Assembly: GCA_016931115.1 (NCBI GenBank)
Contig: JAFGFM010000092.1
Coordinates: 18,703 to 82,702, forward strand
From: Deltaproteobacteria bacterium
GTDB lineage: Bacteria > Desulfobacterota > DSM-4660 > Desulfatiglandales > HGW-15
DNA length: 64,000 nucleotides
Direction of reading: 5' to 3'
Shown one piece after another: positions 1 to 64,000 of the stretch. Below the pieces are notes generated by a model. That model had not been told where the DNA came from, ran no database searches, and worked only from the letters and a program-made list of their open reading frames with translations. The translations under genes and the position numbers were made by a program. Within the stretch, counting starts at the first letter, position 1. The number at the start of each line of letters is the position of its first letter.

Positions 1-786
1 CATCTGTCCTGATATTATGCTTCCAAGCCCCAGGCCGACCGGCGGAGAAACCGCTATGTGCCCAGGGGTCAGGTCCTGATACCCCTGCATTACCCATGAA
101 AGTGCAAATGTAGACAGGAACGTCATCCAGAAGGTCGGAAGGCCGAACACCTTTTTAAAGTCCTTTGACACACGCTCCTTTGGTGCCTGATCCTCTATTG
201 ATCCGGGTGATTCCGGACCGAAAATAAAAATTACGCTTAATATGACAGCAATAATCATAAGACCGCCAAGTATTGTAAGCGCAGTATTCCAGCTTCTTGT
301 TTGTGCGATGACAGGACCGACATTAAGACCTGCGATAATACCCATAGAAAGAGAGGCACCTGTGACGCCCTGAACCATTGACCTTTGAGTGCGGGGAAAC
401 CATTCCGATGCCATTTTAGGGCCTGATGCGGTTATAGGTCCGCATCCAAGACCCTGAAGTCCGCGAATAACAATAAGCCCAGCCACCGAGGTGCCAAATG
501 CTGGAAGGAGCAGTGCTGCAACGGTCTCCAGCGAACAGAACAGGACATATGTTTTTGCAAGTCCCCACCGGTCAATTACCATACCACTTATGAGTCCGCC
601 TATTGCAACCATCAACGTGAAAGGCAGCATAGAAGCTGCAGTTGCTGCGCCAAGATTTAAATTAAGAGATTCAGCTATTGATCCCACCAGCGGGGAAGGA
701 CCAATCAGGGCCATCCCTTGCAGTAAATGGGCAGCTATAATTGTTATCAGCGGAAACCAGCGGTACTTTGGATACATAATTGTCAT
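1..786 (-). CDS. MFS transporter (partial, runs off window start)
   Basis: Minus-strand translation from ATG at 786 (MTIMYPKYRWFPLITIIAAHLLQGMALIGPSPLVGSIAESL...) is hydrophobic and MFS-like; its ATG overlaps the stop of the next gene. Confidence 0.75.
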   Translation of the reverse strand, partial: MTIMYPKYRWFPLITIIAAHLLQGMALIGPSPLVGSIAESLNLNLGAATAASMLPFTLMVAIGGLISGMVIDRWGLAKTYVLFCSLETVAALLLPAFGTSVAGLIVIRGLQGLGCGPITASGPKMASEWFPRTQRSMVQGVTGASLSMGIIAGLNVGPVIAQTRSWNTALTILGGLMIIAVILSVIFIFGPESPGSIEDQAPKERVSKDFKKVFGLPTFWMTFLSTFALSWVMQGYQDLTPGHIAVSPPVGLGLGSIISGQM

Positions 787-1727
787 TATGTTTTAACTCC
801 TTCTTTTATAACCCCCATCAGGTATTTCTGGAGCCTCTTTCTTGACTCGTCAGCTTTATTCTCAGGCCATTCCTGAAATCCCTTACCGGACTTAAAACCA
901 AGACTTCTTTCCTCAACCAGTTTCCTCAATAGAGGAGATGGTTCAGGCGAACTCTCAAGGTGTTTCAGGATATAATCATGAATAGCAAGTGTAAGATCTG
1001 TACCGACCATGTCAGCATTTTCCATAGGAGCAAGGACAGGCAGCCTTAAACCGAACCCGTATTTTACACATTCATCAACCGTTGCTGCATCAGCGATACC
1101 CTTCTCGACTATGGAGATGGCTTCCCGCCAGAGTGCATGCTGTAAACGATTGGCTACAAACCCGGGAACGTCTTTGTTGACCCGGACAGGATGCTTTCCT
1201 ACAGATTGGAGCAGAGAAAAAGTCTTCTCCATTGTTTCATCTGGTGTATCCTTTCCGCGGATAACCTCAACCAGCGGGATCAGGTATGGCGGGTTCCAGA
1301 AGTGGGTACCAATGATCCTGTCACGGTATTTTGATTTCGAGGCTATTTCCGTAATGCTTATGACAGAGGTATTTGTGGCAAGTATTGTTTCCCGCCGACA
1401 CAGGGAATCCAGTTGCTGGAAAATATTCTGTTTCAGGTCAAGTTTTTCTGAAACGGCCTCAACCACAAAATCTGCTTCGGATACTGCCTCAGACATCTCC
1501 ATGGTAAATTTTATCCGTGAAATTACCGAATCAATATCCTTGTATGAGCCGATACCATTTTCGGCCATTAAAGTCAGGTTTGCTCGGATATTTTTTGCCG
1601 CATTGGCAAGAAACTCCTCATTTAAATCCATCAATGTAACCGGGTATCCATTTTGGGCAAAAACCTGGGCAATGCCATGTCCCATAAGGCCGGCGCCAAT
1701 GATGGATATATTCTGCATCTCCGACAT
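786..1727 (-). CDS. 3-hydroxyacyl-CoA dehydrogenase family protein
   Basis: N-terminal Rossmann motif IIGAGLMGHGIAQVFAQNG; NTSVISI and GTHFWNPP motifs; likely start MSEMQN at 1727 behind GGAGGGG rather than 1754. Confidence 0.85.
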   Translation of the reverse strand: MSEMQNISIIGAGLMGHGIAQVFAQNGYPVTLMDLNEEFLANAAKNIRANLTLMAENGIGSYKDIDSVISRIKFTMEMSEAVSEADFVVEAVSEKLDLKQNIFQQLDSLCRRETILATNTSVISITEIASKSKYRDRIIGTHFWNPPYLIPLVEVIRGKDTPDETMEKTFSLLQSVGKHPVRVNKDVPGFVANRLQHALWREAISIVEKGIADAATVDECVKYGFGLRLPVLAPMENADMVGTDLTLAIHDYILKHLESSPEPSPLLRKLVEERSLGFKSGKGFQEWPENKADESRKRLQKYLMGVIKEGVKT

Positions 1728-1740
1728 ATCACAACCCCTC

Positions 1741-2577
1741 CTATCCGGCCGCATACCCTCCGTCTGTGTGGATAATGGCTCCTGTTATAAAATCCGAGGC
1801 CTTTGAACAAAGGTAGATAACAATTCCTATAAAATCTTCAGGTTCGCCAAGTCTGCCGATCGGGATACGTTTTAAAAAATTCTTGTAGAATGCATTGTCA
1901 TCAAACATCCACTGGGTCAAAGCCGTTCTGAAGACAGTGGGCGCTATGGCATTTACATTTATGCCGTACTGCCCCCATTCACAGCCGAGTGTCTTTGCAA
2001 GAAGATGGACAGCCCCCTTTGAAGTGCTGTACCCGGAGTAATTGGCCATACCCAGATCACCCCTTGCCGAACCCAAAAGGACAACCTTTCCGCCCTTACC
2101 CTGTTCAATCATCACCTTTCCTGCCTCCTTGCAGAACAGGTAAGTACCTTTTACATTGGTATCCATTATCATTTCCCATTCTTCAAGGGGCTGTTCAATA
2201 ATCGGAGCAGGTTTACTCGTACCGGCTGCAGTAATAAGAATGTCCACCCTCCCGAAGGTGTTAACTGTTTCCTTTACTACCCTCTTAACATCATCATGAT
2301 TTACAGGAGATCCTGCTGCAAAAGATGCGATCCCGCCTTCCTTTTTTATCTTTTCTACAAGCGATTTAAGTTTATCCTCACCACGTCCTGTGGCCATGAC
2401 CTTTGCGCCTGCCATAGCAAGTGCCATACTTATTACACTCCCAAAACCCCCGGTTGCACCTGTGACAATGGCCACCTTTCCAGTAATATCAAAAAGATCC
2501 TTTAACAATTCATCACCCTTTTTCATCATTTTCTCCTTTCTATTAGGTAGTTGCCCTGTGCCTCTTGTACTGTACAA
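1741..2577 (-). CDS. SDR-family oxidoreductase
   Basis: TGATGGFG cofactor motif, YSGYSTSKGA catalytic Y-x3-K, terminal TDGGYAAG. Confidence 0.9.
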   Translation of the reverse strand: MYSTRGTGQLPNRKEKMMKKGDELLKDLFDITGKVAIVTGATGGFGSVISMALAMAGAKVMATGRGEDKLKSLVEKIKKEGGIASFAAGSPVNHDDVKRVVKETVNTFGRVDILITAAGTSKPAPIIEQPLEEWEMIMDTNVKGTYLFCKEAGKVMIEQGKGGKVVLLGSARGDLGMANYSGYSTSKGAVHLLAKTLGCEWGQYGINVNAIAPTVFRTALTQWMFDDNAFYKNFLKRIPIGRLGEPEDFIGIVIYLCSKASDFITGAIIHTDGGYAAG

Positions 2578-2669
2578 TCATCTGCGGGCAGGCACGCAGG
2601 CCAGCCCCTACTGTAATGTCATCTTTTTTATCTTTCCCTGCGCCTTGAGCCCTGTGCCCTGCGCCCGTT

Positions 2670-3620
2670 TTAATAATTTACCTTTCCAATACCCTTTAAT
2701 CCCAATATCTCCCTGGCTTCATCAGGCGTTGCCGGTTCATACCCGAGTTCACGAATAATACGGATCGCCTTCTCAACCTGTTCAGCGCTGCTTTTAGCAA
2801 GCACACCTTTCTCTATATACAGGTTGTCTTCAAGGCCAACCCTCCAGAAACCCCCTTCAAGTATATTGATAACTCCCATGGGGAACTGGAACCTTCCTGC
2901 TGCACAGACAGACCATATGAAATCTTCCTTAAGCAGTCTTTTTGATTCCCTTATCAGATACAGGAGGTTGTCGGCTGTTGCAGGAATGCCACCCAGAATG
3001 CCCATCACATACTGGAGGTATACAGGTTTCTTAAGGTATCCTTCTCTTAAGAGCTGGGCTACATTATTTATCTGTCCCACATCATAGATCTCTATTTCAG
3101 GCCTTGTACCTGTCTCATTCATTGTCTTTGAGTAGATATGGAGTGATTCAAAATGATTTGAAAAGATGAAGCTTTCTGTACCCTTCAGATAACCTTCCTC
3201 CCAGTCATATTTGAATTCCCTGTACTTTTCCAGAACCGGGTACAGGGCAAAATTGAGAGAACCTGCATTAAATGTGGCCATTTCAGGTTTCAAGGCACTT
3301 ACTACAGCCAGCCTTTCCTTTGGAGTCATTGTATAACTTCCGCCTGTTGTAGGTGTAATAACCGCATTGCATTCAGCCTTTATACGGCTTAATATCTCCC
3401 TGAATATCTCAACACTGGAAGAGGGTATGCCGTTTTCCGGATTTCTTGCATGTACATGTACTACGGCTGCGCCTGCATTATATGACCTGACCGCCTCTTC
3501 AACCATATCTTCTATCCTGAACGGAAGATATTCCGACATGGATGGCGTGTGGATAGCGCCTGTAAGAGCTGCTGTAATTATAACTTTTCCCATAATAATA
3601 TCTCCTGTTATCCAGGTCAA
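2670..3620 (-). CDS. BKACE / DUF849 beta-keto acid cleavage enzyme family
   Basis: AALTGAIHTPSMSEYLP, GAAVVHVHARNPENG, TPTTGG motifs typical of the 3-keto-5-aminohexanoate cleavage family. Confidence 0.88.
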   Translation of the reverse strand: MTWITGDIIMGKVIITAALTGAIHTPSMSEYLPFRIEDMVEEAVRSYNAGAAVVHVHARNPENGIPSSSVEIFREILSRIKAECNAVITPTTGGSYTMTPKERLAVVSALKPEMATFNAGSLNFALYPVLEKYREFKYDWEEGYLKGTESFIFSNHFESLHIYSKTMNETGTRPEIEIYDVGQINNVAQLLREGYLKKPVYLQYVMGILGGIPATADNLLYLIRESKRLLKEDFIWSVCAAGRFQFPMGVINILEGGFWRVGLEDNLYIEKGVLAKSSAEQVEKAIRIIRELGYEPATPDEAREILGLKGIGKVNY

Positions 3621-3658
3621 TTGACTATGACCGTCATCAACCTGCTGCTTTTACCTTT

Positions 3659-4618
3659 CTATCGTTCGCAGGCCGGTCCGTATCCTGTCCCACAGTAGGT
3701 GTAGGTTCTGTCAGGGACATCATTCAGCTCTGATTCATCGATCTCGGCGACACAGCGCACCATAGCGCCGTCACCCATGTACCAGCGGATCGGGAAGCAG
3801 TAGAACCTGAAACGTTTGCCTGATACCTTGTCCAGATCACCGCCCAGGTTCTCAACCCCGACTATTCCGTGCCCCAGCATCTGCTTGTGGCATGGTTCCC
3901 AGGTCCCCTCACATCCGATTTCTTCCAGATCACCAAATTTGGCATCATAGGCAGCCTTGCCATGGAGCTTTATATAGGCTGCTTTCTCAAATTCGGCATA
4001 TGCCTCTTCACCGAACTGTTCAGCATATTCTACCGTGATGGGTTTTCCGGAAGCCCCTGGCAGGTTCATCTGGGGTGGACCGTTTTTACCCATGGCTGTA
4101 TGGAGAGGATGGTCCAGTGCCTGCATGTCCATGGCCACGCATTTAACCTTGTGTTTTACAAACCATTTACCCGCTTCTACACCTGTCCCGCATGAATAGT
4201 GATAGTATTCTTTGGAGTCGTCGAATTTACGGTGCATCCCGGTATTCAGGCAGACAACCATGCCCTCGAGTTCTTCCGGTTTAATGCCGGCACGTTTACA
4301 GGCATCCTCGAGATGCTCTGGCAGGATCAGGCCCCAGCGGTGTATATTGATTTCAAGGCAGATCGCGTCTCCGGTGTAGGCGTCAACAGGCATTTCGTGG
4401 GTATACCGCGCTCTCTTACCGTTAAACTCACGTTCCATTACATGACGCGGTGCATCGGCATGGGTACCTGTGTGCTGTACGCAATCGACCCTCTGTGTAA
4501 GTACACCGCCCTTTGCCATGGTATGCATTGAGTCTATTACCGGTTTAACGAAATAGGGCCAGCGCGGGATCTCCGCACTGAATGGATGGGTAAGATCAAC
4601 AAATACTTTCTTTTTCAT
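3659..4618 (-). CDS. Cyclase family protein (metal-dependent hydrolase)
   Basis: HTGTHADAPRHV motif typical of the cyclase/kynurenine formamidase-like family. Confidence 0.85.
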   Translation of the reverse strand: MKKKVFVDLTHPFSAEIPRWPYFVKPVIDSMHTMAKGGVLTQRVDCVQHTGTHADAPRHVMEREFNGKRARYTHEMPVDAYTGDAICLEINIHRWGLILPEHLEDACKRAGIKPEELEGMVVCLNTGMHRKFDDSKEYYHYSCGTGVEAGKWFVKHKVKCVAMDMQALDHPLHTAMGKNGPPQMNLPGASGKPITVEYAEQFGEEAYAEFEKAAYIKLHGKAAYDAKFGDLEEIGCEGTWEPCHKQMLGHGIVGVENLGGDLDKVSGKRFRFYCFPIRWYMGDGAMVRCVAEIDESELNDVPDRTYTYCGTGYGPACER

Positions 4619-4671
4619 TATAATAACCTCCTCATATGTTGATAATTATGATAAAACCTTGAAAATAAAAT

Positions 4672-5004
4672 TTATGTATTAACACTCTCCCGAATTTTTT
4701 CTACCAGTTCAAAACCCTGTATCGTTGTGACTGTGTTGAATGAGATATCAGGCGGCTCTATTGCCATATCCATAATTGCCATTATCTTACGAAAATCATC
4801 AGAGACTATATGTCGTTCAAGCTCTGGCATTGCATCCCATTCTTCTATCAGCAAAAGTTCATCATCATCATCGACATCAGAGTAGAACTTTACTTTTTTA
4901 CATCCCGGCTTTACAGATGTTGAACCGGCTATCGTGTTAAATATGCTCACAACATGCTTCCGATCTGAGGGAGATACCTTCAGGCTAAGGATAAGAACTA
5001 TCAT
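4672..5004 (-). CDS. Antibiotic biosynthesis monooxygenase (ABM) domain protein
   Basis: 110 aa dimeric ferredoxin-like pattern (PGCKKVKFYSDVDDDDELLLIEEWDAMPELERHIVSDDF). Confidence 0.75.
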   Translation of the reverse strand: MIVLILSLKVSPSDRKHVVSIFNTIAGSTSVKPGCKKVKFYSDVDDDDELLLIEEWDAMPELERHIVSDDFRKIMAIMDMAIEPPDISFNTVTTIQGFELVEKIRESVNT

Positions 5005-5233
5005 ATTTTAAGCCCATCTCTTGAAAAGGTGTAATTGATAAGTCATGCGAAGCCCCGTCCGTAAAAACTGAGAAATTTTTTTCTATATTTCAATAAAAGT
5101 AATTATTAACAGGTGGTAATTACAATAAGTATGCCGCCGTGGCAGTTTTTTTATATCGCGGCGTATTTTATTGAAAATACACGATATATCCTGATCAAAT
5201 CATTTTACGTGGAGGAATTGTATAAATATTACT

Positions 5234-5264
5234 GGCGAAATATCGCTTTTTTTGCGATATTTCG
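5234..5264. promoter_or_regulatory. 12-bp-arm inverted repeat in the leader of the sigma54 activator
   Basis: GCGAAATATCGC-TTTTTTT-GCGATATTTCGC read directly. Confidence 0.7.
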
Positions 5265-5293
5265 CTAAACGGATTTTTAACGGAGAAGATCAA

Positions 5294-7156
5294 ATGGGCC
5301 GGATACCTGGTAAAAAGGCAAGGGTAACAGTACAAAAGAGCACGGGAAAAGAAATTCAGGATACCATAAAAATTAATAGTACACCTGATATGGAGAACGG
5401 ATTCCAGAGTCTGATAGAAAATGCTGTGGTCGGGTTTTACCGTACAAATGAAGATGGTGAATTTTTCCTTGCCAACAGACGGCTGGCCCAGATGCTCGGG
5501 TTCAACTCAAAGGAGGAGTTGTTAAAATCTTGCACCAATGCTGCAGAGCTTTACGTAGACCCGAAGGAGAGAGATGGTATAGTACACAGGATGAAATCCC
5601 AGGGATTCGTTGACGGCGCGGAAATCAGGCTCAAACGAAGAGATGGTGAGGCTATATGGACCAGTATCAGGGCCAGGGCTGTAAAAGCTAAATCGGGTAA
5701 AACCATATATGAAGGATTCATTATGGATATTACCGACAAAAAGGCTGCGGCCAATGCTCTTCAGGGGAGTGAGAAGAGATTCAGAATGCTTGTTGAACAG
5801 GCTGGTGATGGCTTTTTCATACATGATTATCTTGGCAAGATAATGGATGTCAACCTGACAGCCTGCGAAATGCTGGGTTATAGCAGAGATGAACTTCTAA
5901 AGATGAGTATATCCGATGTTGATATGGATGTAGCGGAAAAGGGGCACAGAGACAGATACTGGGGCTCTTTACAATCAGAAAAACATATCACCTTTGAAGG
6001 CATTCACAGGAGGAAAGATGGAAGCACATTTCCTGTGGAAGTTCGTCTGGGGCGCGTTGACCTTGAGGAAAAGCCCCTTCTCCTTTCCCTCACAAGAGAT
6101 GTTACAGAAAGAAAAAAATCTGAAAATGAACTTAAAAAGGCATTTACAGAAATTAATGCCCTGAAGAATCAGCTTGAAGAAGAAAATATCTATCTCAGAA
6201 AAGAGGTGGAAACCAGATACAGGCACAATGAAATCATTGGAGAGAGCAGGGCTATCAAAAAAGTTCTCATGGCAGTGGAAAGGGTTGCAAAGGAGAACAC
6301 AAGTGTTCTTATTACTGGAGAAACCGGTACTGGAAAAGAGATGCTGGCAAGGGCAATACATAACCTGAGCCCCAGGAATGTCCGTTCCATGATAAGGGTA
6401 AATTGTGCGGCATTACCGGCGAGCCTTATCGAGAGTGAGTTATTCGGACGTGAAAAGGGCGCATTTACAGGTGCCGCATCCAGACAGGCCGGCCGGTTTG
6501 AAGCTGCTGACAAATCAACTATATTCCTTGATGAAATCGGGGACCTTCCGCTGGAACTCCAGGCCAAACTTTTAAGGGTTCTTGAAGACGGCACATTTGA
6601 AAGGCTTGGCAGTGCAAAAACAGTGTCTGTAGACGTTCGTGTAATAGCCGCTACAAATCACAATCTGGCTGAGCTCGTAAAGAAGGATGTATTCAGGAGA
6701 GATTTATTCTATCGCCTTAATGTTTTCCCTATCATGGTTCCTCCCCTGCGGGAGAGAAGGGAAGACATTCCGCTCCTCGTATGGGCCTTTGTTGAGGAGT
6801 TTTCCCAGAGCATGGGTAAATCCATAAAAATAATTCCCAAAAAAATTATGGATGAGTTGCAGAGCTATAACTGGCCGGGTAATGTGAGAGAACTCAAAAA
6901 CGTTATTGAACGTGGTATGATAATGAGCAGCGGATCAACACTGAGACTGGAACAAGAGCAGGCGGAAGCTGCCCCTGCAATCATGAATATGTCAATGGAA
7001 GATGTGGAAAGAGAACACATTAAACATGTGCTGCTGTCAACAGGATGGAGGGTAAGCGGCAGGAATGGTGCAGCCAGAATATTGGGATTGAAAGACTCAA
7101 CACTCAGGTCACGTTTGATTAAACTTGGAATCACGAGGCAGTCATTAAATCATTGA
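5294..7156 (+). CDS. Sigma54-dependent transcriptional activator with two PAS domains
   Basis: Two PAS-like domains; GETGTGKE Walker A; ESELFGREKGAFTGA loop; WPGNVRELKN; C-terminal Fis-like HTH. Start moved from TTG 5252 to ATG 5294 (ggagaagatcaaATG). Confidence 0.92.
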   Translation: MGRIPGKKARVTVQKSTGKEIQDTIKINSTPDMENGFQSLIENAVVGFYRTNEDGEFFLANRRLAQMLGFNSKEELLKSCTNAAELYVDPKERDGIVHRMKSQGFVDGAEIRLKRRDGEAIWTSIRARAVKAKSGKTIYEGFIMDITDKKAAANALQGSEKRFRMLVEQAGDGFFIHDYLGKIMDVNLTACEMLGYSRDELLKMSISDVDMDVAEKGHRDRYWGSLQSEKHITFEGIHRRKDGSTFPVEVRLGRVDLEEKPLLLSLTRDVTERKKSENELKKAFTEINALKNQLEEENIYLRKEVETRYRHNEIIGESRAIKKVLMAVERVAKENTSVLITGETGTGKEMLARAIHNLSPRNVRSMIRVNCAALPASLIESELFGREKGAFTGAASRQAGRFEAADKSTIFLDEIGDLPLELQAKLLRVLEDGTFERLGSAKTVSVDVRVIAATNHNLAELVKKDVFRRDLFYRLNVFPIMVPPLRERREDIPLLVWAFVEEFSQSMGKSIKIIPKKIMDELQSYNWPGNVRELKNVIERGMIMSSGSTLRLEQEQAEAAPAIMNMSMEDVEREHIKHVLLSTGWRVSGRNGAARILGLKDSTLRSRLIKLGITRQSLNH

Positions 7157-7196
7157 TTGATATGCCAGCAGAATGTGTTGTTTAAAATGATTTTCT

Positions 7197-8558
7197 TTAA
7201 TTAGTTTTTCTTGCCACTACCACATGTCTGCTTGTTACACCCAGTATCTTTTTTTTCTCCATTTCGGCTGCAGCATCGCCCTGGAATTTCTCAGGTGACA
7301 TGGGTGCCTGGATCAGATCGTCGATACGCCAACCGGCCTTTTCAATTCTTTCTGCATAATCGTTAATCAATATAGACTTTTCAGGGATTTCGTCCATGGC
7401 AGGGGTATTCCAAAAGTCTCTCCAGTCGGAGCATATCATCACGAGCCTTGTACTCTTTTTGCTGTTCTCATTGGCCAGTTTCAGGAATGCTTCAAGAAAC
7501 TTCAGATACTCTTCTTTTTCCAGTTTCGATATATAATCTTCTTTGCTTTTATAATAGGGAGGATCAAAAATAATGAGATCCGGTTTTGTCTTGACCTTGA
7601 CCGGCCATTTAAGATTCTTAAAGTCCCACATATGAGGCTCTATTTCCGGTCTTGTATCCGGGCGGTCCGCCATATCAAAGCTCCAGCAGCGACGGTTGAG
7701 GGCAAGGCATATATCAGTCACCAACCCGCCACCAGCCATGGGATCAAAAACCAGGTCATTCTCTTCAGAGAAAAAATAAAGTATATTGGCTATAATCTGT
7801 GCAGGTAATCTTCCCGTCCATTCATCACCGAATCTTTTATCAGGTTCGGACCACTCCCAGTAATTCCACTGCTCGATTTTTCACTGTAGTTCACTGCATT
7901 TATCCAGGTACTCTTCCCCCTCCAGTTTAATCGCCCAGACCAGAGGTTCAGGCCAGCCGTGCTTTTCAGCAACCTGTGAGACTGCAAAGCCTTTTTCGAG
8001 ATCGTTATTTGGGTTTATGGTTTCCCTTGTCTCATTCAGTCTTACTGCAATCCTGTCCTGGGGAATACCAAGTCTGTTCATACAAAATATCTTGATATCC
8101 ATATCGAGCTGTATCGATGCACGAAGATCAAGGATATATCTATCTACTGCCTGTCTTGAACGACCCACAGCCTTTCCGATCTCATCCGAGCGTAATTTCG
8201 GATTATTCTGATACGCCCTCCTTGCAGTATCTTTCGCCTCTTCCTCTTTAAGCTGTCTGGGACCAATTGCCTTTTGGGCAGCATACAGTAGAGGATCGAC
8301 TCCATTAAGCTCGATTATTTCTGCAGGCGCCTCTTTTTTCCCGATACCCCTATAGGCATGAAACCGATGTGCGCCATCCAGGATGCGGTATTTACCCGGT
8401 TCATCTGGATGCCTTTCCAGGTGAATGGGCTCAAACTTAAACCCATCCCGCATGTTTTCTTCAAACATGGCGACTCTCTTATGGTCAATGCTGCTGCGCG
8501 GATAGATCCTGTTGTCCAGGATAATGTCGGAGATCTTAATGGATTGCACTTTACTCAT
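7197..8558 (-). pseudogene. ParB/Srx-like domain plus DNA methyltransferase, interrupted by an in-frame TGA
   Basis: ORFs 7881-8558 and 7197-7739 are in the same frame (8558 and 7739 both = 2 mod 3). Between them: ...CSELQ*KIEQWNYWEWSEPDKRFGDEWTGRLPAQIIANILYFFSEENDLVFDPMAGGGL... MTase motifs DPMAGGG and DPPY. Confidence 0.85.
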
Positions 8559-8749
8559 TTTGTCACCTTTCGTTGGTTTAAAAGTAAGTTTTTACATAAC
8601 AAAGGGCATAGCTTAAATGCCTCTCTGATGGCTTCAATTACTTCGACATTAAGATTGAACCCTTAAACAACATGAGCTAATAGGAGACTTGACCAGTTGC
8701 GACCAGTTGCTTTTACCTATGCTTTTTTCCTTAAAAAAAATATTTTCAC

Positions 8750-10804
8750 TTATTCAACTCCCAATGCCTTAAATACCGCGTCTTTTGGGTCTGCATAAAA
8801 GCTTGTTTGAAATTTAGCGAAGAGCTCACCCGGTATACTTGGTATGCCTCCCACACTTGCCATTGGGAGTAATATCCTTTTTGCCCCAGAGTCAAAAGCC
8901 ACCTGAAGTGTTTCAGCCAGGTTTTGAACCGGTACAATGTTACCCCCCAGGCTCATACTCCCAAGCACTGCTATTTGAGATTGAACTGATTTAGCCATTA
9001 ATGAGGAACAAAGAGCTACAAAGGCAGCGAGGGTCATTGCATTTGTCGGCCCGGTATTGTGGAGTTCAACAACATGAAGATGGTAATTATGATCTCCTGT
9101 TTTTGCTGATGCACTTATACCTGATGCGTTTGCCTTAAAATAATCAAACCCCACCTTAACCGCTTCCTTTGCAGAGCTTACACTGCCGAAACCTGATAAT
9201 GTCAATGACCCATTGCCCGGTGTTATCTGAGTTTCCAGCCTGTATAAACCTAGATGGTTGCTATTCCCTGTTGCCACTGTATGTAATACTCCGGGGTTTA
9301 ATGGCCCTGCCGGAATTAGCGAACTGCCTCCCTGTTCAGGCACGCTGATGAATTTCTCTTCCATATTCTCCTGGTCAATGTAAGAGAAATGCACATCATA
9401 AAATTCCATACCACCTATTTTTTTAAGCTGTTCTTTAACCCGCCGTCGTGTCTCCAGCGCATATTCGAGGCAGCGCCTGACAGCATCCTTATCATAATCT
9501 TCACCTGGATAAAGCAGTTTTAAAAGCCCTGAGACCGTGTGTTTTACTGCGATTGTATCCCTTTGGTTCAGATCCCGTCCCAGCTTGAAATATCTGTTTA
9601 TAGCATCAGCAAAATTTCTCTTACGCATCTCCCTCAGATATTCTGCGAGGTAATCTACTATAAGCCCATATTGATTGGTGAAAAATTCAGGTCTCATTTT
9701 AGGGATTTCCCAGCCTGGGATATAGGCATGAAACCTGTCAAAAAAAGCTGAATCAATCATTGCTTCAGGGAAAGGCGCTAACAGGTGACTTGTTTTTACC
9801 AGCGTGTCCACAGGCTGATTAAGGTTACCGACAAATACCATTGAGGCATAGGCATTTACCATTTCACGGCCACGGGCAAAGGAGCCTGAAGCCATGTAAT
9901 CCTTCATTATCTGTACACCATCATTTTCTTTAAATGAAATGCCGGCCACTTCATCAAAAGCAACAACATCCCAGAGACCTACAAGCCCTACAGTCCGGTT
10001 ACTCAGGTTATAAAAAAGATTTGCTACAGTTGTTTTTCCTCCTGAAATCAGGATGCTGTTTGGACTTATCTCCTTATATATATGACTCTTACCTGTGCCA
10101 CGCGGCCCAAGTTCGCAGACGTTAAAATTATTTTCCACAAGAGGAATAAGGCGCGTAAGAAGATGCCACTTTACCCGCTCTGAAAACTGGGTAGGCTCAA
10201 GCCCTGATGAACGTAAAAGTACATCCAGCCACTGAGATTCATTAAAATTTTTCCTTCCTTCAAAGAGTTCATTCATATCCATATTTGGCATCTTGATCGG
10301 CTTCAGGTCCCTTATTAAAAATGGAGATCCTTTCTGTCCTTCCTCATAGAAGTATTCCATTGTGATAATAGACCATATCCCACCAGCCAGGAGTTTTTCA
10401 TACTGCCTTACAACATTCGTGGCTATCTCTACACCCTTTGTGCCAAGGTTTGAAAGCAGTGCCTCATATACATCTCTTTTCTCATTCAGTTTTACAGTAG
10501 CCTTATCAATAATTTTAAGAGTCCCGCGTTCCCTGATGATGGATTTTACCTTTTCAGCTTCATCAGGTCGCACATAGTTCTCTGCAAGTATCCGTTTAAC
10601 AGTTTTTAAACCATCCTGGATTATTGATTCATCATTCGATGCACAGTGTTGCCCTAGAAGGTATTCAAGAACGTATACCGGCACATTTGCGCCTTCCTTA
10701 ACAAGCTTTGTCAGGTCTTTTCTTACTACTCTACCTGCAAAATATTTGTTAAGAAGATCATCCAGGCTGCTGTCCATTACCATTGTTTCATTATTGGAAG
10801 TCAT
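8750..10804 (-). CDS. brxL: BrxL, BREX Lon-like AAA+ protein
   Basis: N-terminal ...YVLEYLLGQHC, central GPRGTGKSHIYKE, C-terminal Lon protease-like domain (GPTNAMTLAAFVALCSSLM...GSMSLGGNIVPVQNLAETLQVA). Confidence 0.92.
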   Translation of the reverse strand: MTSNNETMVMDSSLDDLLNKYFAGRVVRKDLTKLVKEGANVPVYVLEYLLGQHCASNDESIIQDGLKTVKRILAENYVRPDEAEKVKSIIRERGTLKIIDKATVKLNEKRDVYEALLSNLGTKGVEIATNVVRQYEKLLAGGIWSIITMEYFYEEGQKGSPFLIRDLKPIKMPNMDMNELFEGRKNFNESQWLDVLLRSSGLEPTQFSERVKWHLLTRLIPLVENNFNVCELGPRGTGKSHIYKEISPNSILISGGKTTVANLFYNLSNRTVGLVGLWDVVAFDEVAGISFKENDGVQIMKDYMASGSFARGREMVNAYASMVFVGNLNQPVDTLVKTSHLLAPFPEAMIDSAFFDRFHAYIPGWEIPKMRPEFFTNQYGLIVDYLAEYLREMRKRNFADAINRYFKLGRDLNQRDTIAVKHTVSGLLKLLYPGEDYDKDAVRRCLEYALETRRRVKEQLKKIGGMEFYDVHFSYIDQENMEEKFISVPEQGGSSLIPAGPLNPGVLHTVATGNSNHLGLYRLETQITPGNGSLTLSGFGSVSSAKEAVKVGFDYFKANASGISASAKTGDHNYHLHVVELHNTGPTNAMTLAAFVALCSSLMAKSVQSQIAVLGSMSLGGNIVPVQNLAETLQVAFDSGAKRILLPMASVGGIPSIPGELFAKFQTSFYADPKDAVFKALGVE

Positions 10805-13430
10805 CGTTAAATGCCCTGTCTATTATGATGTTTCTACTCTCCTGCTCAATGCCTGTCTCGGCATCTCTCAGGATAAGACGATACTGCCTGTTTTTATCAT
10901 ACTTTCGGTTCTGCAGAACAAGCATTACTGTCTTTTTACGATCATCTATCTTATCTGACACGCTTTCAAACTTTACTGATTCGATATTTGTGACCGGCTC
11001 CTCAGCGTCATAGATCGCGATTTTTAAGGTAACCGGTTTTACCCTGTCGCTTACCGACTCCATCTGAATAATGTCAAATTTGTGTCTTGATGTTGTAATC
11101 TTATGGATTGTGCCAAGGACATGAACTGTTACAGGCTTTACCTTTGTTTTATCAACTGATTTATCCTTAATATGCCGAACAGTTATAACTGGGACAACAA
11201 CTTCCTGGGGCATTGCTCCCCCATGAATAAACCTTGCCCCTCCAACAAAATGGAAGCGGTTTAACCCCTTTGGTATCCAGAACTCCATTCCACCTTCAGC
11301 GCCTGCGGTTATAGCTGTTGATCCATGCCATACCGTGTCATTATCTCCAAGTTCATAACCAACAAGGTAACGTTTTTTGGCATTGATAACCCTCAAAGGC
11401 TTCTCAATAATAGTTGTTTTTTCAGGTTCACCGGGGTCTGTTTCAGTATATAAAAAGCCGTGGTCAGAAGTTATGATAACATGGTTTCCATTCAGGTTAT
11501 TGATAACATGTGAGACAAGCCCTGCCAGTTCATTTATTGTCTGTCTAACAGCACTGAATGTCTTTCCTTCGCTTGTAGCCTTATCCCCTGTTTCATCAAT
11601 AACATTATGATAAATATATATGATTCTTTTATCTTTTATAAGCTCCCGCCCCTCTTCCTTTTTCATCTCAATAAGTTCAGAAGCCCTTACAGCTATTCCA
11701 TCCACTGAAGCAAGTATCTGGTTTCGCTGTTCAAACCAAGCACATGCCTTTTCATCAACAAAAATCTCCCCATTTTCTTTATACTTCAGTTTTGTATGTG
11801 GCAATAAGGCAGCCATTCCCAGGGCGGTGTAAGAAGGGAGAACCCCGAGCATTGAACTTATTTCTGCTTCAAATCGATATTTCCCATTCAATTCGATTTT
11901 AAGTTCATCCGCCGCCTCATACCGAAGGGCATCACTTATAATGACAAAGCTTCGCCTTCTTTCCGCCTCAGCCAGTCTGGATTCCACATGTTTATTGAAG
12001 AACTCTGTTTGATTAATGACACCATTGACCTTCCATGTTGATAAAAGTCTATGGCTGCCTTTCGGATCAACCATCTTTCCCCAAGCCGCGGCAAGACCCT
12101 GAAGAAACCAGTTTACATAGCAGGCATCCATATATTCCTTCAGATTTTTAAGCACATCCCAGCTCAAGGTTTCAATCACATCTGTCTGTTCACAGAACTG
12201 CCTGTAGAGTTGATCAAACAGATACAGGTTATTTTCATAGGCCTTATATCCATCCTCTGTAGTCTCAAAATCAATCCCATTTGAATATTGCCTTTTAAGT
12301 GCTAAAAATTCCGCGGTCTTTAAAATTGCCTCATACACGGAGTAAAAGCCTTTTCTTGGTGTGTAAACAGATGAAGGGATATTACATGATGCCCAGTGTC
12401 CGGCCTGTCTATGTCTCACGATTGACTTTATGTCTTCTATCTTTATGAGATCAGGATCTAATATGACCCTGTCTCTTAATGACTTGGCAATATGCTTTTC
12501 CAACACCTGGAATGTCATAACATCCATCAGGTCTTCCAACTCTCTCTCATAGACCTGATCTTCAAGCCTAAAAAAATCTGCCACTATGCCGGACAGGCAG
12601 TCATAACTTATTCCTTTTGTAGTGCTATCCCTCCACTGTGCAAGGCAGACAACTGCATTATTCCTTCCTGCCTGCGGTAAAACCAGGTGACTCAATGAAA
12701 CTGGGATAATGCCCCTGCAATGTTGCGCAAAGTCTGTCACCATCAAACGTATCAGAAAATTTTTCAGGCATGGAGTTTCTTCAGAATACCCGAACATGGT
12801 TTTGGCCATCTGCCAGAACGCTTTATCCAGATCGAATTTTTCGACATTTGTCCAGGTTTCCGGAGGTGTATCAAGATCAACCTCAGCGGAATTATTTACC
12901 TCGGTGTATGAATGGAATATGGTGCGTATGATATTAAACCATTCATCATGTTCAGCCTTTGCCACCACTGAGATCATTTTGCGATCAAGATCAATATCGT
13001 CATCATCAGGGGATGTAATCTGTATGAGTTTCTGTAGCCTGTGTTTATTATCAAAAAATTTTCTGCGTGATGCTATATGGTCTCTCAGATGTTGTTTGGT
13101 GAGTTTTAGCTGGTCAAGTATAATAGACGCCCTGTCCGCCCTGAAACTCCGGCTGTAAAGCCTGATATCCAGAAGCCAGTCATCTTCAAAATCCGGTTCT
13201 TCAGCGGTAGAATAAATAATATACCTGCCGACAGAGTCTTCATGCTCAAGCAGTACCTTTGTTTTGAAAGAACCCTCCTGGTCGACCTTGATTACCCTAA
13301 CACCTTCAGGAAGTTCAAGAAGAGAGAGTATTATAGCAAACTCATTGTCAGGGTCATTCCAGAAGACAATGCGATGGCCTTCTTCATCAAAGATTCGAGC
13401 CAGGGCTTTTTCTATTTGTGTATTATCCAT
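10791..13430 (-). CDS. pglZ: PglZ, BREX alkaline phosphatase-like protein
   Basis: RIVFWNDPDNEF N-terminus; VIISDALRYEAADEL; VIITSDHGFLYTE; adjacency to brxL and pglX. Confidence 0.93.
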   Translation of the reverse strand: MDNTQIEKALARIFDEEGHRIVFWNDPDNEFAIILSLLELPEGVRVIKVDQEGSFKTKVLLEHEDSVGRYIIYSTAEEPDFEDDWLLDIRLYSRSFRADRASIILDQLKLTKQHLRDHIASRRKFFDNKHRLQKLIQITSPDDDDIDLDRKMISVVAKAEHDEWFNIIRTIFHSYTEVNNSAEVDLDTPPETWTNVEKFDLDKAFWQMAKTMFGYSEETPCLKNFLIRLMVTDFAQHCRGIIPVSLSHLVLPQAGRNNAVVCLAQWRDSTTKGISYDCLSGIVADFFRLEDQVYERELEDLMDVMTFQVLEKHIAKSLRDRVILDPDLIKIEDIKSIVRHRQAGHWASCNIPSSVYTPRKGFYSVYEAILKTAEFLALKRQYSNGIDFETTEDGYKAYENNLYLFDQLYRQFCEQTDVIETLSWDVLKNLKEYMDACYVNWFLQGLAAAWGKMVDPKGSHRLLSTWKVNGVINQTEFFNKHVESRLAEAERRRSFVIISDALRYEAADELKIELNGKYRFEAEISSMLGVLPSYTALGMAALLPHTKLKYKENGEIFVDEKACAWFEQRNQILASVDGIAVRASELIEMKKEEGRELIKDKRIIYIYHNVIDETGDKATSEGKTFSAVRQTINELAGLVSHVINNLNGNHVIITSDHGFLYTETDPGEPEKTTIIEKPLRVINAKKRYLVGYELGDNDTVWHGSTAITAGAEGGMEFWIPKGLNRFHFVGGARFIHGGAMPQEVVVPVITVRHIKDKSVDKTKVKPVTVHVLGTIHKITTSRHKFDIIQMESVSDRVKPVTLKIAIYDAEEPVTNIESVKFESVSDKIDDRKKTVMLVLQNRKYDKNRQYRLILRDAETGIEQESRNIIIDRAFNDDFQ

Positions 13431-13446
13431 TTTAAATACCGCTTTT

Positions 13447-13475
13447 AACCACGAATTACACGAAACACACGAATG
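13447..13475 (+). repeat. AACCACGAATTACACGAAACACACGAATG short interspersed repeat between pglX and pglZ
   Basis: Direct reading; related copy in pglX at 17281-17316. Confidence 0.65.
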
Positions 13476-14333
13476 TTAAATAAAAACAAAACATATTTTT
13501 TCTCTTTTAATTCATGAATTACTCATCAGTTTTTCCTGTTACAGCCTTTACCTCTGCAAGCAGGTCACCGAATTTTGCGTAATTGACCTTAACCCCATCA
13601 TCCAGATCAAGGCTTATCCTCATGTCTGCAAAATGATGCAACTTTTCATCAAAGGCCTGAAGTTCCACCCTCTGTTTTACAAGCTTCTGCTTTTCCTTTT
13701 CCAGCTTTCGTTTGAAGGCGGTAGAAGAGGCCGCTTCAATATCGCCTTCCAGTTGATCTATCCGGGCATTGATTTTACCCTGTAAAGGGATGACATACTC
13801 TGTCCGTATCCTGGCGAGTGTACTCTCATTATACCTGTGCAGATAGACAAGACATTGAAATGCCCGCTCTTTACCACTTGTAAAAAGCCAGTATATAGGC
13901 CGCTTTTTGTACATAGTCAGGTGATGTTTATAAAATCCCGTGCTCATATGCCGCCTTAAAGTCTCCCTGGCAGTTTCATCCTGCTTTGGTTCAAGTGCGT
14001 CTGCAATAAAGCGTAAGTTTTCTTCCAGGTACGCCTTTGGCCATGCAATACTAATAAATTCTATGAACCGGTTAACCGCGTCATCATTAAACCAGTCAAT
14101 GTCAGTTATAGGTATAATGCCATCTTCATCAGGAAAGAATCTTGGTTCGGACGAATTATTCCGGTGTTTTTCCTGATAGATCTTATCAAAATCCACATTA
14201 CCACTATTAGCATAGATAAGCCCAGGCGCATCCATAGAATACCTACCCATTATACATCCGACTGTGTATGATATCAGCTCCTTCATGGTGTCTGCCAGCA
14301 GCCTGGCCTCCAGATCATCGTCCACTGGAAACT

Positions 14334-14367
14334 CTCTGGTCCCTGGCCCCTGGTCCCTAGCCCCTGA
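14334..14367 (-). repeat. Short CAGGG-type repeat in frame within pglX
   Basis: Coding-strand TCAGGGGCTAGGGACCAGGGGCCAGGGACCAGAG encodes SGARDQGPGTRE; same motif family as the IVP cassette ends. Confidence 0.65.
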
Positions 14368-16352
14368 AGAAAGCACCACTTTCTTTCCGTAGCGATAATA
14401 TGGATTACACGTAAGGGTTATTTCATTAAGCCGCACCTCGGGCGTTAGTTCATCCTGTAGATTATAGGCTACGATAAAGACGCGGTTATTCTCTTCCTCT
14501 AGTCTCTTCATTTCCAGCGTAACCTCCCGCCAATGCATATGGAGCATCTGGTAAGAGGCTACTAGAGTTGACTGAGGGCAATCGGATTTAATCAATGGAT
14601 GATAGGAAAAGCCCCAAGAAGTCTCGTATGAATCCCAAACTTTATGTGTAATGTTTTCGGCCTTAGAAGCTAATGAAATTATTTTTTCTTCAGAACACCA
14701 TAATAGAGGCATATTACTAACATTTCCTGGATTGTTTGCAACGGTTGGATTAATTACAAGCATCAAATAATGAACCAATTTACTATTCATGAATCCTAAC
14801 AAGTATTTTAGCTTCGAATCATCAGATTCTGGTATTGTAGGGCCATTAACATTTAGTACACTACCACATGGAAGATAACGTACATTGAACGTTGTCATGT
14901 TTAACAAAGTCCACGTTATTCCTGGTTTAAAAAAGTATTCATAATTGAATACTCGTCTACTCCATGATTTTGTATTTGGATCTCTTGGATTGTTAACAAC
15001 CCAATGCTTGATCTCAACACCATCATTTTCCCAATTTATAACTTGGTTACAATGACCAAACCACCGATCTCCAATACCACCCTTATTGTATGGGAACCAT
15101 TTTTTACTGGATGTTTTCGCATCTAGACTCGAACTGCACCCAGGTTCAAACTTATCAAGCGAAGGTTCATACCACTGACGTAAAAATCTTGCATCATCGC
15201 CTGTTGTCATTCCAGTTTTTGGAGAAAATTGTTTGCCAAGAGTGCCACTATTTTTAAATAAATTAAGAATACTCATACCAAGCCAATATGCAATTGGATA
15301 TCCAGGAATATTCAAATATTCACTTTGCTTGAAAGTGAAATGGCCATGTTTGCGATCTAAGAATAATTTTTCAATCAAGTCTGGGGACCTAACTTCAACC
15401 AGTTTTTCGAATAATCGGCGATATACAGCTATTGAACTATCTCTTGGTGTATTGTTTAGAAATACAAATGCAACCGTTCCAAAATCTGACCCAAAAATTC
15501 CTCGTCCAAGATGGATTAAAGAAGAGAAAGATTGTGATTTTATTAGTTTAAGGCGAAGCTTCTCAAATGAAGATAAAAACATCCAAGAAGGAAGGTTAAT
15601 CATCCCCCAAAAACCACCAGAAGTCGTCAGTTCTGTGGCTCTTTCCATAAAGCATGCTAATAGATCAGCTTTGCTATCTGAATAATTTATTTTCAACCAA
15701 GCTCCTAGATTAGCATTCATACCACCACTCCCCATATAGGGTGGATTAGTAATTACTACATGGTATTTGGGGCAAAGATAATCAGACTGTTTAAGTACTT
15801 TAATTACCTTATTATGGGTTTTTGAAAGGAAAAGATCTCCAGCAATACCCTTTACCTTAAGGCGGGTCGCAATACCTTCGATATCCTTCAGGGCTGGTTG
15901 TATTAAGGAGCCAAAATTATCTGCCTCTTCAAACTGGCGCAATGTCGTCTGGAACTGGGTTGTAAAAAGGTCTCTGCCAACCTTGTCCATATATGTTTCT
16001 ATCTCATCTTCTGAGAATTTTACATTTTCTAACACACATATATTTGGTTCGATGGGTTTAAAATCTGAATTTCTTCTCTGAATAAAACGCCTGTCTCTTT
16101 CACGCGCTTTCATGATAAGGGAGAAGGCAGCCAGTTCTCCGGCACGTTCGTCTATTTCAATACCATAGAGATTATTTTCAAAAATCTTCTGCGGAATTTC
16201 ATTGGCTTTATAACCCATTTCTTCATAAATGGAATACAAAAGATCAAAGGCATAGACTAGCATGTGGCCGCTTCCGCAGGCGGGATCACAAATTTTGATA
16301 TCCTCGGGTCTTTTGATGCGGAGGAAGTCCTCTTCGCTTGTAGTTGCGGAGG

Positions 16353-16775
16353 AGTTAGGGGTTAGGGGACAGGGGTTAGTCTTGATCTGAGAGCTCCCAG
16401 CATTTTGGAGATTTCTTTGAGTAGGGAGAGCATTTCCTGCGTTTGTTTCAGAGCAATATATTGCAGCCGCTGGGCGATTAGAATTTGCGTTTCCACTTCT
16501 GCCTTGGAGCCCTGTGCTATCGATAGAAAGTTCCTGAACTCCGCTGTCGAGTTGCGAGCGTGTCCCTCCGCTATATTGGATGGAATTGACACTGCCGCCC
16601 TGCGAATTTGATTGGTCAAACCGTAAAGCTCCTCCTTGGGAAACTTCTTGGTTGCTTGATATACAATCTCCACGAGATCCATTGCTTTCTGCCAAACGAT
16701 CAGATCCTGATAACTCTTCACTTCCATTATTGCCTCCGATTGTTTTACTAACCCCTGATTCCTGATCCCTGAAGT
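16353..16775 (-). mobile_element. Putative IVP-type insertion cassette inside pglX
   Basis: Interrupts an otherwise continuous PglX; perfect 11-bp inverted repeat CAGGGGTTAGT (16370-16380) / ACTAACCCCTG (16747-16757) within longer imperfect CAGGG-rich arms. Confidence 0.75.
16362..16727 (-). CDS. Four-helix bundle protein (23S rRNA intervening-sequence protein / Avd-like family)
   Basis: MEVKSYQDLIVWQKAMDLVEIVYQATKKFPKEELYGLTNQIRRAAVSIPSNIAEGHARNSTAEFRNFLSIAQGSKAEVETQILIAQRL; own SD in ATCGGAGGCAATAATG. Confidence 0.93.
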   Translation of the reverse strand: MEVKSYQDLIVWQKAMDLVEIVYQATKKFPKEELYGLTNQIRRAAVSIPSNIAEGHARNSTAEFRNFLSIAQGSKAEVETQILIAQRLQYIALKQTQEMLSLLKEISKMLGALRSRLTPVP

Positions 16776-17280
16776 ATCTGGTCGAATATAATACTCCATA
16801 CGGTCAATCAATCGGGAATTCGGCCGATTGAGCATCCAGAGCCGTCCCAAAGAATTCTCAACCAGATACTTCACTATCCAGTGTGGTGTAAAAAGCTGAG
16901 TGGCGGCAGGGATATTTTCAGGAGTTATTTTCATATTATTCTTCAGTCCCTCAAAAACTGCATCCTTCTTCTCTGAAATATAAAACTGGTATAACCAGCC
17001 TATTATCTCAACCTCCTGCCAGTCATCTTCAGGGATCTCACTCACAAGCCTTCTTATCATGGAGTCGGAATGTAGGAGATTATCTGGCAGTAAAAGCTCT
17101 GTCTCATCATTTACCTTTTCAAACAAGAATGGCATGGCATCATTCAGGGCGTTGCACTGGGCTATAAGAAGCATTTTATACAGCTCTGCTTCCTTTGACC
17201 CCTCCATCTTTAATTCAATAACCTTTTCCCTGTCCAGCCCCGGTAGATCCACATGCTCCGCATGTTTTAAGATATCAGGA

Positions 17281-17316
17281 ATATTATTCGTATCATTCGT
17301 GTTATCTGTGGTTGAA
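17281..17316 (-). repeat. Short AACCACnnATnACACGAA-type repeat in frame within pglX
   Basis: Coding-strand CAACCACAGATAACACGAATGATACGAATAATAT encodes STTDNTNDTNNI; resembles 13447-13475. Confidence 0.65.
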
Positions 17317-17645
17317 AGGACTCTGTAGCCATGCTCCAGAAACCCATGAATCTCCATATACCGGATAGCCACAAACCGGTTAAACCAGGTATAAGCCATG
17401 GCCTCCATTACCTGATCAAAACCTTTATTCTTTATCCTCTCTTCAAGCTTTTTGCGTTTTGATGCAACACAAATGGGAAATGGCTTATCACCTATAATGG
17501 CAATATCGCCCTTTTCAATAACTGGAGTAATATTTTCTTTCGTAAGGCCGTAATATGCCGCTCGGTCTGTTATGGCCTGTATAAATTCACGACGTGCCCT
17601 GGGGGCATATGATTTGAGTTTATTTCTGTTCATATGCTATTTGGA

Positions 17646-18236
17646 TTATCCCATCAACTTTTTAACAAGTCTATAAACAGTTGAACCATTTGTCCTGGGC
17701 CAGTCTTCACATGGAGGAGTATCCTTGGCCTCTGCTCGATCGATTGCATCCTGTATGCCCGGTTGAATTTTATGCACTTCCAGATGCCCCTTTTCAAATT
17801 GCGGCAGATGCCGTTTAAGCCGTTGTGTGCAATCCTTTGACCCGGATACCCCCTTTCCATCTTCAAAATGGAGTAAGAGCCAATATTCAAACTGGGGATT
17901 ACTTACTGAAAGGTTATAGTGCGACACTCCGCAACCGAGGAATACTTCTTCCAATTGTTCTTCATCCCACTGATCCCGATCTATAACCAGCCATACCTCA
18001 TCCTCTTTTTTAAGCCCTTTTTCATCTACGAATTTCTTTGCTCTTCTAAGGGTATGCAGAGGAGAACTTTTATGTTTTATGGCCGGAAGCAGTTTTATGT
18101 GTATTGTGGTTTGAAGACTATTGAATATTCCAAAATATATAGGCTCTGTTCTTGCTCCTTCCGTTGCAATAAGAAAAAGCTTGCGATAATGAAGAGCAGC
18201 TTTTGGTCGTTTGAAAATCCGCTTTCTACCTGGCAT
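17646..18236 (-). CDS. RloB-like protein (AbiLii-like, Toprim-type fold expected)
   Basis: KLFLIATEGARTEPIYFGIF...VWLVIDRDQWDEEQLEEVF...NPQFEYWLLLHFEDG motifs; directly downstream of an AAA15 ATPase. Confidence 0.85.
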   Translation of the reverse strand: MPGRKRIFKRPKAALHYRKLFLIATEGARTEPIYFGIFNSLQTTIHIKLLPAIKHKSSPLHTLRRAKKFVDEKGLKKEDEVWLVIDRDQWDEEQLEEVFLGCGVSHYNLSVSNPQFEYWLLLHFEDGKGVSGSKDCTQRLKRHLPQFEKGHLEVHKIQPGIQDAIDRAEAKDTPPCEDWPRTNGSTVYRLVKKLMG

Positions 18237-19579
18237 CAGTTATTGCCTCTTTCCATATCAGTGTCTTCTGATCTTAATGCGCCGGAAATGAGTATTCGCG
18301 GAATTCCACCAAGCTTACCCTGAAGATAGCTTTTTCGAATATCTTTGTCATAACGTACATCTTTATAATCACTAAAGGCCAATAAAGAGGAACGCCCCTC
18401 ATTGTCCCGCTCTGTTACCCACATTTCATCTCTACGAAATAGCCGCTGATCCATCAAAAAAACATCATGGGTGGTCAACAATAATTGAGACCGGGTTTCA
18501 GGTGCACATGATTCCAGATATCCATTCAGTAATTCTCTGGTTAAAAGGGTATGCAGGCTCCGATCAATCTCATCAATGACAAATACTTTTTCGTTGCTAG
18601 ACGGGGCAAGTTCCAGAAAAGCCGGAATCAAATCAATGACACGTTGTGTTCCATCTGACTCCTGCTTCATATCAAAACGTATCTCATTTCCTGATGAATC
18701 ATTATGAAAGCTGACCAATTTTCGAGCTTCCAGTTCTCCATTTTTACGGACAATAGTAATTCGTTCACGTGTAGGTTCCACCAATAGGCGGACAGTAGCT
18801 CCTTCCGGGATTTCTTCTCGAAGTCTTGTCTTAAGATTTTCAGGTAAACCCAGATTATCAAATTCAACTTTTTCTCCACCAAGCCTCGAAATACCTGTGT
18901 CAAGATGACTTAGAGTCAGGTTCATATGGCCATATAATGGATTCTCCTCCTGAAAAAACCGTTCAAAAGGCTCAAAACGGCTATCCGGCGCTATCATAAC
19001 CAGACTATCTTTAAACCAGTCATAAATATGCTTAAATCTTTCAACCTTCTGGTTGACTGCATTAGTAAGAAATAACTGATTATCGCGGGTTCCCTGAAAT
19101 GCGAAATTAAGAAACTGGTCTTTTTTAAATTCAGTTGAAAATTTAATATCTCCTTCCTTGCGCCGATAAAGCTCTTTTTCAGATGTCTTTTGAATCTCTG
19201 TCAGCCACTCTTCAACTACACGATCACGGGTTACGCGGAAACCAAACTCATAGCAACAGTCATTAATATACAGCTCAAAGGATAAAAAAGTTGGTAATTT
19301 TAAACAGGAAGGGTTCAGCCTGAAGGGTTCTATAGGAATTATTGCCTCAGGTTGTGTGCCTTTGACCACAAATTGACGTGCAAAATTGAGCGCTTTAAAA
19401 AAATTTGTCTTACCTGATGCATTACCACCATAAATGGCAGCAATCGGTAATAATCGCATATTATATTTTGGGATGTGAGGCACTCGATCCAAGTGTTGTT
19501 TTTCACGGCTGGCAACCATAGAAAAAGTTACCTTAGACTGGAACGATAACCAGTTTTCTACAGAAAATGATATTAACAT
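18236..19579 (-). CDS. AAA15-family ATPase (RloA/AbiLi-like)
   Basis: [63 protein letters not shown]. Confidence 0.85.
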
Positions 19580-19716
19580 ATTAATTCTCCGATTTATTCT
19601 CTTGAAATATATTTTTATTAAATATTAGCATCCTAATGTCTGCATTTCAAGAGATAATGTCTCGCAAAGTAATAATTTACCATGGATTGCACGGATATTA
19701 TTAAAAAATCAAAGGC

Positions 19717-19797
19717 GTTAACCGTGAATTCATGAATACCAGGAATTTTTTTCTTGTCTTTAATATCCGGGTAATCATTGTGATTCGTGGTTCCTTC
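19717..19797. repeat. Imperfect inverted repeat of the AACCACGAAT family between brxC and the rloA-like gene
   Basis: TTAACCGTGAATTCATGAATACC on + versus AACCACGAATCACAATGATTACC on -, enclosing ~35 nt. Confidence 0.5.
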
Positions 19798-19799
19798 TT

Positions 19800-22700
19800 T
19801 TATCGGATTTGTATACGATCACCCGATTTAATAGCCTCTTCCAGTTTTTGCCTGAGTTCATTCAAAAATCTGTTTATATCTTCTATACTTTCCAGGTAGT
19901 TATCACCTACCAGCTCAACCGGTTTAACAACACGCCTGGGTTTAATCTTTTGAGGTTCAGATACACCCTGCTTTTTCTCAGCCGAATTATTTACAAATGC
20001 CTCAATCCTACCCATTGCATTGTCAAATGCCTTTTCAGCCTCCTGCTCCATCTGTGCCAGATGCGCTATGCTTTCTATCCTTTCAATACTATCTCTTAGA
20101 TTCTGTAACTGGGTTGTGGAATTGTAAATCAGGTTGCCATCTCCACTGACGCTTTGGACCTCTTTTTTGATTCTGTTTAAAAAGCCATCTATCCTGCTTA
20201 AAACCTCAGACTGTTTCTGTTTGACAAAGGCATTGTTTATTTCCTTTACAGCGCTTACCAGCCCGTCTGTCTCATGGATAATGCCATAGGGCGCTTTGGA
20301 GGACAGTATCTCCTGCATTCTTTTAAGAGCCGGCGCAGCCGTTTCATCCTGTTCCAGCTCAAAGCGGTTTATATCGAATTTGTTATATGCTAAACGCAGC
20401 TTGTCCCATGTGTGCATCTGGTTTTCATAAAACTGTTCCAGAGTATGAAAATTATCTGAAAGATCAAGCAGGTCATCCTTATTGGCATTAAACCTGTCTA
20501 TAAATTTATAGCTTTCATCAACAGATAACAGGGGCCTTATTATATTCAATGCCTCTGTTATCTCTTCTTTGCCAGGGTATTCCCCAGTGTCTGCCAGTGG
20601 CTTAAAACTGTTCAGAGATGTTTCCCATGTTTTAAGCTTGTTTTTTAAAAAGGCGCAAAGGGCGTCTTCATTATCAGGCCCCATTTCAGAGAATACATCC
20701 TTGCCTGTCTTCCTTGCCCTCTGAAGCGCCTCAGGGTCTGATGTTTTTCTTTTATGAATGGTGATCTTTTTCCACTTAGAGGATGCCTTGATCTGTTCAA
20801 AGACTTTATTGAGTGGAAGTATATCTGCATCCATTTTAAGGCTGATCTCTCCAACTGCAAGAAGCCTGCATATAAGGAGTATCACCTCCATCTCAGGCCA
20901 ACCATATGGCCGGACAGAATAACGCTTTTCAATCATGTCGCTGATTATGATTGAATGATTCTTTATGTTGCACAGGTCGACATAATTGCGAAGATCTTCA
21001 ATGGCCTTGGGGTTGTTCTGTTCAATTGTAAGGTCAAGACTCTGTTGGGCTATATCATTACTTTTTAGAACCGCCTGAATTTCCTTCTCCGGTTCACTGT
21101 GTACATATTCCAGGTAGCTCATCTTGGAAAATGTGTTTGTTATTAAATACTCAAATGCCTCTTCCAGGGTAGATATGGGGGCTGAAGCCTTGATATTGAC
21201 CTTCTGGCCAGCAATAAAATAGGAGGCATCAACCAGCATTTCAGCAAGAATCTTATTCAGGCGTTCCCTCCGCACGCGATTTTCCTCGGCATTATCCCTT
21301 CTTACTCTTTGTGCTGTAGTTGGAAGGTTGCTATCACTTTTGGTCCTGAGATATTTGTCGGTCCGGGCGTATGTGCGTAGTTCCCTATCAAAATTTTCGT
21401 CATCCCTTAGCCGGATAATTATCTGACCACCCTCATTACTACTGTCAAGAATACACTTTCGGTCAGAATATTTATCATAATCTTCATTAAGGGGAGAAAT
21501 TACTGAGACAACCAGTCCTCCTTCGGTCTTATTCCCTACAGGATACAGATCGCAGAGCCTTGTAAACCCAAAATCCATCTTGTTTTTGGTATATCTGTGT
21601 TTCCTCTGATCCTTGTATATATCACTGAATATCATATCCCCCAAAAGCCGACTCTCTTCGGCAGTGCTTAGATCAATGCCCTTAATCTCCCTGTTGATAT
21701 CCCTTTCTTCATTAGTGAGAAAGAAATATCTATCACCATTACGTTTTATAAGATTTATCGATTCAAGGCGCTGGAGAGATGCTTCTATATGTTGCTTTAA
21801 TGCGATACGATCAGCATCAATCTCCTCCAGACATAGAGTTACAAGATTATCTGTATTGCCTTTTATCTCTTCAACATGGCGAATAAGAAACAATACCTGT
21901 AATACCTTGATATCAAAGGGTTCAAGGTTAGGATTATCAGATGCCTGATTTATTGTCCTTTTTACTGATGTATCAAGAAAACTCTCAATAGATGGATAGA
22001 ACTCATAAAGAGGAACAAGTACACCGACATCTTTCAATGCCACATTCTGCACTGCGGACTGGAAGGCGTCCAGCATAGACCTTTCACCTTTGGCAAGATG
22101 TAATCCTGTTGCACCAGCGTTTCTGATCACCTCGAATATCTTCTGAAGAAGTGCGAACTGGTAAGGTACAAAGGGGTAATTCCAGGCAAAATCGTCCATA
22201 TCTGAATATGGCTTCAAGGTCATACGACAATCCATGAATGACAATTGATTACGGAGGATATCGCCTTTTTCTCTGAATATTCTTGAGAGCTCTTCTTTCA
22301 CGTCATCGTTTTTCTCAAGAATGCGCCTTCTAATAACCTCATCTGCATTTCTGCTGGAAAGTGAAAGGCGTGTTCTGAACCGGCCCTGTATCTTTGAAAA
22401 GTCATTTTTTGCTGATGTCCGAAGTTCACCAATAACTTTATTTATCTCTTCCTGGGAGGTGACAATAACCCATGCCCTGCCTTTACAAAGGGTTCCTAAG
22501 TCTTCAATAACTGTCTGAAGGTTTAGCATGAGGTGCCCATCGGTGCCAATGAACTGCCCTATTTCATCCACCAGGAAGACAAGACGGCTATTAGGCCCTC
22601 TTGAATCAAGATACTCCTTTATCCATTTTGCCAGGTTTTCTACAGTAAGCGAAAAATTGCCGGGTGCATTATCTATCCATTTTTCTGCTGACTCCCTGCT

Positions 22701-23435
22701 TTGCTCAAGGGTCTTTTGAAATGCCTCTATCACTTGATCCCTGTTGAACGCATAGGCGTCTCTTTCATCGAGCCATTCAGTCCCTGTGATTTCAAGATAG
22801 TTTTTATGGAACTCTTTCAGCTTATTTTTGCTCGCAAGATAACGCTCCATGTGGGCTATATGAGGATGATCTCCATCAAATCCCTGTATTTCATTGAGCA
22901 CTTTAAGGAATACCGAAAGGATTGCATCTCTTCCGGGCCTGCTGTCAGCCTTACTATCTATATTAAAGAGTATGACCTCTGCTTTTGATAAGCCCGCTCT
23001 TTTTATATCACCAAGAAGCATGGCATCTGATACCTTTTCATTTAAAAAATCGATAGCCTGTTTTTGTTGCCCTGAATGAGAAAGGGTTTTATTACCCAGT
23101 AAATATGAAAGCACCTTAATAAAATGGGACTTACCGGAGCCGAAGAAGCCTGAAATCCATACACCCATCTTTCCTGTTATGGCTGGATCATTGGGATTAT
23201 CCATTACATTAAGATAGGCAGTGAGAAAATCACGGAAATGCCTATCGAGTTCCTGCGTTAAGACAAACTCGTCAAGTTCCTGCCATACGGAGTTTTCATC
23301 CAACTGCTGGGCCTTGATAACACCATTTATTGACCGGAATATATCCTTCTTGAATAGGCTTTTTATCTGCATTTCAACCTCATTATGGAACGAGCTTAAA
23401 GGCTCTATAGTAGTTGTTGCTTTTTGTTTTTCCAA
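19800..23435 (-). CDS. brxC: BrxC, BREX P-loop ATPase (DUF6079-like)
   Basis: GVWISGFFGSGKSHFIKVLSYLLGN; LVFLVDEIGQFIG; 1211 aa; position between brxB and pglX. Confidence 0.93.
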   Translation of the reverse strand: MEKQKATTTIEPLSSFHNEVEMQIKSLFKKDIFRSINGVIKAQQLDENSVWQELDEFVLTQELDRHFRDFLTAYLNVMDNPNDPAITGKMGVWISGFFGSGKSHFIKVLSYLLGNKTLSHSGQQKQAIDFLNEKVSDAMLLGDIKRAGLSKAEVILFNIDSKADSRPGRDAILSVFLKVLNEIQGFDGDHPHIAHMERYLASKNKLKEFHKNYLEITGTEWLDERDAYAFNRDQVIEAFQKTLEQSRESAEKWIDNAPGNFSLTVENLAKWIKEYLDSRGPNSRLVFLVDEIGQFIGTDGHLMLNLQTVIEDLGTLCKGRAWVIVTSQEEINKVIGELRTSAKNDFSKIQGRFRTRLSLSSRNADEVIRRRILEKNDDVKEELSRIFREKGDILRNQLSFMDCRMTLKPYSDMDDFAWNYPFVPYQFALLQKIFEVIRNAGATGLHLAKGERSMLDAFQSAVQNVALKDVGVLVPLYEFYPSIESFLDTSVKRTINQASDNPNLEPFDIKVLQVLFLIRHVEEIKGNTDNLVTLCLEEIDADRIALKQHIEASLQRLESINLIKRNGDRYFFLTNEERDINREIKGIDLSTAEESRLLGDMIFSDIYKDQRKHRYTKNKMDFGFTRLCDLYPVGNKTEGGLVVSVISPLNEDYDKYSDRKCILDSSNEGGQIIIRLRDDENFDRELRTYARTDKYLRTKSDSNLPTTAQRVRRDNAEENRVRRERLNKILAEMLVDASYFIAGQKVNIKASAPISTLEEAFEYLITNTFSKMSYLEYVHSEPEKEIQAVLKSNDIAQQSLDLTIEQNNPKAIEDLRNYVDLCNIKNHSIIISDMIEKRYSVRPYGWPEMEVILLICRLLAVGEISLKMDADILPLNKVFEQIKASSKWKKITIHKRKTSDPEALQRARKTGKDVFSEMGPDNEDALCAFLKNKLKTWETSLNSFKPLADTGEYPGKEEITEALNIIRPLLSVDESYKFIDRFNANKDDLLDLSDNFHTLEQFYENQMHTWDKLRLAYNKFDINRFELEQDETAAPALKRMQEILSSKAPYGIIHETDGLVSAVKEINNAFVKQKQSEVLSRIDGFLNRIKKEVQSVSGDGNLIYNSTTQLQNLRDSIERIESIAHLAQMEQEAEKAFDNAMGRIEAFVNNSAEKKQGVSEPQKIKPRRVVKPVELVGDNYLESIEDINRFLNELRQKLEEAIKSGDRIQIR

Positions 23436-23958
23436 ATAATCTTAAAGACTGGCCATCATAACGGCCAGGGTAAAACATTACCAGGGGGGTTTTACCCATC
23501 ACAACCTGGAGATTATTTAACAGGATATGAGATCTTACCAGAGGCCAGACACTGCCGACACCTGATATGAGCACAAGATCCTGAGTATCCGGTTTGCAGG
23601 AATCAGCAAAGAGTTAAATTAGTTTCTCTGTTTTAAGCACACCTTGCAGGGCATTGATAAGGGAATTATCTCCCTTATCCCTTTGTTTTTCAAAAGACTT
23701 TTCAAGAAGATTTCGTTCTTTGAGATATGAAACAATAAGATCAAAAAGATTTATATGTTTTACTCTAAGAGTTGGTCTGTGCTTTGGGATATGATCCAGA
23801 ATAAAGGTGATAAATTCACGAATTCTGAGTTCGGCCTCAGGAGGGTAATCAAATATATAAAATACTATTTCATTACTCAGACCTTTACCACTCAAAAATT
23901 CCGGCGATGTAATTTTTGGCAGCACTTCATTCATGCGTTCTGTAAGGGAGTCGATCAT
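23383..23958 (-). pseudogene. brxB: BrxB (DUF1788) interrupted by an in-frame TAA
   Basis: ORFs 23614-23976 and 23383-23574 share a frame (both = 0 mod 3): ...GVLKTEKLI*LFADSCKPDTQDLVLISGVGSVWPLVRSHILLNNLQVVMGKTPLVMFYPGRYDGQSLRLFGKTKSNNYYRAFKLVP. Confidence 0.9.
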
Positions 23959-24545
23959 GGTTCCACCTGAATACACCTTAAAACATATTGTTCATTTTCC
24001 TTCTCAAGGTAACTAATAACCTGTGAAGCTATATGAATTTTCTGAAGTTTTTTTGTTTTCATGTCTTCAATATAACCTGCCTGAGCAATAATATGAAAAA
24101 TAGAAGACCTGAGCCTCCTTACGGTAGTTTCCTCCCAGACAGGCATTTCAGATTCACGCCTGTGGCAGTCCTCCAGATATTCCTCCCACAGCCTGTATGA
24201 CAAAACAGTGTTGAAAATCCTGTATTGCTCTCTGACAACCTGATCGAGAAAATCTCCTAGTAAAGGGCTGTGTTTGACTGCCGCAGCCAGTGTTGCATGG
24301 ACTGCAACTGAACCAACACCATCTCTTATCAGCTTCCACAGTTCAGGTTTCATCAACTCAAGCCGCTTGCGTATTAATCGGCCAAGACGTATAGCCGTGG
24401 CCTTAGAACGGGCTTTAAGTATATTATTTTCAATTATCTCTTTTTTCCATTTTTCATCATTTGGATTTTCTAAAATTAACCCGGCTATGATGCGACTTTC
24501 AGCTATTTTTAAAGACCCCGCTGTAATATCGGCACTATATTTCAT
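23955..24545 (-). CDS. brxA: BrxA (DUF1819)
   Basis: KYSADITAGSLKIAESRIIAGLIL...; first gene of the BREX cluster, upstream of brxB. Confidence 0.88.
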   Translation of the reverse strand: MKYSADITAGSLKIAESRIIAGLILENPNDEKWKKEIIENNILKARSKATAIRLGRLIRKRLELMKPELWKLIRDGVGSVAVHATLAAAVKHSPLLGDFLDQVVREQYRIFNTVLSYRLWEEYLEDCHRRESEMPVWEETTVRRLRSSIFHIIAQAGYIEDMKTKKLQKIHIASQVISYLEKENEQYVLRCIQVEP

Positions 24546-25094
24546 GATAAAAGTCTGTAAAAAGATGGCTGCATTAATAACCTAATTTCAAAATTATGAA
24601 TTTAAATGTTAATAAATTATTAATTATATACTGGAATAGTGATAAATTATTTATTTTGAGCCTTTTTTTAACAGGAAAAATCAATTACAGCAAGTTTGTT
24701 TTGGCATATTTGCAATTGTTATGAAGTTGAATCTATTTTAACAATACCGGGTTATCAACTTCTAAGATATTCTTGCTACCAGTATTATTCTGGAATTAAT
24801 ATACCGACCTGATTCCATCGGGAGCAGGGACCTTTTTATTGATTGAGCGTGGCATGATAAAGAACAGGGCTTCTCTTTTAATAAATTGAATTAAGGGTAT
24901 CTAATTAAAAAGAAGATCGTTCTATTCTTACACGAGATACACTTACAGCGTACTGAGCCTGGATTTAGTTTGACACTCAGAGTGATATTCCTTACACTTT
25001 TTTGGAAAAAGCGACATCTTATCACCTCCCTCGCTTCATACCATGATGGGTGAAAAAGGTTGCCCATCTAACATTTATTTAAAGGAGATGACTA

Positions 25095-25289
25095 ATGAGA
25101 GAGGTAATCTATAAAGATGGTATATATCTCAACCACAGCGCACATGGCATGGCGAGGATGAGCCTTAATGGAGATAAGCTGACACCGGAGTGGCTTTCAA
25201 CAGATGCCAAATATCCGAATGAGTGGTATGCATTTAATCCGCAGGTTAACAGTAGGGTAGGGATTTACTCCCGATCTGATTTGCGTTAA
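25095..25289 (+). pseudogene. Probable truncated PQQ-type beta-propeller fragment
   Basis: 64 aa (VIYKDGIYLNHSAHGMARMSLNGDKLTPEW) resembles one propeller repeat; abruptly ended just before a palindromic repeat. Confidence 0.4.
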
Positions 25290-25294
25290 ATATT

Positions 25295-25322
25295 GTAGAG
25301 ACAAGGCATTCCTTGTCTCTAC
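25295..25322. repeat. Palindromic repeat GTAGAGACAAGG-CATT-CCTTGTCTCTAC
   Basis: Perfect 12-bp arms, 4-nt loop. Confidence 0.85.
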
Positions 25323-25429
25323 AGGGTGGTGCATAAAACACCACTCTGCTAAATAATAAACCTGTCTTCATGAAATCACTTTGTGATACAACCTGGCAGA
25401 CGGGCATCCATTGGTTTTTGATTTCCTTT

Positions 25430-26188
25430 TTAACCATGATCCTTTTTACTTTTTCCAGGGTGCTGATACCACATTTTATAACAGGCATCCCGGTTCTGAA
25501 GGGGACTTAAGTAGCGCAACATATGCAGAAACATTATTAAATGCTCCTTTATACTGTACCATTTTATCTTTCTGCTGCTTGTGATAATTGATTCATCAAG
25601 GATAATAAACCTCTTCCCATGTTTCCTGCCCCAGCGCCTTAATGCCCTTGAAAAGTGGATCTCTTCAGATGCATAATAGCGTTCATCAAACCCGCCTGTT
25701 TCCATGAATGCATCATGTGTGCAAAATACATATGCCCCGCAGGCCCATTTGAATGTTTTTGACAGTATCAGCCATGTTATAATGCCGCACTTAGCCACCA
25801 ATGGGAGATGTCCATCAAACTCAACGAGTGCGCCACCTCCGCAATACCTTTCAGATGCGAGGGTGTTAAGTGTCTTTTCAAGTAAGGCAGGTGAAATTAA
25901 AGTGTCACTGTCAACAAAGATAAGATATTTGCCAGATGCCGCTTTTGCCCCGGTATTGCGTGCCCTGGAAATCTGCTGGTGCTCTTCAAAGACAACCCTT
26001 GCTCCATATTCTTTTGCAATGGAGGCAGTAGAGTCTGTCGAATTATTGTCAGTGACTATAATCTCACCCCTGAATCGGCTAATGGTATTCATTGAGTGTC
26101 TGAGGTTTTCAAGGGTTTGAGGAAGATATTCTTCCTCATTATAGGCGGGTATGGTAATAGAATAATCTATATTTGTACCTGGCTTCAT
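25430..26188 (-). CDS. Family 2 glycosyltransferase
   Basis: SITIPAYNEEEYLPQTLENL; GEIIVTDNNSTDSTASIAKEYGA; FVDSDT. Confidence 0.9.
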   Translation of the reverse strand: MKPGTNIDYSITIPAYNEEEYLPQTLENLRHSMNTISRFRGEIIVTDNNSTDSTASIAKEYGARVVFEEHQQISRARNTGAKAASGKYLIFVDSDTLISPALLEKTLNTLASERYCGGGALVEFDGHLPLVAKCGIITWLILSKTFKWACGAYVFCTHDAFMETGGFDERYYASEEIHFSRALRRWGRKHGKRFIILDESIITSSRKIKWYSIKEHLIMFLHMLRYLSPLQNRDACYKMWYQHPGKSKKDHG

Positions 26189-26220
26189 ATATCTCCAGCT
26201 TGGCTATCAATATAAAACGA

Positions 26221-26335
26221 TTCACCGCAAAGACGCAGAGAACGCAGGGAATTATTTTGGTATCTCCCATCTAAAAAATCACATTGAACTCTGCGTACTC
26301 TGCGTCTCTAGAGAGTGGAACGAACGGGCGGTGAA
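26221..26335. repeat. MITE-like inverted pair of the TTCACCGCAAAGACGCAGAG repeat family
   Basis: TTCACCGCAAAGACGCAGAGAACGCAG at the left; reverse complement of the right end is TTCACCGC...AGACGCAGAGTACGCAGAG. Confidence 0.8.
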
Positions 26336-26342
26336 CCTGCTT

Positions 26343-27029
26343 TTAAAACCCGTAAAATTTAACCATTGTGTCCAAAGGTTCCCTGTCACGGAAATCCTTT
26401 GTCACCTCATTGTCCCAGTCCGGATATCCTATTGCAATGCCAAGTGCAAGGCATTTATCCTGGGGGATGTCGATTTCCTGCCGAATGAGATCAGGGTATA
26501 CAACAGCCATTGCCTGGGCGATGGTGCCGAGTCCGTAATTCACAGCAAGGAGCATGATATTCTGTACTGCAGAACCGGAATCATACATGCCCCAGACATT
26601 TATGCCCTTTTCCTGTTTATAATAACTTTTATCCATTAAAAGATATATGCAGGTTGTTGCACCATAATTGGTGAAATTGATAAGCATCTTCTTTTCCATC
26701 TCCTCCTTGCTTAGCTCAGAGGTGCGGCCCCGCCTCTCCTTTATCTGCATCTTTTTGATACGGGAGGCAAATGGTTCAGGAAATACATATGGCCTGGGGA
26801 CTTCAGACTGTGAGCCCGGCATGGCAGAAGGGCCGCGTTTTACAAAGGCATCCTGTATGGCCTTGAGTTTTTTACCTGTGACCACTGCAAATTCCCAGGG
26901 CTGGGTATTTGCCCATGAAGGGGCGCGCATGGCATCGTCAAGTATCTTTTTAAGGAGATCAAGTGGCACCTGATCCGGTTTAAATGCCCTAATGCTCTTT
27001 CTTTCCTTTATTGCCTGTAAAACATCCAT
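26343..27029 (-). CDS. Nitroreductase family protein
   Basis: MDVLQAIKERKSIRAFKPDQVPLDLLKKILDDAMRAPSWANTQPWEF. Confidence 0.92.
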   Translation of the reverse strand: MDVLQAIKERKSIRAFKPDQVPLDLLKKILDDAMRAPSWANTQPWEFAVVTGKKLKAIQDAFVKRGPSAMPGSQSEVPRPYVFPEPFASRIKKMQIKERRGRTSELSKEEMEKKMLINFTNYGATTCIYLLMDKSYYKQEKGINVWGMYDSGSAVQNIMLLAVNYGLGTIAQAMAVVYPDLIRQEIDIPQDKCLALGIAIGYPDWDNEVTKDFRDREPLDTMVKFYGF

Positions 27030-27413
27030 TTGTATTCCCTCCTTGCTCTATTTAGAATTAATACTCCTGCCCAAATCTGGGCTTTTGTAACAGCGGAAAT
27101 TTTGAGATGATCTGATTATATAATATAGATCATGGTAATTAGGCAAGAAAACAGAGTATTATATAATGTGAAAAATTCTATAACAGTCTGCCCAGGAGTT
27201 GAAAACCATGAATATAAAGCAATAAATATCTTTTTATTTACCGAATATGGATATTGACCTTTTATAATGGTTCTATTACTTTAAATCCTGTAATGGTTTT
27301 ACATGATGCCGTTATTTCTTTTCACAGAATCAAAAAGTTAAATTTTCTGTATTCCCTGCATTTTTTATTAACTATAAGCGGAGCATAATTACCTGAAGAT
27401 CAAGGAGGATAAA

Positions 27414-28505
27414 ATGGAAGATAATAGAACTGTTTTTGATGTATTGTCTGAACAGCTCAGACGCAATCGCGGGGACCGGCTTTTCAAAATGAAATTTCCA
27501 GGAGGAATTATGCTTGTTGTTATCCTCTTTATAGTAGTTGTTATACTCTATAACTCCTTCTTAAAATATGTGGAGCCCAACGAATATGGTATTAAGCAGG
27601 TGAAAATAGGGATAAGCAGGGGTATTCAAAAAGAGCCCTATACAACCGGTCTTCATTTTGTTATCCCAGGCATGCAAAAGATGCATTTTCTTCCAAGGGA
27701 TATCCAGGTGCTGGAACTCACCAATTATCCCCAGTCAGCCTCCAGTTTCGCAAGGCAGGAGAGGGCAGTCCATATACAGACATCGGATGGTTTTTTTGTC
27801 GATGTGGACTTATCAATCCTCTATCATATAGAAGACCCATATAAGGTATTTACCAAGATTGGTCCGGGCAGCCTGTTTGAGGATAATGGTATTATCCCAA
27901 AGGCAGAGCCGACCCTAAAAGAGACACTTGGAGAACTGACAACAGAAGAATTCTACAACAGTATTCTGAGGACAGAGAAGGCAGAGAATGCCAAAAAACG
28001 GCTGAACCAGGAGCTTAACGAAAAAGGTATAAAGGTTGATCAGGTACTTGTGCGCTATTTTAAATACAGTGATGAGATTCAGAAGAACATAGAAGAAAAG
28101 AAACTGAAGGATCAGCTTGTGTTTAAAAACCAGGCAGAGGCCAGGGCCTCTATAGAAGAGGCCAAGTTAAAGAAGATTACCCAGGAGGGAATGGTTATGG
28201 TCGATGTTGAGATAGAAAAGGGGAAGGCCTATGTAACAAGAACCCGCGCTGAAAAGGATCTCTATTTCAGGAAGAAGACAGCAGATGCTGATCTGCTTGT
28301 GAAATTGGCGGAGGCTGAAAAGACAAGGTTGAAGAATGAGGCATTAAAGGGGAAGGGTGCAGAGAGGATGGTTGGTCTTAAAATGGCTGATGTGTACAAA
28401 GGTTTAGATGTTATCATACTGCCAAGCGATGGGCCAAATGGTGTAAACCCGCTTGATCTGGAAAGTACCCTTAAACTTTTTGATGTCCAGAAGGGAGGTG
28501 AATAA
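27414..28505 (+). CDS. SPFH/band 7 membrane protein
   Basis: N-terminal TM segment, then VEPNEYGIKQVKIGIS...GLHFVIPG and HIQTSDGFFVDVDLSILYHIEDP. Confidence 0.85.
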   Translation: MEDNRTVFDVLSEQLRRNRGDRLFKMKFPGGIMLVVILFIVVVILYNSFLKYVEPNEYGIKQVKIGISRGIQKEPYTTGLHFVIPGMQKMHFLPRDIQVLELTNYPQSASSFARQERAVHIQTSDGFFVDVDLSILYHIEDPYKVFTKIGPGSLFEDNGIIPKAEPTLKETLGELTTEEFYNSILRTEKAENAKKRLNQELNEKGIKVDQVLVRYFKYSDEIQKNIEEKKLKDQLVFKNQAEARASIEEAKLKKITQEGMVMVDVEIEKGKAYVTRTRAEKDLYFRKKTADADLLVKLAEAEKTRLKNEALKGKGAERMVGLKMADVYKGLDVIILPSDGPNGVNPLDLESTLKLFDVQKGGE

Positions 28506-28515
28506 AATGCGTAAA

Positions 28516-29538
28516 TACTATCTACTCATTATAATAGCCATTTTTATTATGATACTTAACGGCTGTATCCCCCATACAACAGGTGAGACAGAGGTAGGTG
28601 TGAGGACAAAAAAGATAGCATTCTGGGGTAAGAAGGGTGTTGAGGAAAAGGTCTATGAACCAGGGTCAACCTATTTTTTTCTTCCCTTTATAAATGACTG
28701 GAATACCTTTGATACCAAACTCCAGAACCTGGAGTTTACACATGAAGAAAAACGAGGCGACAGGGGCAAAAAAGATGATCTCCTGTTTAAAACCATTGAT
28801 GGTAATGATATTAGCCTCGATATGATTATTGCCTACAGGATTGACCCTACAAAGGCTCATATAATTTTGCAGGATGTTGCGAGAAATGACTTGGAATTAA
28901 GGGATAAGATAATTCGCACTGTAGCGCGGAGTAAACCCAGGGATATATTTGGTGAGTTAAAGACCGAGGAGTTCTATGTTGCAGGGAGGCGAGATACACA
29001 GGCGCTAAAGGCTAAAAAATTGTTACAGGAGATGCTCGAACCAATGGGAATTGTTGTGGAAAAGGTATTAACCAAAGATTACCGCTTTAATGACAATTAC
29101 CAGCAGGCAATTGAAGATAAAAAGGTGGCTGATCAGATGGTAGAAAAAAATAAATCTGGGCAGCACGCCATTGCCGAGGAGTATAAGCGAAAACTGGAAG
29201 ACTCTAAAGGTGAAGTAAATAAGATGATCGCTGATGTTGATGGTGAATTTCTGAAGGCAAAGATTGAAGTAGATGCATATTTTGAAAAACAGCAACTTAT
29301 TGCAGAGGCAATAAAGGCAGAAGGTATTGCAGAGGCACAGGGAATCACCGAGATGAATAAGGCAATGGCAAGCGCTGGCGGTGAGGCCATGGTAAAGCTC
29401 AGGATTGCAGAGGCCATACAGGGTAAAAAGATAATACTTTTACCTGTATCTGAGGGTGGCATGAACCTCAAGACCACAAATATAAATGAGCTAATTAATA
29501 CAATGGGTGTGAAAAGCCTTGCGACTGAAGAAAAGTAA
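28516..29538 (+). CDS. SPFH/band 7 lipoprotein
   Basis: Second in-frame Met (MRKYYLLIIIAIFIMILNGC) gives a lipobox-like signal; SPFH-type body; long charged helix. Confidence 0.8.
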   Translation, partial: YYLLIIIAIFIMILNGCIPHTTGETEVGVRTKKIAFWGKKGVEEKVYEPGSTYFFLPFINDWNTFDTKLQNLEFTHEEKRGDRGKKDDLLFKTIDGNDISLDMIIAYRIDPTKAHIILQDVARNDLELRDKIIRTVARSKPRDIFGELKTEEFYVAGRRDTQALKAKKLLQEMLEPMGIVVEKVLTKDYRFNDNYQQAIEDKKVADQMVEKNKSGQHAIAEEYKRKLEDSKGEVNKMIADVDGEFLKAKIEVDAYFEKQQLIAEAIKAEGIAEAQGITEMNKAMASAGGEAMVKLRIAEAIQGKKIILLPVSEGGMNLKTTNINELINTMGVKSLATEEK

Positions 29539-29604
29539 ATTGAATACCACTCTTGTTTAAAAAAAATGATATTCATTTCCCTGTATCATTAAAATAGCAG
29601 AATG

Positions 29605-29631
29605 TAAGGTGGCATTTTATATGCCACCTTA
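29605..29631 (+). terminator. Stem-loop downstream of the band 7 genes
   Basis: TAAGGTGGCAT-tttat-ATGCCACCTTA. Confidence 0.65.
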
Positions 29632-29926
29632 TATAGTTGGTGTGCAAAACCCCTCCTTTCATGGTCATCCTGTGTGACATCAAATATGGCCCGGCGTTCC
29701 ACATAATTTAAATAATCATATCGGTAAGCCTGGCCATACCTGCATCCATCGCAGGTTATTCAAAGTAAACCCTGTTTAAAATACCAGCATATTAATAACA
29801 AAAATGAATCAATAAATGATTAAAACAACAATAATGTATATTATATTAACTCTGTCAGTATCTAAATAAAATGAAAAACAAGTGGAATATCAATGTGATA
29901 GATGTTAATATTTTTTAAATCCAGTT

Positions 29927-29942
29927 TGGTACGGGACTTGCT
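29927..29942 (+). promoter_or_regulatory. Sigma54 (-24/-12) promoter upstream of amt
   Basis: TGGTACGGGACTTGCT against consensus TGGCACG-N4-TTGCW, with GG-N10-GC spacing. Confidence 0.8.
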
Positions 29943-29965
29943 CATAGTAAAGACAGGTGTCCGAT

Positions 29966-30049
29966 CCAAAGGGGCATGACCTCCTTTTGGAATGAGGATG
30001 AAAGTGTTGAACGAAAACTGATTAAAAAATTAAGTGATTAAAAGGAGGT
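29966..30049 (+). promoter_or_regulatory. Candidate RNA switch in the amt leader: hairpin versus anti-SD pairing
   Basis: ACCTCCTTTT (29979-29988) is perfectly complementary to SD region AAAAGGAGGT (30040-30049); the same strand can pair with CCAAAGGGG (29966-29974). Confidence 0.5.
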
Positions 30050-30059
30050 AATTAATAAA

Positions 30060-31418
30060 ATGTTAAAAAAGGTCTTGTTGATTTCATCAATATTACTATC
30101 TGTCTCTGGACTTGCAATGGCGGCTGACCCTTCAGGGGCTGAGACCCTGGCCCAGAACAGTATGGCGCCTATTGACTATGTATGGGTGCTTGTTTGCGGT
30201 TTTCTGGTCTTTTTCATGCAGGCAGGGTTCGCCATGGTTGAGGCAGGGTTTTGCAGGGCAAAGAATGCCACCAACCTTATGGCTAAAAATGCCCTTGACT
30301 TCATAGTTGCTTCACTTGTCTTTATGGCCTTTGGGTTCGCCTTTATGATGGGAAATGATTTAGGCGGATTTATAGGTACTTCAGGATGGTTTTTACATGG
30401 TGAGAACTATGATGTCGGAAGATACCTTACATTTTTCTGGCAGCTGGTGTTTGCCGGTACTGCTGCTACCATAGTTTCAGGGGCCGTTGCTGAACGCCTG
30501 AAATTTGGCGCCTATTTTGTTTACAGTTTTATTGTAATTGCATTTATATACCCTATTTTTGGTCACTGGGTATGGGGAGGTGGATGGCTTTCACAACTTC
30601 CATTTGGAGCCGGTCATGTGGATTTTGCAGGTTCAGGGGTTGTTCATACAGTTGGTGGGTTTGTAGCCCTTGCCGGCGCCATAGTGCTTGGCCCGCGTTT
30701 TGGTAAGTTTGGTAAAGATGGAAAACCAAAGGCTATACCAGGGCACAGTATAACCCTGGCTGCCCTTGGTACATTCATACTGTGGTTTGGATGGTTCGGG
30801 TTTAATCCCGGTTCAACCTTCTCAGCGCATCAACTGAGGATAGCAGTTGTCGCTGTTAATACAAACATGGCTGCTGCTGCCGGCGGTGCAATGGCAATAT
30901 TGATTGTATATCTTAAGACGAAAAAGTGGGACGTTGGTATGATGCTCAATGGTATACTTGCTGGTCTCGTTGCTGTTACCGCGCCCTGCGCATGGATTGA
31001 GGCATGGGCGGCTGTAGTGATAGGGCTGGTAGCCGGTGCCCTTGTGGTGATGAGTGTTTACTTCTGGGAGGGCCGCGGCATTGATGACCCTGTTGGCGCA
31101 GTGAGTGTTCACGGTATTAATGGCGTATGGGGACTCATAAGTGTTGGTCTTTTTGCAGATGGCACCTATGGACTCTGTACGACAAGTGAACCCCTTGTGA
31201 GAGGGTTATTTTACGGAGGCGGTTTTGATCAGCTGATTGCCCAGGTTATAGGGGCTGCTGTTGCGGTTACATGGTCATTTGTGCTTGGGTTTATTACCTT
31301 TAAGTTGATGGATAAGATTATCGGTATAAGGGTAACACCGCAGGAAGAAATAAAGGGTCTGGATATACAGGAGCATGGAACCCCGGCATATCCGAATTTC
31401 TATTCAAATAACAATTAA
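30060..31418 (+). CDS. amt: Ammonium transporter
   Basis: DYVWVLVCGFLVFFMQAGFAMVEAGFCRAKNATN; FGHWVWGGGWL; FNPGSTF. Confidence 0.95.
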   Translation: MLKKVLLISSILLSVSGLAMAADPSGAETLAQNSMAPIDYVWVLVCGFLVFFMQAGFAMVEAGFCRAKNATNLMAKNALDFIVASLVFMAFGFAFMMGNDLGGFIGTSGWFLHGENYDVGRYLTFFWQLVFAGTAATIVSGAVAERLKFGAYFVYSFIVIAFIYPIFGHWVWGGGWLSQLPFGAGHVDFAGSGVVHTVGGFVALAGAIVLGPRFGKFGKDGKPKAIPGHSITLAALGTFILWFGWFGFNPGSTFSAHQLRIAVVAVNTNMAAAAGGAMAILIVYLKTKKWDVGMMLNGILAGLVAVTAPCAWIEAWAAVVIGLVAGALVVMSVYFWEGRGIDDPVGAVSVHGINGVWGLISVGLFADGTYGLCTTSEPLVRGLFYGGGFDQLIAQVIGAAVAVTWSFVLGFITFKLMDKIIGIRVTPQEEIKGLDIQEHGTPAYPNFYSNNN

Positions 31419-31426
31419 TGCTATAA

Positions 31427-31458
31427 GGTCTGCCTTCACAATGGAGTGAGGGCCGACC
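31427..31458 (+). promoter_or_regulatory. Stem-loop immediately upstream of the glnK SD
   Basis: GGTC-tg-CCTTCAC-aatgga-GTGAGGG-cc-GACC, followed by tgaaggagg. Confidence 0.5.
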
Positions 31459-31474
31459 TGAAGGAGGTAAAAAT

Positions 31475-31813
31475 ATGCAAAAGATTGAGGCAGTCATAAG
31501 GGTTGAAAAACTTGATGAGGTATCCGAGGCCCTGGAAAAATTCGGCCTTCCGGGAATGATGGTGACACATATTGAAGGTCATGGTAATCAGAAGGGTGTG
31601 GTTGAGCAGTTCAGGGGCCGTGAATTCAAGGTGAATTTCATACCGAAAATCAGGATAGAGATAATAGTAAAGGATCAGGATGTGGAAAAAATTGTAGCTG
31701 AGATCATTAAGATCGCAAGGACTGGCGAGATCGGTGATGGAAAGATATTCATAACCGATATAAAGGATGTAATAAGGATCAGGACTGGCGAAAAGGGTGA
31801 TAAGGCAATATGA
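31475..31813 (+). CDS. glnK: Nitrogen regulatory protein P-II
   Basis: MQKIEAVIRVEKLDEVSEALEKFGLPGMMVTHIEGHG; GEIGDGKIFITDIKDVIRIRTGEKGDKAI. Confidence 0.93.
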   Translation: MQKIEAVIRVEKLDEVSEALEKFGLPGMMVTHIEGHGNQKGVVEQFRGREFKVNFIPKIRIEIIVKDQDVEKIVAEIIKIARTGEIGDGKIFITDIKDVIRIRTGEKGDKAI

Positions 31814-31876
31814 TCAAAGGTTAAAAGCAACACCTTAAAGATCCTTAAATTAGTAATAGTTGATTTGCAGTGACAT

Positions 31877-31912
31877 CAAAGCTGTTAAAGAGCATATTCT
31901 TTAACAGCTTTG
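31877..31912 (+). terminator. Rho-independent terminator after glnK
   Basis: Perfect 15-bp stem CAAAGCTGTTAAAGA / TCTTTAACAGCTTTG followed by TTTTT. Confidence 0.9.
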
Positions 31913-32080
31913 TTTTTATGGAGTAGACTTCAGGGCAAAACACTCATCTATCAAGCCTCTCTTTTCTGTTTTGTCATCTAACCTGAACAGGCATGGTTGC
32001 ATTTTCTAAATTATTCAATTAGATTGCTTTCATTTTATTGGTCATAAATATTAACCTGTCACGCAGTTACAGATACAATT

Positions 32081-32305
32081 TTGATGAAGCCAGGATTAAA
32101 GATATATTTTGCAGGGGCGATCAGAGGCGGGAGAGATCATGTCCATGTATATAATGAGATGATTAATTTTCTCAGGGGCTTTGGTGAGGTGTTAATCAAG
32201 CATGAAGGTGATCAGGCCCTGACAGAAAAAGGGGACGATGGACCTGATGACAGGTTTATCCATGATCGTGACATGGCCTGGATGAATAAGGATAGAAATA
32301 AGTGA
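32081..32305 (+). pseudogene. Truncated nucleoside 2-deoxyribosyltransferase-like fragment
   Basis: LKIYFAGAIRGGRDHVHVYNEMINFLRGFGEVLIKHEGD...DRFIHDRDMAWMNK matches only the N-terminal half of the family. Confidence 0.6.
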
Positions 32306-34179
32306 AAATAGCCCTTGAACTGCTTGCACCTGCGGGCACCGCTGAAATCGGGAAGGCAGCCATTGATCATGGCGCTGATGCCGTATATATCGGGGCGCCA
32401 AAATTCAGCGCAAGGGCACAGGCAGGTAACAGCATTAATGATATTGCAGAACTGGTAAAATATGCTCACCTGTTTCATGCAAATGTGTATGTTGCGCTAA
32501 ACACCATCCTGACTGACCCTGAGATAGATCAGACAATGGATCTTATAAGGTTTCTCTATGAAGCCCGCATTGACGGCCTTATCATCCAGGATGTGGGGCT
32601 CCTTGAACTTGATCTGCCGCCAGTTTCTCTTATTGCCAGTACCCAGATGCACAATACCACACCTGAAAAGGTACAGTTTCTTGAATCTGTTGGTTTTAAA
32701 AGGGTTATACTTGCAAGAGAGCTTTCATTAAATGAGATCAGGGCAATCAGAGACAGGACAAAGGTTGAGCTTGAGGTTTTTGTACACGGCGCCCTCTGTG
32801 TGTCTTACAGCGGTCAGTGCTATATGAGCCAGTATGCATTCGGGCGAAGCGGAAATCGCGGTGTATGCGCACAGCCATGCCGCCACCAGTACTCCCTTAT
32901 GGATGGTAATAATAAAACAGTTATCAGGGATAAATACCTGCTCTCCCTTAAAGACATGAACCGTGTAAAGGCCATTGGCGATCTTGTTACCGCAGGAGTA
33001 ACTTCATTCAAGATAGAGGGCAGATATAAAGAGATAGATTATGTGAAAAATATCACAGCGATGTACAGGCAGGCTATTGATATGTTTATTGCCCAGAATC
33101 CAAGATACCGCCCTGCCTCAAGCGGCACATGTACCTTCGGATTTAAGCCTGATCCATTTAAAAGTTTTAACCGCGGATTTACAGCCTATTTTATTAATGG
33201 TGACCGTAAAAAGATGGGAACCCCTGATTCACCAAAATCAATGGGTGAGTTTATAGGCACAGTGGATAAGACTGGCAGGGATAGTTTCAACATTAAAGGT
33301 CATAACCTTAAAAATGGAGATGGCTTATGCTTTTTCACCCCTGAACATGAACTGACCGGATGCAGGGTGGACAGGGTTGAAGGGGACAGGGTTTTTCCTA
33401 ATACCCTGTCAGATATTTCAGCAGGCGCAGCCATATACAGGAATCTTGATATGGATTTTAACCGTATCCTAAAAGGTTCGATAAGTTGCCGGAATATTTC
33501 AGTTGAGATGAGTTTTGTTCAGGATGAAGCGGGTATAAAGTTAACCGTTAAAGATGAGGATAGCATTACAGTAGAGATACAGCAGAAAATACCATTTGAA
33601 CCGGCCCGAAACCCTGAGCTCACCCGCTCCACTATTGAGAACCAGCTGATGCGTACAAAGGATACTTCTTACAGGGTGAAATCAATATCTATCAGTCCTG
33701 ACCAGCCTGGTTTTATGCCCCTGAGTATTATTAATGATATCAGGCGGAGGATCATTGAAAAATTAACCATTGCACGTATTGAACAATTCTTCAGCAAAGG
33801 TGAAAAGGTAGTCCCCAATAGTGTGCCATACCCTGAACGAGAACTTGACTACAGGGCCAATATCCTTAATTCAAAGGCAATGGCATTTTATGAGCGTCAC
33901 GGGGCTAAAATAACTGAGATGGCCCTAGAGTCGGATGATGAGATCAGAAAAAATCATAAGACAGGCAGGCTGGTGATGACCACAAAGTACTGTTTAAGGT
34001 ATGAACTTGATGCCTGCATGAGATCAAAGGATGTAAACAATAACAGGCTGAAAGCTCCACTGCGGATAAGCGACAGGCAGCATACCTACAGACTAGAATT
34101 TGACTGCATGAATTGCCGAATGATGATCATTGCTGAAGGTGAGGACTCTGTAGTATCGGGAGAGAGTGATAAAAGATGA
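32302..34179 (+). CDS. Peptidase U32 family protein
   Basis: LELLAPAGTAEIGKAAIDHGADAVYIG; VFVHGALCVSYSGQCYMSQ; GNRGVCAQPCR. Confidence 0.93.
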   Translation: MKIALELLAPAGTAEIGKAAIDHGADAVYIGAPKFSARAQAGNSINDIAELVKYAHLFHANVYVALNTILTDPEIDQTMDLIRFLYEARIDGLIIQDVGLLELDLPPVSLIASTQMHNTTPEKVQFLESVGFKRVILARELSLNEIRAIRDRTKVELEVFVHGALCVSYSGQCYMSQYAFGRSGNRGVCAQPCRHQYSLMDGNNKTVIRDKYLLSLKDMNRVKAIGDLVTAGVTSFKIEGRYKEIDYVKNITAMYRQAIDMFIAQNPRYRPASSGTCTFGFKPDPFKSFNRGFTAYFINGDRKKMGTPDSPKSMGEFIGTVDKTGRDSFNIKGHNLKNGDGLCFFTPEHELTGCRVDRVEGDRVFPNTLSDISAGAAIYRNLDMDFNRILKGSISCRNISVEMSFVQDEAGIKLTVKDEDSITVEIQQKIPFEPARNPELTRSTIENQLMRTKDTSYRVKSISISPDQPGFMPLSIINDIRRRIIEKLTIARIEQFFSKGEKVVPNSVPYPERELDYRANILNSKAMAFYERHGAKITEMALESDDEIRKNHKTGRLVMTTKYCLRYELDACMRSKDVNNNRLKAPLRISDRQHTYRLEFDCMNCRMMIIAEGEDSVVSGESDKR

Positions 34180-34904
34180 CACAATCAAGACGACATGAAC
34201 CTGCCGGAGGCATATCAATCATTTTTGAGGACAGGGATATCATTGTGATAAATAAACCTGTCGGGCTTTTAACCATTGGCACTGACCGGGAAAAGACAAA
34301 AACCGCGCACTTTTTACTTAATGATTATGTCAGGAAAGGTAACTCCAAATCCTCGAACAGGGTATATGTGGTGCATCGTCTTGACAGGGAGACATCAGGC
34401 ATACTGGTTTTTGCAAAAAGTGAACAGGCAAAAAGGTATCTTCAGGATAACTGGGAGAAGACTGAAAAGCACTACCTTGCTATCCTTCATGGTAACCTGA
34501 AGGAGAAAGAAGGCACCATATCTTCATACCTTACCGAAAACAGGGCTCTCAAGGTCTATTCGACTAACGATCCTTCAAAGGGCAGGCTTTCACATACCGC
34601 TTATAAGGTTCTTGAAGAGCAAAAAGGGTTCACTATGGTTGATGTTAACCTTATTACCGGCCGCAAGCACCAGATTCGTGTACACTTTGCAGAAATGGGC
34701 CATCCTGTGGTCGGTGACAAAAAATATGTGCCAGATGAGGCTGTATCAAAAAGACTTGCACTCCATGCCTGTTCAATAATGTTTAATCACCCGTTCACCC
34801 GTAAACCAATGACCTTTGATACAGGCATACCTGATGAATTTGTAAGGCTTTTCCGAAGGCTACAAGGTATAACTATAAACGATGAAAGAGGAAAAAAAAG
34901 ATGA
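34176..34904 (+). CDS. RluA-family pseudouridine synthase
   Basis: VVHRLDRETSGILVFAKS; LITGRKHQIRVHFAEMGHPVVGDKKY. Confidence 0.93.
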   Translation: MTQSRRHEPAGGISIIFEDRDIIVINKPVGLLTIGTDREKTKTAHFLLNDYVRKGNSKSSNRVYVVHRLDRETSGILVFAKSEQAKRYLQDNWEKTEKHYLAILHGNLKEKEGTISSYLTENRALKVYSTNDPSKGRLSHTAYKVLEEQKGFTMVDVNLITGRKHQIRVHFAEMGHPVVGDKKYVPDEAVSKRLALHACSIMFNHPFTRKPMTFDTGIPDEFVRLFRRLQGITINDERGKKR

Positions 34905-36253
34905 AAAAATTTATGAAAATTATGCTTGTAATAGCCGGGCTTATTCTTGTTGCGGTAATTGTACTAGCAGCCATGTACCGCGATACAATAGGGATCATGC
35001 TGGGAAATAGAAAGGTTGAACCCCACACAGAGGTGGTTCGTGACATTGCAACTTCACCTGTTCAGCCGATTACAAGAGGAGAGGCAGACTGGATAAGCTG
35101 GCGCAATATTAATGGCGATAACAGGAACGGGGATTCAGGTATAAAAACAGACTGGTCAAATGGACTTAAAAAGATATGGGAGATAGATTACCTGTGTGAT
35201 GGAGAGGACAGTGCAACATGGTCTGCGCCGGTTGTGCAGGGTAACAGGCTTGTAGTCTGTGGACGTGATGGCAAAAATGACGTTGTATACTGTCTTAACC
35301 CGGAAGATGGCGGACTTATTTGGATACAATCATATCCGGCTGAAACATCGGATCAATATGGCATGGGTTTCAGGGCAACCCCCTGGATTGATAATGATCG
35401 TGTATATACCTATGGCAGGGGCGGAGATCTTGCCTGCTGGAATCTTTTAAATGGTGAAAAGATCTGGCAGAGGAATGTCCGCGATGCAGGAGGTGAAGAA
35501 CCTACATGGGGGCTTTCATCATCTCCCCTTGTAACCGATTCACTTGTCATAGTTAACGCTGGTGGGAGCGCACGCACTATAGCATATGATAAGATGACAG
35601 GGGATATGGTGTGGAAGGCAGGGCAGGGACAGGCCGGTTATGCTGCTATTACCATTATGGAGATTGATGGTGAACCGGTAGTACTCTCCTTTCATGGGAA
35701 GGGGCTTGCAGCGATTACCCTGAATGATGGCAAGGTGCTGTGGGACATTGAATGGCAGACTGACTATGACGTTAATGCCACCACACCGGTTGTAAAAGAT
35801 AACCTGGTATTCATCACATCCGGTTATAAAACCGGCAGTGAACTGCTAAGGGTTAGTAAATCAGGCGCCGAGGTTGTGTGGAAAAATAAGGAATTTGCAT
35901 CACACCATTCAGACCCGTTTATTATCGGTAACTACATATATGGCTATTCCGGTGACAGCATGCAGAATAAGGGCTTTTTCAAGTGCCTTGAACTTGAAAC
36001 CGGCATGGAAAAATGGAGTACAAAAGAGATGGGGTGGGGCACATGTATTGCTGTGGAGGATTATCTCCTGTGCAAAGATGTCAAGGGTAGCCTGTTTCTT
36101 ATGAGACCTGATCCTGAAAAATTTGTAAAGGTTGCGGAGCTGCCAAAGATATGGGGCAAGGTAAGCGGGGCAACATGGACAAAACCCATACTGGTTAATG
36201 GCAGGCTCTACCTGAGATTCAAACAGGGTCTGATGTGCTATGAAATAAAGTAG
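34901..36253 (+). CDS. PQQ-binding-like beta-propeller repeat protein, membrane anchored
   Basis: N-terminal TM; repeated LVVCGRDGKNDVVYCLNPEDGGLIW-type blades. Confidence 0.85.
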   Translation: MKKFMKIMLVIAGLILVAVIVLAAMYRDTIGIMLGNRKVEPHTEVVRDIATSPVQPITRGEADWISWRNINGDNRNGDSGIKTDWSNGLKKIWEIDYLCDGEDSATWSAPVVQGNRLVVCGRDGKNDVVYCLNPEDGGLIWIQSYPAETSDQYGMGFRATPWIDNDRVYTYGRGGDLACWNLLNGEKIWQRNVRDAGGEEPTWGLSSSPLVTDSLVIVNAGGSARTIAYDKMTGDMVWKAGQGQAGYAAITIMEIDGEPVVLSFHGKGLAAITLNDGKVLWDIEWQTDYDVNATTPVVKDNLVFITSGYKTGSELLRVSKSGAEVVWKNKEFASHHSDPFIIGNYIYGYSGDSMQNKGFFKCLELETGMEKWSTKEMGWGTCIAVEDYLLCKDVKGSLFLMRPDPEKFVKVAELPKIWGKVSGATWTKPILVNGRLYLRFKQGLMCYEIK

Positions 36254-36261
36254 TTTAGTGT

Positions 36262-39261
36262 CTACATGGCATCAATCCCCATGTTGATAATAGTCCCGGT
36301 CAGATCACTGCTGCTGGTCTTAATTACCGAAATCCTTTCATGGGTGAATTTAACCTCATCCACAAGATACTGCTTGATCGCGAGCACCCTTTCATCAGCA
36401 AGGGATATCAATTTATCATCACTGATCGTCAGGGCCTTGAGAATCCCATCATAAATCTCTTTATAAACACTATTATCCTTAACCTGCGTCTCTGATCCCT
36501 GTGCGGATTTCTGTCCCTTTTCAGGATCCTCTCCCTGGATATTCATTTTCAATCGTTCGTCAACACCGGGCAAGCCCATCTCATTATTAATCGCCTTCAG
36601 CGTAACATGATTTTCTGTGACCATCCATAGCTCCTGAGATTTCAGCTTATCTTCAATCATTGATAACTCAATGCCTCTCCTATCTGCCACCATTTTATTA
36701 AGATTCGCTGTCTTAAGCGCTGCAACATCCTCCGACCTTGAGGCATTGCCCTTTATAGAAAGGGTGAGCTGAGGTCTTTGATTGAGTGCATCCGCAAGTT
36801 TTACGAGGTTGTCTTTACCTGCCTGGTTTAATATGGAACTGCCAGGGTCAAATAAAATATTCCCCATATCATCACCTCCGCCGGGTATCAGGGAACCGAG
36901 GAGCTTAAAAGGGGATGCCGCCGCCTTTACTAAAATATTCACAAGGGTCTTTATTATAATGCCTGCGACACTGAAATCGGGGTCATCAAGGTCTCCGGAT
37001 ATATTTACATCAAGATCAATCACGCCGGAAATGTCACGCAGGAGCGCAAGACCTAGCCCCACAGGCGCATTAATGACCGGCTCTACAGCAACCTTTTCAC
37101 CCAGATAAAGATTTTTTGCGTTTATGTTATTGTCTCCCTTTAATTTGCGGTCATGAAGGGAATAATCAAGGTCAAGGGAGAGTTTTCCGCTTTTCAGGTA
37201 GTTGCCTATATAGACACCGGAATAGGGTGAGAGGTGCGTCATCTCAAGTCCCTTTAATGTGCTTTTAAATGCGAACCCGGGCTGAAGGCGAATGGGATCA
37301 AGAGTGCCTGTGAGAGTAAAAGGTGCGTATTTGTCTATGTCTGCCTTGAATGAAAATGGGGAAGGGGCTTTTGTCAGCGAACCTATTTTATCTATGCTCA
37401 AGGCCATATTATACATGCCTGTCTTGTATTCTGGTTTCACACTTTTATCGGAAAAAAGGAGAGTGCCATTATTCAAGCTTACTTTATCTATTTCATATTT
37501 CCAGGGGTCTGAGCTGGACGGTTTTTGCTCAGATGGTTCAGCGTCCTTTATTTCCTCCTTTTCTTTCATCATACCTGCAAGGTTAAGGAGCTTTTTCTCA
37601 GACAGGCTTACAGCAAGATCAGGTTTTACAAGGCTGACTGATGCGACTGTAATCTTCCGGGCATTAACATCAGCCCTCAAATCATCAAGCATGAATCTGT
37701 TTAAACTGAAGAGAGGATTGTTGGAACGCAGATCCTTGATCTTTAAGTTGTCCAAGCCCATGCTGGTGGCTGCATTGATAGAGGTCTCTCCATCTTTTTT
37801 GACTGATACATTTCCATCTGCAAAAAGGTTTCCATCTGCTATGTTCAGCCACATGATTGCTTCAAGATATTTTGTAAATGGATTAAGCATGAGTTTATCA
37901 AGCTTATATTTCAGCTCCATTGAAAAGGGTGTGGGGCATAAAAAACCTTCAATATTTATCTCGCCATTACTGTTCAGGATGGCGGCAAGATTAATTGATA
38001 TTTTGCTTTCAGGTGCAAGGGATATATCCTTTAAATCCAGATTGATCCCAGAAAGTGTATGTTTTGTGTTTATTTTTTCGTTTTGGTCTTCAAAATCAAT
38101 CGTGCTGTTTTTTAGAAATACCTGCCTTACCATGATATCCCATGGTTTATTTTCTTTTCCATTATCCGCAGATGCATTTTCCTGCCCTGTTTTAGCGGGC
38201 TTATCAGGAGCAACAAGGGCTTCATACCTTGCCTTTCCCTTTTTATCGATCCACTGATTTAACGCCAGCCTGTCCAGAAGCACATCTTCAACCAATACCC
38301 TGCGCATTGTAATATCAACAGTGAAATTTTGGATGGCTATATTCCCTGCGCTCAGCATGGCCGGGTCAGTAAAATTATCATTAATGCCAAGATCCTTTAT
38401 TGCAAGGTTCCCTTTATCTATCTTAAAAATGAAATCAGTATCATCTTTAATATGGATATTTGTATCAAATGAAAGCATTCCTTTCCCTATCTTAAGGGGA
38501 AGGATATTTTCAAGGAATTTGCTAAAGCCTTCCAGGTTAATATTGTTTGCGCCTATGCTCCCTTCCACATACAGAGGGTCTATCCTGTAATCGCCCTTAA
38601 GTTGCAGCTCTCCCCCTTCCTGATCTTTTGCATTAATGGTAAAGGGGTTCAGATGCTCGTCACCTGTTGCAAAATACAATTCATTAACCTTGATAGAGAT
38701 ATCGTTAAGGTTTACTGTTGCAGGGTCATCCCCGCTTTTATCAGGATATTTGAATGCCCCCTTATTTATGGATGTGTTAAACAACTTGATGGCGATTGGT
38801 CTTTTACCTTTCTTATCTTCTTTCTCTTTACCCGAACCAGATGACAGCTTTTCAACAATATCGCTGAAATTAAAGCCCGTTTTAAATTTAATGATGTTAA
38901 TACGTGAGTTATCTAGGGACAGTTCATCAAAGGCTATTCCAAACAAAAAAACAGATTTCCATAAACCAAAGTCAACAAGAAGATTATCCCACGCTGCAAG
39001 ATGCCCGTCATTTGAATCTGAGACTGAAAGATTCTCTATTTGTAATGATAGCTTGAAGGGGTTGAAACGGATATCGCCAGTGGTTATCTCTCTACCTATA
39101 AGGGTTGAGACATCGGTCTCAAGTGTATTTTTTAGTTTACCGGGCAGGTAAAACCAGGATAGACAGAGATAAACAAGATATAAAAACAGAGAGGAGGCTA
39201 ATACCCATTGATACCATTTAATGAGCCTTAACCGGGTTTTTATTGTGCCCATGACGACCAC
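36262..39261 (-). CDS. DUF748 / AsmA-like large envelope protein
   Basis: N-terminal TM, AsmA-like beta repeats, C-terminal OmpA-like segment (ILFDPGSSILNQAGKDNLVKLADALNQRPQLTLSIKGNAS). Confidence 0.85.
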   Translation of the reverse strand: MVVMGTIKTRLRLIKWYQWVLASSLFLYLVYLCLSWFYLPGKLKNTLETDVSTLIGREITTGDIRFNPFKLSLQIENLSVSDSNDGHLAAWDNLLVDFGLWKSVFLFGIAFDELSLDNSRINIIKFKTGFNFSDIVEKLSSGSGKEKEDKKGKRPIAIKLFNTSINKGAFKYPDKSGDDPATVNLNDISIKVNELYFATGDEHLNPFTINAKDQEGGELQLKGDYRIDPLYVEGSIGANNINLEGFSKFLENILPLKIGKGMLSFDTNIHIKDDTDFIFKIDKGNLAIKDLGINDNFTDPAMLSAGNIAIQNFTVDITMRRVLVEDVLLDRLALNQWIDKKGKARYEALVAPDKPAKTGQENASADNGKENKPWDIMVRQVFLKNSTIDFEDQNEKINTKHTLSGINLDLKDISLAPESKISINLAAILNSNGEINIEGFLCPTPFSMELKYKLDKLMLNPFTKYLEAIMWLNIADGNLFADGNVSVKKDGETSINAATSMGLDNLKIKDLRSNNPLFSLNRFMLDDLRADVNARKITVASVSLVKPDLAVSLSEKKLLNLAGMMKEKEEIKDAEPSEQKPSSSDPWKYEIDKVSLNNGTLLFSDKSVKPEYKTGMYNMALSIDKIGSLTKAPSPFSFKADIDKYAPFTLTGTLDPIRLQPGFAFKSTLKGLEMTHLSPYSGVYIGNYLKSGKLSLDLDYSLHDRKLKGDNNINAKNLYLGEKVAVEPVINAPVGLGLALLRDISGVIDLDVNISGDLDDPDFSVAGIIIKTLVNILVKAAASPFKLLGSLIPGGGDDMGNILFDPGSSILNQAGKDNLVKLADALNQRPQLTLSIKGNASRSEDVAALKTANLNKMVADRRGIELSMIEDKLKSQELWMVTENHVTLKAINNEMGLPGVDERLKMNIQGEDPEKGQKSAQGSETQVKDNSVYKEIYDGILKALTISDDKLISLADERVLAIKQYLVDEVKFTHERISVIKTSSSDLTGTIINMGIDAM

Positions 39262-39273
39262 TCTTCTTAATGG

Positions 39274-40224
39274 TTAATGAACTGTTACTTTAAGCCCCAT
39301 CTCCTCCAGGATATTTTTAAATGATTGTATCTTTTCGTCAGAAGGGACAGGGGCCTGAGCCACCTTTTTATTGCTGCTTATCCTCTGGTGCTTCATAACC
39401 CCCAGGTTATGATAGGGCAATAGCTGGATAACAGTTACTGCATCACCAAGGGTTTTGCAGAACTCCCCTGTCTCCTTAATGTTTTCCTCTGAGTCATTGA
39501 ACCTTGGGATAACTGGTATCCTTACCTGCATCTTTCCGCCTGCATCTGCAATCCTTTTTGCATTTTCAAGGATGATCTCGTTTGGCACCCCGATTACCTG
39601 TTTGTGCAGGTCACTCCTCATATGTTTTAAATCATAAAGAAAGAGGTCTGTGTATGGCAGCACCGCATCAATATTTTTAGCACCGGAAAAACCTGTTGTG
39701 TCCAGTGCAGTGTGGATTCCCTTTTCTTTTAAGGATTTTAATAGGGTAAGGGTGAATTCAGGCTGTGAAAGCGCCTCCCCGCCCGATATGGTGACCCCGC
39801 CGCCAGACTGATCATAAAAGGGCTTATCCCTTACAAGCTTTTCTGTAAGCTCCTCTACAGTATAATCTGTACCGCACATATAGAGGGCATCAGGGTAACA
39901 GACATTGGCGCATGCACCACAGTTGTCACATAAATCTCTATCTATATCAATAAGCCGTATATCCTCTTTTGTCACCATGTGCTGAATAACTGTGCCTTGG
40001 CGTATGGCCCCTTTGGGACAGACATTCAGGCATTTTCCGCATTTATCAATGCCAATACACCTCATGGAGATCCAGCTCAGTTGTGTATAAAACTCCTGTG
40101 ACTCAGGGCTGTGACACCATGGGCAGCGCAGGGGGCAACCCTTTAAAAATACGGTGGTTCTTATGCCTGGACCATCCTGTACAGAAAAACCCTGTATGTC
40201 ATATACCTTGCCGGTGATAGTCAT
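39274..40224 (-). CDS. Glycyl radical enzyme activating protein (radical SAM)
   Basis: GPGIRTTVFLKGCPLRCPWCHSPE; two ferredoxin-like CxxCxxC clusters; GGGVTISGGEAL. Confidence 0.95.
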   Translation of the reverse strand: MTITGKVYDIQGFSVQDGPGIRTTVFLKGCPLRCPWCHSPESQEFYTQLSWISMRCIGIDKCGKCLNVCPKGAIRQGTVIQHMVTKEDIRLIDIDRDLCDNCGACANVCYPDALYMCGTDYTVEELTEKLVRDKPFYDQSGGGVTISGGEALSQPEFTLTLLKSLKEKGIHTALDTTGFSGAKNIDAVLPYTDLFLYDLKHMRSDLHKQVIGVPNEIILENAKRIADAGGKMQVRIPVIPRFNDSEENIKETGEFCKTLGDAVTVIQLLPYHNLGVMKHQRISSNKKVAQAPVPSDEKIQSFKNILEEMGLKVTVH

Positions 40225-42641
40225 TAGAAACTGAACTCCGTTCTCTTTATTATATCTTCCTGGCTCTCTTTATAGAGCTCCACAAAATAGGCGCTGAATC
40301 CTGCAATACGTACCACAAGGTCCCTGTAATCATCAGGCCGCTCCTGTGCCTTTCTTAAGACATCAGCGCTTACAATGTTAAACTGCATCTCCATGCCGCC
40401 CAGGCCGAAATAGGTTTTTATCAGGGCCTTGAGTTTTTCCTTACCCTGTTCGTTTCTTACTGCCGTAGGATGAAAACGCAGGTTTAAGAGTGTGCCGTTC
40501 CCGAATTTTTTCTGGTCAATTGCAGAGACCGATCTGACGGTTGCTGTGGGCCCGTTCTTATCCAGTTGCTGCACCGGTGATATGCCGTCACAAAGTGGTT
40601 CACCCCTTTTTCTGCCGTCAGGTGAGGCGGCAGTCATCATGCCAAAGAGGATATGTGCTGTTACCGGATAAAGCCCTGCTGAATACCTGCCCCTGTAGCC
40701 CGTGCCTGAGTTAATGGCGTTTGCATATATATCAGATGCCCATGTGGCAAACTGATCCACATACTCGTTGCCATTGCCATAATGGGGTGACTCCTTCAAT
40801 ATCCGTTGCCTTAAGTCTTCCTTTCCTTCCCAGTTTGTCATGATGGCATCATAGATTTCACGCGCACTGACAAGCTTTTTATCAAAGACCATGTATTTAA
40901 CTGCTGCCAGGCTGTCTGTGATGTTACCGATTGCTATGCCTGCATTTCCGGTGGAGTTGTATTTTGCGCCGCCCTTCATTACATCCTTACCCTTTTCCAT
41001 GCATCCGTCTATTGTTGCAGAGACAACCGGAAGGGGCATGTGTTCTGATGCCACATATTCAAAGGTGTTGACAAGGGTTATTTGCCAGTTTGCAAAATAT
41101 TCGATCTGTTTTTTTACCGCATCAAGCACCTCATCAAATGTCTTCATCTCATAGAGATACCCTGTCGGAAGCCCTGTCTGTCCGCTAATTTTGCCATCAA
41201 ACCCCGGCATAGGATTATAGCCATTATTGATTGCCAGGATAAATGCATTAAGCAGGTTGAAAAAGGACTCTGTTCCGGTTCCGCCCGGGGCTGCCCATTC
41301 ATCGCCGCAGCTCTGTGGTTCAACACATCCTATAAGGCAGTAATTACGTGCGCTCTCTATGGGTAGACCCCTTGCCATAAGGGCCGGGATTATTACATCA
41401 TCACTCTCAAATGTCGGCACACCGCCTGCAATCTGTGTGGTTTCAATCGCCGCCTCCCACAGGGCATCAGGCGTACCTTTATGCACACGCATGGACTGCG
41501 GCGGATCATGGAGTATAAGTCTTCCAGCCGATTGCAGCATCATGTATGTAACTGTATTTGTGGCATCTTTGCCATCCCTTGTAACGCCGCCCAGTGTCAT
41601 CAGCTGCCCGCTTGTATAACCGGGGCCTGACTTTGTTGCCAGTTCAGGCCATATCTTGTTCATCTCTGCTACCTTGAGATAAAAGAGGTCAAGTAGCTCC
41701 TGTGCCTCATCATGGGTAAGCCTTTTTGCCTTTATATCCGCATCGTAAAATTTGCCAAGGTACTGGTCTAAACGTCCGAATGAGATGCCGTGCTGCTGCC
41801 CGTCAAGGCAGAGGCATATCTGATAGAGGTATATGCACTGGATAGCGTCATGGAATGTGCGGCATGGGTTCTCCATTATCCGGTTCAGGCTCTCTGCCAT
41901 TCTTAACAGCTCTTTTTGTCTTTCAGGATTTGTTTCTATGGAAGCAAGCCTTTCACACTCTTTTGCATATCTCTTTGAAAAGGCGATGATTCCGTCGCAT
42001 ACTATGGTTATTGCCCTGTAGAAATTGTACCTGTATACGCTGTCACCGAACATCACCCCTTCGAGTTCTTCCATTTTTTCCTGGGCCTCTTTTTTTATGG
42101 CCCCAAAACCTTTGTTAATGGCCTTTTCAAAGTCTGCTACAAAATGGCCGACAGGCGACTGGCAGACACCCTTGATACCAAAGGTTGTTACACCATTACC
42201 GACCGCCTTTTTATATCCTTCTGGTATATATTCATCCACCTTTGCACTCAGGCACTCCTTGCGCCAGAACTCGCCGGTAGCGAGCACATATTCGGCATCC
42301 TTTTCATCTATATCATATGGGTCTGTATCTCTTTTTGGAATGGTGCCGGCCTTTAATTCATCAAGAAACCAGCTGAAGGATATCTCAGGATAAAGGGCGC
42401 AGCACCTGTATGATGTGCCCTGCCACCCTACAATTACCTCGTCTTCATTAATATGCACCGGGAGTTTTTCACACAGATTCTTAAAGTTTTTTGCCCTTTT
42501 AAGTATCCCCTGGAGTTGTGGGTTTTCCATGTAAAATTCTGTCACTATCCTGTATCTTGCTATGCAGATACTTGGCCTTGTTGTGCGATATTTTTCTCTT
42601 ATTTTTGATACCCTGGGAGATATTGGGCTTAATGTATACAT
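40224..42641 (-). CDS. Glycyl radical enzyme (PFL-like), substrate unassigned
   Basis: Catalytic NYCLIGCVEPQSCGDEW; C-terminal RIAGFSAYFVEL glycyl radical motif; overlaps the activase gene. Confidence 0.95.
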   Translation of the reverse strand: MYTLSPISPRVSKIREKYRTTRPSICIARYRIVTEFYMENPQLQGILKRAKNFKNLCEKLPVHINEDEVIVGWQGTSYRCCALYPEISFSWFLDELKAGTIPKRDTDPYDIDEKDAEYVLATGEFWRKECLSAKVDEYIPEGYKKAVGNGVTTFGIKGVCQSPVGHFVADFEKAINKGFGAIKKEAQEKMEELEGVMFGDSVYRYNFYRAITIVCDGIIAFSKRYAKECERLASIETNPERQKELLRMAESLNRIMENPCRTFHDAIQCIYLYQICLCLDGQQHGISFGRLDQYLGKFYDADIKAKRLTHDEAQELLDLFYLKVAEMNKIWPELATKSGPGYTSGQLMTLGGVTRDGKDATNTVTYMMLQSAGRLILHDPPQSMRVHKGTPDALWEAAIETTQIAGGVPTFESDDVIIPALMARGLPIESARNYCLIGCVEPQSCGDEWAAPGGTGTESFFNLLNAFILAINNGYNPMPGFDGKISGQTGLPTGYLYEMKTFDEVLDAVKKQIEYFANWQITLVNTFEYVASEHMPLPVVSATIDGCMEKGKDVMKGGAKYNSTGNAGIAIGNITDSLAAVKYMVFDKKLVSAREIYDAIMTNWEGKEDLRQRILKESPHYGNGNEYVDQFATWASDIYANAINSGTGYRGRYSAGLYPVTAHILFGMMTAASPDGRKRGEPLCDGISPVQQLDKNGPTATVRSVSAIDQKKFGNGTLLNLRFHPTAVRNEQGKEKLKALIKTYFGLGGMEMQFNIVSADVLRKAQERPDDYRDLVVRIAGFSAYFVELYKESQEDIIKRTEFSF

Positions 42642-42669
42642 AAAATTCCTCCAAACCTGATAAGTCTTA

Positions 42670-42690
42670 TTAATTAAAGCCTTTAATTAA
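42670..42690. promoter_or_regulatory. Palindromic operator candidate upstream of the GRE gene
   Basis: TTAATTAAAG-C-CTTTAATTAA, 29 nt upstream of the start codon. Confidence 0.55.
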
Positions 42691-42961
42691 TTTATAACTT
42701 AAGTCGTTGAGATTGTCACGTCAAGTTATGATTAAGGCTTTTATCTATCAATATTTATAATAAACCCCGTTCTGTATACAATACAGAAACTCAAATAATT
42801 ATAGATATCTTAATCGGCGTTTCAGGGATGAAACATAAACCGGGTCTCAATTGTCAAAAGACCTTATTAAGGCCCTTTATTTTTGTTCTGTTTTTTATTA
42901 ATATAACTCTTCACATTATTTTTCTTTTCCATATTGTTTCACTAAAAAAAGGAGGAGTGCA

Positions 42962-45094
42962 ATGGCACGTCCATTAAAATGGATTCTGGGAGTTTTTGGC
43001 GGGATTATTATTTTAGTCATAATAGCTGTAATAGTTATTGTTTCAAGTTATGACTTTAACAATCTTAAACCTGTTATTTCAAAGGCAGTCTATGATGCAA
43101 CCGGCAGGGAGCTTGTAATAGGCAGCGATATTGATCTTGATATAGGGCTAACCCCCTCCCTTGTATTATCAAATGTGAGGTTTCAGAATGCAGAGTGGGG
43201 AACCAGAAAAGATATGCTTAATGTGGGCAGGTTTGAGTTAAAGGTTTCATTGATGCCCCTTTTAAAAGGAAACGTAGAGGTGCACCGCTTTATACTTAAA
43301 GACTTTGATGTATTAATAGAGACAGACAAAAAGGGTAAGGCAAACTATCAATTTGATACAGAGAAAAAGGCTGAAACAGAAGAGAAAATGCCCGGAACTG
43401 AATCAGAGGACACGGCAGCACCCCCTGCCTTTGCTGTGAATGAACTCGAAATAGAAAATGGCGTCATCACCTACAGGGACGGAAAAACAGGTAAGACACA
43501 AAACCTGACCATCACTAATCTCACGACAGGCATCAAGGGTCTTGAAAACCCATTAACCATTGATCTAAGCGGTAAATATAATAATGAGCCATTTAAGGTA
43601 TCAGGCACACTAGGGAGCATAAAAGGGCTAAATGACACTCAGACCCCGTGGCCTTTAGACCTTTCTATAGATGCCTTTGGTGCAAATGCAGGCCTGAAGG
43701 GTTCTATAAAAAATCCTGCTGAACAGATGGGTATCAATTTGGATTTTAATGTGAAGATAGATGACTGGGCAAAACTTTCAAAGCTTGCGGAAACGGAGAT
43801 ACCTTTAAAGGAAGCATTCAGCATCTCAGGGAATATAGCTGACAGGGCATCAAAAAATTATTACATGAGCGGGTTAAAGATTGCCCTTGGGAAGAACCAG
43901 ATAAATGGTTCATTAGGCATTAACCTTTCCGGCAAGGTCCCTTATATTGATGCGGCCTTATCATCAAAGGAGCTTGATCTGACCACATTAATGAAGGAGG
44001 GCAAGGAGACTGAAAAACCTGCTGAGGTATCAGCAAAGGGTGATGAAGAGATGAAAAGGCTTTTTTCTGATGAACCCCTTAACCTTGATTCATTAAAGGC
44101 GGTAAATGGTAAATTCAAAATCAGCATAGATAAACTTGTTTTGCCTGAAATGGTCTTAAACGCCCTTTCTGTTGACTCCACAATGAATAATGGCAGTCTT
44201 GCTTTAAAGCCTTTAAAGATGAATATGGGTGGAGGCAATATAGGTATCAATATTGATCTTGCCTCAAAGGCAAATGGGGTTGAACTTGCCAGTCTCATTA
44301 ATGTACAGGGGCTGGAGCTTGGAGATGTGCTTGAAAAGGCAGGGGTAAAGGAAAAGATTGAGGGGCTTTTTGATGCAGATATAGACATCAAAGGCCGTGG
44401 GAGTTCATTTGCCGCGATTATGGGTGGGCTTAATGGTTATACTACTGTTACTATGAGTGAAGGTGTTATAAGCAATAAATATTTTAATATGCTTGGCAGT
44501 GATTTCAGCAAGGGTATCATGAGGCTTCTAAATCCGACAGCACAGTCAAAGGATTACACTACAATAAAGTGTATGGTTACACGATTTGACATAAAAGAGG
44601 GCATGGCCGATGCCACTGTCCTTGTTGTTGATACAAGCATGATGAGTGTGGCAGGCGCGGGTGATATTAACCTTAGGAATGAAACACTTAATCTCTCCCT
44701 TGATCCCTCTACAAAAGGGGGTGTAGCAGGGTATAATCTAAACATCGGTGAGCTGACCCAACCCTTTAAGCTGGGCGGGACGCTTGCAAAACCATCCCTG
44801 GTGATTGATAAACAAAAGGCAGCCCTCTCAATTGGAAAGGCGTTTGGAAAGGATGGGCTCAAGGGGCTGTTAAAGAAGGGGACACAGGAAACAGGTGCAG
44901 GTGTGGATGTGGATGTGTGTACCCCTGCGCTTCAGGCCGCCAAAACAGGTGTGAAACAGACAGTCAAAAAGGAGGCATCAGAGGCTTCAACAGGTGAAGA
45001 GACACAACCAGCAGAGCCAGTTACCACTGAAAAACTTATAGAAGATGCGGTTAAAGACCCTAAAAAGGCACTAAAGAACCTGTTTGGGAGGTAG
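42962..45094 (+). CDS. AsmA family protein
   Basis: N-terminal TM; DATGRELVIGSDIDLDIGLTPSLVLSNVRFQNAEWG; C-terminal AsmA repeat. Confidence 0.9.
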   Translation: MARPLKWILGVFGGIIILVIIAVIVIVSSYDFNNLKPVISKAVYDATGRELVIGSDIDLDIGLTPSLVLSNVRFQNAEWGTRKDMLNVGRFELKVSLMPLLKGNVEVHRFILKDFDVLIETDKKGKANYQFDTEKKAETEEKMPGTESEDTAAPPAFAVNELEIENGVITYRDGKTGKTQNLTITNLTTGIKGLENPLTIDLSGKYNNEPFKVSGTLGSIKGLNDTQTPWPLDLSIDAFGANAGLKGSIKNPAEQMGINLDFNVKIDDWAKLSKLAETEIPLKEAFSISGNIADRASKNYYMSGLKIALGKNQINGSLGINLSGKVPYIDAALSSKELDLTTLMKEGKETEKPAEVSAKGDEEMKRLFSDEPLNLDSLKAVNGKFKISIDKLVLPEMVLNALSVDSTMNNGSLALKPLKMNMGGGNIGINIDLASKANGVELASLINVQGLELGDVLEKAGVKEKIEGLFDADIDIKGRGSSFAAIMGGLNGYTTVTMSEGVISNKYFNMLGSDFSKGIMRLLNPTAQSKDYTTIKCMVTRFDIKEGMADATVLVVDTSMMSVAGAGDINLRNETLNLSLDPSTKGGVAGYNLNIGELTQPFKLGGTLAKPSLVIDKQKAALSIGKAFGKDGLKGLLKKGTQETGAGVDVDVCTPALQAAKTGVKQTVKKEASEASTGEETQPAEPVTTEKLIEDAVKDPKKALKNLFGR

Positions 45095-45477
45095 TTATTA
45101 AGGTTGACGATGGTTTCAGCTGTTAAATGGAAATATAGTAAACGATTTTGTTTTATTAAAATTGTATCCATTGAAATGTTTGATATCATTAGATCATTTA
45201 CAGCTGAAACCAGTGTGGCAGCAGCAAAAACCATTGGGAAATCCTGGTATTTTTTCATTATCTATAATTTCAGATACTTTCGATGGTTTTTGCCCTGGTC
45301 ATTTATACCGCTTTCAGCTTTACCAAGAAGGTGTTTCACCTTACTGTAAGGTTTATTTTGATTTATCAATACTGAAAATACTATAAACTCTAGAAATGAA
45401 TTGATAGAGGAATTAATATGAAATATGTTTGTCCTAAAGCCACATGGCTTATACTTTAATAAATATAAGGCAACAAT

Positions 45478-46122
45478 ATGACCATTCTTAAAAAGATCCG
45501 GAACAACATCAAACAAAAATTACTGGCAGGGGTTCTTCTTTTTCTTCCCTTTGGTGTGGCACTGCTGGTAATACGCTGGCTCTTTGGCTGGCTGAAAAAT
45601 ATTTTGCAGCCTATCATAAAAGGATTTTTAACAGGTATTGATAAGATAGCCTTTTTCAATGTAGTTCCTGATACATATATAAACATTGCGGTTGTGATAG
45701 CATCTGTTTTTATACTTGTTTTTTCGTTCTACCTGATCGGATCATTGGGCCAGTTTCTGATAGGCAGAAGATTGATTGCCATTGGTGAGACTGTTCTTAT
45801 GCAGATCCCCTTGATTTCAACGATCTATTCGGCAACAAAGCAGGTCATACAGAGTTTTTCTCAGGATAAAGCTGCCTTCAAATCGGTAGTTGTTGTACAG
45901 TTTCCACGCCCCGGGTTTTTTGCCTATGGTTTTTTAACTGGCTATATTCATGACAGTCAGGGCAAGAAATATTGCAAGGTTTTTATCCCGACAACACCTA
46001 ATCCGACAACCGGTTTTTACGAAATAATACCGGCAGAGGAGGTAAGGGAAATAGCAATTACCATTGAGGAGGCATTTAAGACGATAATATCAGGAGGTAT
46101 GGTCTCTTCAGATTTTTTTTAA
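45478..46122 (+). CDS. DUF502 family membrane protein
   Basis: KQKLLAGVLLFLPFGVALLVIRWLFGW; LIGRRLIAIGETVLMQIPLISTIYSATKQVIQ. Confidence 0.88.
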   Translation: MTILKKIRNNIKQKLLAGVLLFLPFGVALLVIRWLFGWLKNILQPIIKGFLTGIDKIAFFNVVPDTYINIAVVIASVFILVFSFYLIGSLGQFLIGRRLIAIGETVLMQIPLISTIYSATKQVIQSFSQDKAAFKSVVVVQFPRPGFFAYGFLTGYIHDSQGKKYCKVFIPTTPNPTTGFYEIIPAEEVREIAITIEEAFKTIISGGMVSSDFF

Positions 46123-46125
46123 GGG

Positions 46126-47172
46126 TTATTGCTCCAGTAGTTTATATTTAGTCTGTCTTGCCTTCCACCTGTCACGTGCAAATTTCTGCATGTCACTGAA
46201 CACATCCTTTTCGTCTATTATCTCAAGGCCCAGCAGTGTTTCAATGATATCTTCCATTGTTACTATGCCTTCAATTCCTCCATACTCATCTACGATTAAT
46301 GACAACTGCTCTTTTTTCTGTAAAAGTGTCTCCCACACCCCAAACAGGTTCCTGGTGTCAGGTATGATTACTATTTCACGTTTTATATCCTTAAGCCTTA
46401 AATCATGGCTGCCTTCAGCCAGTTTTTCAAATACCTGCTCCCTGAATACATAGCCAGAGATGTTTTCAGTAAGCCCGGAATAAATGGGTATTCTGGAAAA
46501 TTTCAGGTAATCTTTTTGCATCAGAAACTCTTCCAGAGATAAATTTTCATCAGCAGTCACAAGCACCACCCTGGGGGTCATGATATTGGTTACCTTCACA
46601 TTCTTGAGCTTGAGTATATTCTGTATTATTTTATGTTCCCTCTCATGGACAATGCCCTCTTCAACCCCTATGCCTGCAAGGGCGGATATCTCTTCCCTGC
46701 TGGTTGTTCTCTCAGGGCTGCTTCCTGAAAATGCCTTTGTGATAAATAATGACATGTATACCAGTGGATAGGTCATAATAACCATGCATCTGATTACCTG
46801 TGATGAAACCATAGCCAGCTCGCGCCAGAATCGTGCGCCGATGGACTTGGGGATAATCTCTGAAAATATGAGTATCAGTATGGTCATTGTTGCAGAGATA
46901 ATCCCGAAATAGACTTCGCCAAAAATCTTTATTGACTGTGCTCCCACACCTGCTGCCCCTATTGTATTGGCAATGGTATTCAAAGAGAGGATTGCTGATA
47001 GGGGCCTGTTAATATTTTCCTTTAACACTAATAATCTTTCAGCCCATGACTTTCCCTGCTCTTTTTGGGAAATCAGGAATGACTGGGGGATAGAAAGCAG
47101 GACCGCCTCCATTATTGAACAAAGGAATGAAATAAATAATGCCATAAACAAGAATAAAAATAGTAATATCAT
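46126..47172 (-). CDS. CNNM/CorC-type transporter with CBS pair
   Basis: DUF21 TM domain; VTNIMTPRVVLVTADENLSLEEFL; VDEYGGIEGIVTMEDIIETLLG. Confidence 0.92.
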   Translation of the reverse strand: MILLFLFLFMALFISFLCSIMEAVLLSIPQSFLISQKEQGKSWAERLLVLKENINRPLSAILSLNTIANTIGAAGVGAQSIKIFGEVYFGIISATMTILILIFSEIIPKSIGARFWRELAMVSSQVIRCMVIMTYPLVYMSLFITKAFSGSSPERTTSREEISALAGIGVEEGIVHEREHKIIQNILKLKNVKVTNIMTPRVVLVTADENLSLEEFLMQKDYLKFSRIPIYSGLTENISGYVFREQVFEKLAEGSHDLRLKDIKREIVIIPDTRNLFGVWETLLQKKEQLSLIVDEYGGIEGIVTMEDIIETLLGLEIIDEKDVFSDMQKFARDRWKARQTKYKLLEQ

Positions 47173-47364
47173 ATTTTCCTGTTATAAAAAATTAATTAAA
47201 AAAGTGGTAAAGGTGTTTAAATATTAATCTGAGTTATGTTAATATCAAAAGCAACTGTTGAAGGCAAGAGGCTTCGCCTTAATCATATTAATACTGAGAT
47301 ATAAAATATATATGAAATCGGTTTTTATTTTTTACAATATGTTGGATAGAAAAGGAGAGCATTT

Positions 47365-48150
47365 ATGGGAAAGAGTGTGAAAATCATGCCCTGTCTGGAT
47401 ATGCAGAACGGGCGCGTTGTAAAGGGTGTTCATTTTGTTGATATAAAGGATGCCGGTGACCCGGTTGAGTGCGCACGTGCCTATTGTGAGTCTGGCGCTG
47501 ATGAGCTGGGCATGCTTGATATCACAGCAACTGTTGAGGGAAGGATGACCATGATCGAGGTTGTAAAACGTGTCGCAAAGGTCACCACAGTGCCATTTAC
47601 TGTAGGCGGGGGAATATCAGATGTAAAATCCGCTGGTCTTGTGCTTGAGGCAGGGGCAAATAAGGTATCAGTCAGCAGTGCTGCCTTCAGAAGACCTGAA
47701 GTCATCAGCGAGATGATAAAGAGATTCGGGCCTGAAAAGATAACCGTAGCCATTGATGTTGATAAAAACCCTCAAATGCCATCAGGGTACGAGGTTTATA
47801 TTGATGGGGGACGTACTGCGACCGGTGCTGATGCGGTTGAATGGGCAAAACGTGTTGATGGTTATGGCGTGCCGGTAATTCTGCCTACAAGCAAGGCAGG
47901 CGATGGTGTCAGGACAGGTTATGATCTCCCTGTGATCAGGCTTATTAAAGGTGCGGTCTCAGCAGAGGTTGTTGCATCAGGCGGGGCAGGGGAGTTAAAC
48001 CATTTTTATGAGGCCGCAGAGGCAGGGGCAACCATACTCCTTGCTGCATCTGTATTCCATTTCGGTATAATAGGGATAAAAGAGCTGAAGGAATATCTCC
48101 ATAGCAGGGGCATTTCTGTGAAATTGAATAATATAGGAATAGGTAAATGA
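47365..48150 (+). CDS. HisF homologue (imidazole glycerol phosphate synthase cyclase subunit-like)
   Basis: IMPCLDMQNGRVVKGVHFVDIKDAGDPVECA; PFTVGGGISDV; VASGGAG; the TSKAGDG loop is divergent. Confidence 0.85.
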   Translation: MGKSVKIMPCLDMQNGRVVKGVHFVDIKDAGDPVECARAYCESGADELGMLDITATVEGRMTMIEVVKRVAKVTTVPFTVGGGISDVKSAGLVLEAGANKVSVSSAAFRRPEVISEMIKRFGPEKITVAIDVDKNPQMPSGYEVYIDGGRTATGADAVEWAKRVDGYGVPVILPTSKAGDGVRTGYDLPVIRLIKGAVSAEVVASGGAGELNHFYEAAEAGATILLAASVFHFGIIGIKELKEYLHSRGISVKLNNIGIGK

Positions 48151-48176
48151 AGCCCTGAAAGATAAACCCTTATGAT

Positions 48177-48203
48177 GGTACTGCCTTGATTATGGGCAGT
48201 ACC
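48177..48203. terminator. Stem-loop terminator between convergent genes
   Basis: GGTACTGCC-ttgattatg-GGCAGTACC, followed on + by a T-rich tract. Confidence 0.75.
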
Positions 48204-48207
48204 GGTT

Positions 48208-50850
48208 TTATCTCTTTTTAGAAAATAATTTTGACAGCTCCCTGAAAATAAGGGGTATCAGACCTGCGACGATTATTATCATCCATGCAAACATATCCGG
48301 CATAGTAAGTCTGAAGGCAGTTTTAAGTGGTGGGATAGTCAGTATGGCTACCTGAAGCAATATGGCGATAGCTATTGCCCCGAGCAGATACCTGTTGGAC
48401 AGGATACCTGTTGTGAATATGGTTTTTACGTTATGCCTGAATGACAATGTATAAAACAACTGGCTGAAGATAATGGACAGAAATGCCATTGTCCTTGCAT
48501 ATTCCAGCACATAAGAGGGTGCAGAGTGGTCAAAGGGGCTGTACCCGTGAATATAATATCCATACCAGAAGGTAAGAACAGTGATAATGCCTATAGTAAG
48601 CCCTCCTGATATAACATTAAAGCCTGCCCTGCCTGAAAAGAATCCCTCGTCAGGATTTCTTGGCCTTTCCTTCATTACATCAGGATCAGAGGGGTCCATG
48701 CCAAGTGCAACAGCGGGAAGGGAGTCAGTCAAAAGATTTATCCAGAGTATCTGGGTGGCAAGAAGCGGTGCCTCCCACCCGGCTGTTACAGCCACAAACA
48801 TGGCTATGACTTCACCAAGGTTGCTGGATAGTAAAAATATTATTGATTTTTTTATGTTGTTATAGATATTGCGGCCCTGTTCAACTGCCCTGACTATGGT
48901 TGCAAAATTGTCATCAGTAAGGATCATATCAGAGGCATTTTTTGCCACATCCGTGCCCGTGATGCCCATAGCCACACCGATATCAGCGGCCTTGAGTGAC
49001 GGAGCATCATTTACACCATCGCCTGTCATGGAGACGATTTTTCCCTTTGCCTTGAGGGCATGTACAATCTTTACCTTGTGCTCAGGGGAAACCCTTGCAA
49101 AGACACGATAGTCAAGTATCTTTTCCTTTAACTCCATGTCACCCGCATCATCAATCTCACTACCTGTTATTACCTGATCAGGGTGATTCGCAATGCCAAG
49201 TGATTCTGCAATGGCAAATGCCGTGTTTCTGTGATCCCCTGTGATCATTACAGTTATGATACCCGCTTCAGCCGCCTGTTTTACAGAATCTTTGACCTCG
49301 TTTCTAGGAGGATCTATCATGCCGATAATCCCTGTAAGGACAAGCTTGCTTTCCATGTCAGAGGGTGAAATTACAGCGTCTACCTCTCTATAGGCTGCGC
49401 CGAGGGTGCGTAATGCCTCACGGGACATGCTCTCCATCGCCTCTCTGAACCTGTTTTTATGCCCCTCTGTTATCGGTATTGGTTTCCCGCCAACAAGCAC
49501 GCGGGTACAAAGGTTTAAGAGGTTATCTATTGCGCCCTTTGTATTGACCACAAGCCTCCCCTCATTCTGAGTGAGGGTAGACATAAGCTTACGGCCAGAA
49601 TCAAATGCATACTCTGATATACGCTGATTGGATGCATTCAATTTTTTTCTGTCAATGCCGAGTTTATCCCCGAATTGCAGGAGCGCTGTCTCTGTCGGGT
49701 CGCCTGTGCCCTTGCCATCTTCATATGTTGCGTCACTGCAAAGGATCATGACCTCTGCCAGTCTTTTTGCATCAATATCGGTGGGTCTCATATCTTCAGT
49801 AACAGTGACAGCATCCGTGTTAATGGCAAAATATTTTACCACGGTCATTCTGTTCTGTGTGAGAGTGCCTGTTTTATCCGAACAGATAATATTGACCGAA
49901 CCCAGGGTCTCAACAGCAGGCAGGCGCCTGATAATGGCATTTCTTTTTGACATGCCTGTAACGCCTATGGAGAGCACAACAGCGACAATGGCTGCCAGCC
50001 CTTCTGGGATTGCGGCAACAGCAAGTGACACTGATACCAGGAACATCTCAACAAGATCACGGCCCTGAAAAAAGGAAACTGCAAAAATAAAAAGACAGAT
50101 ACCTATTGCGGATTTTCCAAGGGTCTTTCCAAGCCGGCTCAGCCGTATCTCAAGGGGTGTTTTGTTTTCCTTTTCTCCCTCAATAAGACCGGCAATTTTA
50201 CCGACCTCTGTATTCATACCTGTAGCTGTAACAACGCCTTCACCACGCCCGGATGTGACTATCGATGACATGTAGGCCATGTTTTCACGATCACCAACAG
50301 GGGTTTTGGGATCAAGAATCATGTGTGCCTCTTTTTCAGATGCCATTGACTCGCCTGTCAGAAGAGACTCCTCTATGCGGATGGCAGCAGTATTGATGAG
50401 GCGGATATCGGCAGAGACAAATCTCCCTGCATCCAGTATAAGTATATCACCGGGCACAACCAGTTCCGCGTCTATCTCTATGATCTTACCATCCCTTTTT
50501 ACCAGGGATCTTGGTGAGGAGATCTTTTTTAAGGCCTCTATGGCATTGCCTGCCTTTATCTCCTGAAAAACACCCAGCGCTGCATTAAGGATGATAACTG
50601 CCATGATAATAATTGAATCGACATATTCACCAAGGGTAAGCGTGATTACTACCGCAGCAAAAAGGATATATATAAGCCAGTCATTCAGCTGGGCCAGGAA
50701 GAGCTGGAAAGCCCCCTTTTTCTTTTGGGCTGTGAGTCTGTTATACCCGTATTTGCTGAGTCTCGCCTTTGCTTCATCTCCGGTAAGCCCTGTTTCCAGG
50801 TTTGTATTCAGCTCATTCAATATTTCTTCAATAGTTTTTGTGTGTGGCAT
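48208..50850 (-). CDS. Cation-transporting P-type ATPase (Ca2+-type)
   Basis: ICSDKTGTLTQNRMTVVKYF; MITGDHRNTA; MTGDGVNDAPSLKAADIGVAMG. Confidence 0.95.
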   Translation of the reverse strand: MPHTKTIEEILNELNTNLETGLTGDEAKARLSKYGYNRLTAQKKKGAFQLFLAQLNDWLIYILFAAVVITLTLGEYVDSIIIMAVIILNAALGVFQEIKAGNAIEALKKISSPRSLVKRDGKIIEIDAELVVPGDILILDAGRFVSADIRLINTAAIRIEESLLTGESMASEKEAHMILDPKTPVGDRENMAYMSSIVTSGRGEGVVTATGMNTEVGKIAGLIEGEKENKTPLEIRLSRLGKTLGKSAIGICLFIFAVSFFQGRDLVEMFLVSVSLAVAAIPEGLAAIVAVVLSIGVTGMSKRNAIIRRLPAVETLGSVNIICSDKTGTLTQNRMTVVKYFAINTDAVTVTEDMRPTDIDAKRLAEVMILCSDATYEDGKGTGDPTETALLQFGDKLGIDRKKLNASNQRISEYAFDSGRKLMSTLTQNEGRLVVNTKGAIDNLLNLCTRVLVGGKPIPITEGHKNRFREAMESMSREALRTLGAAYREVDAVISPSDMESKLVLTGIIGMIDPPRNEVKDSVKQAAEAGIITVMITGDHRNTAFAIAESLGIANHPDQVITGSEIDDAGDMELKEKILDYRVFARVSPEHKVKIVHALKAKGKIVSMTGDGVNDAPSLKAADIGVAMGITGTDVAKNASDMILTDDNFATIVRAVEQGRNIYNNIKKSIIFLLSSNLGEVIAMFVAVTAGWEAPLLATQILWINLLTDSLPAVALGMDPSDPDVMKERPRNPDEGFFSGRAGFNVISGGLTIGIITVLTFWYGYYIHGYSPFDHSAPSYVLEYARTMAFLSIIFSQLFYTLSFRHNVKTIFTTGILSNRYLLGAIAIAILLQVAILTIPPLKTAFRLTMPDMFAWMIIIVAGLIPLIFRELSKLFSKKR

Positions 50851-50854
50851 TTAT

Positions 50855-51661
50855 TTAATCTTTTGTATATCCCCTGTATTCATTTAAGATGTACTCTGAT
50901 GGCACCGCAAAACCAATACCTGATACAGGCACCCCATCATTTGAAAGCAGTTTCCAGCTTACAGCGCCCACTACTTTGCCATCTTTATCTATGAGGGGCC
51001 CTCCGCTGTTTCCGGGGTTAACAGGGGCTGAAAACTGAACAGCCCGAATCTCTGATGGCATCTGTTTTCTAACGCCAGTAAACAGACCGTCTGTTATTGT
51101 TGACTGAAGCCCGGCTGAACTTCCGACCGCGTAAACCCTGTCGCCAGCCTCCATTGTAAGGGGGTCTCTGAATCTTAAATATGGAACCTTTTGATGTGTT
51201 GTTACCAGGATCAGGGCCAGATCATATCTGTTACTCTTTGAGATTACGCCTATGGGAAACTCTTCCTGGTTGTTAAGTATGGCAGTATGTTGCCCGTTCG
51301 CCTCGATGACATGCTTGCATGTAATAGCATACCCATCCGGTGATATAAAAAACCCTGTCCCTATATTCTGACTACCCTTTATGGTGAAGGTGCTCTTGAT
51401 AGTGTTTTCAATGGGGTTCTTTTCATCTGCCCCAGGCCTTTCAGAGGATAACAGCACAACACAATCTTTCGGTGCCTCATTCTCCTTTTCATGGATAATA
51501 TCAGGGCTGGAGTCATTACCATCAGGTGTCCGGTCTGAAAAATGCACAACCCCCTCCTTATCGACCCATTTATATGTCTCACCGGCATTAATACAGGTTA
51601 TGCCTGTAATAAATATTATGCCAAGGGTTGGCGGTATTATCCTTTTTATAAAATGAATCAT
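50855..51661 (-). CDS. DUF4124 plus trypsin-like serine protease
   Basis: ETYKWVDKEGVVHFSDRTPDG; GTGFFISPDGYAITCKHV; VNPGNSGGPLIDKDGKVVGAVSW. Confidence 0.9.
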   Translation of the reverse strand: MIHFIKRIIPPTLGIIFITGITCINAGETYKWVDKEGVVHFSDRTPDGNDSSPDIIHEKENEAPKDCVVLLSSERPGADEKNPIENTIKSTFTIKGSQNIGTGFFISPDGYAITCKHVIEANGQHTAILNNQEEFPIGVISKSNRYDLALILVTTHQKVPYLRFRDPLTMEAGDRVYAVGSSAGLQSTITDGLFTGVRKQMPSEIRAVQFSAPVNPGNSGGPLIDKDGKVVGAVSWKLLSNDGVPVSGIGFAVPSEYILNEYRGYTKD

Positions 51662-51685
51662 GGTTGATAAAGATAACCTGCCGGC

Positions 51686-52282
51686 CTATTTAAGTTTTTC
51701 CTTTAGCATGGCTATAAGCCCTTCAGGTCTTTCCTTAAGCAGTATCTCGCTGAACTGGGTCCTGTAGTTTTTTAACAGGCTGACCCCCTCGATTTTTACA
51801 TCATATATTCGCCAGATAGTGCCTTGCTTTTGCAGGCTGTAATAAACAGGGGTCTTTACCCCCTTGCGTATAAGATTGGTCATTACAACAGCCTTTGTAT
51901 TGGATAAAAGCTCTTCACCGGTATACTCAACCTGCTCATCTGAAAAACCTGACTGTATCTTATCAAGGTAGGTATTACCCAGGAACTGCCCGAACAAACC
52001 TGCAAATTCTTCCTGCTGCACCGGAGTAAAGGCCTGCCAGTTTCTGGCAAGTGTAAGCCTGGCCATTCCATTAAAATCAAATGCCTCTTCAATGATGCTA
52101 TAGAGGATATCATGCTGTTCAGTTTTTTTTGCCTGATCAGAATAGGCAGGGTCATTTAGTACGCTGAAGACCCGATTAACCTTTTCCTTTAAGATATCAA
52201 ATGGTTCAGATGCGTGCGCAGTGTATATGCAGGTTATAAGGATAAAAATGCAGAATATAATGTTAACTCTTTTCATGTTCAT
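51686..52282 (-). CDS. mlaC: MlaC-like phospholipid-binding protein
   Basis: Signal peptide; FNGMARLTLARNWQAFTPVQQEEFAGLFGQFLGNTYLDKI; operon position. Confidence 0.9.
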   Translation of the reverse strand: MNMKRVNIIFCIFILITCIYTAHASEPFDILKEKVNRVFSVLNDPAYSDQAKKTEQHDILYSIIEEAFDFNGMARLTLARNWQAFTPVQQEEFAGLFGQFLGNTYLDKIQSGFSDEQVEYTGEELLSNTKAVVMTNLIRKGVKTPVYYSLQKQGTIWRIYDVKIEGVSLLKNYRTQFSEILLKERPEGLIAMLKEKLK

Positions 52283-52302
52283 CTCCGGTGGTTTAGTATA
52301 AT

Positions 52303-52752
52303 TTATTTTGCATCACCAAACAGATATTTGCTGATCAGGTCTTCAAGATCAACAGCCGATTCTGTTTCAAGTATCATATCTCCCGGCTTTAAGATTGCAT
52401 CGGAACCTCCGGGTGAAATCATAATATATTTATCACCGATAAGCCCTGCTGTCTTTATGGAGGCTATTGTATCCTCATCAAGCTGAACATCATTTTTTAT
52501 ATTCAGTATTACATTAGCGAGTTTTTTCTCGTGATCCAGTGATATAGCGGCTATATTGCCTATCTGTACCCCTGCCATCTCTACTGAAGAGCCGGCCTTA
52601 AGACCTGAAACAGACTGAAATCGGGCACGCAGCTGGTAATGGTCAGACCTTATCAGGTCCAGATTTCCTAAGTGTATGGTCAGGTAACCGACACAGATAA
52701 TCCCAATGAACATGAAAATTCCGACTGAAGTCTCAATAGATGATTTTTTCAT
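52303..52752 (-). CDS. mlaD: MlaD-like MCE domain protein
   Basis: LRARFQSVSGLKAGSSVEMAGVQIGNIAAISLD. Confidence 0.93.
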   Translation of the reverse strand: MKKSSIETSVGIFMFIGIICVGYLTIHLGNLDLIRSDHYQLRARFQSVSGLKAGSSVEMAGVQIGNIAAISLDHEKKLANVILNIKNDVQLDEDTIASIKTAGLIGDKYIMISPGGSDAILKPGDMILETESAVDLEDLISKYLFGDAK

Positions 52753-53972
52753 TATTCCTCCATATTTTTAAAAAAGCAGGCATCTTCCAGGCTTGATTCT
52801 GCTTCCCTTATCATATTCTCAAATTGCAGGTCTCTTTTAGCCTCTGCAAAACCTACATTGATTGAACATTCAAGGGATGATTCATTCAATATCTCTTTTA
52901 TCCTTGTTTTTGCCAGTAATTTTGAGAGTTTGCTGCAAGTCTGACGTGCCTGTTCAAGATTTGTATCAGGCAGTATTGCGATTATATTGTTAAGGTTGTA
53001 CCTGAAGCATATATCTGTAAACCTTAAGTGGGGCCTGAGTTCGGCTGAAAAGCTCCGGAGCAGTTCCTGTCCCACCATGTGGCCTGCCTTTTCATGTATC
53101 TGGTCGAGCTCCCTTATCCTGAAAAGTATTATCGAAAATACATAATTGTGTCTATTGAACCTGGCCAGCTCCTGCAAGAATCTTTCTTCACCCCTTGGCT
53201 GCGGCAAAAGCCCTGTAAGGGAGTCATGGCGGCTTTCAAGACCGTTCACAAACTGGGTTACAACCGGGATGGTTGTATCCTTTAGGGCTTCAACAGGTCC
53301 CTGAAAGATTATCCCCCCCTCATGGAGCATTATAAGCTTCTGTGAGATATAGAAGATTTCAGGGATCTCATGGCTGACAATAATGGCTGTAAACCCGAGC
53401 TTCTGCTGGTATTCTGAGATCATGCTGTGTACTGCGTTTCTTCTTATCGGATCAAGTCCTGTAGTAGGCTCGTCAAACAGTACAATTTCAGGGTCTGTTA
53501 CAAGTGACCTTGCAAGTGCAACCCTTTTTTTCATTCCGCCTGAAAGTTCTGAAGGGTATTTATGGGCCATTGACCCGATATCAAGCTGGTTCATCTTATC
53601 CATTACTACCCTCTGGATAGTCTCTTTTGAGAGCCTGTTTTTTTCCCTGAGCGGAAGCGAGATGTTTTCATGGACTGTCATGGAGTCAAAAAGTGCTGTG
53701 CCCTGGAACATATAGCTGAATCTCTTTTTAATCTCTCCTTTTTCCCTGCGTGACAATCCTGATATGTTACGCCCATCTATAAGGATATCACCTGAATCGG
53801 GAGAGATCAGACCTATTATATGTTTGAGCAGTACTGATTTGCCAACACCGCTCATGCCTATTATTGTGGTTATTTCACCCCTGTTAATTGTAAGATTAAC
53901 CTTATCAAGCACAACCTGGCTGCCAAAACTTTTAGAAACATTTCTTAATTCTATAAGAGCGTGGTTATCCAT
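52752..53972 (-). CDS. mlaF: MlaF-like ABC ATPase with C-terminal degenerate GGDEF-like domain
   Basis: GMSGVGKSVLLKHIIG, LSGGMKKRVALARSL; after ~residue 240, HDSLTGLLPQPRGEERFLQELARF...FRYNLNNIIAILPDT. Confidence 0.9.
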   Translation of the reverse strand: MDNHALIELRNVSKSFGSQVVLDKVNLTINRGEITTIIGMSGVGKSVLLKHIIGLISPDSGDILIDGRNISGLSRREKGEIKKRFSYMFQGTALFDSMTVHENISLPLREKNRLSKETIQRVVMDKMNQLDIGSMAHKYPSELSGGMKKRVALARSLVTDPEIVLFDEPTTGLDPIRRNAVHSMISEYQQKLGFTAIIVSHEIPEIFYISQKLIMLHEGGIIFQGPVEALKDTTIPVVTQFVNGLESRHDSLTGLLPQPRGEERFLQELARFNRHNYVFSIILFRIRELDQIHEKAGHMVGQELLRSFSAELRPHLRFTDICFRYNLNNIIAILPDTNLEQARQTCSKLSKLLAKTRIKEILNESSLECSINVGFAEAKRDLQFENMIREAESSLEDACFFKNMEE

Positions 53973-53999
53973 ATTCCATTTTATCCTTCAGGTGCCTTT

Positions 54000-54803
54000 T
54001 TACAGCAGTAATGATGTCATCACATAATCAGAAACAAGGACAAGGACACATGAGATAACAACCGCTGAAGTGGTTGCAAACCCCACCCCCTTTGCCCCGT
54101 GCCCCTCTTTTCTGGTATGGGTATAATAACCCTGGTAGCAGCATATTGTTGCTACAATGAGGGAGAATACGATGGATTTTATACCGCATCCAATAAGATC
54201 ATCCATGGATATCCCTGATTCAACCCTTGAAAAATAAACCCCCTTATTCAACCCCAGTAGAATGGAACCTGTAAGATACCCTCCCCATATACCGATAACA
54301 TTGAACATGGCAGTAAGCAGGGGAAATGATATCAGGGAGGCAGCGATCCTGGGACTAACCAGAAACCTGATCGGGTCAATATCCATGGTATCAAGGGCAT
54401 CTATCTGCTCGGAGATCCTCATTATGCCTATCTCCGCGGCAATGGCTGACCCGGCCCGCCCTATAATCATAATCGCTGTAAGAACCGGCCCAAGCTCGCG
54501 GATAAGAGAGAGTGCAACAGCCGCACCTAGGAGCCCCTCTGAACCAAATTTGGAGAGGGTATAATATCCCTGGAGCCCAAGCACCATACCTGTAAATGCC
54601 CCTGTCAGGCAGATGACAAATACTGATTTAAGGCCTATAAAATATATTTGCTGCATAATCTTTGAAAATTGAAAGGGAATTGTAAAAATACTGTAGAAAC
54701 CCCTGAAAAAGAAACTGCCACTTCTTCCCATCTCCTGGATAATAAATATGGTATATTTCCCAAGGTTGTTAAAAGGCAGTATAACAGATTTTGTATCTAT
54801 CAT
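54000..54803 (-). CDS. mlaE: MlaE-like ABC permease
   Basis: ELGPVLTAIMIIGRAGSAIAAEIGIMRISEQIDALDTMDIDPIRFLVSPR. Confidence 0.93.
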   Translation of the reverse strand: MIDTKSVILPFNNLGKYTIFIIQEMGRSGSFFFRGFYSIFTIPFQFSKIMQQIYFIGLKSVFVICLTGAFTGMVLGLQGYYTLSKFGSEGLLGAAVALSLIRELGPVLTAIMIIGRAGSAIAAEIGIMRISEQIDALDTMDIDPIRFLVSPRIAASLISFPLLTAMFNVIGIWGGYLTGSILLGLNKGVYFSRVESGISMDDLIGCGIKSIVFSLIVATICCYQGYYTHTRKEGHGAKGVGFATTSAVVISCVLVLVSDYVMTSLLL

Positions 54804-55247
54804 CGTTTATATATCCCTGTCGGAAAGTATAAATTATTACGCTGAAATAATTTTCAGTTAAAATTAATCAACCCTTGTGGTTGTCTGAAATTAGAATAGA
54901 ATATATAGCAAACCATATTATAATAATCAAATTTATAAAATGGCCGTCTTAAAAGTGAAAATAACTTTAAATCAATTAGAGAAATGCACAATAAGTACGT
55001 CTGGATAAGTTATATTGGTCTATGTTTAGTGGTTACTCTATTATAGATGTTAAAAATAATTAAAACCTATTGCATTTTATTTCTTCTTGACCTAAATATG
55101 ATCACATCATATAATCCACTAAAATTTATAAAATTTAATTATTGCAGGGAGAACTAAAAAGAGTATTACCAGGAGAAAAGCTTTATTCCTAAAAACTTCC
55201 CGGACAGGATTCGCAAGTCCATACCGGGTTAAATGGGAGGATTTCTG

Positions 55248-55841
55248 ATGGATGTCAAGTTGGATAGCCTTATTGAGAAGATCAGGAAAGACGGGATTGA
55301 GGAGGCGGAAAACAGGGCCGAACAGATTGTAAAAGAGGCAAATCAGAAGGCGGCCAGGATTGTTGAGGATGCCGGGAAGGAGGCCCTAAAGTTAATAAAT
55401 GAAGGAAAGAGCAAGATTGATCAATTCCGCTCAACTGCCGAGGCCGATTTAAAACAGTCTGTTCGTAATGCAGAATTACTGCTCAAGGAAAAATTCAACA
55501 GGTTGTTTGATTCGGTTTTCAAGCGTGAGGTTGGTGAAAAACTCACACCAGACTTGATGAAAGAGATGATCCTTAAAATTGTTGAGGCCTGGGCTAAAGA
55601 CAGTGAAAAAGAGGTAATACTGGGCGATGCCGATAAAAAACAACTCGAGGCCCTGCTTTTTAATGGCATAAAAACCGATCTGAAAAAGGGTATCACACTT
55701 AAAGTTGGAGCTGATGTCACAAGTGGTTTCCGTATAGGTTTAAAGGGGACGGATGTCTATTATGATTTTTCCGACGGGGCGATTTCTGATCTTCTGAAGT
55801 CACTCGTAAACCCTAATCTGAAATCTATACTGGATAAATAA
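55248..55841 (+). CDS. atpE: V-type ATPase subunit E
   Basis: MDVKLDSLIEKIRKDGIEEAENRAEQIVKEANQKAARIVEDAGKEA; first gene of the operon; likely start at the second Met (55248). Confidence 0.88.
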   Translation: MDVKLDSLIEKIRKDGIEEAENRAEQIVKEANQKAARIVEDAGKEALKLINEGKSKIDQFRSTAEADLKQSVRNAELLLKEKFNRLFDSVFKREVGEKLTPDLMKEMILKIVEAWAKDSEKEVILGDADKKQLEALLFNGIKTDLKKGITLKVGADVTSGFRIGLKGTDVYYDFSDGAISDLLKSLVNPNLKSILDK

Positions 55842-55843
55842 GG

Positions 55844-56344
55844 ATGGATAAATACTACTATTTTATAGCTCAACTGCCAACGCTGTTTTTCAGGAAAGAG
55901 CCTGAAATTACCATTGACCGCTTCATGAATGAAGCGGAAAAATGGCTTGATCCTGATGATTTTGAAATCCTCTGTTCACTTGACCTGCAATCAGTAGCAA
56001 TTAATAGAGGCGAACCCGCTGATCTGAAAAGATACAAAATCTTTGAAAATGATCTTCGCACGGACATTGCAGCATTTCGCGAGGCCCAGCGTAAAGATCT
56101 CGAATACAAGCCCTCGAGTTTTCCCCTGTCAGCCATCAAGGAGGGCAATCCCCTTGATGTTGAATTAAGGTTCATGGAGTTCCGCTGGCAGTTCCTGGAT
56201 GAAATGGAGCGGGAGCATCATTTCGATTTTACAAACGTAGTTATATACTTCCTGAAATTACTTCTGTTGCAAAGATTCTTTACTTTTGAAAAAGAAAAAG
56301 GACTACAAAGATTCCAAATGTTATATCACGAGGTAAGAGCATGA
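55844..56344 (+). CDS. DUF2764 protein of the bacterial V-ATPase operon
   Basis: YYYFIAQLPTLFFRKEPEITIDRFMNEAEKWL; conserved position between subunits E and A. Confidence 0.85.
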   Translation: MDKYYYFIAQLPTLFFRKEPEITIDRFMNEAEKWLDPDDFEILCSLDLQSVAINRGEPADLKRYKIFENDLRTDIAAFREAQRKDLEYKPSSFPLSAIKEGNPLDVELRFMEFRWQFLDEMEREHHFDFTNVVIYFLKLLLLQRFFTFEKEKGLQRFQMLYHEVRA

Positions 56345-58083
56345 AACCCACTACCGGAAAAATTATTGGTGTCAGCGGCAATATGGTAACTGTCTCTGTT
56401 GATGGAAATATCATGCAGAATGAGGTTGCCTACATCATAAAAGGCAATGAACGATTGAAATCAGAGATCGTGCGCATTGGTGATGGTGTCGCCTTTTTAC
56501 AGGTGTTTGAAAGCACAAAGGGTCTCACGATTGGTGATGATGTAGAGTTCAGCGGCCAGTTGCTGTCAGTTCAGCTTGGGCCAGGACTGTTAAAACAGAT
56601 ATATGACGGTCTCCAGAATCCTCTGCCTGAGCTTGCTGAAGAGTTTGGCTTTTTCCTGCCTCGCGGCGTGGAATTCAAACCACTTGATGAGACAAAGAAA
56701 TGGCCGTTTACACCCGCTGCAAAGGTTGGTGATACAGTTATAGCAGGTCAATCTCTTGGATCTGTTCCTGAGGGAATTTTTGACCACCAGATCATGGTTC
56801 CTTTTACCATGAAGGGTGAGTTTACTGTAGAAGAGGTAGCCAAAGCCGGTGATTATTCAATTGTCGAAAACATCGCCCGGATAAAGGATGAAAAAGGAAA
56901 AACACATAACATCACCATGAGCTTCAGGTGGCCGGTAAAAATCGCCATTGAAGCCTATAAAGAAAAAATTGTCCCAAATGATCCATTGGTAACGCAGGCG
57001 CGTATTATTGATACCTTTTTCCCGGTTGCCAAAGGCGGAACATTCTGTATTCCTGGACCATTTGGTGCAGGTAAAACAGTACTGCAACACGTTCTAAGCC
57101 GTTACTCCCAGGTAGATATAGTTATTGTGGCCGCATGCGGTGAGCGCGCAGGTGAAGTTGTTGAACTGCTGCGTGAATTCCCCGAACTGGAAGACCCGCG
57201 TACCGGCAAAACATTGATGGACAGGACAATCATTATCTGTAATACAAGTTCGATGCCTGTTGCTGCCCGTGAGGCATCTGTTTATACAGCGGTGACCCTG
57301 GGTGAATATTATCGCCAGATGGGGCTGGATGTGCTCCTGATGGCAGACTCAACCTCCCGCTGGGCACAGGCCATGAGAGAGCTGTCAGGCCGCCTGGAGG
57401 AAATTCCGGGTGAAGAGGCATTCCCTGCATATCTGGAGTCCAGGATAGCAGAGTTCTATGAACGCTCTGGTCTCGTAGAGCTGAGCAATGGAAAGGTCGC
57501 AAGTCTTACAATAGGTGGTACAGTAAGCCCTGCCGGTGGTAACTTTGAAGAGCCCGTGACACAGGCAACCCTGAAGGTCGTTGGAGCGTTTCTTGGATTA
57601 TCGCGTGATCGTGCGAATGCGCGTCGCTTCCCATCAATCCATCCACTTGAAAGCTGGTCAAAATATAAAAGTTTTATTGATCCCGAAGAAATTGCTGCTT
57701 CCCGTGTTATGCTTCAGAGGGGAAATGATGTCGGTCAGATGATGATGGTTGTAGGCGAAGAGGGCACATCAAATGATGATTTTCAGCTTTATCTGAAAGG
57801 TGAATTCCTTGACAATGTTTATCTTCAGCAGAATTCATTTGATAATGTAGATGCCGGTACAAGCAAAGAGCGGCAGCAATATGTGTTTAATATGGTAAAC
57901 CGGGTATTGAAAACAGATTTTCAATTGGATGATAAAGAAAAAGCGCGTGGCTTCTTCAACCATTTACGTCAGCTGTTTATCGATTGGAATTACATTGCTA
58001 TGGATTCAGCCGAATTTAAGGCGCAGGAAAACGCAATCGACACATTAATAAAGGAGAATTCCGGAAATGAGAAAGGTCTATAA
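56341..58083 (+). CDS. atpA: V-type ATPase subunit A
   Basis: [72 protein letters not shown]. Confidence 0.97.
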
Positions 58084-59368
58084 TAAGATTCTCAGCATTA
58101 GCGGCAATGTTATAACCGTTAAGGCTTCAAATGTAGGCTATGAGGAACTCGCTGAAATTACCACCCAGCGTGGCAAATCACTTGCACAGGTAATCAAACT
58201 TGATAATGATCTTGTCTCATTGCAGGTCTTTGCCGGAAGCCGCGGTGTTTCTGTAAGTGATGAGATACAGTTTCTGGGTCACCCCATGCAGGTGACATTT
58301 TCGGACAATATGCTGGGTCGAATTTTTGATGGCGCAGGTAACCCGCGTGATAAAGGGCCGCAGCTGACAGACAATATGATCGAGGTGGCAGGCCCCAGTG
58401 TAAACCCTGCAAAACGCATTATCCCAAAACGCATGATACGAACAAATATACCGATGATCGATATCTTTAATTCTCTCGTTGTCTCACAGAAGCTGCCGAT
58501 TTTTTCAGTATCAGGTGAGCCATACAACGAACTTCTTGCAAGAATAGCATTGCAGGCAGAGGTTGATATGATCATCCTTGGCGGAATTGGTCTCAAATAT
58601 GATGAATATATGAAATTCAAAAACACCCTTGAGGAGGGCGGGGCGCTGTCACGCTCAATCTTCTTCATGAACACCGCATCAGATCCTATAGTTGAGAGCC
58701 TTATGGTGCCTGATCTGTCGCTCGCGGTAGCTGAAAAATTTGCACTCAAGGGCAAGGATGTGCTTGTATTGCTATCTGACATGACGAACTTTGCCGATGC
58801 AATGAAAGAGATTGCTATAACAATGGAGCAGGTGCCTTCAAACCGTGGTTATCCGGGTGACCTTTACAGCCAGCTTGCTGCCCGTTATGAAAAGGCGGTT
58901 GATTTTGAGGGCGCAGGTTCTATTACGGTTCTTGCTGTTACAACAATGCCGGGTGACGATGTTACCCACCCGGTCCCTGATAACACGGGTTATATCACCG
59001 AAGGCCAGTTCTATCTGCACCACGGCTCTATTGACCCCTTTGGATCATTGAGCCGCCTGAAACAGCAGGTTAATGACCCGAAAAGCAGCCGCAAGGATCA
59101 TCGCGCAATCATGGATGGTATGATTCAGCTCTATGCACAGTTTATAGAGACTGAAGAAAAGCGCTCCATGGGTTTCCGCATGAGTAACTGGGATCAGAAG
59201 CTGCTAAAATACGGTGAACAGTTCAAGGCCCAGATGATGAACCTTACAGTAAATATTCCCCTTGAAAAGGCACTTGATCGTGGCTGGGAAATCCTGGCTG
59301 ACTGCTTTACCACGGATGAAACAAGGATGAGAACCGAGTTGATTAATGAGTTCTGGCCGAAAAATTAA
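58067..59368 (+). CDS. atpB: V-type ATPase subunit B
   Basis: [64 protein letters not shown]. Confidence 0.97.
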
Positions 59369-59386
59369 AGGCGGGTAATCTGTCGA

Positions 59387-60001
59387 ATGGCAAAAATAAA
59401 ATATACAAAGAATGAACTCAAACGGCAGAAAGACAATCTCAAGCGGTTTACCAGGTATCTGCCTACCCTTGAATTGAAAAAGCAGCAGTTGCTTGTGGAG
59501 ATCCGCACCATTCAGGGCGCGGTTGAGAAGCTCGAAGCAGAGGCAAAAGAGCTTGAGCAGGAGGTATCAAACTGGGCAGATGTATTTGCCGAAGATATTG
59601 ATCTGCATAGTATCTTCTCTATGAAAGAGATTATTACGGATACAGGAAATATCGCAGGTATTGATATTCCTCTGTTCAAGGATGTCATCTTTATCGATTA
59701 TGAATATGATTTTTTTACCACCCCGATCTGGGTGGATAAGGCCATTGAGGTGACAAAATCGCAGATCAGGCGTGTAGCTGAGCTGGATATCCTGCACAGA
59801 CAGCAGGAAATAATTCGTGAAGAGCTCCGCATCACAGTACAGAGGATCAAACTTTTTGAAGAGGTAAAGATCCCTGAATCAAAAGAGAATATCCGAGTAA
59901 TCAGGATATTCCTGGGTGATCAGATGACAGCTGCTGTTGTCCGTGGTAAAATTGCAAAGGCCAAACTCGAGAGCAAGAAAAAAGAGGAGGCTCAAAAATG
60001 A
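59387..60001 (+). CDS. atpD: V-type ATPase subunit D
   Basis: KYTKNELKRQKDNLKRFTRYLPTLELKKQQLLVEI. Confidence 0.93.
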   Translation: MAKIKYTKNELKRQKDNLKRFTRYLPTLELKKQQLLVEIRTIQGAVEKLEAEAKELEQEVSNWADVFAEDIDLHSIFSMKEIITDTGNIAGIDIPLFKDVIFIDYEYDFFTTPIWVDKAIEVTKSQIRRVAELDILHRQQEIIREELRITVQRIKLFEEVKIPESKENIRVIRIFLGDQMTAAVVRGKIAKAKLESKKKEEAQK

Positions 60002-61770
60002 TCGTCCCCATGAAGAAGATTACCCTGTTTTTCAGCGCCAGACATCATGATGAAGCATTGCTTCGCCTGAGACAGCTTGGGGTTTTGCACGTACAGGATG
60101 TTGAACACAGGGCCAGTGATGATATCCAGCAGATTGAAACCACGCTGGAAAATATAGATCGTATACTGAAGCTGCCTGAACTGCAGCTGGATACCAGTCA
60201 GATATCAGAAGAGAGCCCGGAAAAGATAATTGAAAAGACCCTCGGTTTGCTTCAGCAGAAAGATTCTATCCAGAGAGAATTGCGCGAATATCAGGAGATT
60301 TCAGACTGGTTTGAGCGATGGGGAGATGTCTCCTATTCCTCTGTTCAGGCATTAAAAGATGCTGGTGTTTATATCAGGCTGTATCTTACAGATAAAAGCG
60401 GGTTGTCCCGCATTCCTGATGAAATGCAGGTGCTGGTGGCAGGCACCTCAAATAATGTGGTACACCTTGCATTGATCTCACAATCAGAAGATGAACATCT
60501 TGACCTGCGTCAGGATTCCATCCCTCAGGTAGAACCCGGTGAAGTGCGTTCAAGAATTAATCTGTTAAAAAAAGACTTGGATGAGATAACCAGTAAGGTT
60601 AATTCCATGGCAGCCTATCGTGATATGCTGACAGATTATCGTATAAAGCTTGAAAAGAACCTCGTTGTCAGCAGGGTAAAGGCAGGCATGGGTGATGTGG
60701 GTGATATATCATATCTGCAGGGTTTTTGTCCTGATGAAGCTGTTCAATCTGTCCAGAAGGTGGCCGACAGTCATGGTTGGGGCTATCTTGTTGAAGAGCC
60801 GGATGACCTGAGCCAGGTGCCTACATTAACTAAAAACTCCCAATTCATTAACATGATCAACCCGCTGTTTAAATTCATGAGTACGCTTCCAGGTTATGAT
60901 GAAATGGATGTCAGTATGATCTTTCTTGCCTTTTTCAGCGTATTCTTTGCCATCATCATCGGGGATGGCGGGTACGGATTGATCTTTATGCTCCTTACCA
61001 TCTTGATGAGGATCAAATTTAAAAAGGCAAACCGCGAATTTGTTAACCTGATGTTTCTTTTGAGCGGAACAACCCTTGTATGGGGTTTGCTTACAGGTAC
61101 ATGGTTCGGGTCAAAGACAATCGTCGATTGTCCTTATCTGCATCTGCGCCCCTTTGTTGTTGATAAACTTGACAGTTTCAATGAAGAATCACAGCCGTTT
61201 GTTATGCTGCTTTCTTTTATTATAGGTGTCATTCATCTCAGTGTAGCGCACCTTATGGCTGCTGCAAGAAAGCATAATATCACATCACTGGGAGAGATAG
61301 GCTGGGTTTGTGAACTATGGTTTATCTTTTTTCTGGCAAAAAAACTTGTGCTTGGTGTTGATATGCCAGGCTATGCAATGACATTGCTCTGGGTGGGGCT
61401 TGCCATTATACTTATTTTTAGCAATTTCCAGAGGAATATTTTCAAGGGCATACTTGTTACATTATCAAATCTGCCTCTAAGCGTAATAGGCTCTTTTTCT
61501 GATATTGTATCCTATATCCGCCTTTTTGCTGTAGGTTTTGCCGGGTTTATTGTATCAAGCAGTTTTAATGCCATGGCAGTTGGGGCGGGTATAGACAGTG
61601 TTTTAAGCGGTATTATTGCCGCTCTGATAATGTTTGTTGGTCATGCGCTCAATATAGCGCTCTGCACCATGTCCGTGCTGGTACATGGTGTTCGCCTGAA
61701 TATGCTGGAATTTTCAGGGCATGTCGGTGTTCAGTGGACGGGTAAGCCCTATGAACCGTTCAGGGAATAA
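59998..61770 (+). CDS. atpI: V-type ATPase subunit I
   Basis: MIVPMKKITLFFSARHHDEALLRLRQLGVLHV; C-terminal multi-TM region with GDGGYGLIF and SYIRLFAVGFAGF. Confidence 0.95.
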   Translation: MIVPMKKITLFFSARHHDEALLRLRQLGVLHVQDVEHRASDDIQQIETTLENIDRILKLPELQLDTSQISEESPEKIIEKTLGLLQQKDSIQRELREYQEISDWFERWGDVSYSSVQALKDAGVYIRLYLTDKSGLSRIPDEMQVLVAGTSNNVVHLALISQSEDEHLDLRQDSIPQVEPGEVRSRINLLKKDLDEITSKVNSMAAYRDMLTDYRIKLEKNLVVSRVKAGMGDVGDISYLQGFCPDEAVQSVQKVADSHGWGYLVEEPDDLSQVPTLTKNSQFINMINPLFKFMSTLPGYDEMDVSMIFLAFFSVFFAIIIGDGGYGLIFMLLTILMRIKFKKANREFVNLMFLLSGTTLVWGLLTGTWFGSKTIVDCPYLHLRPFVVDKLDSFNEESQPFVMLLSFIIGVIHLSVAHLMAAARKHNITSLGEIGWVCELWFIFFLAKKLVLGVDMPGYAMTLLWVGLAIILIFSNFQRNIFKGILVTLSNLPLSVIGSFSDIVSYIRLFAVGFAGFIVSSSFNAMAVGAGIDSVLSGIIAALIMFVGHALNIALCTMSVLVHGVRLNMLEFSGHVGVQWTGKPYEPFRE

Positions 61771-61833
61771 CGAAATTATATGAAGTAGAGATAGAATTCA
61801 TTTTTCAGTACTTATTTTGAAAGGAGACTCAAC

Positions 61834-62274
61834 ATGGTAGAAGGCTTAGGAGATATGAGCATTTCATTGGCAATTTCAGCTGTTGGTTCTGCTCTTGGTA
61901 TTGGTATCGCAGGTATGGCAGCGGTAGGAGCATGGAAGAGGGCATATATGAATAACAAGGCTGCCCCATTTATCCTTATAGCGTTTGTTGGCGCCCCACT
62001 ATCCCAGACTATTTACGGGATGATATTGCGCAATGCTATTAAAGGAGCAAACCTTCCCCCTGAAAGTTATATTTATCAGATGCTGCTGGGTCTGTTTGCT
62101 GGTCTTGCCATTGCCATGTCAGCCTATTTTCAGGGAAAGGTCGGGGCAAAGGCTGCTGACGCACTGGCAGAAACCGGGAAGGGGTTTGGTAACTATATTA
62201 TGACTATAGGTGTTGTTGAGACAGTAGCCTTATTTGTAATGGTATTTACCATGACAGCCTTGCCAAAGGGGTAA
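61834..62274 (+). CDS. atpK: V-type ATPase subunit K (proteolipid)
   Basis: 146 aa, four TM segments, SALGIGIAGMAAVGAWKRA. Confidence 0.93.
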   Translation: MVEGLGDMSISLAISAVGSALGIGIAGMAAVGAWKRAYMNNKAAPFILIAFVGAPLSQTIYGMILRNAIKGANLPPESYIYQMLLGLFAGLAIAMSAYFQGKVGAKAADALAETGKGFGNYIMTIGVVETVALFVMVFTMTALPKG

Positions 62275-62504
62275 CTAACCCCGGTTGAAAGAGTTGTTTA
62301 TGTTGATCATTTCCTCTTTTTCCCAATCCAGGGATTGGTTGATTACCAATTCCCGGCAATGAATTGGTTGAAGAAGGGTAGTTTAAATACATGCATAATT
62401 CCAACAATTGACAGGCCTGATCTTAATATTGGGCCTATCATCTCATCTTTAACCTAGATACCGGAAATAAAAAAGATGTATTAATGAAAGTTTGATTAAA
62501 ATGC

Positions 62505-62538
62505 GAAAGGCCGGGATGAGGTGGTATCCCGGCCTTTC
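62505..62538 (+). terminator. Strong stem-loop downstream of the V-ATPase operon
   Basis: GAAAGGCCGGGAT-gaggtggt-ATCCCGGCCTTTC, 13-bp perfect stem; no immediate U-tract. Confidence 0.6.
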
Positions 62539-62958
62539 AATTAAAGATTTGTTTAAGCTTTGGTAGGATCAAATTTAATCAAGAAATCTGATTGTGTCAA
62601 TAGCTCTTTGGTAAAAAAGTGTAAAATAATTGTTAAATAAATGTAAGTAGAGATCATAAAGTGCTAAATATTGATAAAGACGATTATTTTATGCTTTATA
62701 CTGATAAAAACGATTAAAAAGGTCGAAAAATGTAGGAGACATTCATAAATATAATTTGCACTTTAAATTATTTAAAATTCGAATAATAATGAAAAGATGT
62801 TTTATTAAACAGGCAAGTTGTATTTTGTTAAAGAAAAGTATATGTTTTCTCTACAATTCAGGGTATGAATTTTAGATCTTTATTTGTGTCCATCCGGTTT
62901 TAAGAATATCCGTATGGAGCTGGCTCTTATTAATTGTATTTTAATAAAAGGGATAGTT

Positions 62959-63723
62959 ATGACAGTCACTAAAGAAAAAATAATGTATTTCAGGGTAGTT
63001 GCAGCTGTTCTTCTGTTATCATTTTACTATTTGACCGGTATCGCCTTCGCACAGGCAGGAAGCGGTATAACAATAGATGAAAATCTTAAACCCGGCATGC
63101 CCTTGAAAGATGCTATTGAATTGCTGGGGCCGCCTGAAAAGATAAAGATCAGTGATGTTGGGACAGTAATCATGTCTTATGACAACATTGGGCTTTCTCT
63201 GGAGGCATTAAGTAACAGCACTATAGTAGAGTCCATACATCTTCAGAAAGGATTTAAAGGTAGCTTTGCATCAGGCGCTGTAAAGAGTGGAAAAAGATAT
63301 GAAGAAAAGGTGACTGAGAATATTGAAGAAAAGGTTGTCAAAAGCAGTGCAGAAAAGGTAGCTGAACAGTCTGTTGAGAAGAAGGATGATAATTATTACG
63401 ATGAAGAAGAGGAAGAGGGGCAAAAAGAGCCGGAGATCAATGTTTTTGAGCTGTATGGTTTTAATGTGAAACAGGGATATAGCGGGGTTGTTGTAACAGA
63501 GGTTAAGCCAGGTTCTTTTGCGGAGGAAGGAGGCCTGAAGGTTGGAGAGCCGATCAGGAAAGTCTTTTATGAAAAATCCAGTGAGCGTAATATCTATGCT
63601 ATATCCGGGCTCAAATCTATACTTAAAAGGGCCATAGAAAAACGAAGGAAGTTCGTGAATATCCTTCAGAGTAAAAACTCCTATATAAAGATGAAGGTGC
63701 CAAGAATAAACACGAATAAATGA
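62959..63723 (+). CDS. Exported PDZ-domain protein
   Basis: Signal peptide from M26 of the supplied ORF (MTVTKEKIMYFRVVAAVLLLSFYYLTGIAFAQ); ELYGFNVKQGYSGVVVTEVKPGSFAEEGGLKVGEPIRKV. Confidence 0.75.
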   Translation: MTVTKEKIMYFRVVAAVLLLSFYYLTGIAFAQAGSGITIDENLKPGMPLKDAIELLGPPEKIKISDVGTVIMSYDNIGLSLEALSNSTIVESIHLQKGFKGSFASGAVKSGKRYEEKVTENIEEKVVKSSAEKVAEQSVEKKDDNYYDEEEEEGQKEPEINVFELYGFNVKQGYSGVVVTEVKPGSFAEEGGLKVGEPIRKVFYEKSSERNIYAISGLKSILKRAIEKRRKFVNILQSKNSYIKMKVPRINTNK

Positions 63724-63850
63724 ACATAATCTCAATGTAAAGAATGTTATTTACAGTTTTGCAGGCAATTTAAGAGGTTGTGCGGGTAACGGCCTGTTTG
63801 CCGTTATCCGGGAGTTCAATGATTATCTCAGGAGTGAGTGCTTTTAAAAA

Positions 63851-64000
63851 CTACTTTGCATTTATGGTAAGGTCACTCTCCTTATAGCCAAATAGTTTAA
63901 GGATCTCATTACACAGGGCTATAGCAACAGCCTCAGATAAATCGGTATTGATATATATGCCAGTACCATCTATTTCTTTATTCATAATAAACTGATAGGG
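63851..64000 (-). CDS. C-terminal end of an unidentified protein (runs off window end)
   Basis: Minus-strand open frame ...PYQFIMNKEIDGTGIYINTDLSEAVAIALCNEILKLFGYKESDLTINAK*. Confidence 0.5.
   Translation of the reverse strand, partial: PYQFIMNKEIDGTGIYINTDLSEAVAIALCNEILKLFGYKESDLTINAK

Follow-up and report, generated by a model that had tools for sequence, protein, structure and literature searches.

A probable intervening-sequence-type element with inverted heptamer arms in the BREX methyltransferase gene pglX

REP/RAYT and MITE elements are small and hairpin-ended, some are without an ORF, and they are probably moved in trans. The 23S rRNA genes of some bacteria contain intervening sequences (IVS), of which that of Coxiella burnetii, 428 nt long, has three heptamers in tandem and a terminal stem of 28 bp that RNase III cuts (PMC4990558). 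Heptanucleotide repeats have been reported as TAACTGA in Beggiatoaceae and cyanobacteria (PMC4679880) and as GGGAATC/GGGGATT in Xanthomonas and Nostoc (PMC4692102); the available text of both papers leaves them unexplained, and that of PMC4692102 finds no general link with mobile elements. The IVP proteins of rRNA IVSs and the Avd proteins of diversity-generating retroelements (DGR; bAvd, PF22296) belong to a homologous four-helix fold family (PMC10053308).

The insert considered here resembles a 23S rRNA IVS in its IVP/S23 ORF, its length of about 430 nt, its stem-forming terminal inverted repeats and the heptamers beside the ORF, but it lies in a protein-coding defence gene, where RNA cutting leaves no working product. 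With the published heptanucleotide repeats it shares imperfect 7-nt arrays that often form inverted pairs, and these repeats look, from their sequences as given in the available text, like the same arms as those of IVP elements, one of which (L210 of Microcystis) has TAACTGA arms; unlike our reading, the available text of the two papers draws no connection between repeats and IVP. Elements of the pglX type are, like REP/RAYT and MITE, small and hairpin-ended, with some copies ORF-less; unlike REP/RAYT, no Y1 transposase is present in the element and the Y1_Tnp loci of the genome are without heptamer arms. No reverse transcriptase (RT) and no template/variable repeats were seen beside the insert, in contrast to a DGR.

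The window (the whole stretch of 64,000 nt that was analysed) carries on its minus strand a BREX type 1 locus with BrxA, BrxB, BrxC, an RloA/RloB pair, PglX, PglZ and BrxL, and every member of the type 1 set (brxA, brxB, brxC, pglX, pglZ and brxL) was matched by the PADLOC models, pglX being split (Table 1). An RloB-like gene and an AAA ATPase, similar to an AbiLii/AbiLi pair, are nested between brxC and pglX at 17646-19579. The two parts of pglX are consecutive stretches of the BREX-1 PglX models, the N-part covering positions 1-297 of NF033452 and 1-283 of PADLOC PDLC02521 and the C-part positions 274-1210 and 299-1171, and they are separated by an insert of about 0.43 kb that contains an intact IVP ORF. 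A single ORF (16362-17633, minus strand) consists of the N-part fused in frame to the IVP (...RLIDRMEYYIRPDTSGIRNQGLVKQSEAI-MEVKSYQDL...), and the C-part picks up at SEEDFLRIKRPEDIKICDPACGSGHML in a different frame, offset by 2 mod 3. The model matches of both parts and their frames thus agree with the split and the offset given in a preliminary description of this DNA, which had also placed the break between the N-terminal region and the SAM-binding motif; the insert does lie just before motif I. The ends of the insert can be placed to within about 6 nt. The trinucleotide ACT occurs at both 16773-16775 and 16342-16344, possibly as a 3-nt target duplication, although this is a single case.

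Table 1. Features of the split pglX gene and of its insert, with repeat tracts at the pglX linker of other lineages (positions in the window)
Feature	Positions	Strand	Description
pglX N-part	16776-17633	minus	about residues 1-286 of BREX-1 PglX; in frame into insert; NF033452 E 2.5e-112
5' arm of insert	16747-16775	minus	imperfect G-rich heptamers (TCAGGGATCAGGAATCAGGGGTTAGT); inverted repeat with 3' arm
Shine-Dalgarno (SD) of IVP ORF	16733-16737	minus	GGAGG; five nt ahead of ATG
IVP / four-helix-bundle ORF	16362-16727	minus	121 aa; ATG at 16727; PF05635, TIGR02436
3' arm of insert	16350-16380	minus	CTAACCCC-type heptamers; inverted relative to 5' arm
pglX C-part	13519-about 16341	minus	motif I (from 16287) and remainder of methyltransferase
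Second heptamer tract in pglX	14336-14366	minus	GGGACCA GGGGCCA GGGACCA; in frame; without IVP
pglX-linker tract, unclassified MAG			AATCCAA units, 36 nt
pglX-linker tract, Anaerolineaceae			AATT-rich, both orientations
pglX-linker tract, Chloroflexi RUG11948			CTCTCAG/AGCTATG, both orientations
pglX-linker tract, Microcystis			short, AGTGGGA

At the insertion site, intact PglX homologues read YYIKP-(4 residues)-DFL..ICDPACGSGHML, and across many phyla the linker of the homologues is short at this point (YYIKPEQAETDFLRISKPEEIKICDPACGSGHML or similar), so the insert is extra to pglX. The preliminary description had proposed a search for the empty site, which these homologues provide, and had held that its reading would fall if intact homologues shared the four-helix segment; the short linker was found in its place.

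The ORF of the insert is a member of the 23S rRNA IVP protein family, with matches far above the curated cut-offs to PF05635 (E 2.8e-43; 146.9 bits against 33.8, Pfam) and to TIGR02436 (137.7 bits against 24, NCBIfam), and it keeps 16 of the 16 residues that are near-invariant among 105 IVPs. Together with the GGAGG ahead of its ATG, these matches bear out the earlier view of a four-helix protein of IVP type with its own SD. Relatives in the PDB (2GSC and 2RLD) were both entered with five chains, which is compatible, by analogy, with IVPs forming an Avd-like pentamer. As an Avd of a DGR the protein was rejected: it scores 42.5 bits against a cut-off of 80 with the DGR Avd profile, and the three RTs of the genome are on other contigs. 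A self-splicing intron was likewise set aside, the insert (locus L230) having no match to the intron RNA families of Rfam.

The insert contains the IVP ORF only, without a transposase of its own. In the sense of pglX, the heptamers of the 5' arm are TCAGGGA TCAGGAA TCAGGGG TTAGT and those of the 3' arm CTAACCCC TGTCCCC TAACCCC TAACTCC; the two arms form an inverted repeat of 24 nt that is 79% complementary, with an alignment score of 14 (the best of 2000 block shuffles reached 13). The minimum-energy RNA fold of the insert pairs the arms, and the stability of the fold as a whole is unremarkable against shuffles (z -0.56). A search of the rest of the genome and of 86 genomes from the order found no near copy of the insert (best match 67%), and no phage record encodes a match, so that carriage by phages is unsupported.

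The second tract of pglX sits in a 17-aa insertion of PglX that is absent from all 15 aligned homologues. A search of the 5.18-Mb genome for (GGRRYYA)x3 at zero mismatches matched the 5' arm and the second tract, and nothing outside this pglX; with one mismatch allowed, the 3' arm and a single further site were also matched, and the reversed control pattern had no match. This shared dialect links the arms of the insert to the second tract and suggests, from the sequence, that the element either arrived together with this BREX island or was active inside it. Elsewhere in the window, an intergenic solo heptamer array (2636-2666; CCCTGCG / GGGCACA type) resembles in its dialect the IVP element L016 of the same genome. 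At precisely the linker that bears the insert, the pglX genes of four unrelated lineages contain in-frame repeat tracts without an IVP (Table 1; a strict period-7 threshold scores only the tract of the unclassified MAG, and the other three were judged by eye). The coincidence is most simply explained by a linker that is flexible and permissive. The inverted heptamer arms, the in-frame fusion of N-part and IVP and the second tract without IVP all go beyond the preliminary description.

The source genome contains about thirteen IVP genes and related genomes up to 24, and reading of their flanks showed nearly every one to be bordered by inverted short-period arrays, the unit of which differs from element to element (GGTGAAT, GAAGTGC, GCGCATA, AACCAGTT and others). 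We surveyed 105 distinct IVP elements from the order of the source genome and from other groups (Chloroflexi, Planctomycetota, Verrucomicrobia, Bacteroidota, Cyanobacteria, Cloacimonadota and Gammaproteobacteria), which are not independent, several being copies or orthologues of each other. Inverted arms, defined by a score above 13 for the alignment of the left flank with the inverted right flank, were present in 79 of the 105 elements, against 3 of 317 displaced windows and 2.4% of 536 control small ORFs; a period-7 arm was present in 55 of the 105, against 8 of the 536 small ORFs. Inverted arms were not detectable in the windows used for the other 26, a few of them (for example L001) because the window cut the arms. 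The 5' arms are G-rich and purine-rich, and the 3' arms the reverse. L014, L015, L017 and L018, which are weak, under the PF05635 cut-off and without flanking repeats, were set aside.

Flank similarity between elements is high only above about 55-70% identity of their IVP proteins. In spacers occupied in several genera (lexA, gmd-fcl and exopolysaccharide), the arms of an element match each other better than they match those of orthologous elements in the same operon spacer (median match 19 against 11.5), a pattern that indicates concerted change of the two arms of an element and that could come from hairpin-templated correction or from selection for pairing. Dialects differ among the elements of the lexA spacer (L032, L045, L047, L167, L190, L193, L197 and L198) and among those of the gmd-fcl spacer (L021, L025, L028, L029 and L184). 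The occupation of the same spacers across many genera reflects either a target preference or insertions that are old and whose arms have changed fast.

Several elements have further particularities. The IVP ORF of L174 (G057:C5) stays open across a long run of (PNK)n encoded by repeats and into a domain similar to hexapeptide acyltransferases, a natural fusion by way of the arm. Other multi-copy short repeats lie in two right flanks: that of L005 has a repeat of about 170 nt, of which G000/G001 contain some 20 copies, and that of L033 one of about 100 nt, which recurs in G049/G058 as dozens of partial copies about 35 nt long. The IVP family of genome G013 (L160-L166) has extra hairpins in or beside the arms (CTTCTCCAATTT..TTGGAGAAG; GCCCGCTACAAAAATGGCGGGC).

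Dispersed near-identical copies and empty sites were observed for the class of IVP elements, not for the pglX insert itself. Genome G013 contains at least seven dispersed copies, 86-95% identical over 380-590 nt and with unrelated flanks, in which arms and IVP are carried together; no target-site duplication was evident by eye in these copies. The median dN/dS of their IVP ORFs is 0.15 (one of 21 pairs is at 0.94), which argues that the IVP protein was selected during the spread of the element. Clean empty sites were found for two elements. One, of 520 nt, occupies the last codons of trpF immediately ahead of the trpB Shine-Dalgarno, is missing in a congener and, as in pglX, yields an in-frame fusion of host protein and IVP; the other, L199, is missing from a sister genome that is 94% identical. 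The empty sites of the pairs L004/L275 and L199/L271 are without any arms; at the orthologous sites L012/L274 and L033/L272, relatives have arms without an IVP. A proposed trans-mobilisation by arm-sharing Y1 transposases or RTs was discarded, the nine Y1/RT loci of the genome being without heptamer arms.

The same inverted heptamer arms surround L282 of an Azospirillum plasmid, a true insert inside 23S rRNA (Rfam LSU rRNA, RF02541). Since arms are common to the inserts of 23S rRNA (L282 and Coxiella), the pglX insert would work like an IVS, outside rRNA. Empty sites, dispersed copies, the anatomy of 23S rRNA inserts and the dialect-matched solo tract support the view that the insert in this protein-coding defence gene is a mobile intervening sequence, and we consider it likely that a selfish element of IVS type, in which inverted arrays of imperfect heptamers flank an IVP gene on both sides, jumped into the linker of pglX immediately ahead of methyltransferase motif I. 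Its IVP is presumably a pentameric nucleic-acid-binding partner that would recognise its own repeat dialect and aid the spread, the enzyme that moves the element being possibly supplied in trans. In RNA the arms could pair as a terminal stem, a potential substrate of RNase III like the stems of rRNA IVSs, but cleavage of the mRNA there would not restore pglX. Loss of the IVP may leave in-frame repeat scars, of the kind that PglX appears to tolerate at the same linker in other lineages.

PglX translation would enter the IVP and terminate there, so that full-length PglX would not be made. No start codon with an SD lies between the insert and motif I; upstream, the sole candidate start in the C-part frame is a TTG (16695) that lacks an SD, and the first ATG of the frame (16263) falls past the motif. 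As no plausible start precedes the SAM motif after the IVP stop, PglX function is likely lost and BREX-1 probably inactive. The same facts weigh against a functional split, in which the N-part-IVP fusion and the C-part act as a two-polypeptide PglX, or a switch in which excision reverts the gene. Both halves of PglX are otherwise intact, and the insert contains no stop in the C-part frame (as in 0.1% of codon shuffles and 2.8% of synonymous shuffles); this frame is however also open in 6 of 102 other IVP ORFs, and we rejected a selected open frame as not significant and only weakly unusual. Neither a recombinase nor a clean reversion was seen, and the copies found to lack the IVP retain their repeat arms. 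Such a split or switch is therefore improbable, and of the possibilities raised in the preliminary description the selfish mobile insertion stands, while the reversible switch and the working two-part PglX do not. A rescue at the level of RNA, by removal of the insert from the mRNA or by a frameshift bypass, is very unlikely: the arms can pair and rRNA IVSs are excised by RNase III (PMC4990558), but that excision is established to fragment the rRNA without religation, and neither a match to an Rfam intron family nor a canonical slippery site was seen.

The repeats could instead be primary: slippage and template switching at hairpins would produce the heptamer arrays, and IVP genes would tend to land or survive in these as passengers. 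Arrays without an IVP, at the PglX linker of other lineages, in G001 (L274) and in the second tract of this pglX, speak for repeats being primary, as do the Microcystis repeat sets, of which the available text of PMC4679880 reports 265 in strain NIES-843, far more than the single IVP found in G088. We nevertheless regard this as unlikely, given the clean empty sites without arms, the joint travel of arms and IVP in G013 and the purifying selection on the IVP during dispersal. An assembly chimera might be feared in a draft genome of 240 contigs without reads; it is hardly credible for an insert embedded in an 82.7-kb contig, with a dialect-matched solo tract 2 kb off in the same gene and an identical architecture across many independent genomes.

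Beyond a selfish jump into pglX, it is possible, as a tentative generalisation, that IVP genes with their cognate heptamer arms form a single, very widespread class of minimal mobile elements, of which rRNA IVSs would be a special case and TAACTGA, GGGAATC and similar repeats solo remnants, the IVP, as a relative of Avd, recognising its own dialect and recruiting a polymerase or reverse transcriptase in trans. The insertion in a coding gene and the general architecture of IVP and heptamers are new; no published link between IVP genes and heptamer arrays was found in a search that covered open-access papers and a minority of preprints. An IVP element with GGTGACA-type arms (L280, Anabaena sp. 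90 plasmid pANA02) lies between cas6 and cas4 of a type I-D cas operon, a position that may explain the reported CRISPR associations of IVP (PMC10910872). These observations take IVS elements outside ribosomal RNA, with one seen breaking a defence gene, and may offer a testable origin for the unexplained heptanucleotide repeats of cyanobacteria, Xanthomonas and sulfur bacteria. They also pose the question of function for a very common family that is named only "four-helix bundle protein".

Follow-up and report, generated by a model that had tools for sequence, protein, structure and literature searches.

Intervening Sequences and Comparable Inserts

Intervening sequences (IVSs) of rRNA are removed by RNase III, which excises them without religation. 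Those of 23S rRNA in Leptospira and Coxiella carry an ORF for an S23/IVP protein, and to our knowledge the IVP/S23 proteins have remained without a known function since 1993. IVSs take the place of tetraloops in rRNA helices, and in the 23S IVS of Coxiella heptamers precede the ORF, the termini form a stem of 28 bp, and RNase III cuts at the first heptamer (PMC4990558). IVP genes have also been noted in rRNA inserts of CPR (PMC11270868) and in cas loci (PMC3936711, in the part accessible to us); the accessible part of the latter mentions no repeats, hairpin ends or in-gene insertion. Two kinds of repeats invite comparison. Rickettsia palindromic elements (RPEs) are palindromic inserts tolerated in frame in protein genes, about 150 bp long and grouped in families of shared sequence, for which the sections of PMC10969869 at hand describe no conserved protein gene in another frame. 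The G-rich heptamers of Xanthomonas and Nostoc (GGGAATC, GGGGA(T/C)T) are 7-nt near-tandem units, often arranged as convergent inverted pairs and studied there as one unit type per genome; no mention of an intervening sequence or of an S23/IVP gene was found in the accessible text (PMC4692102). In the open-access literature, which may miss published work, we found nothing on IVP genes with heptamer ends other than that of Coxiella, nor a paper that joins the Coxiella IVS, the IVP genes of cas loci and CPR, and the Xanthomonas heptamers.

The element described here is located in pglX of a BREX operon, not in a 23S rRNA helix. With the 23S IVS it shares the protein family, a length of about 430 nt, complementary ends, an orientation sense to the host RNA and, as in Coxiella, heptamers beside the ORF. 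The element and its relatives differ from the IVS in their hosts, which are operon gaps and protein genes and not rRNA, in a repeat unit that is specific to each copy, and in the predicted ability of host translation to cross the insert in the +2 frame of the IVP. RPE-like continuity of the host frame is found, within the available sequence, in eight relatives, whereas the two halves of the gene in the window are out of register. The 7-nt units recall those of Xanthomonas and Nostoc, except that here the unit differs from locus to locus. As in the cas loci already described, IVP genes occur in defence operons, here likewise in cyanobacterial cas operons: in two cyanobacterial plasmids (L331, L332) they are placed between cas6 and cas4 (type I-D) or between cas10 and a Cmr3-family gene (type III-B), and repeats are present in their flanks. 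Avd of diversity-generating retroelements (DGRs) is a related four-helix bundle, matched by the IVP of the window below the cut-off (NF033474, E = 8e-10, 39 bits against 80); no DGR parts were identified at the locus, and no reverse transcriptase (RT) was present among the BREX-region proteins searched.

An IVP Element Within pglX

The window, i.e., the whole stretch of 64,000 nt that was analysed, contains a BREX operon in the order brxC, two AAA/RloB-type genes, pglX, pglZ, brxL. The features of the operon and of the element are:

8750..10804, minus strand: brxL (BREX)
10791..13430, minus strand: pglZ (BREX)
13519..16695, minus strand: pglX, C-terminal part, 1058 aa from TTG; open upstream to about 16803
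14333..14365, minus strand: heptamer array without IVP, in frame in pglX, coding SGARDQGPGTRE (GGGGCTA GGGACCA GGGGCCA GGGACCA)
16350..16380, minus strand: 3' arm in the mRNA, inverted heptamer-type array ACTAACCCCTGTCCCCTAACCCCTAACTCCT
16362..16727, minus strand: IVP ORF (23S_rRNA_IVP, "four helix bundle protein"), 121 aa; ATG at 16727, TAA at 16364-16362
16362..17633, minus strand: pglX, N-terminal part, running in frame into the IVP ORF; 423 aa, PglX models
16370..16380, strand-neutral: perfect 11-bp inverted repeat, half one, CAGGGGTTAGT
16733..16737, minus strand: Shine-Dalgarno-like GGAGG, 5 nt ahead of the IVP ATG (from sequence)
16747..16757, strand-neutral: perfect 11-bp inverted repeat, half two, ACTAACCCCTG
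16747..16771, minus strand: 5' arm in the mRNA, heptamer-type array CAGGGAT CAGGAAT CAGGGGT TAGT
17646..19579, minus strand: RloB-like and AAA/AbiLi-like genes, between brxC and pglX
19800..23435, minus strand: brxC (BREX)

The ORF inside pglX is a member of the 23S_rRNA_IVP family, above the curated cut-off over the full domain: it matches PF05635 over positions 1-105 of 106 (E = 4e-42, 143 bits, cut-off 33.8), TIGR02436 with 134 bits (cut-off 24) and PDB entry 2GSC with E = 6e-28. The upstream half of pglX runs into the element in frame with the IVP and ends at 16362, and the downstream half uses the +2 frame of the IVP, in which its first ~130 codons read the element. The insert is open across its length in both frames, and the two halves of the gene are one base out of register; the copy as assembled would yield an N-terminal PglX-IVP fusion, not full PglX. 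Since the frames do not join, this pglX may be a decaying gene, a switch state or an assembly slip in the repeat, three possibilities that one assembly cannot separate. An array without IVP also occurs between genes: the one at 2636-2666 (CCCTGCG CCTTGAG CCCTGTG CCCTGCG) occupies the gap that separates a short-chain dehydrogenase-like gene from its neighbour, and its unit resembles that of an IVP elsewhere in the same genome (L016).

The original prediction was of a cassette whose ends are perfect 11-bp inverted repeats, with imperfect similarity extending into the flanks, and both parts of it hold. CAGGGGTTAGT (16370-16380) and ACTAACCCCTG (16747-16757) are exact reverse complements, and the longest pair reaches 24 nt at 79% identity (16357-16380 / 16747-16770), ends from which the element could form a closing stem of the 23S IVS kind; the heptamer-type units of the 3' arm are GGGGTTA GGGGACA GGGGTTA. 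The idea that these ends fold the mRNA came through in part: they pair in the predicted minimum-free-energy structure, but the fold as a whole is ordinary (z = -0.56). Rfam gave no match at 13000-20000 of the window. An 11-bp inverted match arises in 0.13% of draws of random 60-nt pairs from the window. Taken alone, the 11-bp pair is weak evidence, since the whole 64 kb contains five independent 11-bp inverted repeats at 300-450 nt spacing, and at 14 the stem score of this copy is weak, falling short of the 95th percentile for mismatched pairs; it is through comparison with the family that the pair gains significance.

Occupied and Empty Sites in pglX Homologues

In 59 of 64 PglX homologues the site without insert is an eight-residue linker, MEYYI-KPEQPETD-FLRI, and in the remaining five the linker is longer. 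Both the insert and its ends are absent from the empty-site genes, so that the ends do not belong to unrelated sequence of pglX, and the view of the element as an insertion bounded by complementary ends, in the manner of a 23S IVS, is borne out. A PglX from a Fibrobacter MAG (L201) has an IVP in the same linker, 68% identical to that of the window, and reads through the insert in the +2 frame; in L143, too, an intact IVP is read through by a long PglX frame. Three homologues have repeats in the linker and no IVP, namely a heptamer array in L141, a small hairpin-like pair in L095 and, in L106, a short array much like the window's own left end. A search for PglX with the insert on plasmids gave matches that start only downstream of the insert.

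Complementary Ends Across the Family

The evidence throughout comes from comparing sequences. The family sample consists of 190 IVP ORFs, 161 of them with enough flank for end analysis; most of the genomes sampled are draft MAGs, and strong IVP hits were favoured in the sampling. Tandem arrays, mostly with a best lag of 7, are found upstream (5') at 108 and downstream (3') at 104 of the 161 loci, against 12 (5') and 4 (3') at control positions 700-900 bp away. The complementarity score is 24.5 when the two ends of one copy are compared and 11.2 when ends of different copies are (p=1e-80); between ends, inverted matches outnumber direct ones by 133 to 25. On finished plasmids of cyanobacteria, Riemerella and Azospirillum, IVP genes are bordered by these arrays as well, which are thus not an artefact of metagenome assembly.

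In the window's own genome, for which genome-wide statements rest on searches and fetched stretches, the other IVP ORFs are flanked by near-tandem 7-8 nt units, inverted on the far side, with a different unit at each locus. These ORFs too carry complementary ends, and the objection that such ends might be missing elsewhere in the genome falls away. The suggestion that the ends serve as recognition sites for insertion fared worse: every copy has its own repeat unit, which makes a shared recognition sequence unlikely. As a candidate for a shared end motif, GGGGTTAGGGG was rejected; the genome has just 4 copies of it, one of them at the window locus. Relatives of the "HGGYR" type in the same genome (L014, L015, L017, L018) are without the repeats and were used as a control. 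With their HGGYRxLKSFQ... sequences, they are diverged four-helix relatives and a natural outgroup for function.

Five IVP sites are shared between species: lexA / Y-family polymerase gene (imuB-like), gmd / fcl, before livH, between pglZ and brxL, and before a wzz-like gene, the gene names coming from searches and sequence. At these sites, own ends scored above cross-species ends in 50 of 58 comparisons (25.0 vs 14.8). Between L016, from the window's genome, and L174, from the same genus, the neighbour gene is 92% identical while the IVP is only 58% identical, and the heptamer is different. The two arms change together, as would be expected from stem maintenance or from arm-to-arm copying; with each copy having its own repeat unit and the arms changing together, it would be pairing, and not sequence, that is kept. 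Chance or artefact as the whole explanation was rejected on the complementarity (p=1e-80), the 50/58 co-variation and the arrays of finished plasmids.

Orientation and Relationships of IVP Copies

For intergenic IVPs flanked by two genes of the same strand, the IVP is sense to them in 97 cases and antisense in 0. This orientation argues for dependence of the element on the host transcript, be it through an action of its RNA or through the lack of a promoter of its own, and it could just reflect a need of the IVP for the operon promoter. In the IVP tree, whose 108 columns limit support, in-gene copies cluster (5 changes vs 10.8 when shuffled, 0 of 500 shuffles). The rows nearest to the IVP of the window are the other pglX copies and L199, an IVP from the pglZ-brxL gap of another BREX operon; related IVPs have thus occupied three BREX positions. 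No IVP was found in phage records, and the Calothrix plasmids are uninformative as to a recent duplication of an IVP only, the IVP sitting within a larger shared stretch.

Passage of Host Genes Through the Element

A host gene spans the IVP in 11 of the 190 copies, always in the +2 frame of the IVP and always as a restriction or defence gene. The hosts are PglX (L001, L198, L200, L201), type III methylases (L022, L238 and, by sequence, L259), DrmMI/type IIG-like methylases (L026, L286), a DUF1156/HmaB-type gene (L222) and a DrmD-like helicase (L285); the +2 linker itself served as the search profile that yielded several of the in-gene loci. The +2 frame is free of stops in 12 of 190 IVPs, where synonymous shuffles predict 1.07, and 11 of these 12 have a spanning host gene; intergenic copies mostly have five to ten stops in this frame. 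Within the available sequence, the host frame is continuous on both sides in 8 of 11 (L022, L026, L198, L200, L201, L238, L285, L286) and broken in L001, L222 and L259, and the IVP frame itself has a stop in 3 of the 11 (L201, L026, L259). In pairs of coding-host copies, third-position changes dominate the IVP frame (e.g., 9/7/44), and IVP identity is 59-90% against 21-56% for the linker peptide, from which it follows that the IVP is kept while the linker is just kept open. Weaker stems in coding hosts were not supported (n=6, p=0.33).

The PADLOC PglX model PDLC02522 is matched end to end by L201, whereas the matches of two type III methylases, L238 and L259, are confined to the linker derived from the IVP. 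The model appears to contain the +2-frame linker, at about positions 286-432, which would account for its matches to unrelated type III methylases. Further in-frame heptamer-derived linkers (VDSKTVESKTVES, TDHRPLTTDH, HSPLATRRSPSSRHSPLATG) are present elsewhere in the host genes of L198/L143, L238 and L026, methylase genes that seem to collect heptamer repeats.

An Element Probably Acting in the Host Transcript

The best reading, to which we assign a probability of about two in three, is that of an IVS-like element with hairpin arms acting in the host transcript. The element would consist of one IVP gene between two hairpin arms of heptamer-type repeats, would be kin to the 23S IVS and would insert in sense orientation only into tolerant transcribed sequence: loops of rRNA helices, as known from the literature, operon gaps and flexible linkers of defence methylases, as in pglX. 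Pairing of the arms in the host transcript would set the IVP message apart as a stem-closed domain, within which the IVP would be translated from its own start (GGAGG-N5-ATG); in coding hosts, the host frame would cross the element in the +2 frame of the IVP as a stop-free, Ser/Gly/Asn-rich linker. To what can be read off the sequences, i.e., insertion, copy-specific complementary ends, co-variation, sense orientation and +2 passage, we add by inference that the stem probably forms in RNA in the cell, that selection would act on it and that the element may move; since we found no two strains that differ in the presence of the element, movement is deduced from site sharing and tree clustering only.

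The stem may also be an RNase III site, at which the pglX mRNA would be cut and the IVP message freed as in 23S rRNA; the pairing of the ends in the predicted fold, the sense-only orientation and the Coxiella precedent of cleavage in heptamers (PMC4990558) are in keeping with it. We nevertheless hold such processing to be unlikely: within the available sequence, 8 of 11 coding hosts maintain an open host frame across the element, which is sensible only if uncut mRNA is translated, and the perfect stem of the window covers 11 bp, with interruptions farther out. Phase variation is well known among methylases, and heptamer number could act as a switch, with PglX expressed or silenced according to the frame set by slippage of one unit: adding or removing a 7-nt unit alters the register, and the window has pglX halves one base out of register around an insert open in both frames. 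Heptamer number does vary among Coxiella strains (PMC4990558), but most coding hosts observed are in register, a MAG cannot reveal switching and short-read assembly can collapse a repeat, which leaves the switch doubtful.

Two other explanations concern movement at the level of DNA or of an RNA copy. Inverted ends, scattered insertion and the clustering of related IVPs at different BREX positions are what terminal inverted repeats of a DNA transposon, served by a transposase in trans, would produce. A sequence-specific transposase would not tolerate ends that differ in each copy, however; the shared ends of a terminal-inverted-repeat transposon or MITE are lacking here, the units being copy-specific and mismatched copies failing to pair, and with sense-only orientation and no shared transposase identified, we consider a transposon very improbable. 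Movement by way of a cellular RT and an RNA copy, by analogy with Avd of DGRs, draws on the weak Avd/bAvd similarity, the sense-only orientation and the complementary ends. It is very hard to reconcile with the genomes compared, among which there is no genome-level association of IVP and RT genes: no RT was found in G026, G010 and G057, with 24, 17 and 11 IVP hits, and G027 and G033 have an RT and no IVP.

Hairpins Without an IVP

How the arms came to flank the gene is a related question, for which the lexA/imuB site is informative. Among 30 relatives, this site holds an IVP in 10, heptamer arrays or strong hairpins without IVP in L386, L404, L394, L401, L385 and L388, and nothing in L391, L379 and L393. 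In L377, L378, L390 and L403 the gap contains strong hairpins of other, non-heptamer palindrome types, and the site would seem to gather hairpins in general. It is conceivable, at somewhat worse than even odds, that the hairpin came first: heptamer hairpins would arise and spread alone, IVP genes would settle in their loops, and the ends would belong to the target. The three states of the lexA/imuB site, the IVP-less arrays and hairpins in the same pglX linker (L141, L095 and L106, the last with a unit like the window's), the frequent convergent pairs among GGGAATC arrays of Xanthomonas (PMC4692102, accessible part) and the parallel with IVSs taking the place of 23S rRNA tetraloops all point this way. 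Hairpins without an IVP are, however, equally explicable as remnants after IVP loss, and the count of heptamer arrays in a small sample (10 in 400 kb of IVP-rich genomes vs 0 real ones in 400 kb of IVP-free genomes) suggests that arrays depend on the IVP.

Implications for the IVP Family

For IVP/S23 proteins, the comparison provides a testable common anatomy, made up of hairpin arms and sense-only placement, and ties these proteins to one class of dispersed heptamer repeats. Defence methylases carry a conserved gene within a linker in another frame, by which gene callers are misled, and the IVP-bearing linker is apparently already inside a curated PglX model. As a tentative generalization, to which we give rather less than an even chance, IVP genes may be bacteria-wide RNA-level passengers in transcribed hairpin loops of any kind, of which those in rRNA would be a single niche, with copy-specific arms kept for pairing and not for sequence, and with a defence-methylase lineage that is dual-coding for IVP and +2 linker. 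If arm pairing is selected, the long-standing question of what an IVS is becomes an experimental one.
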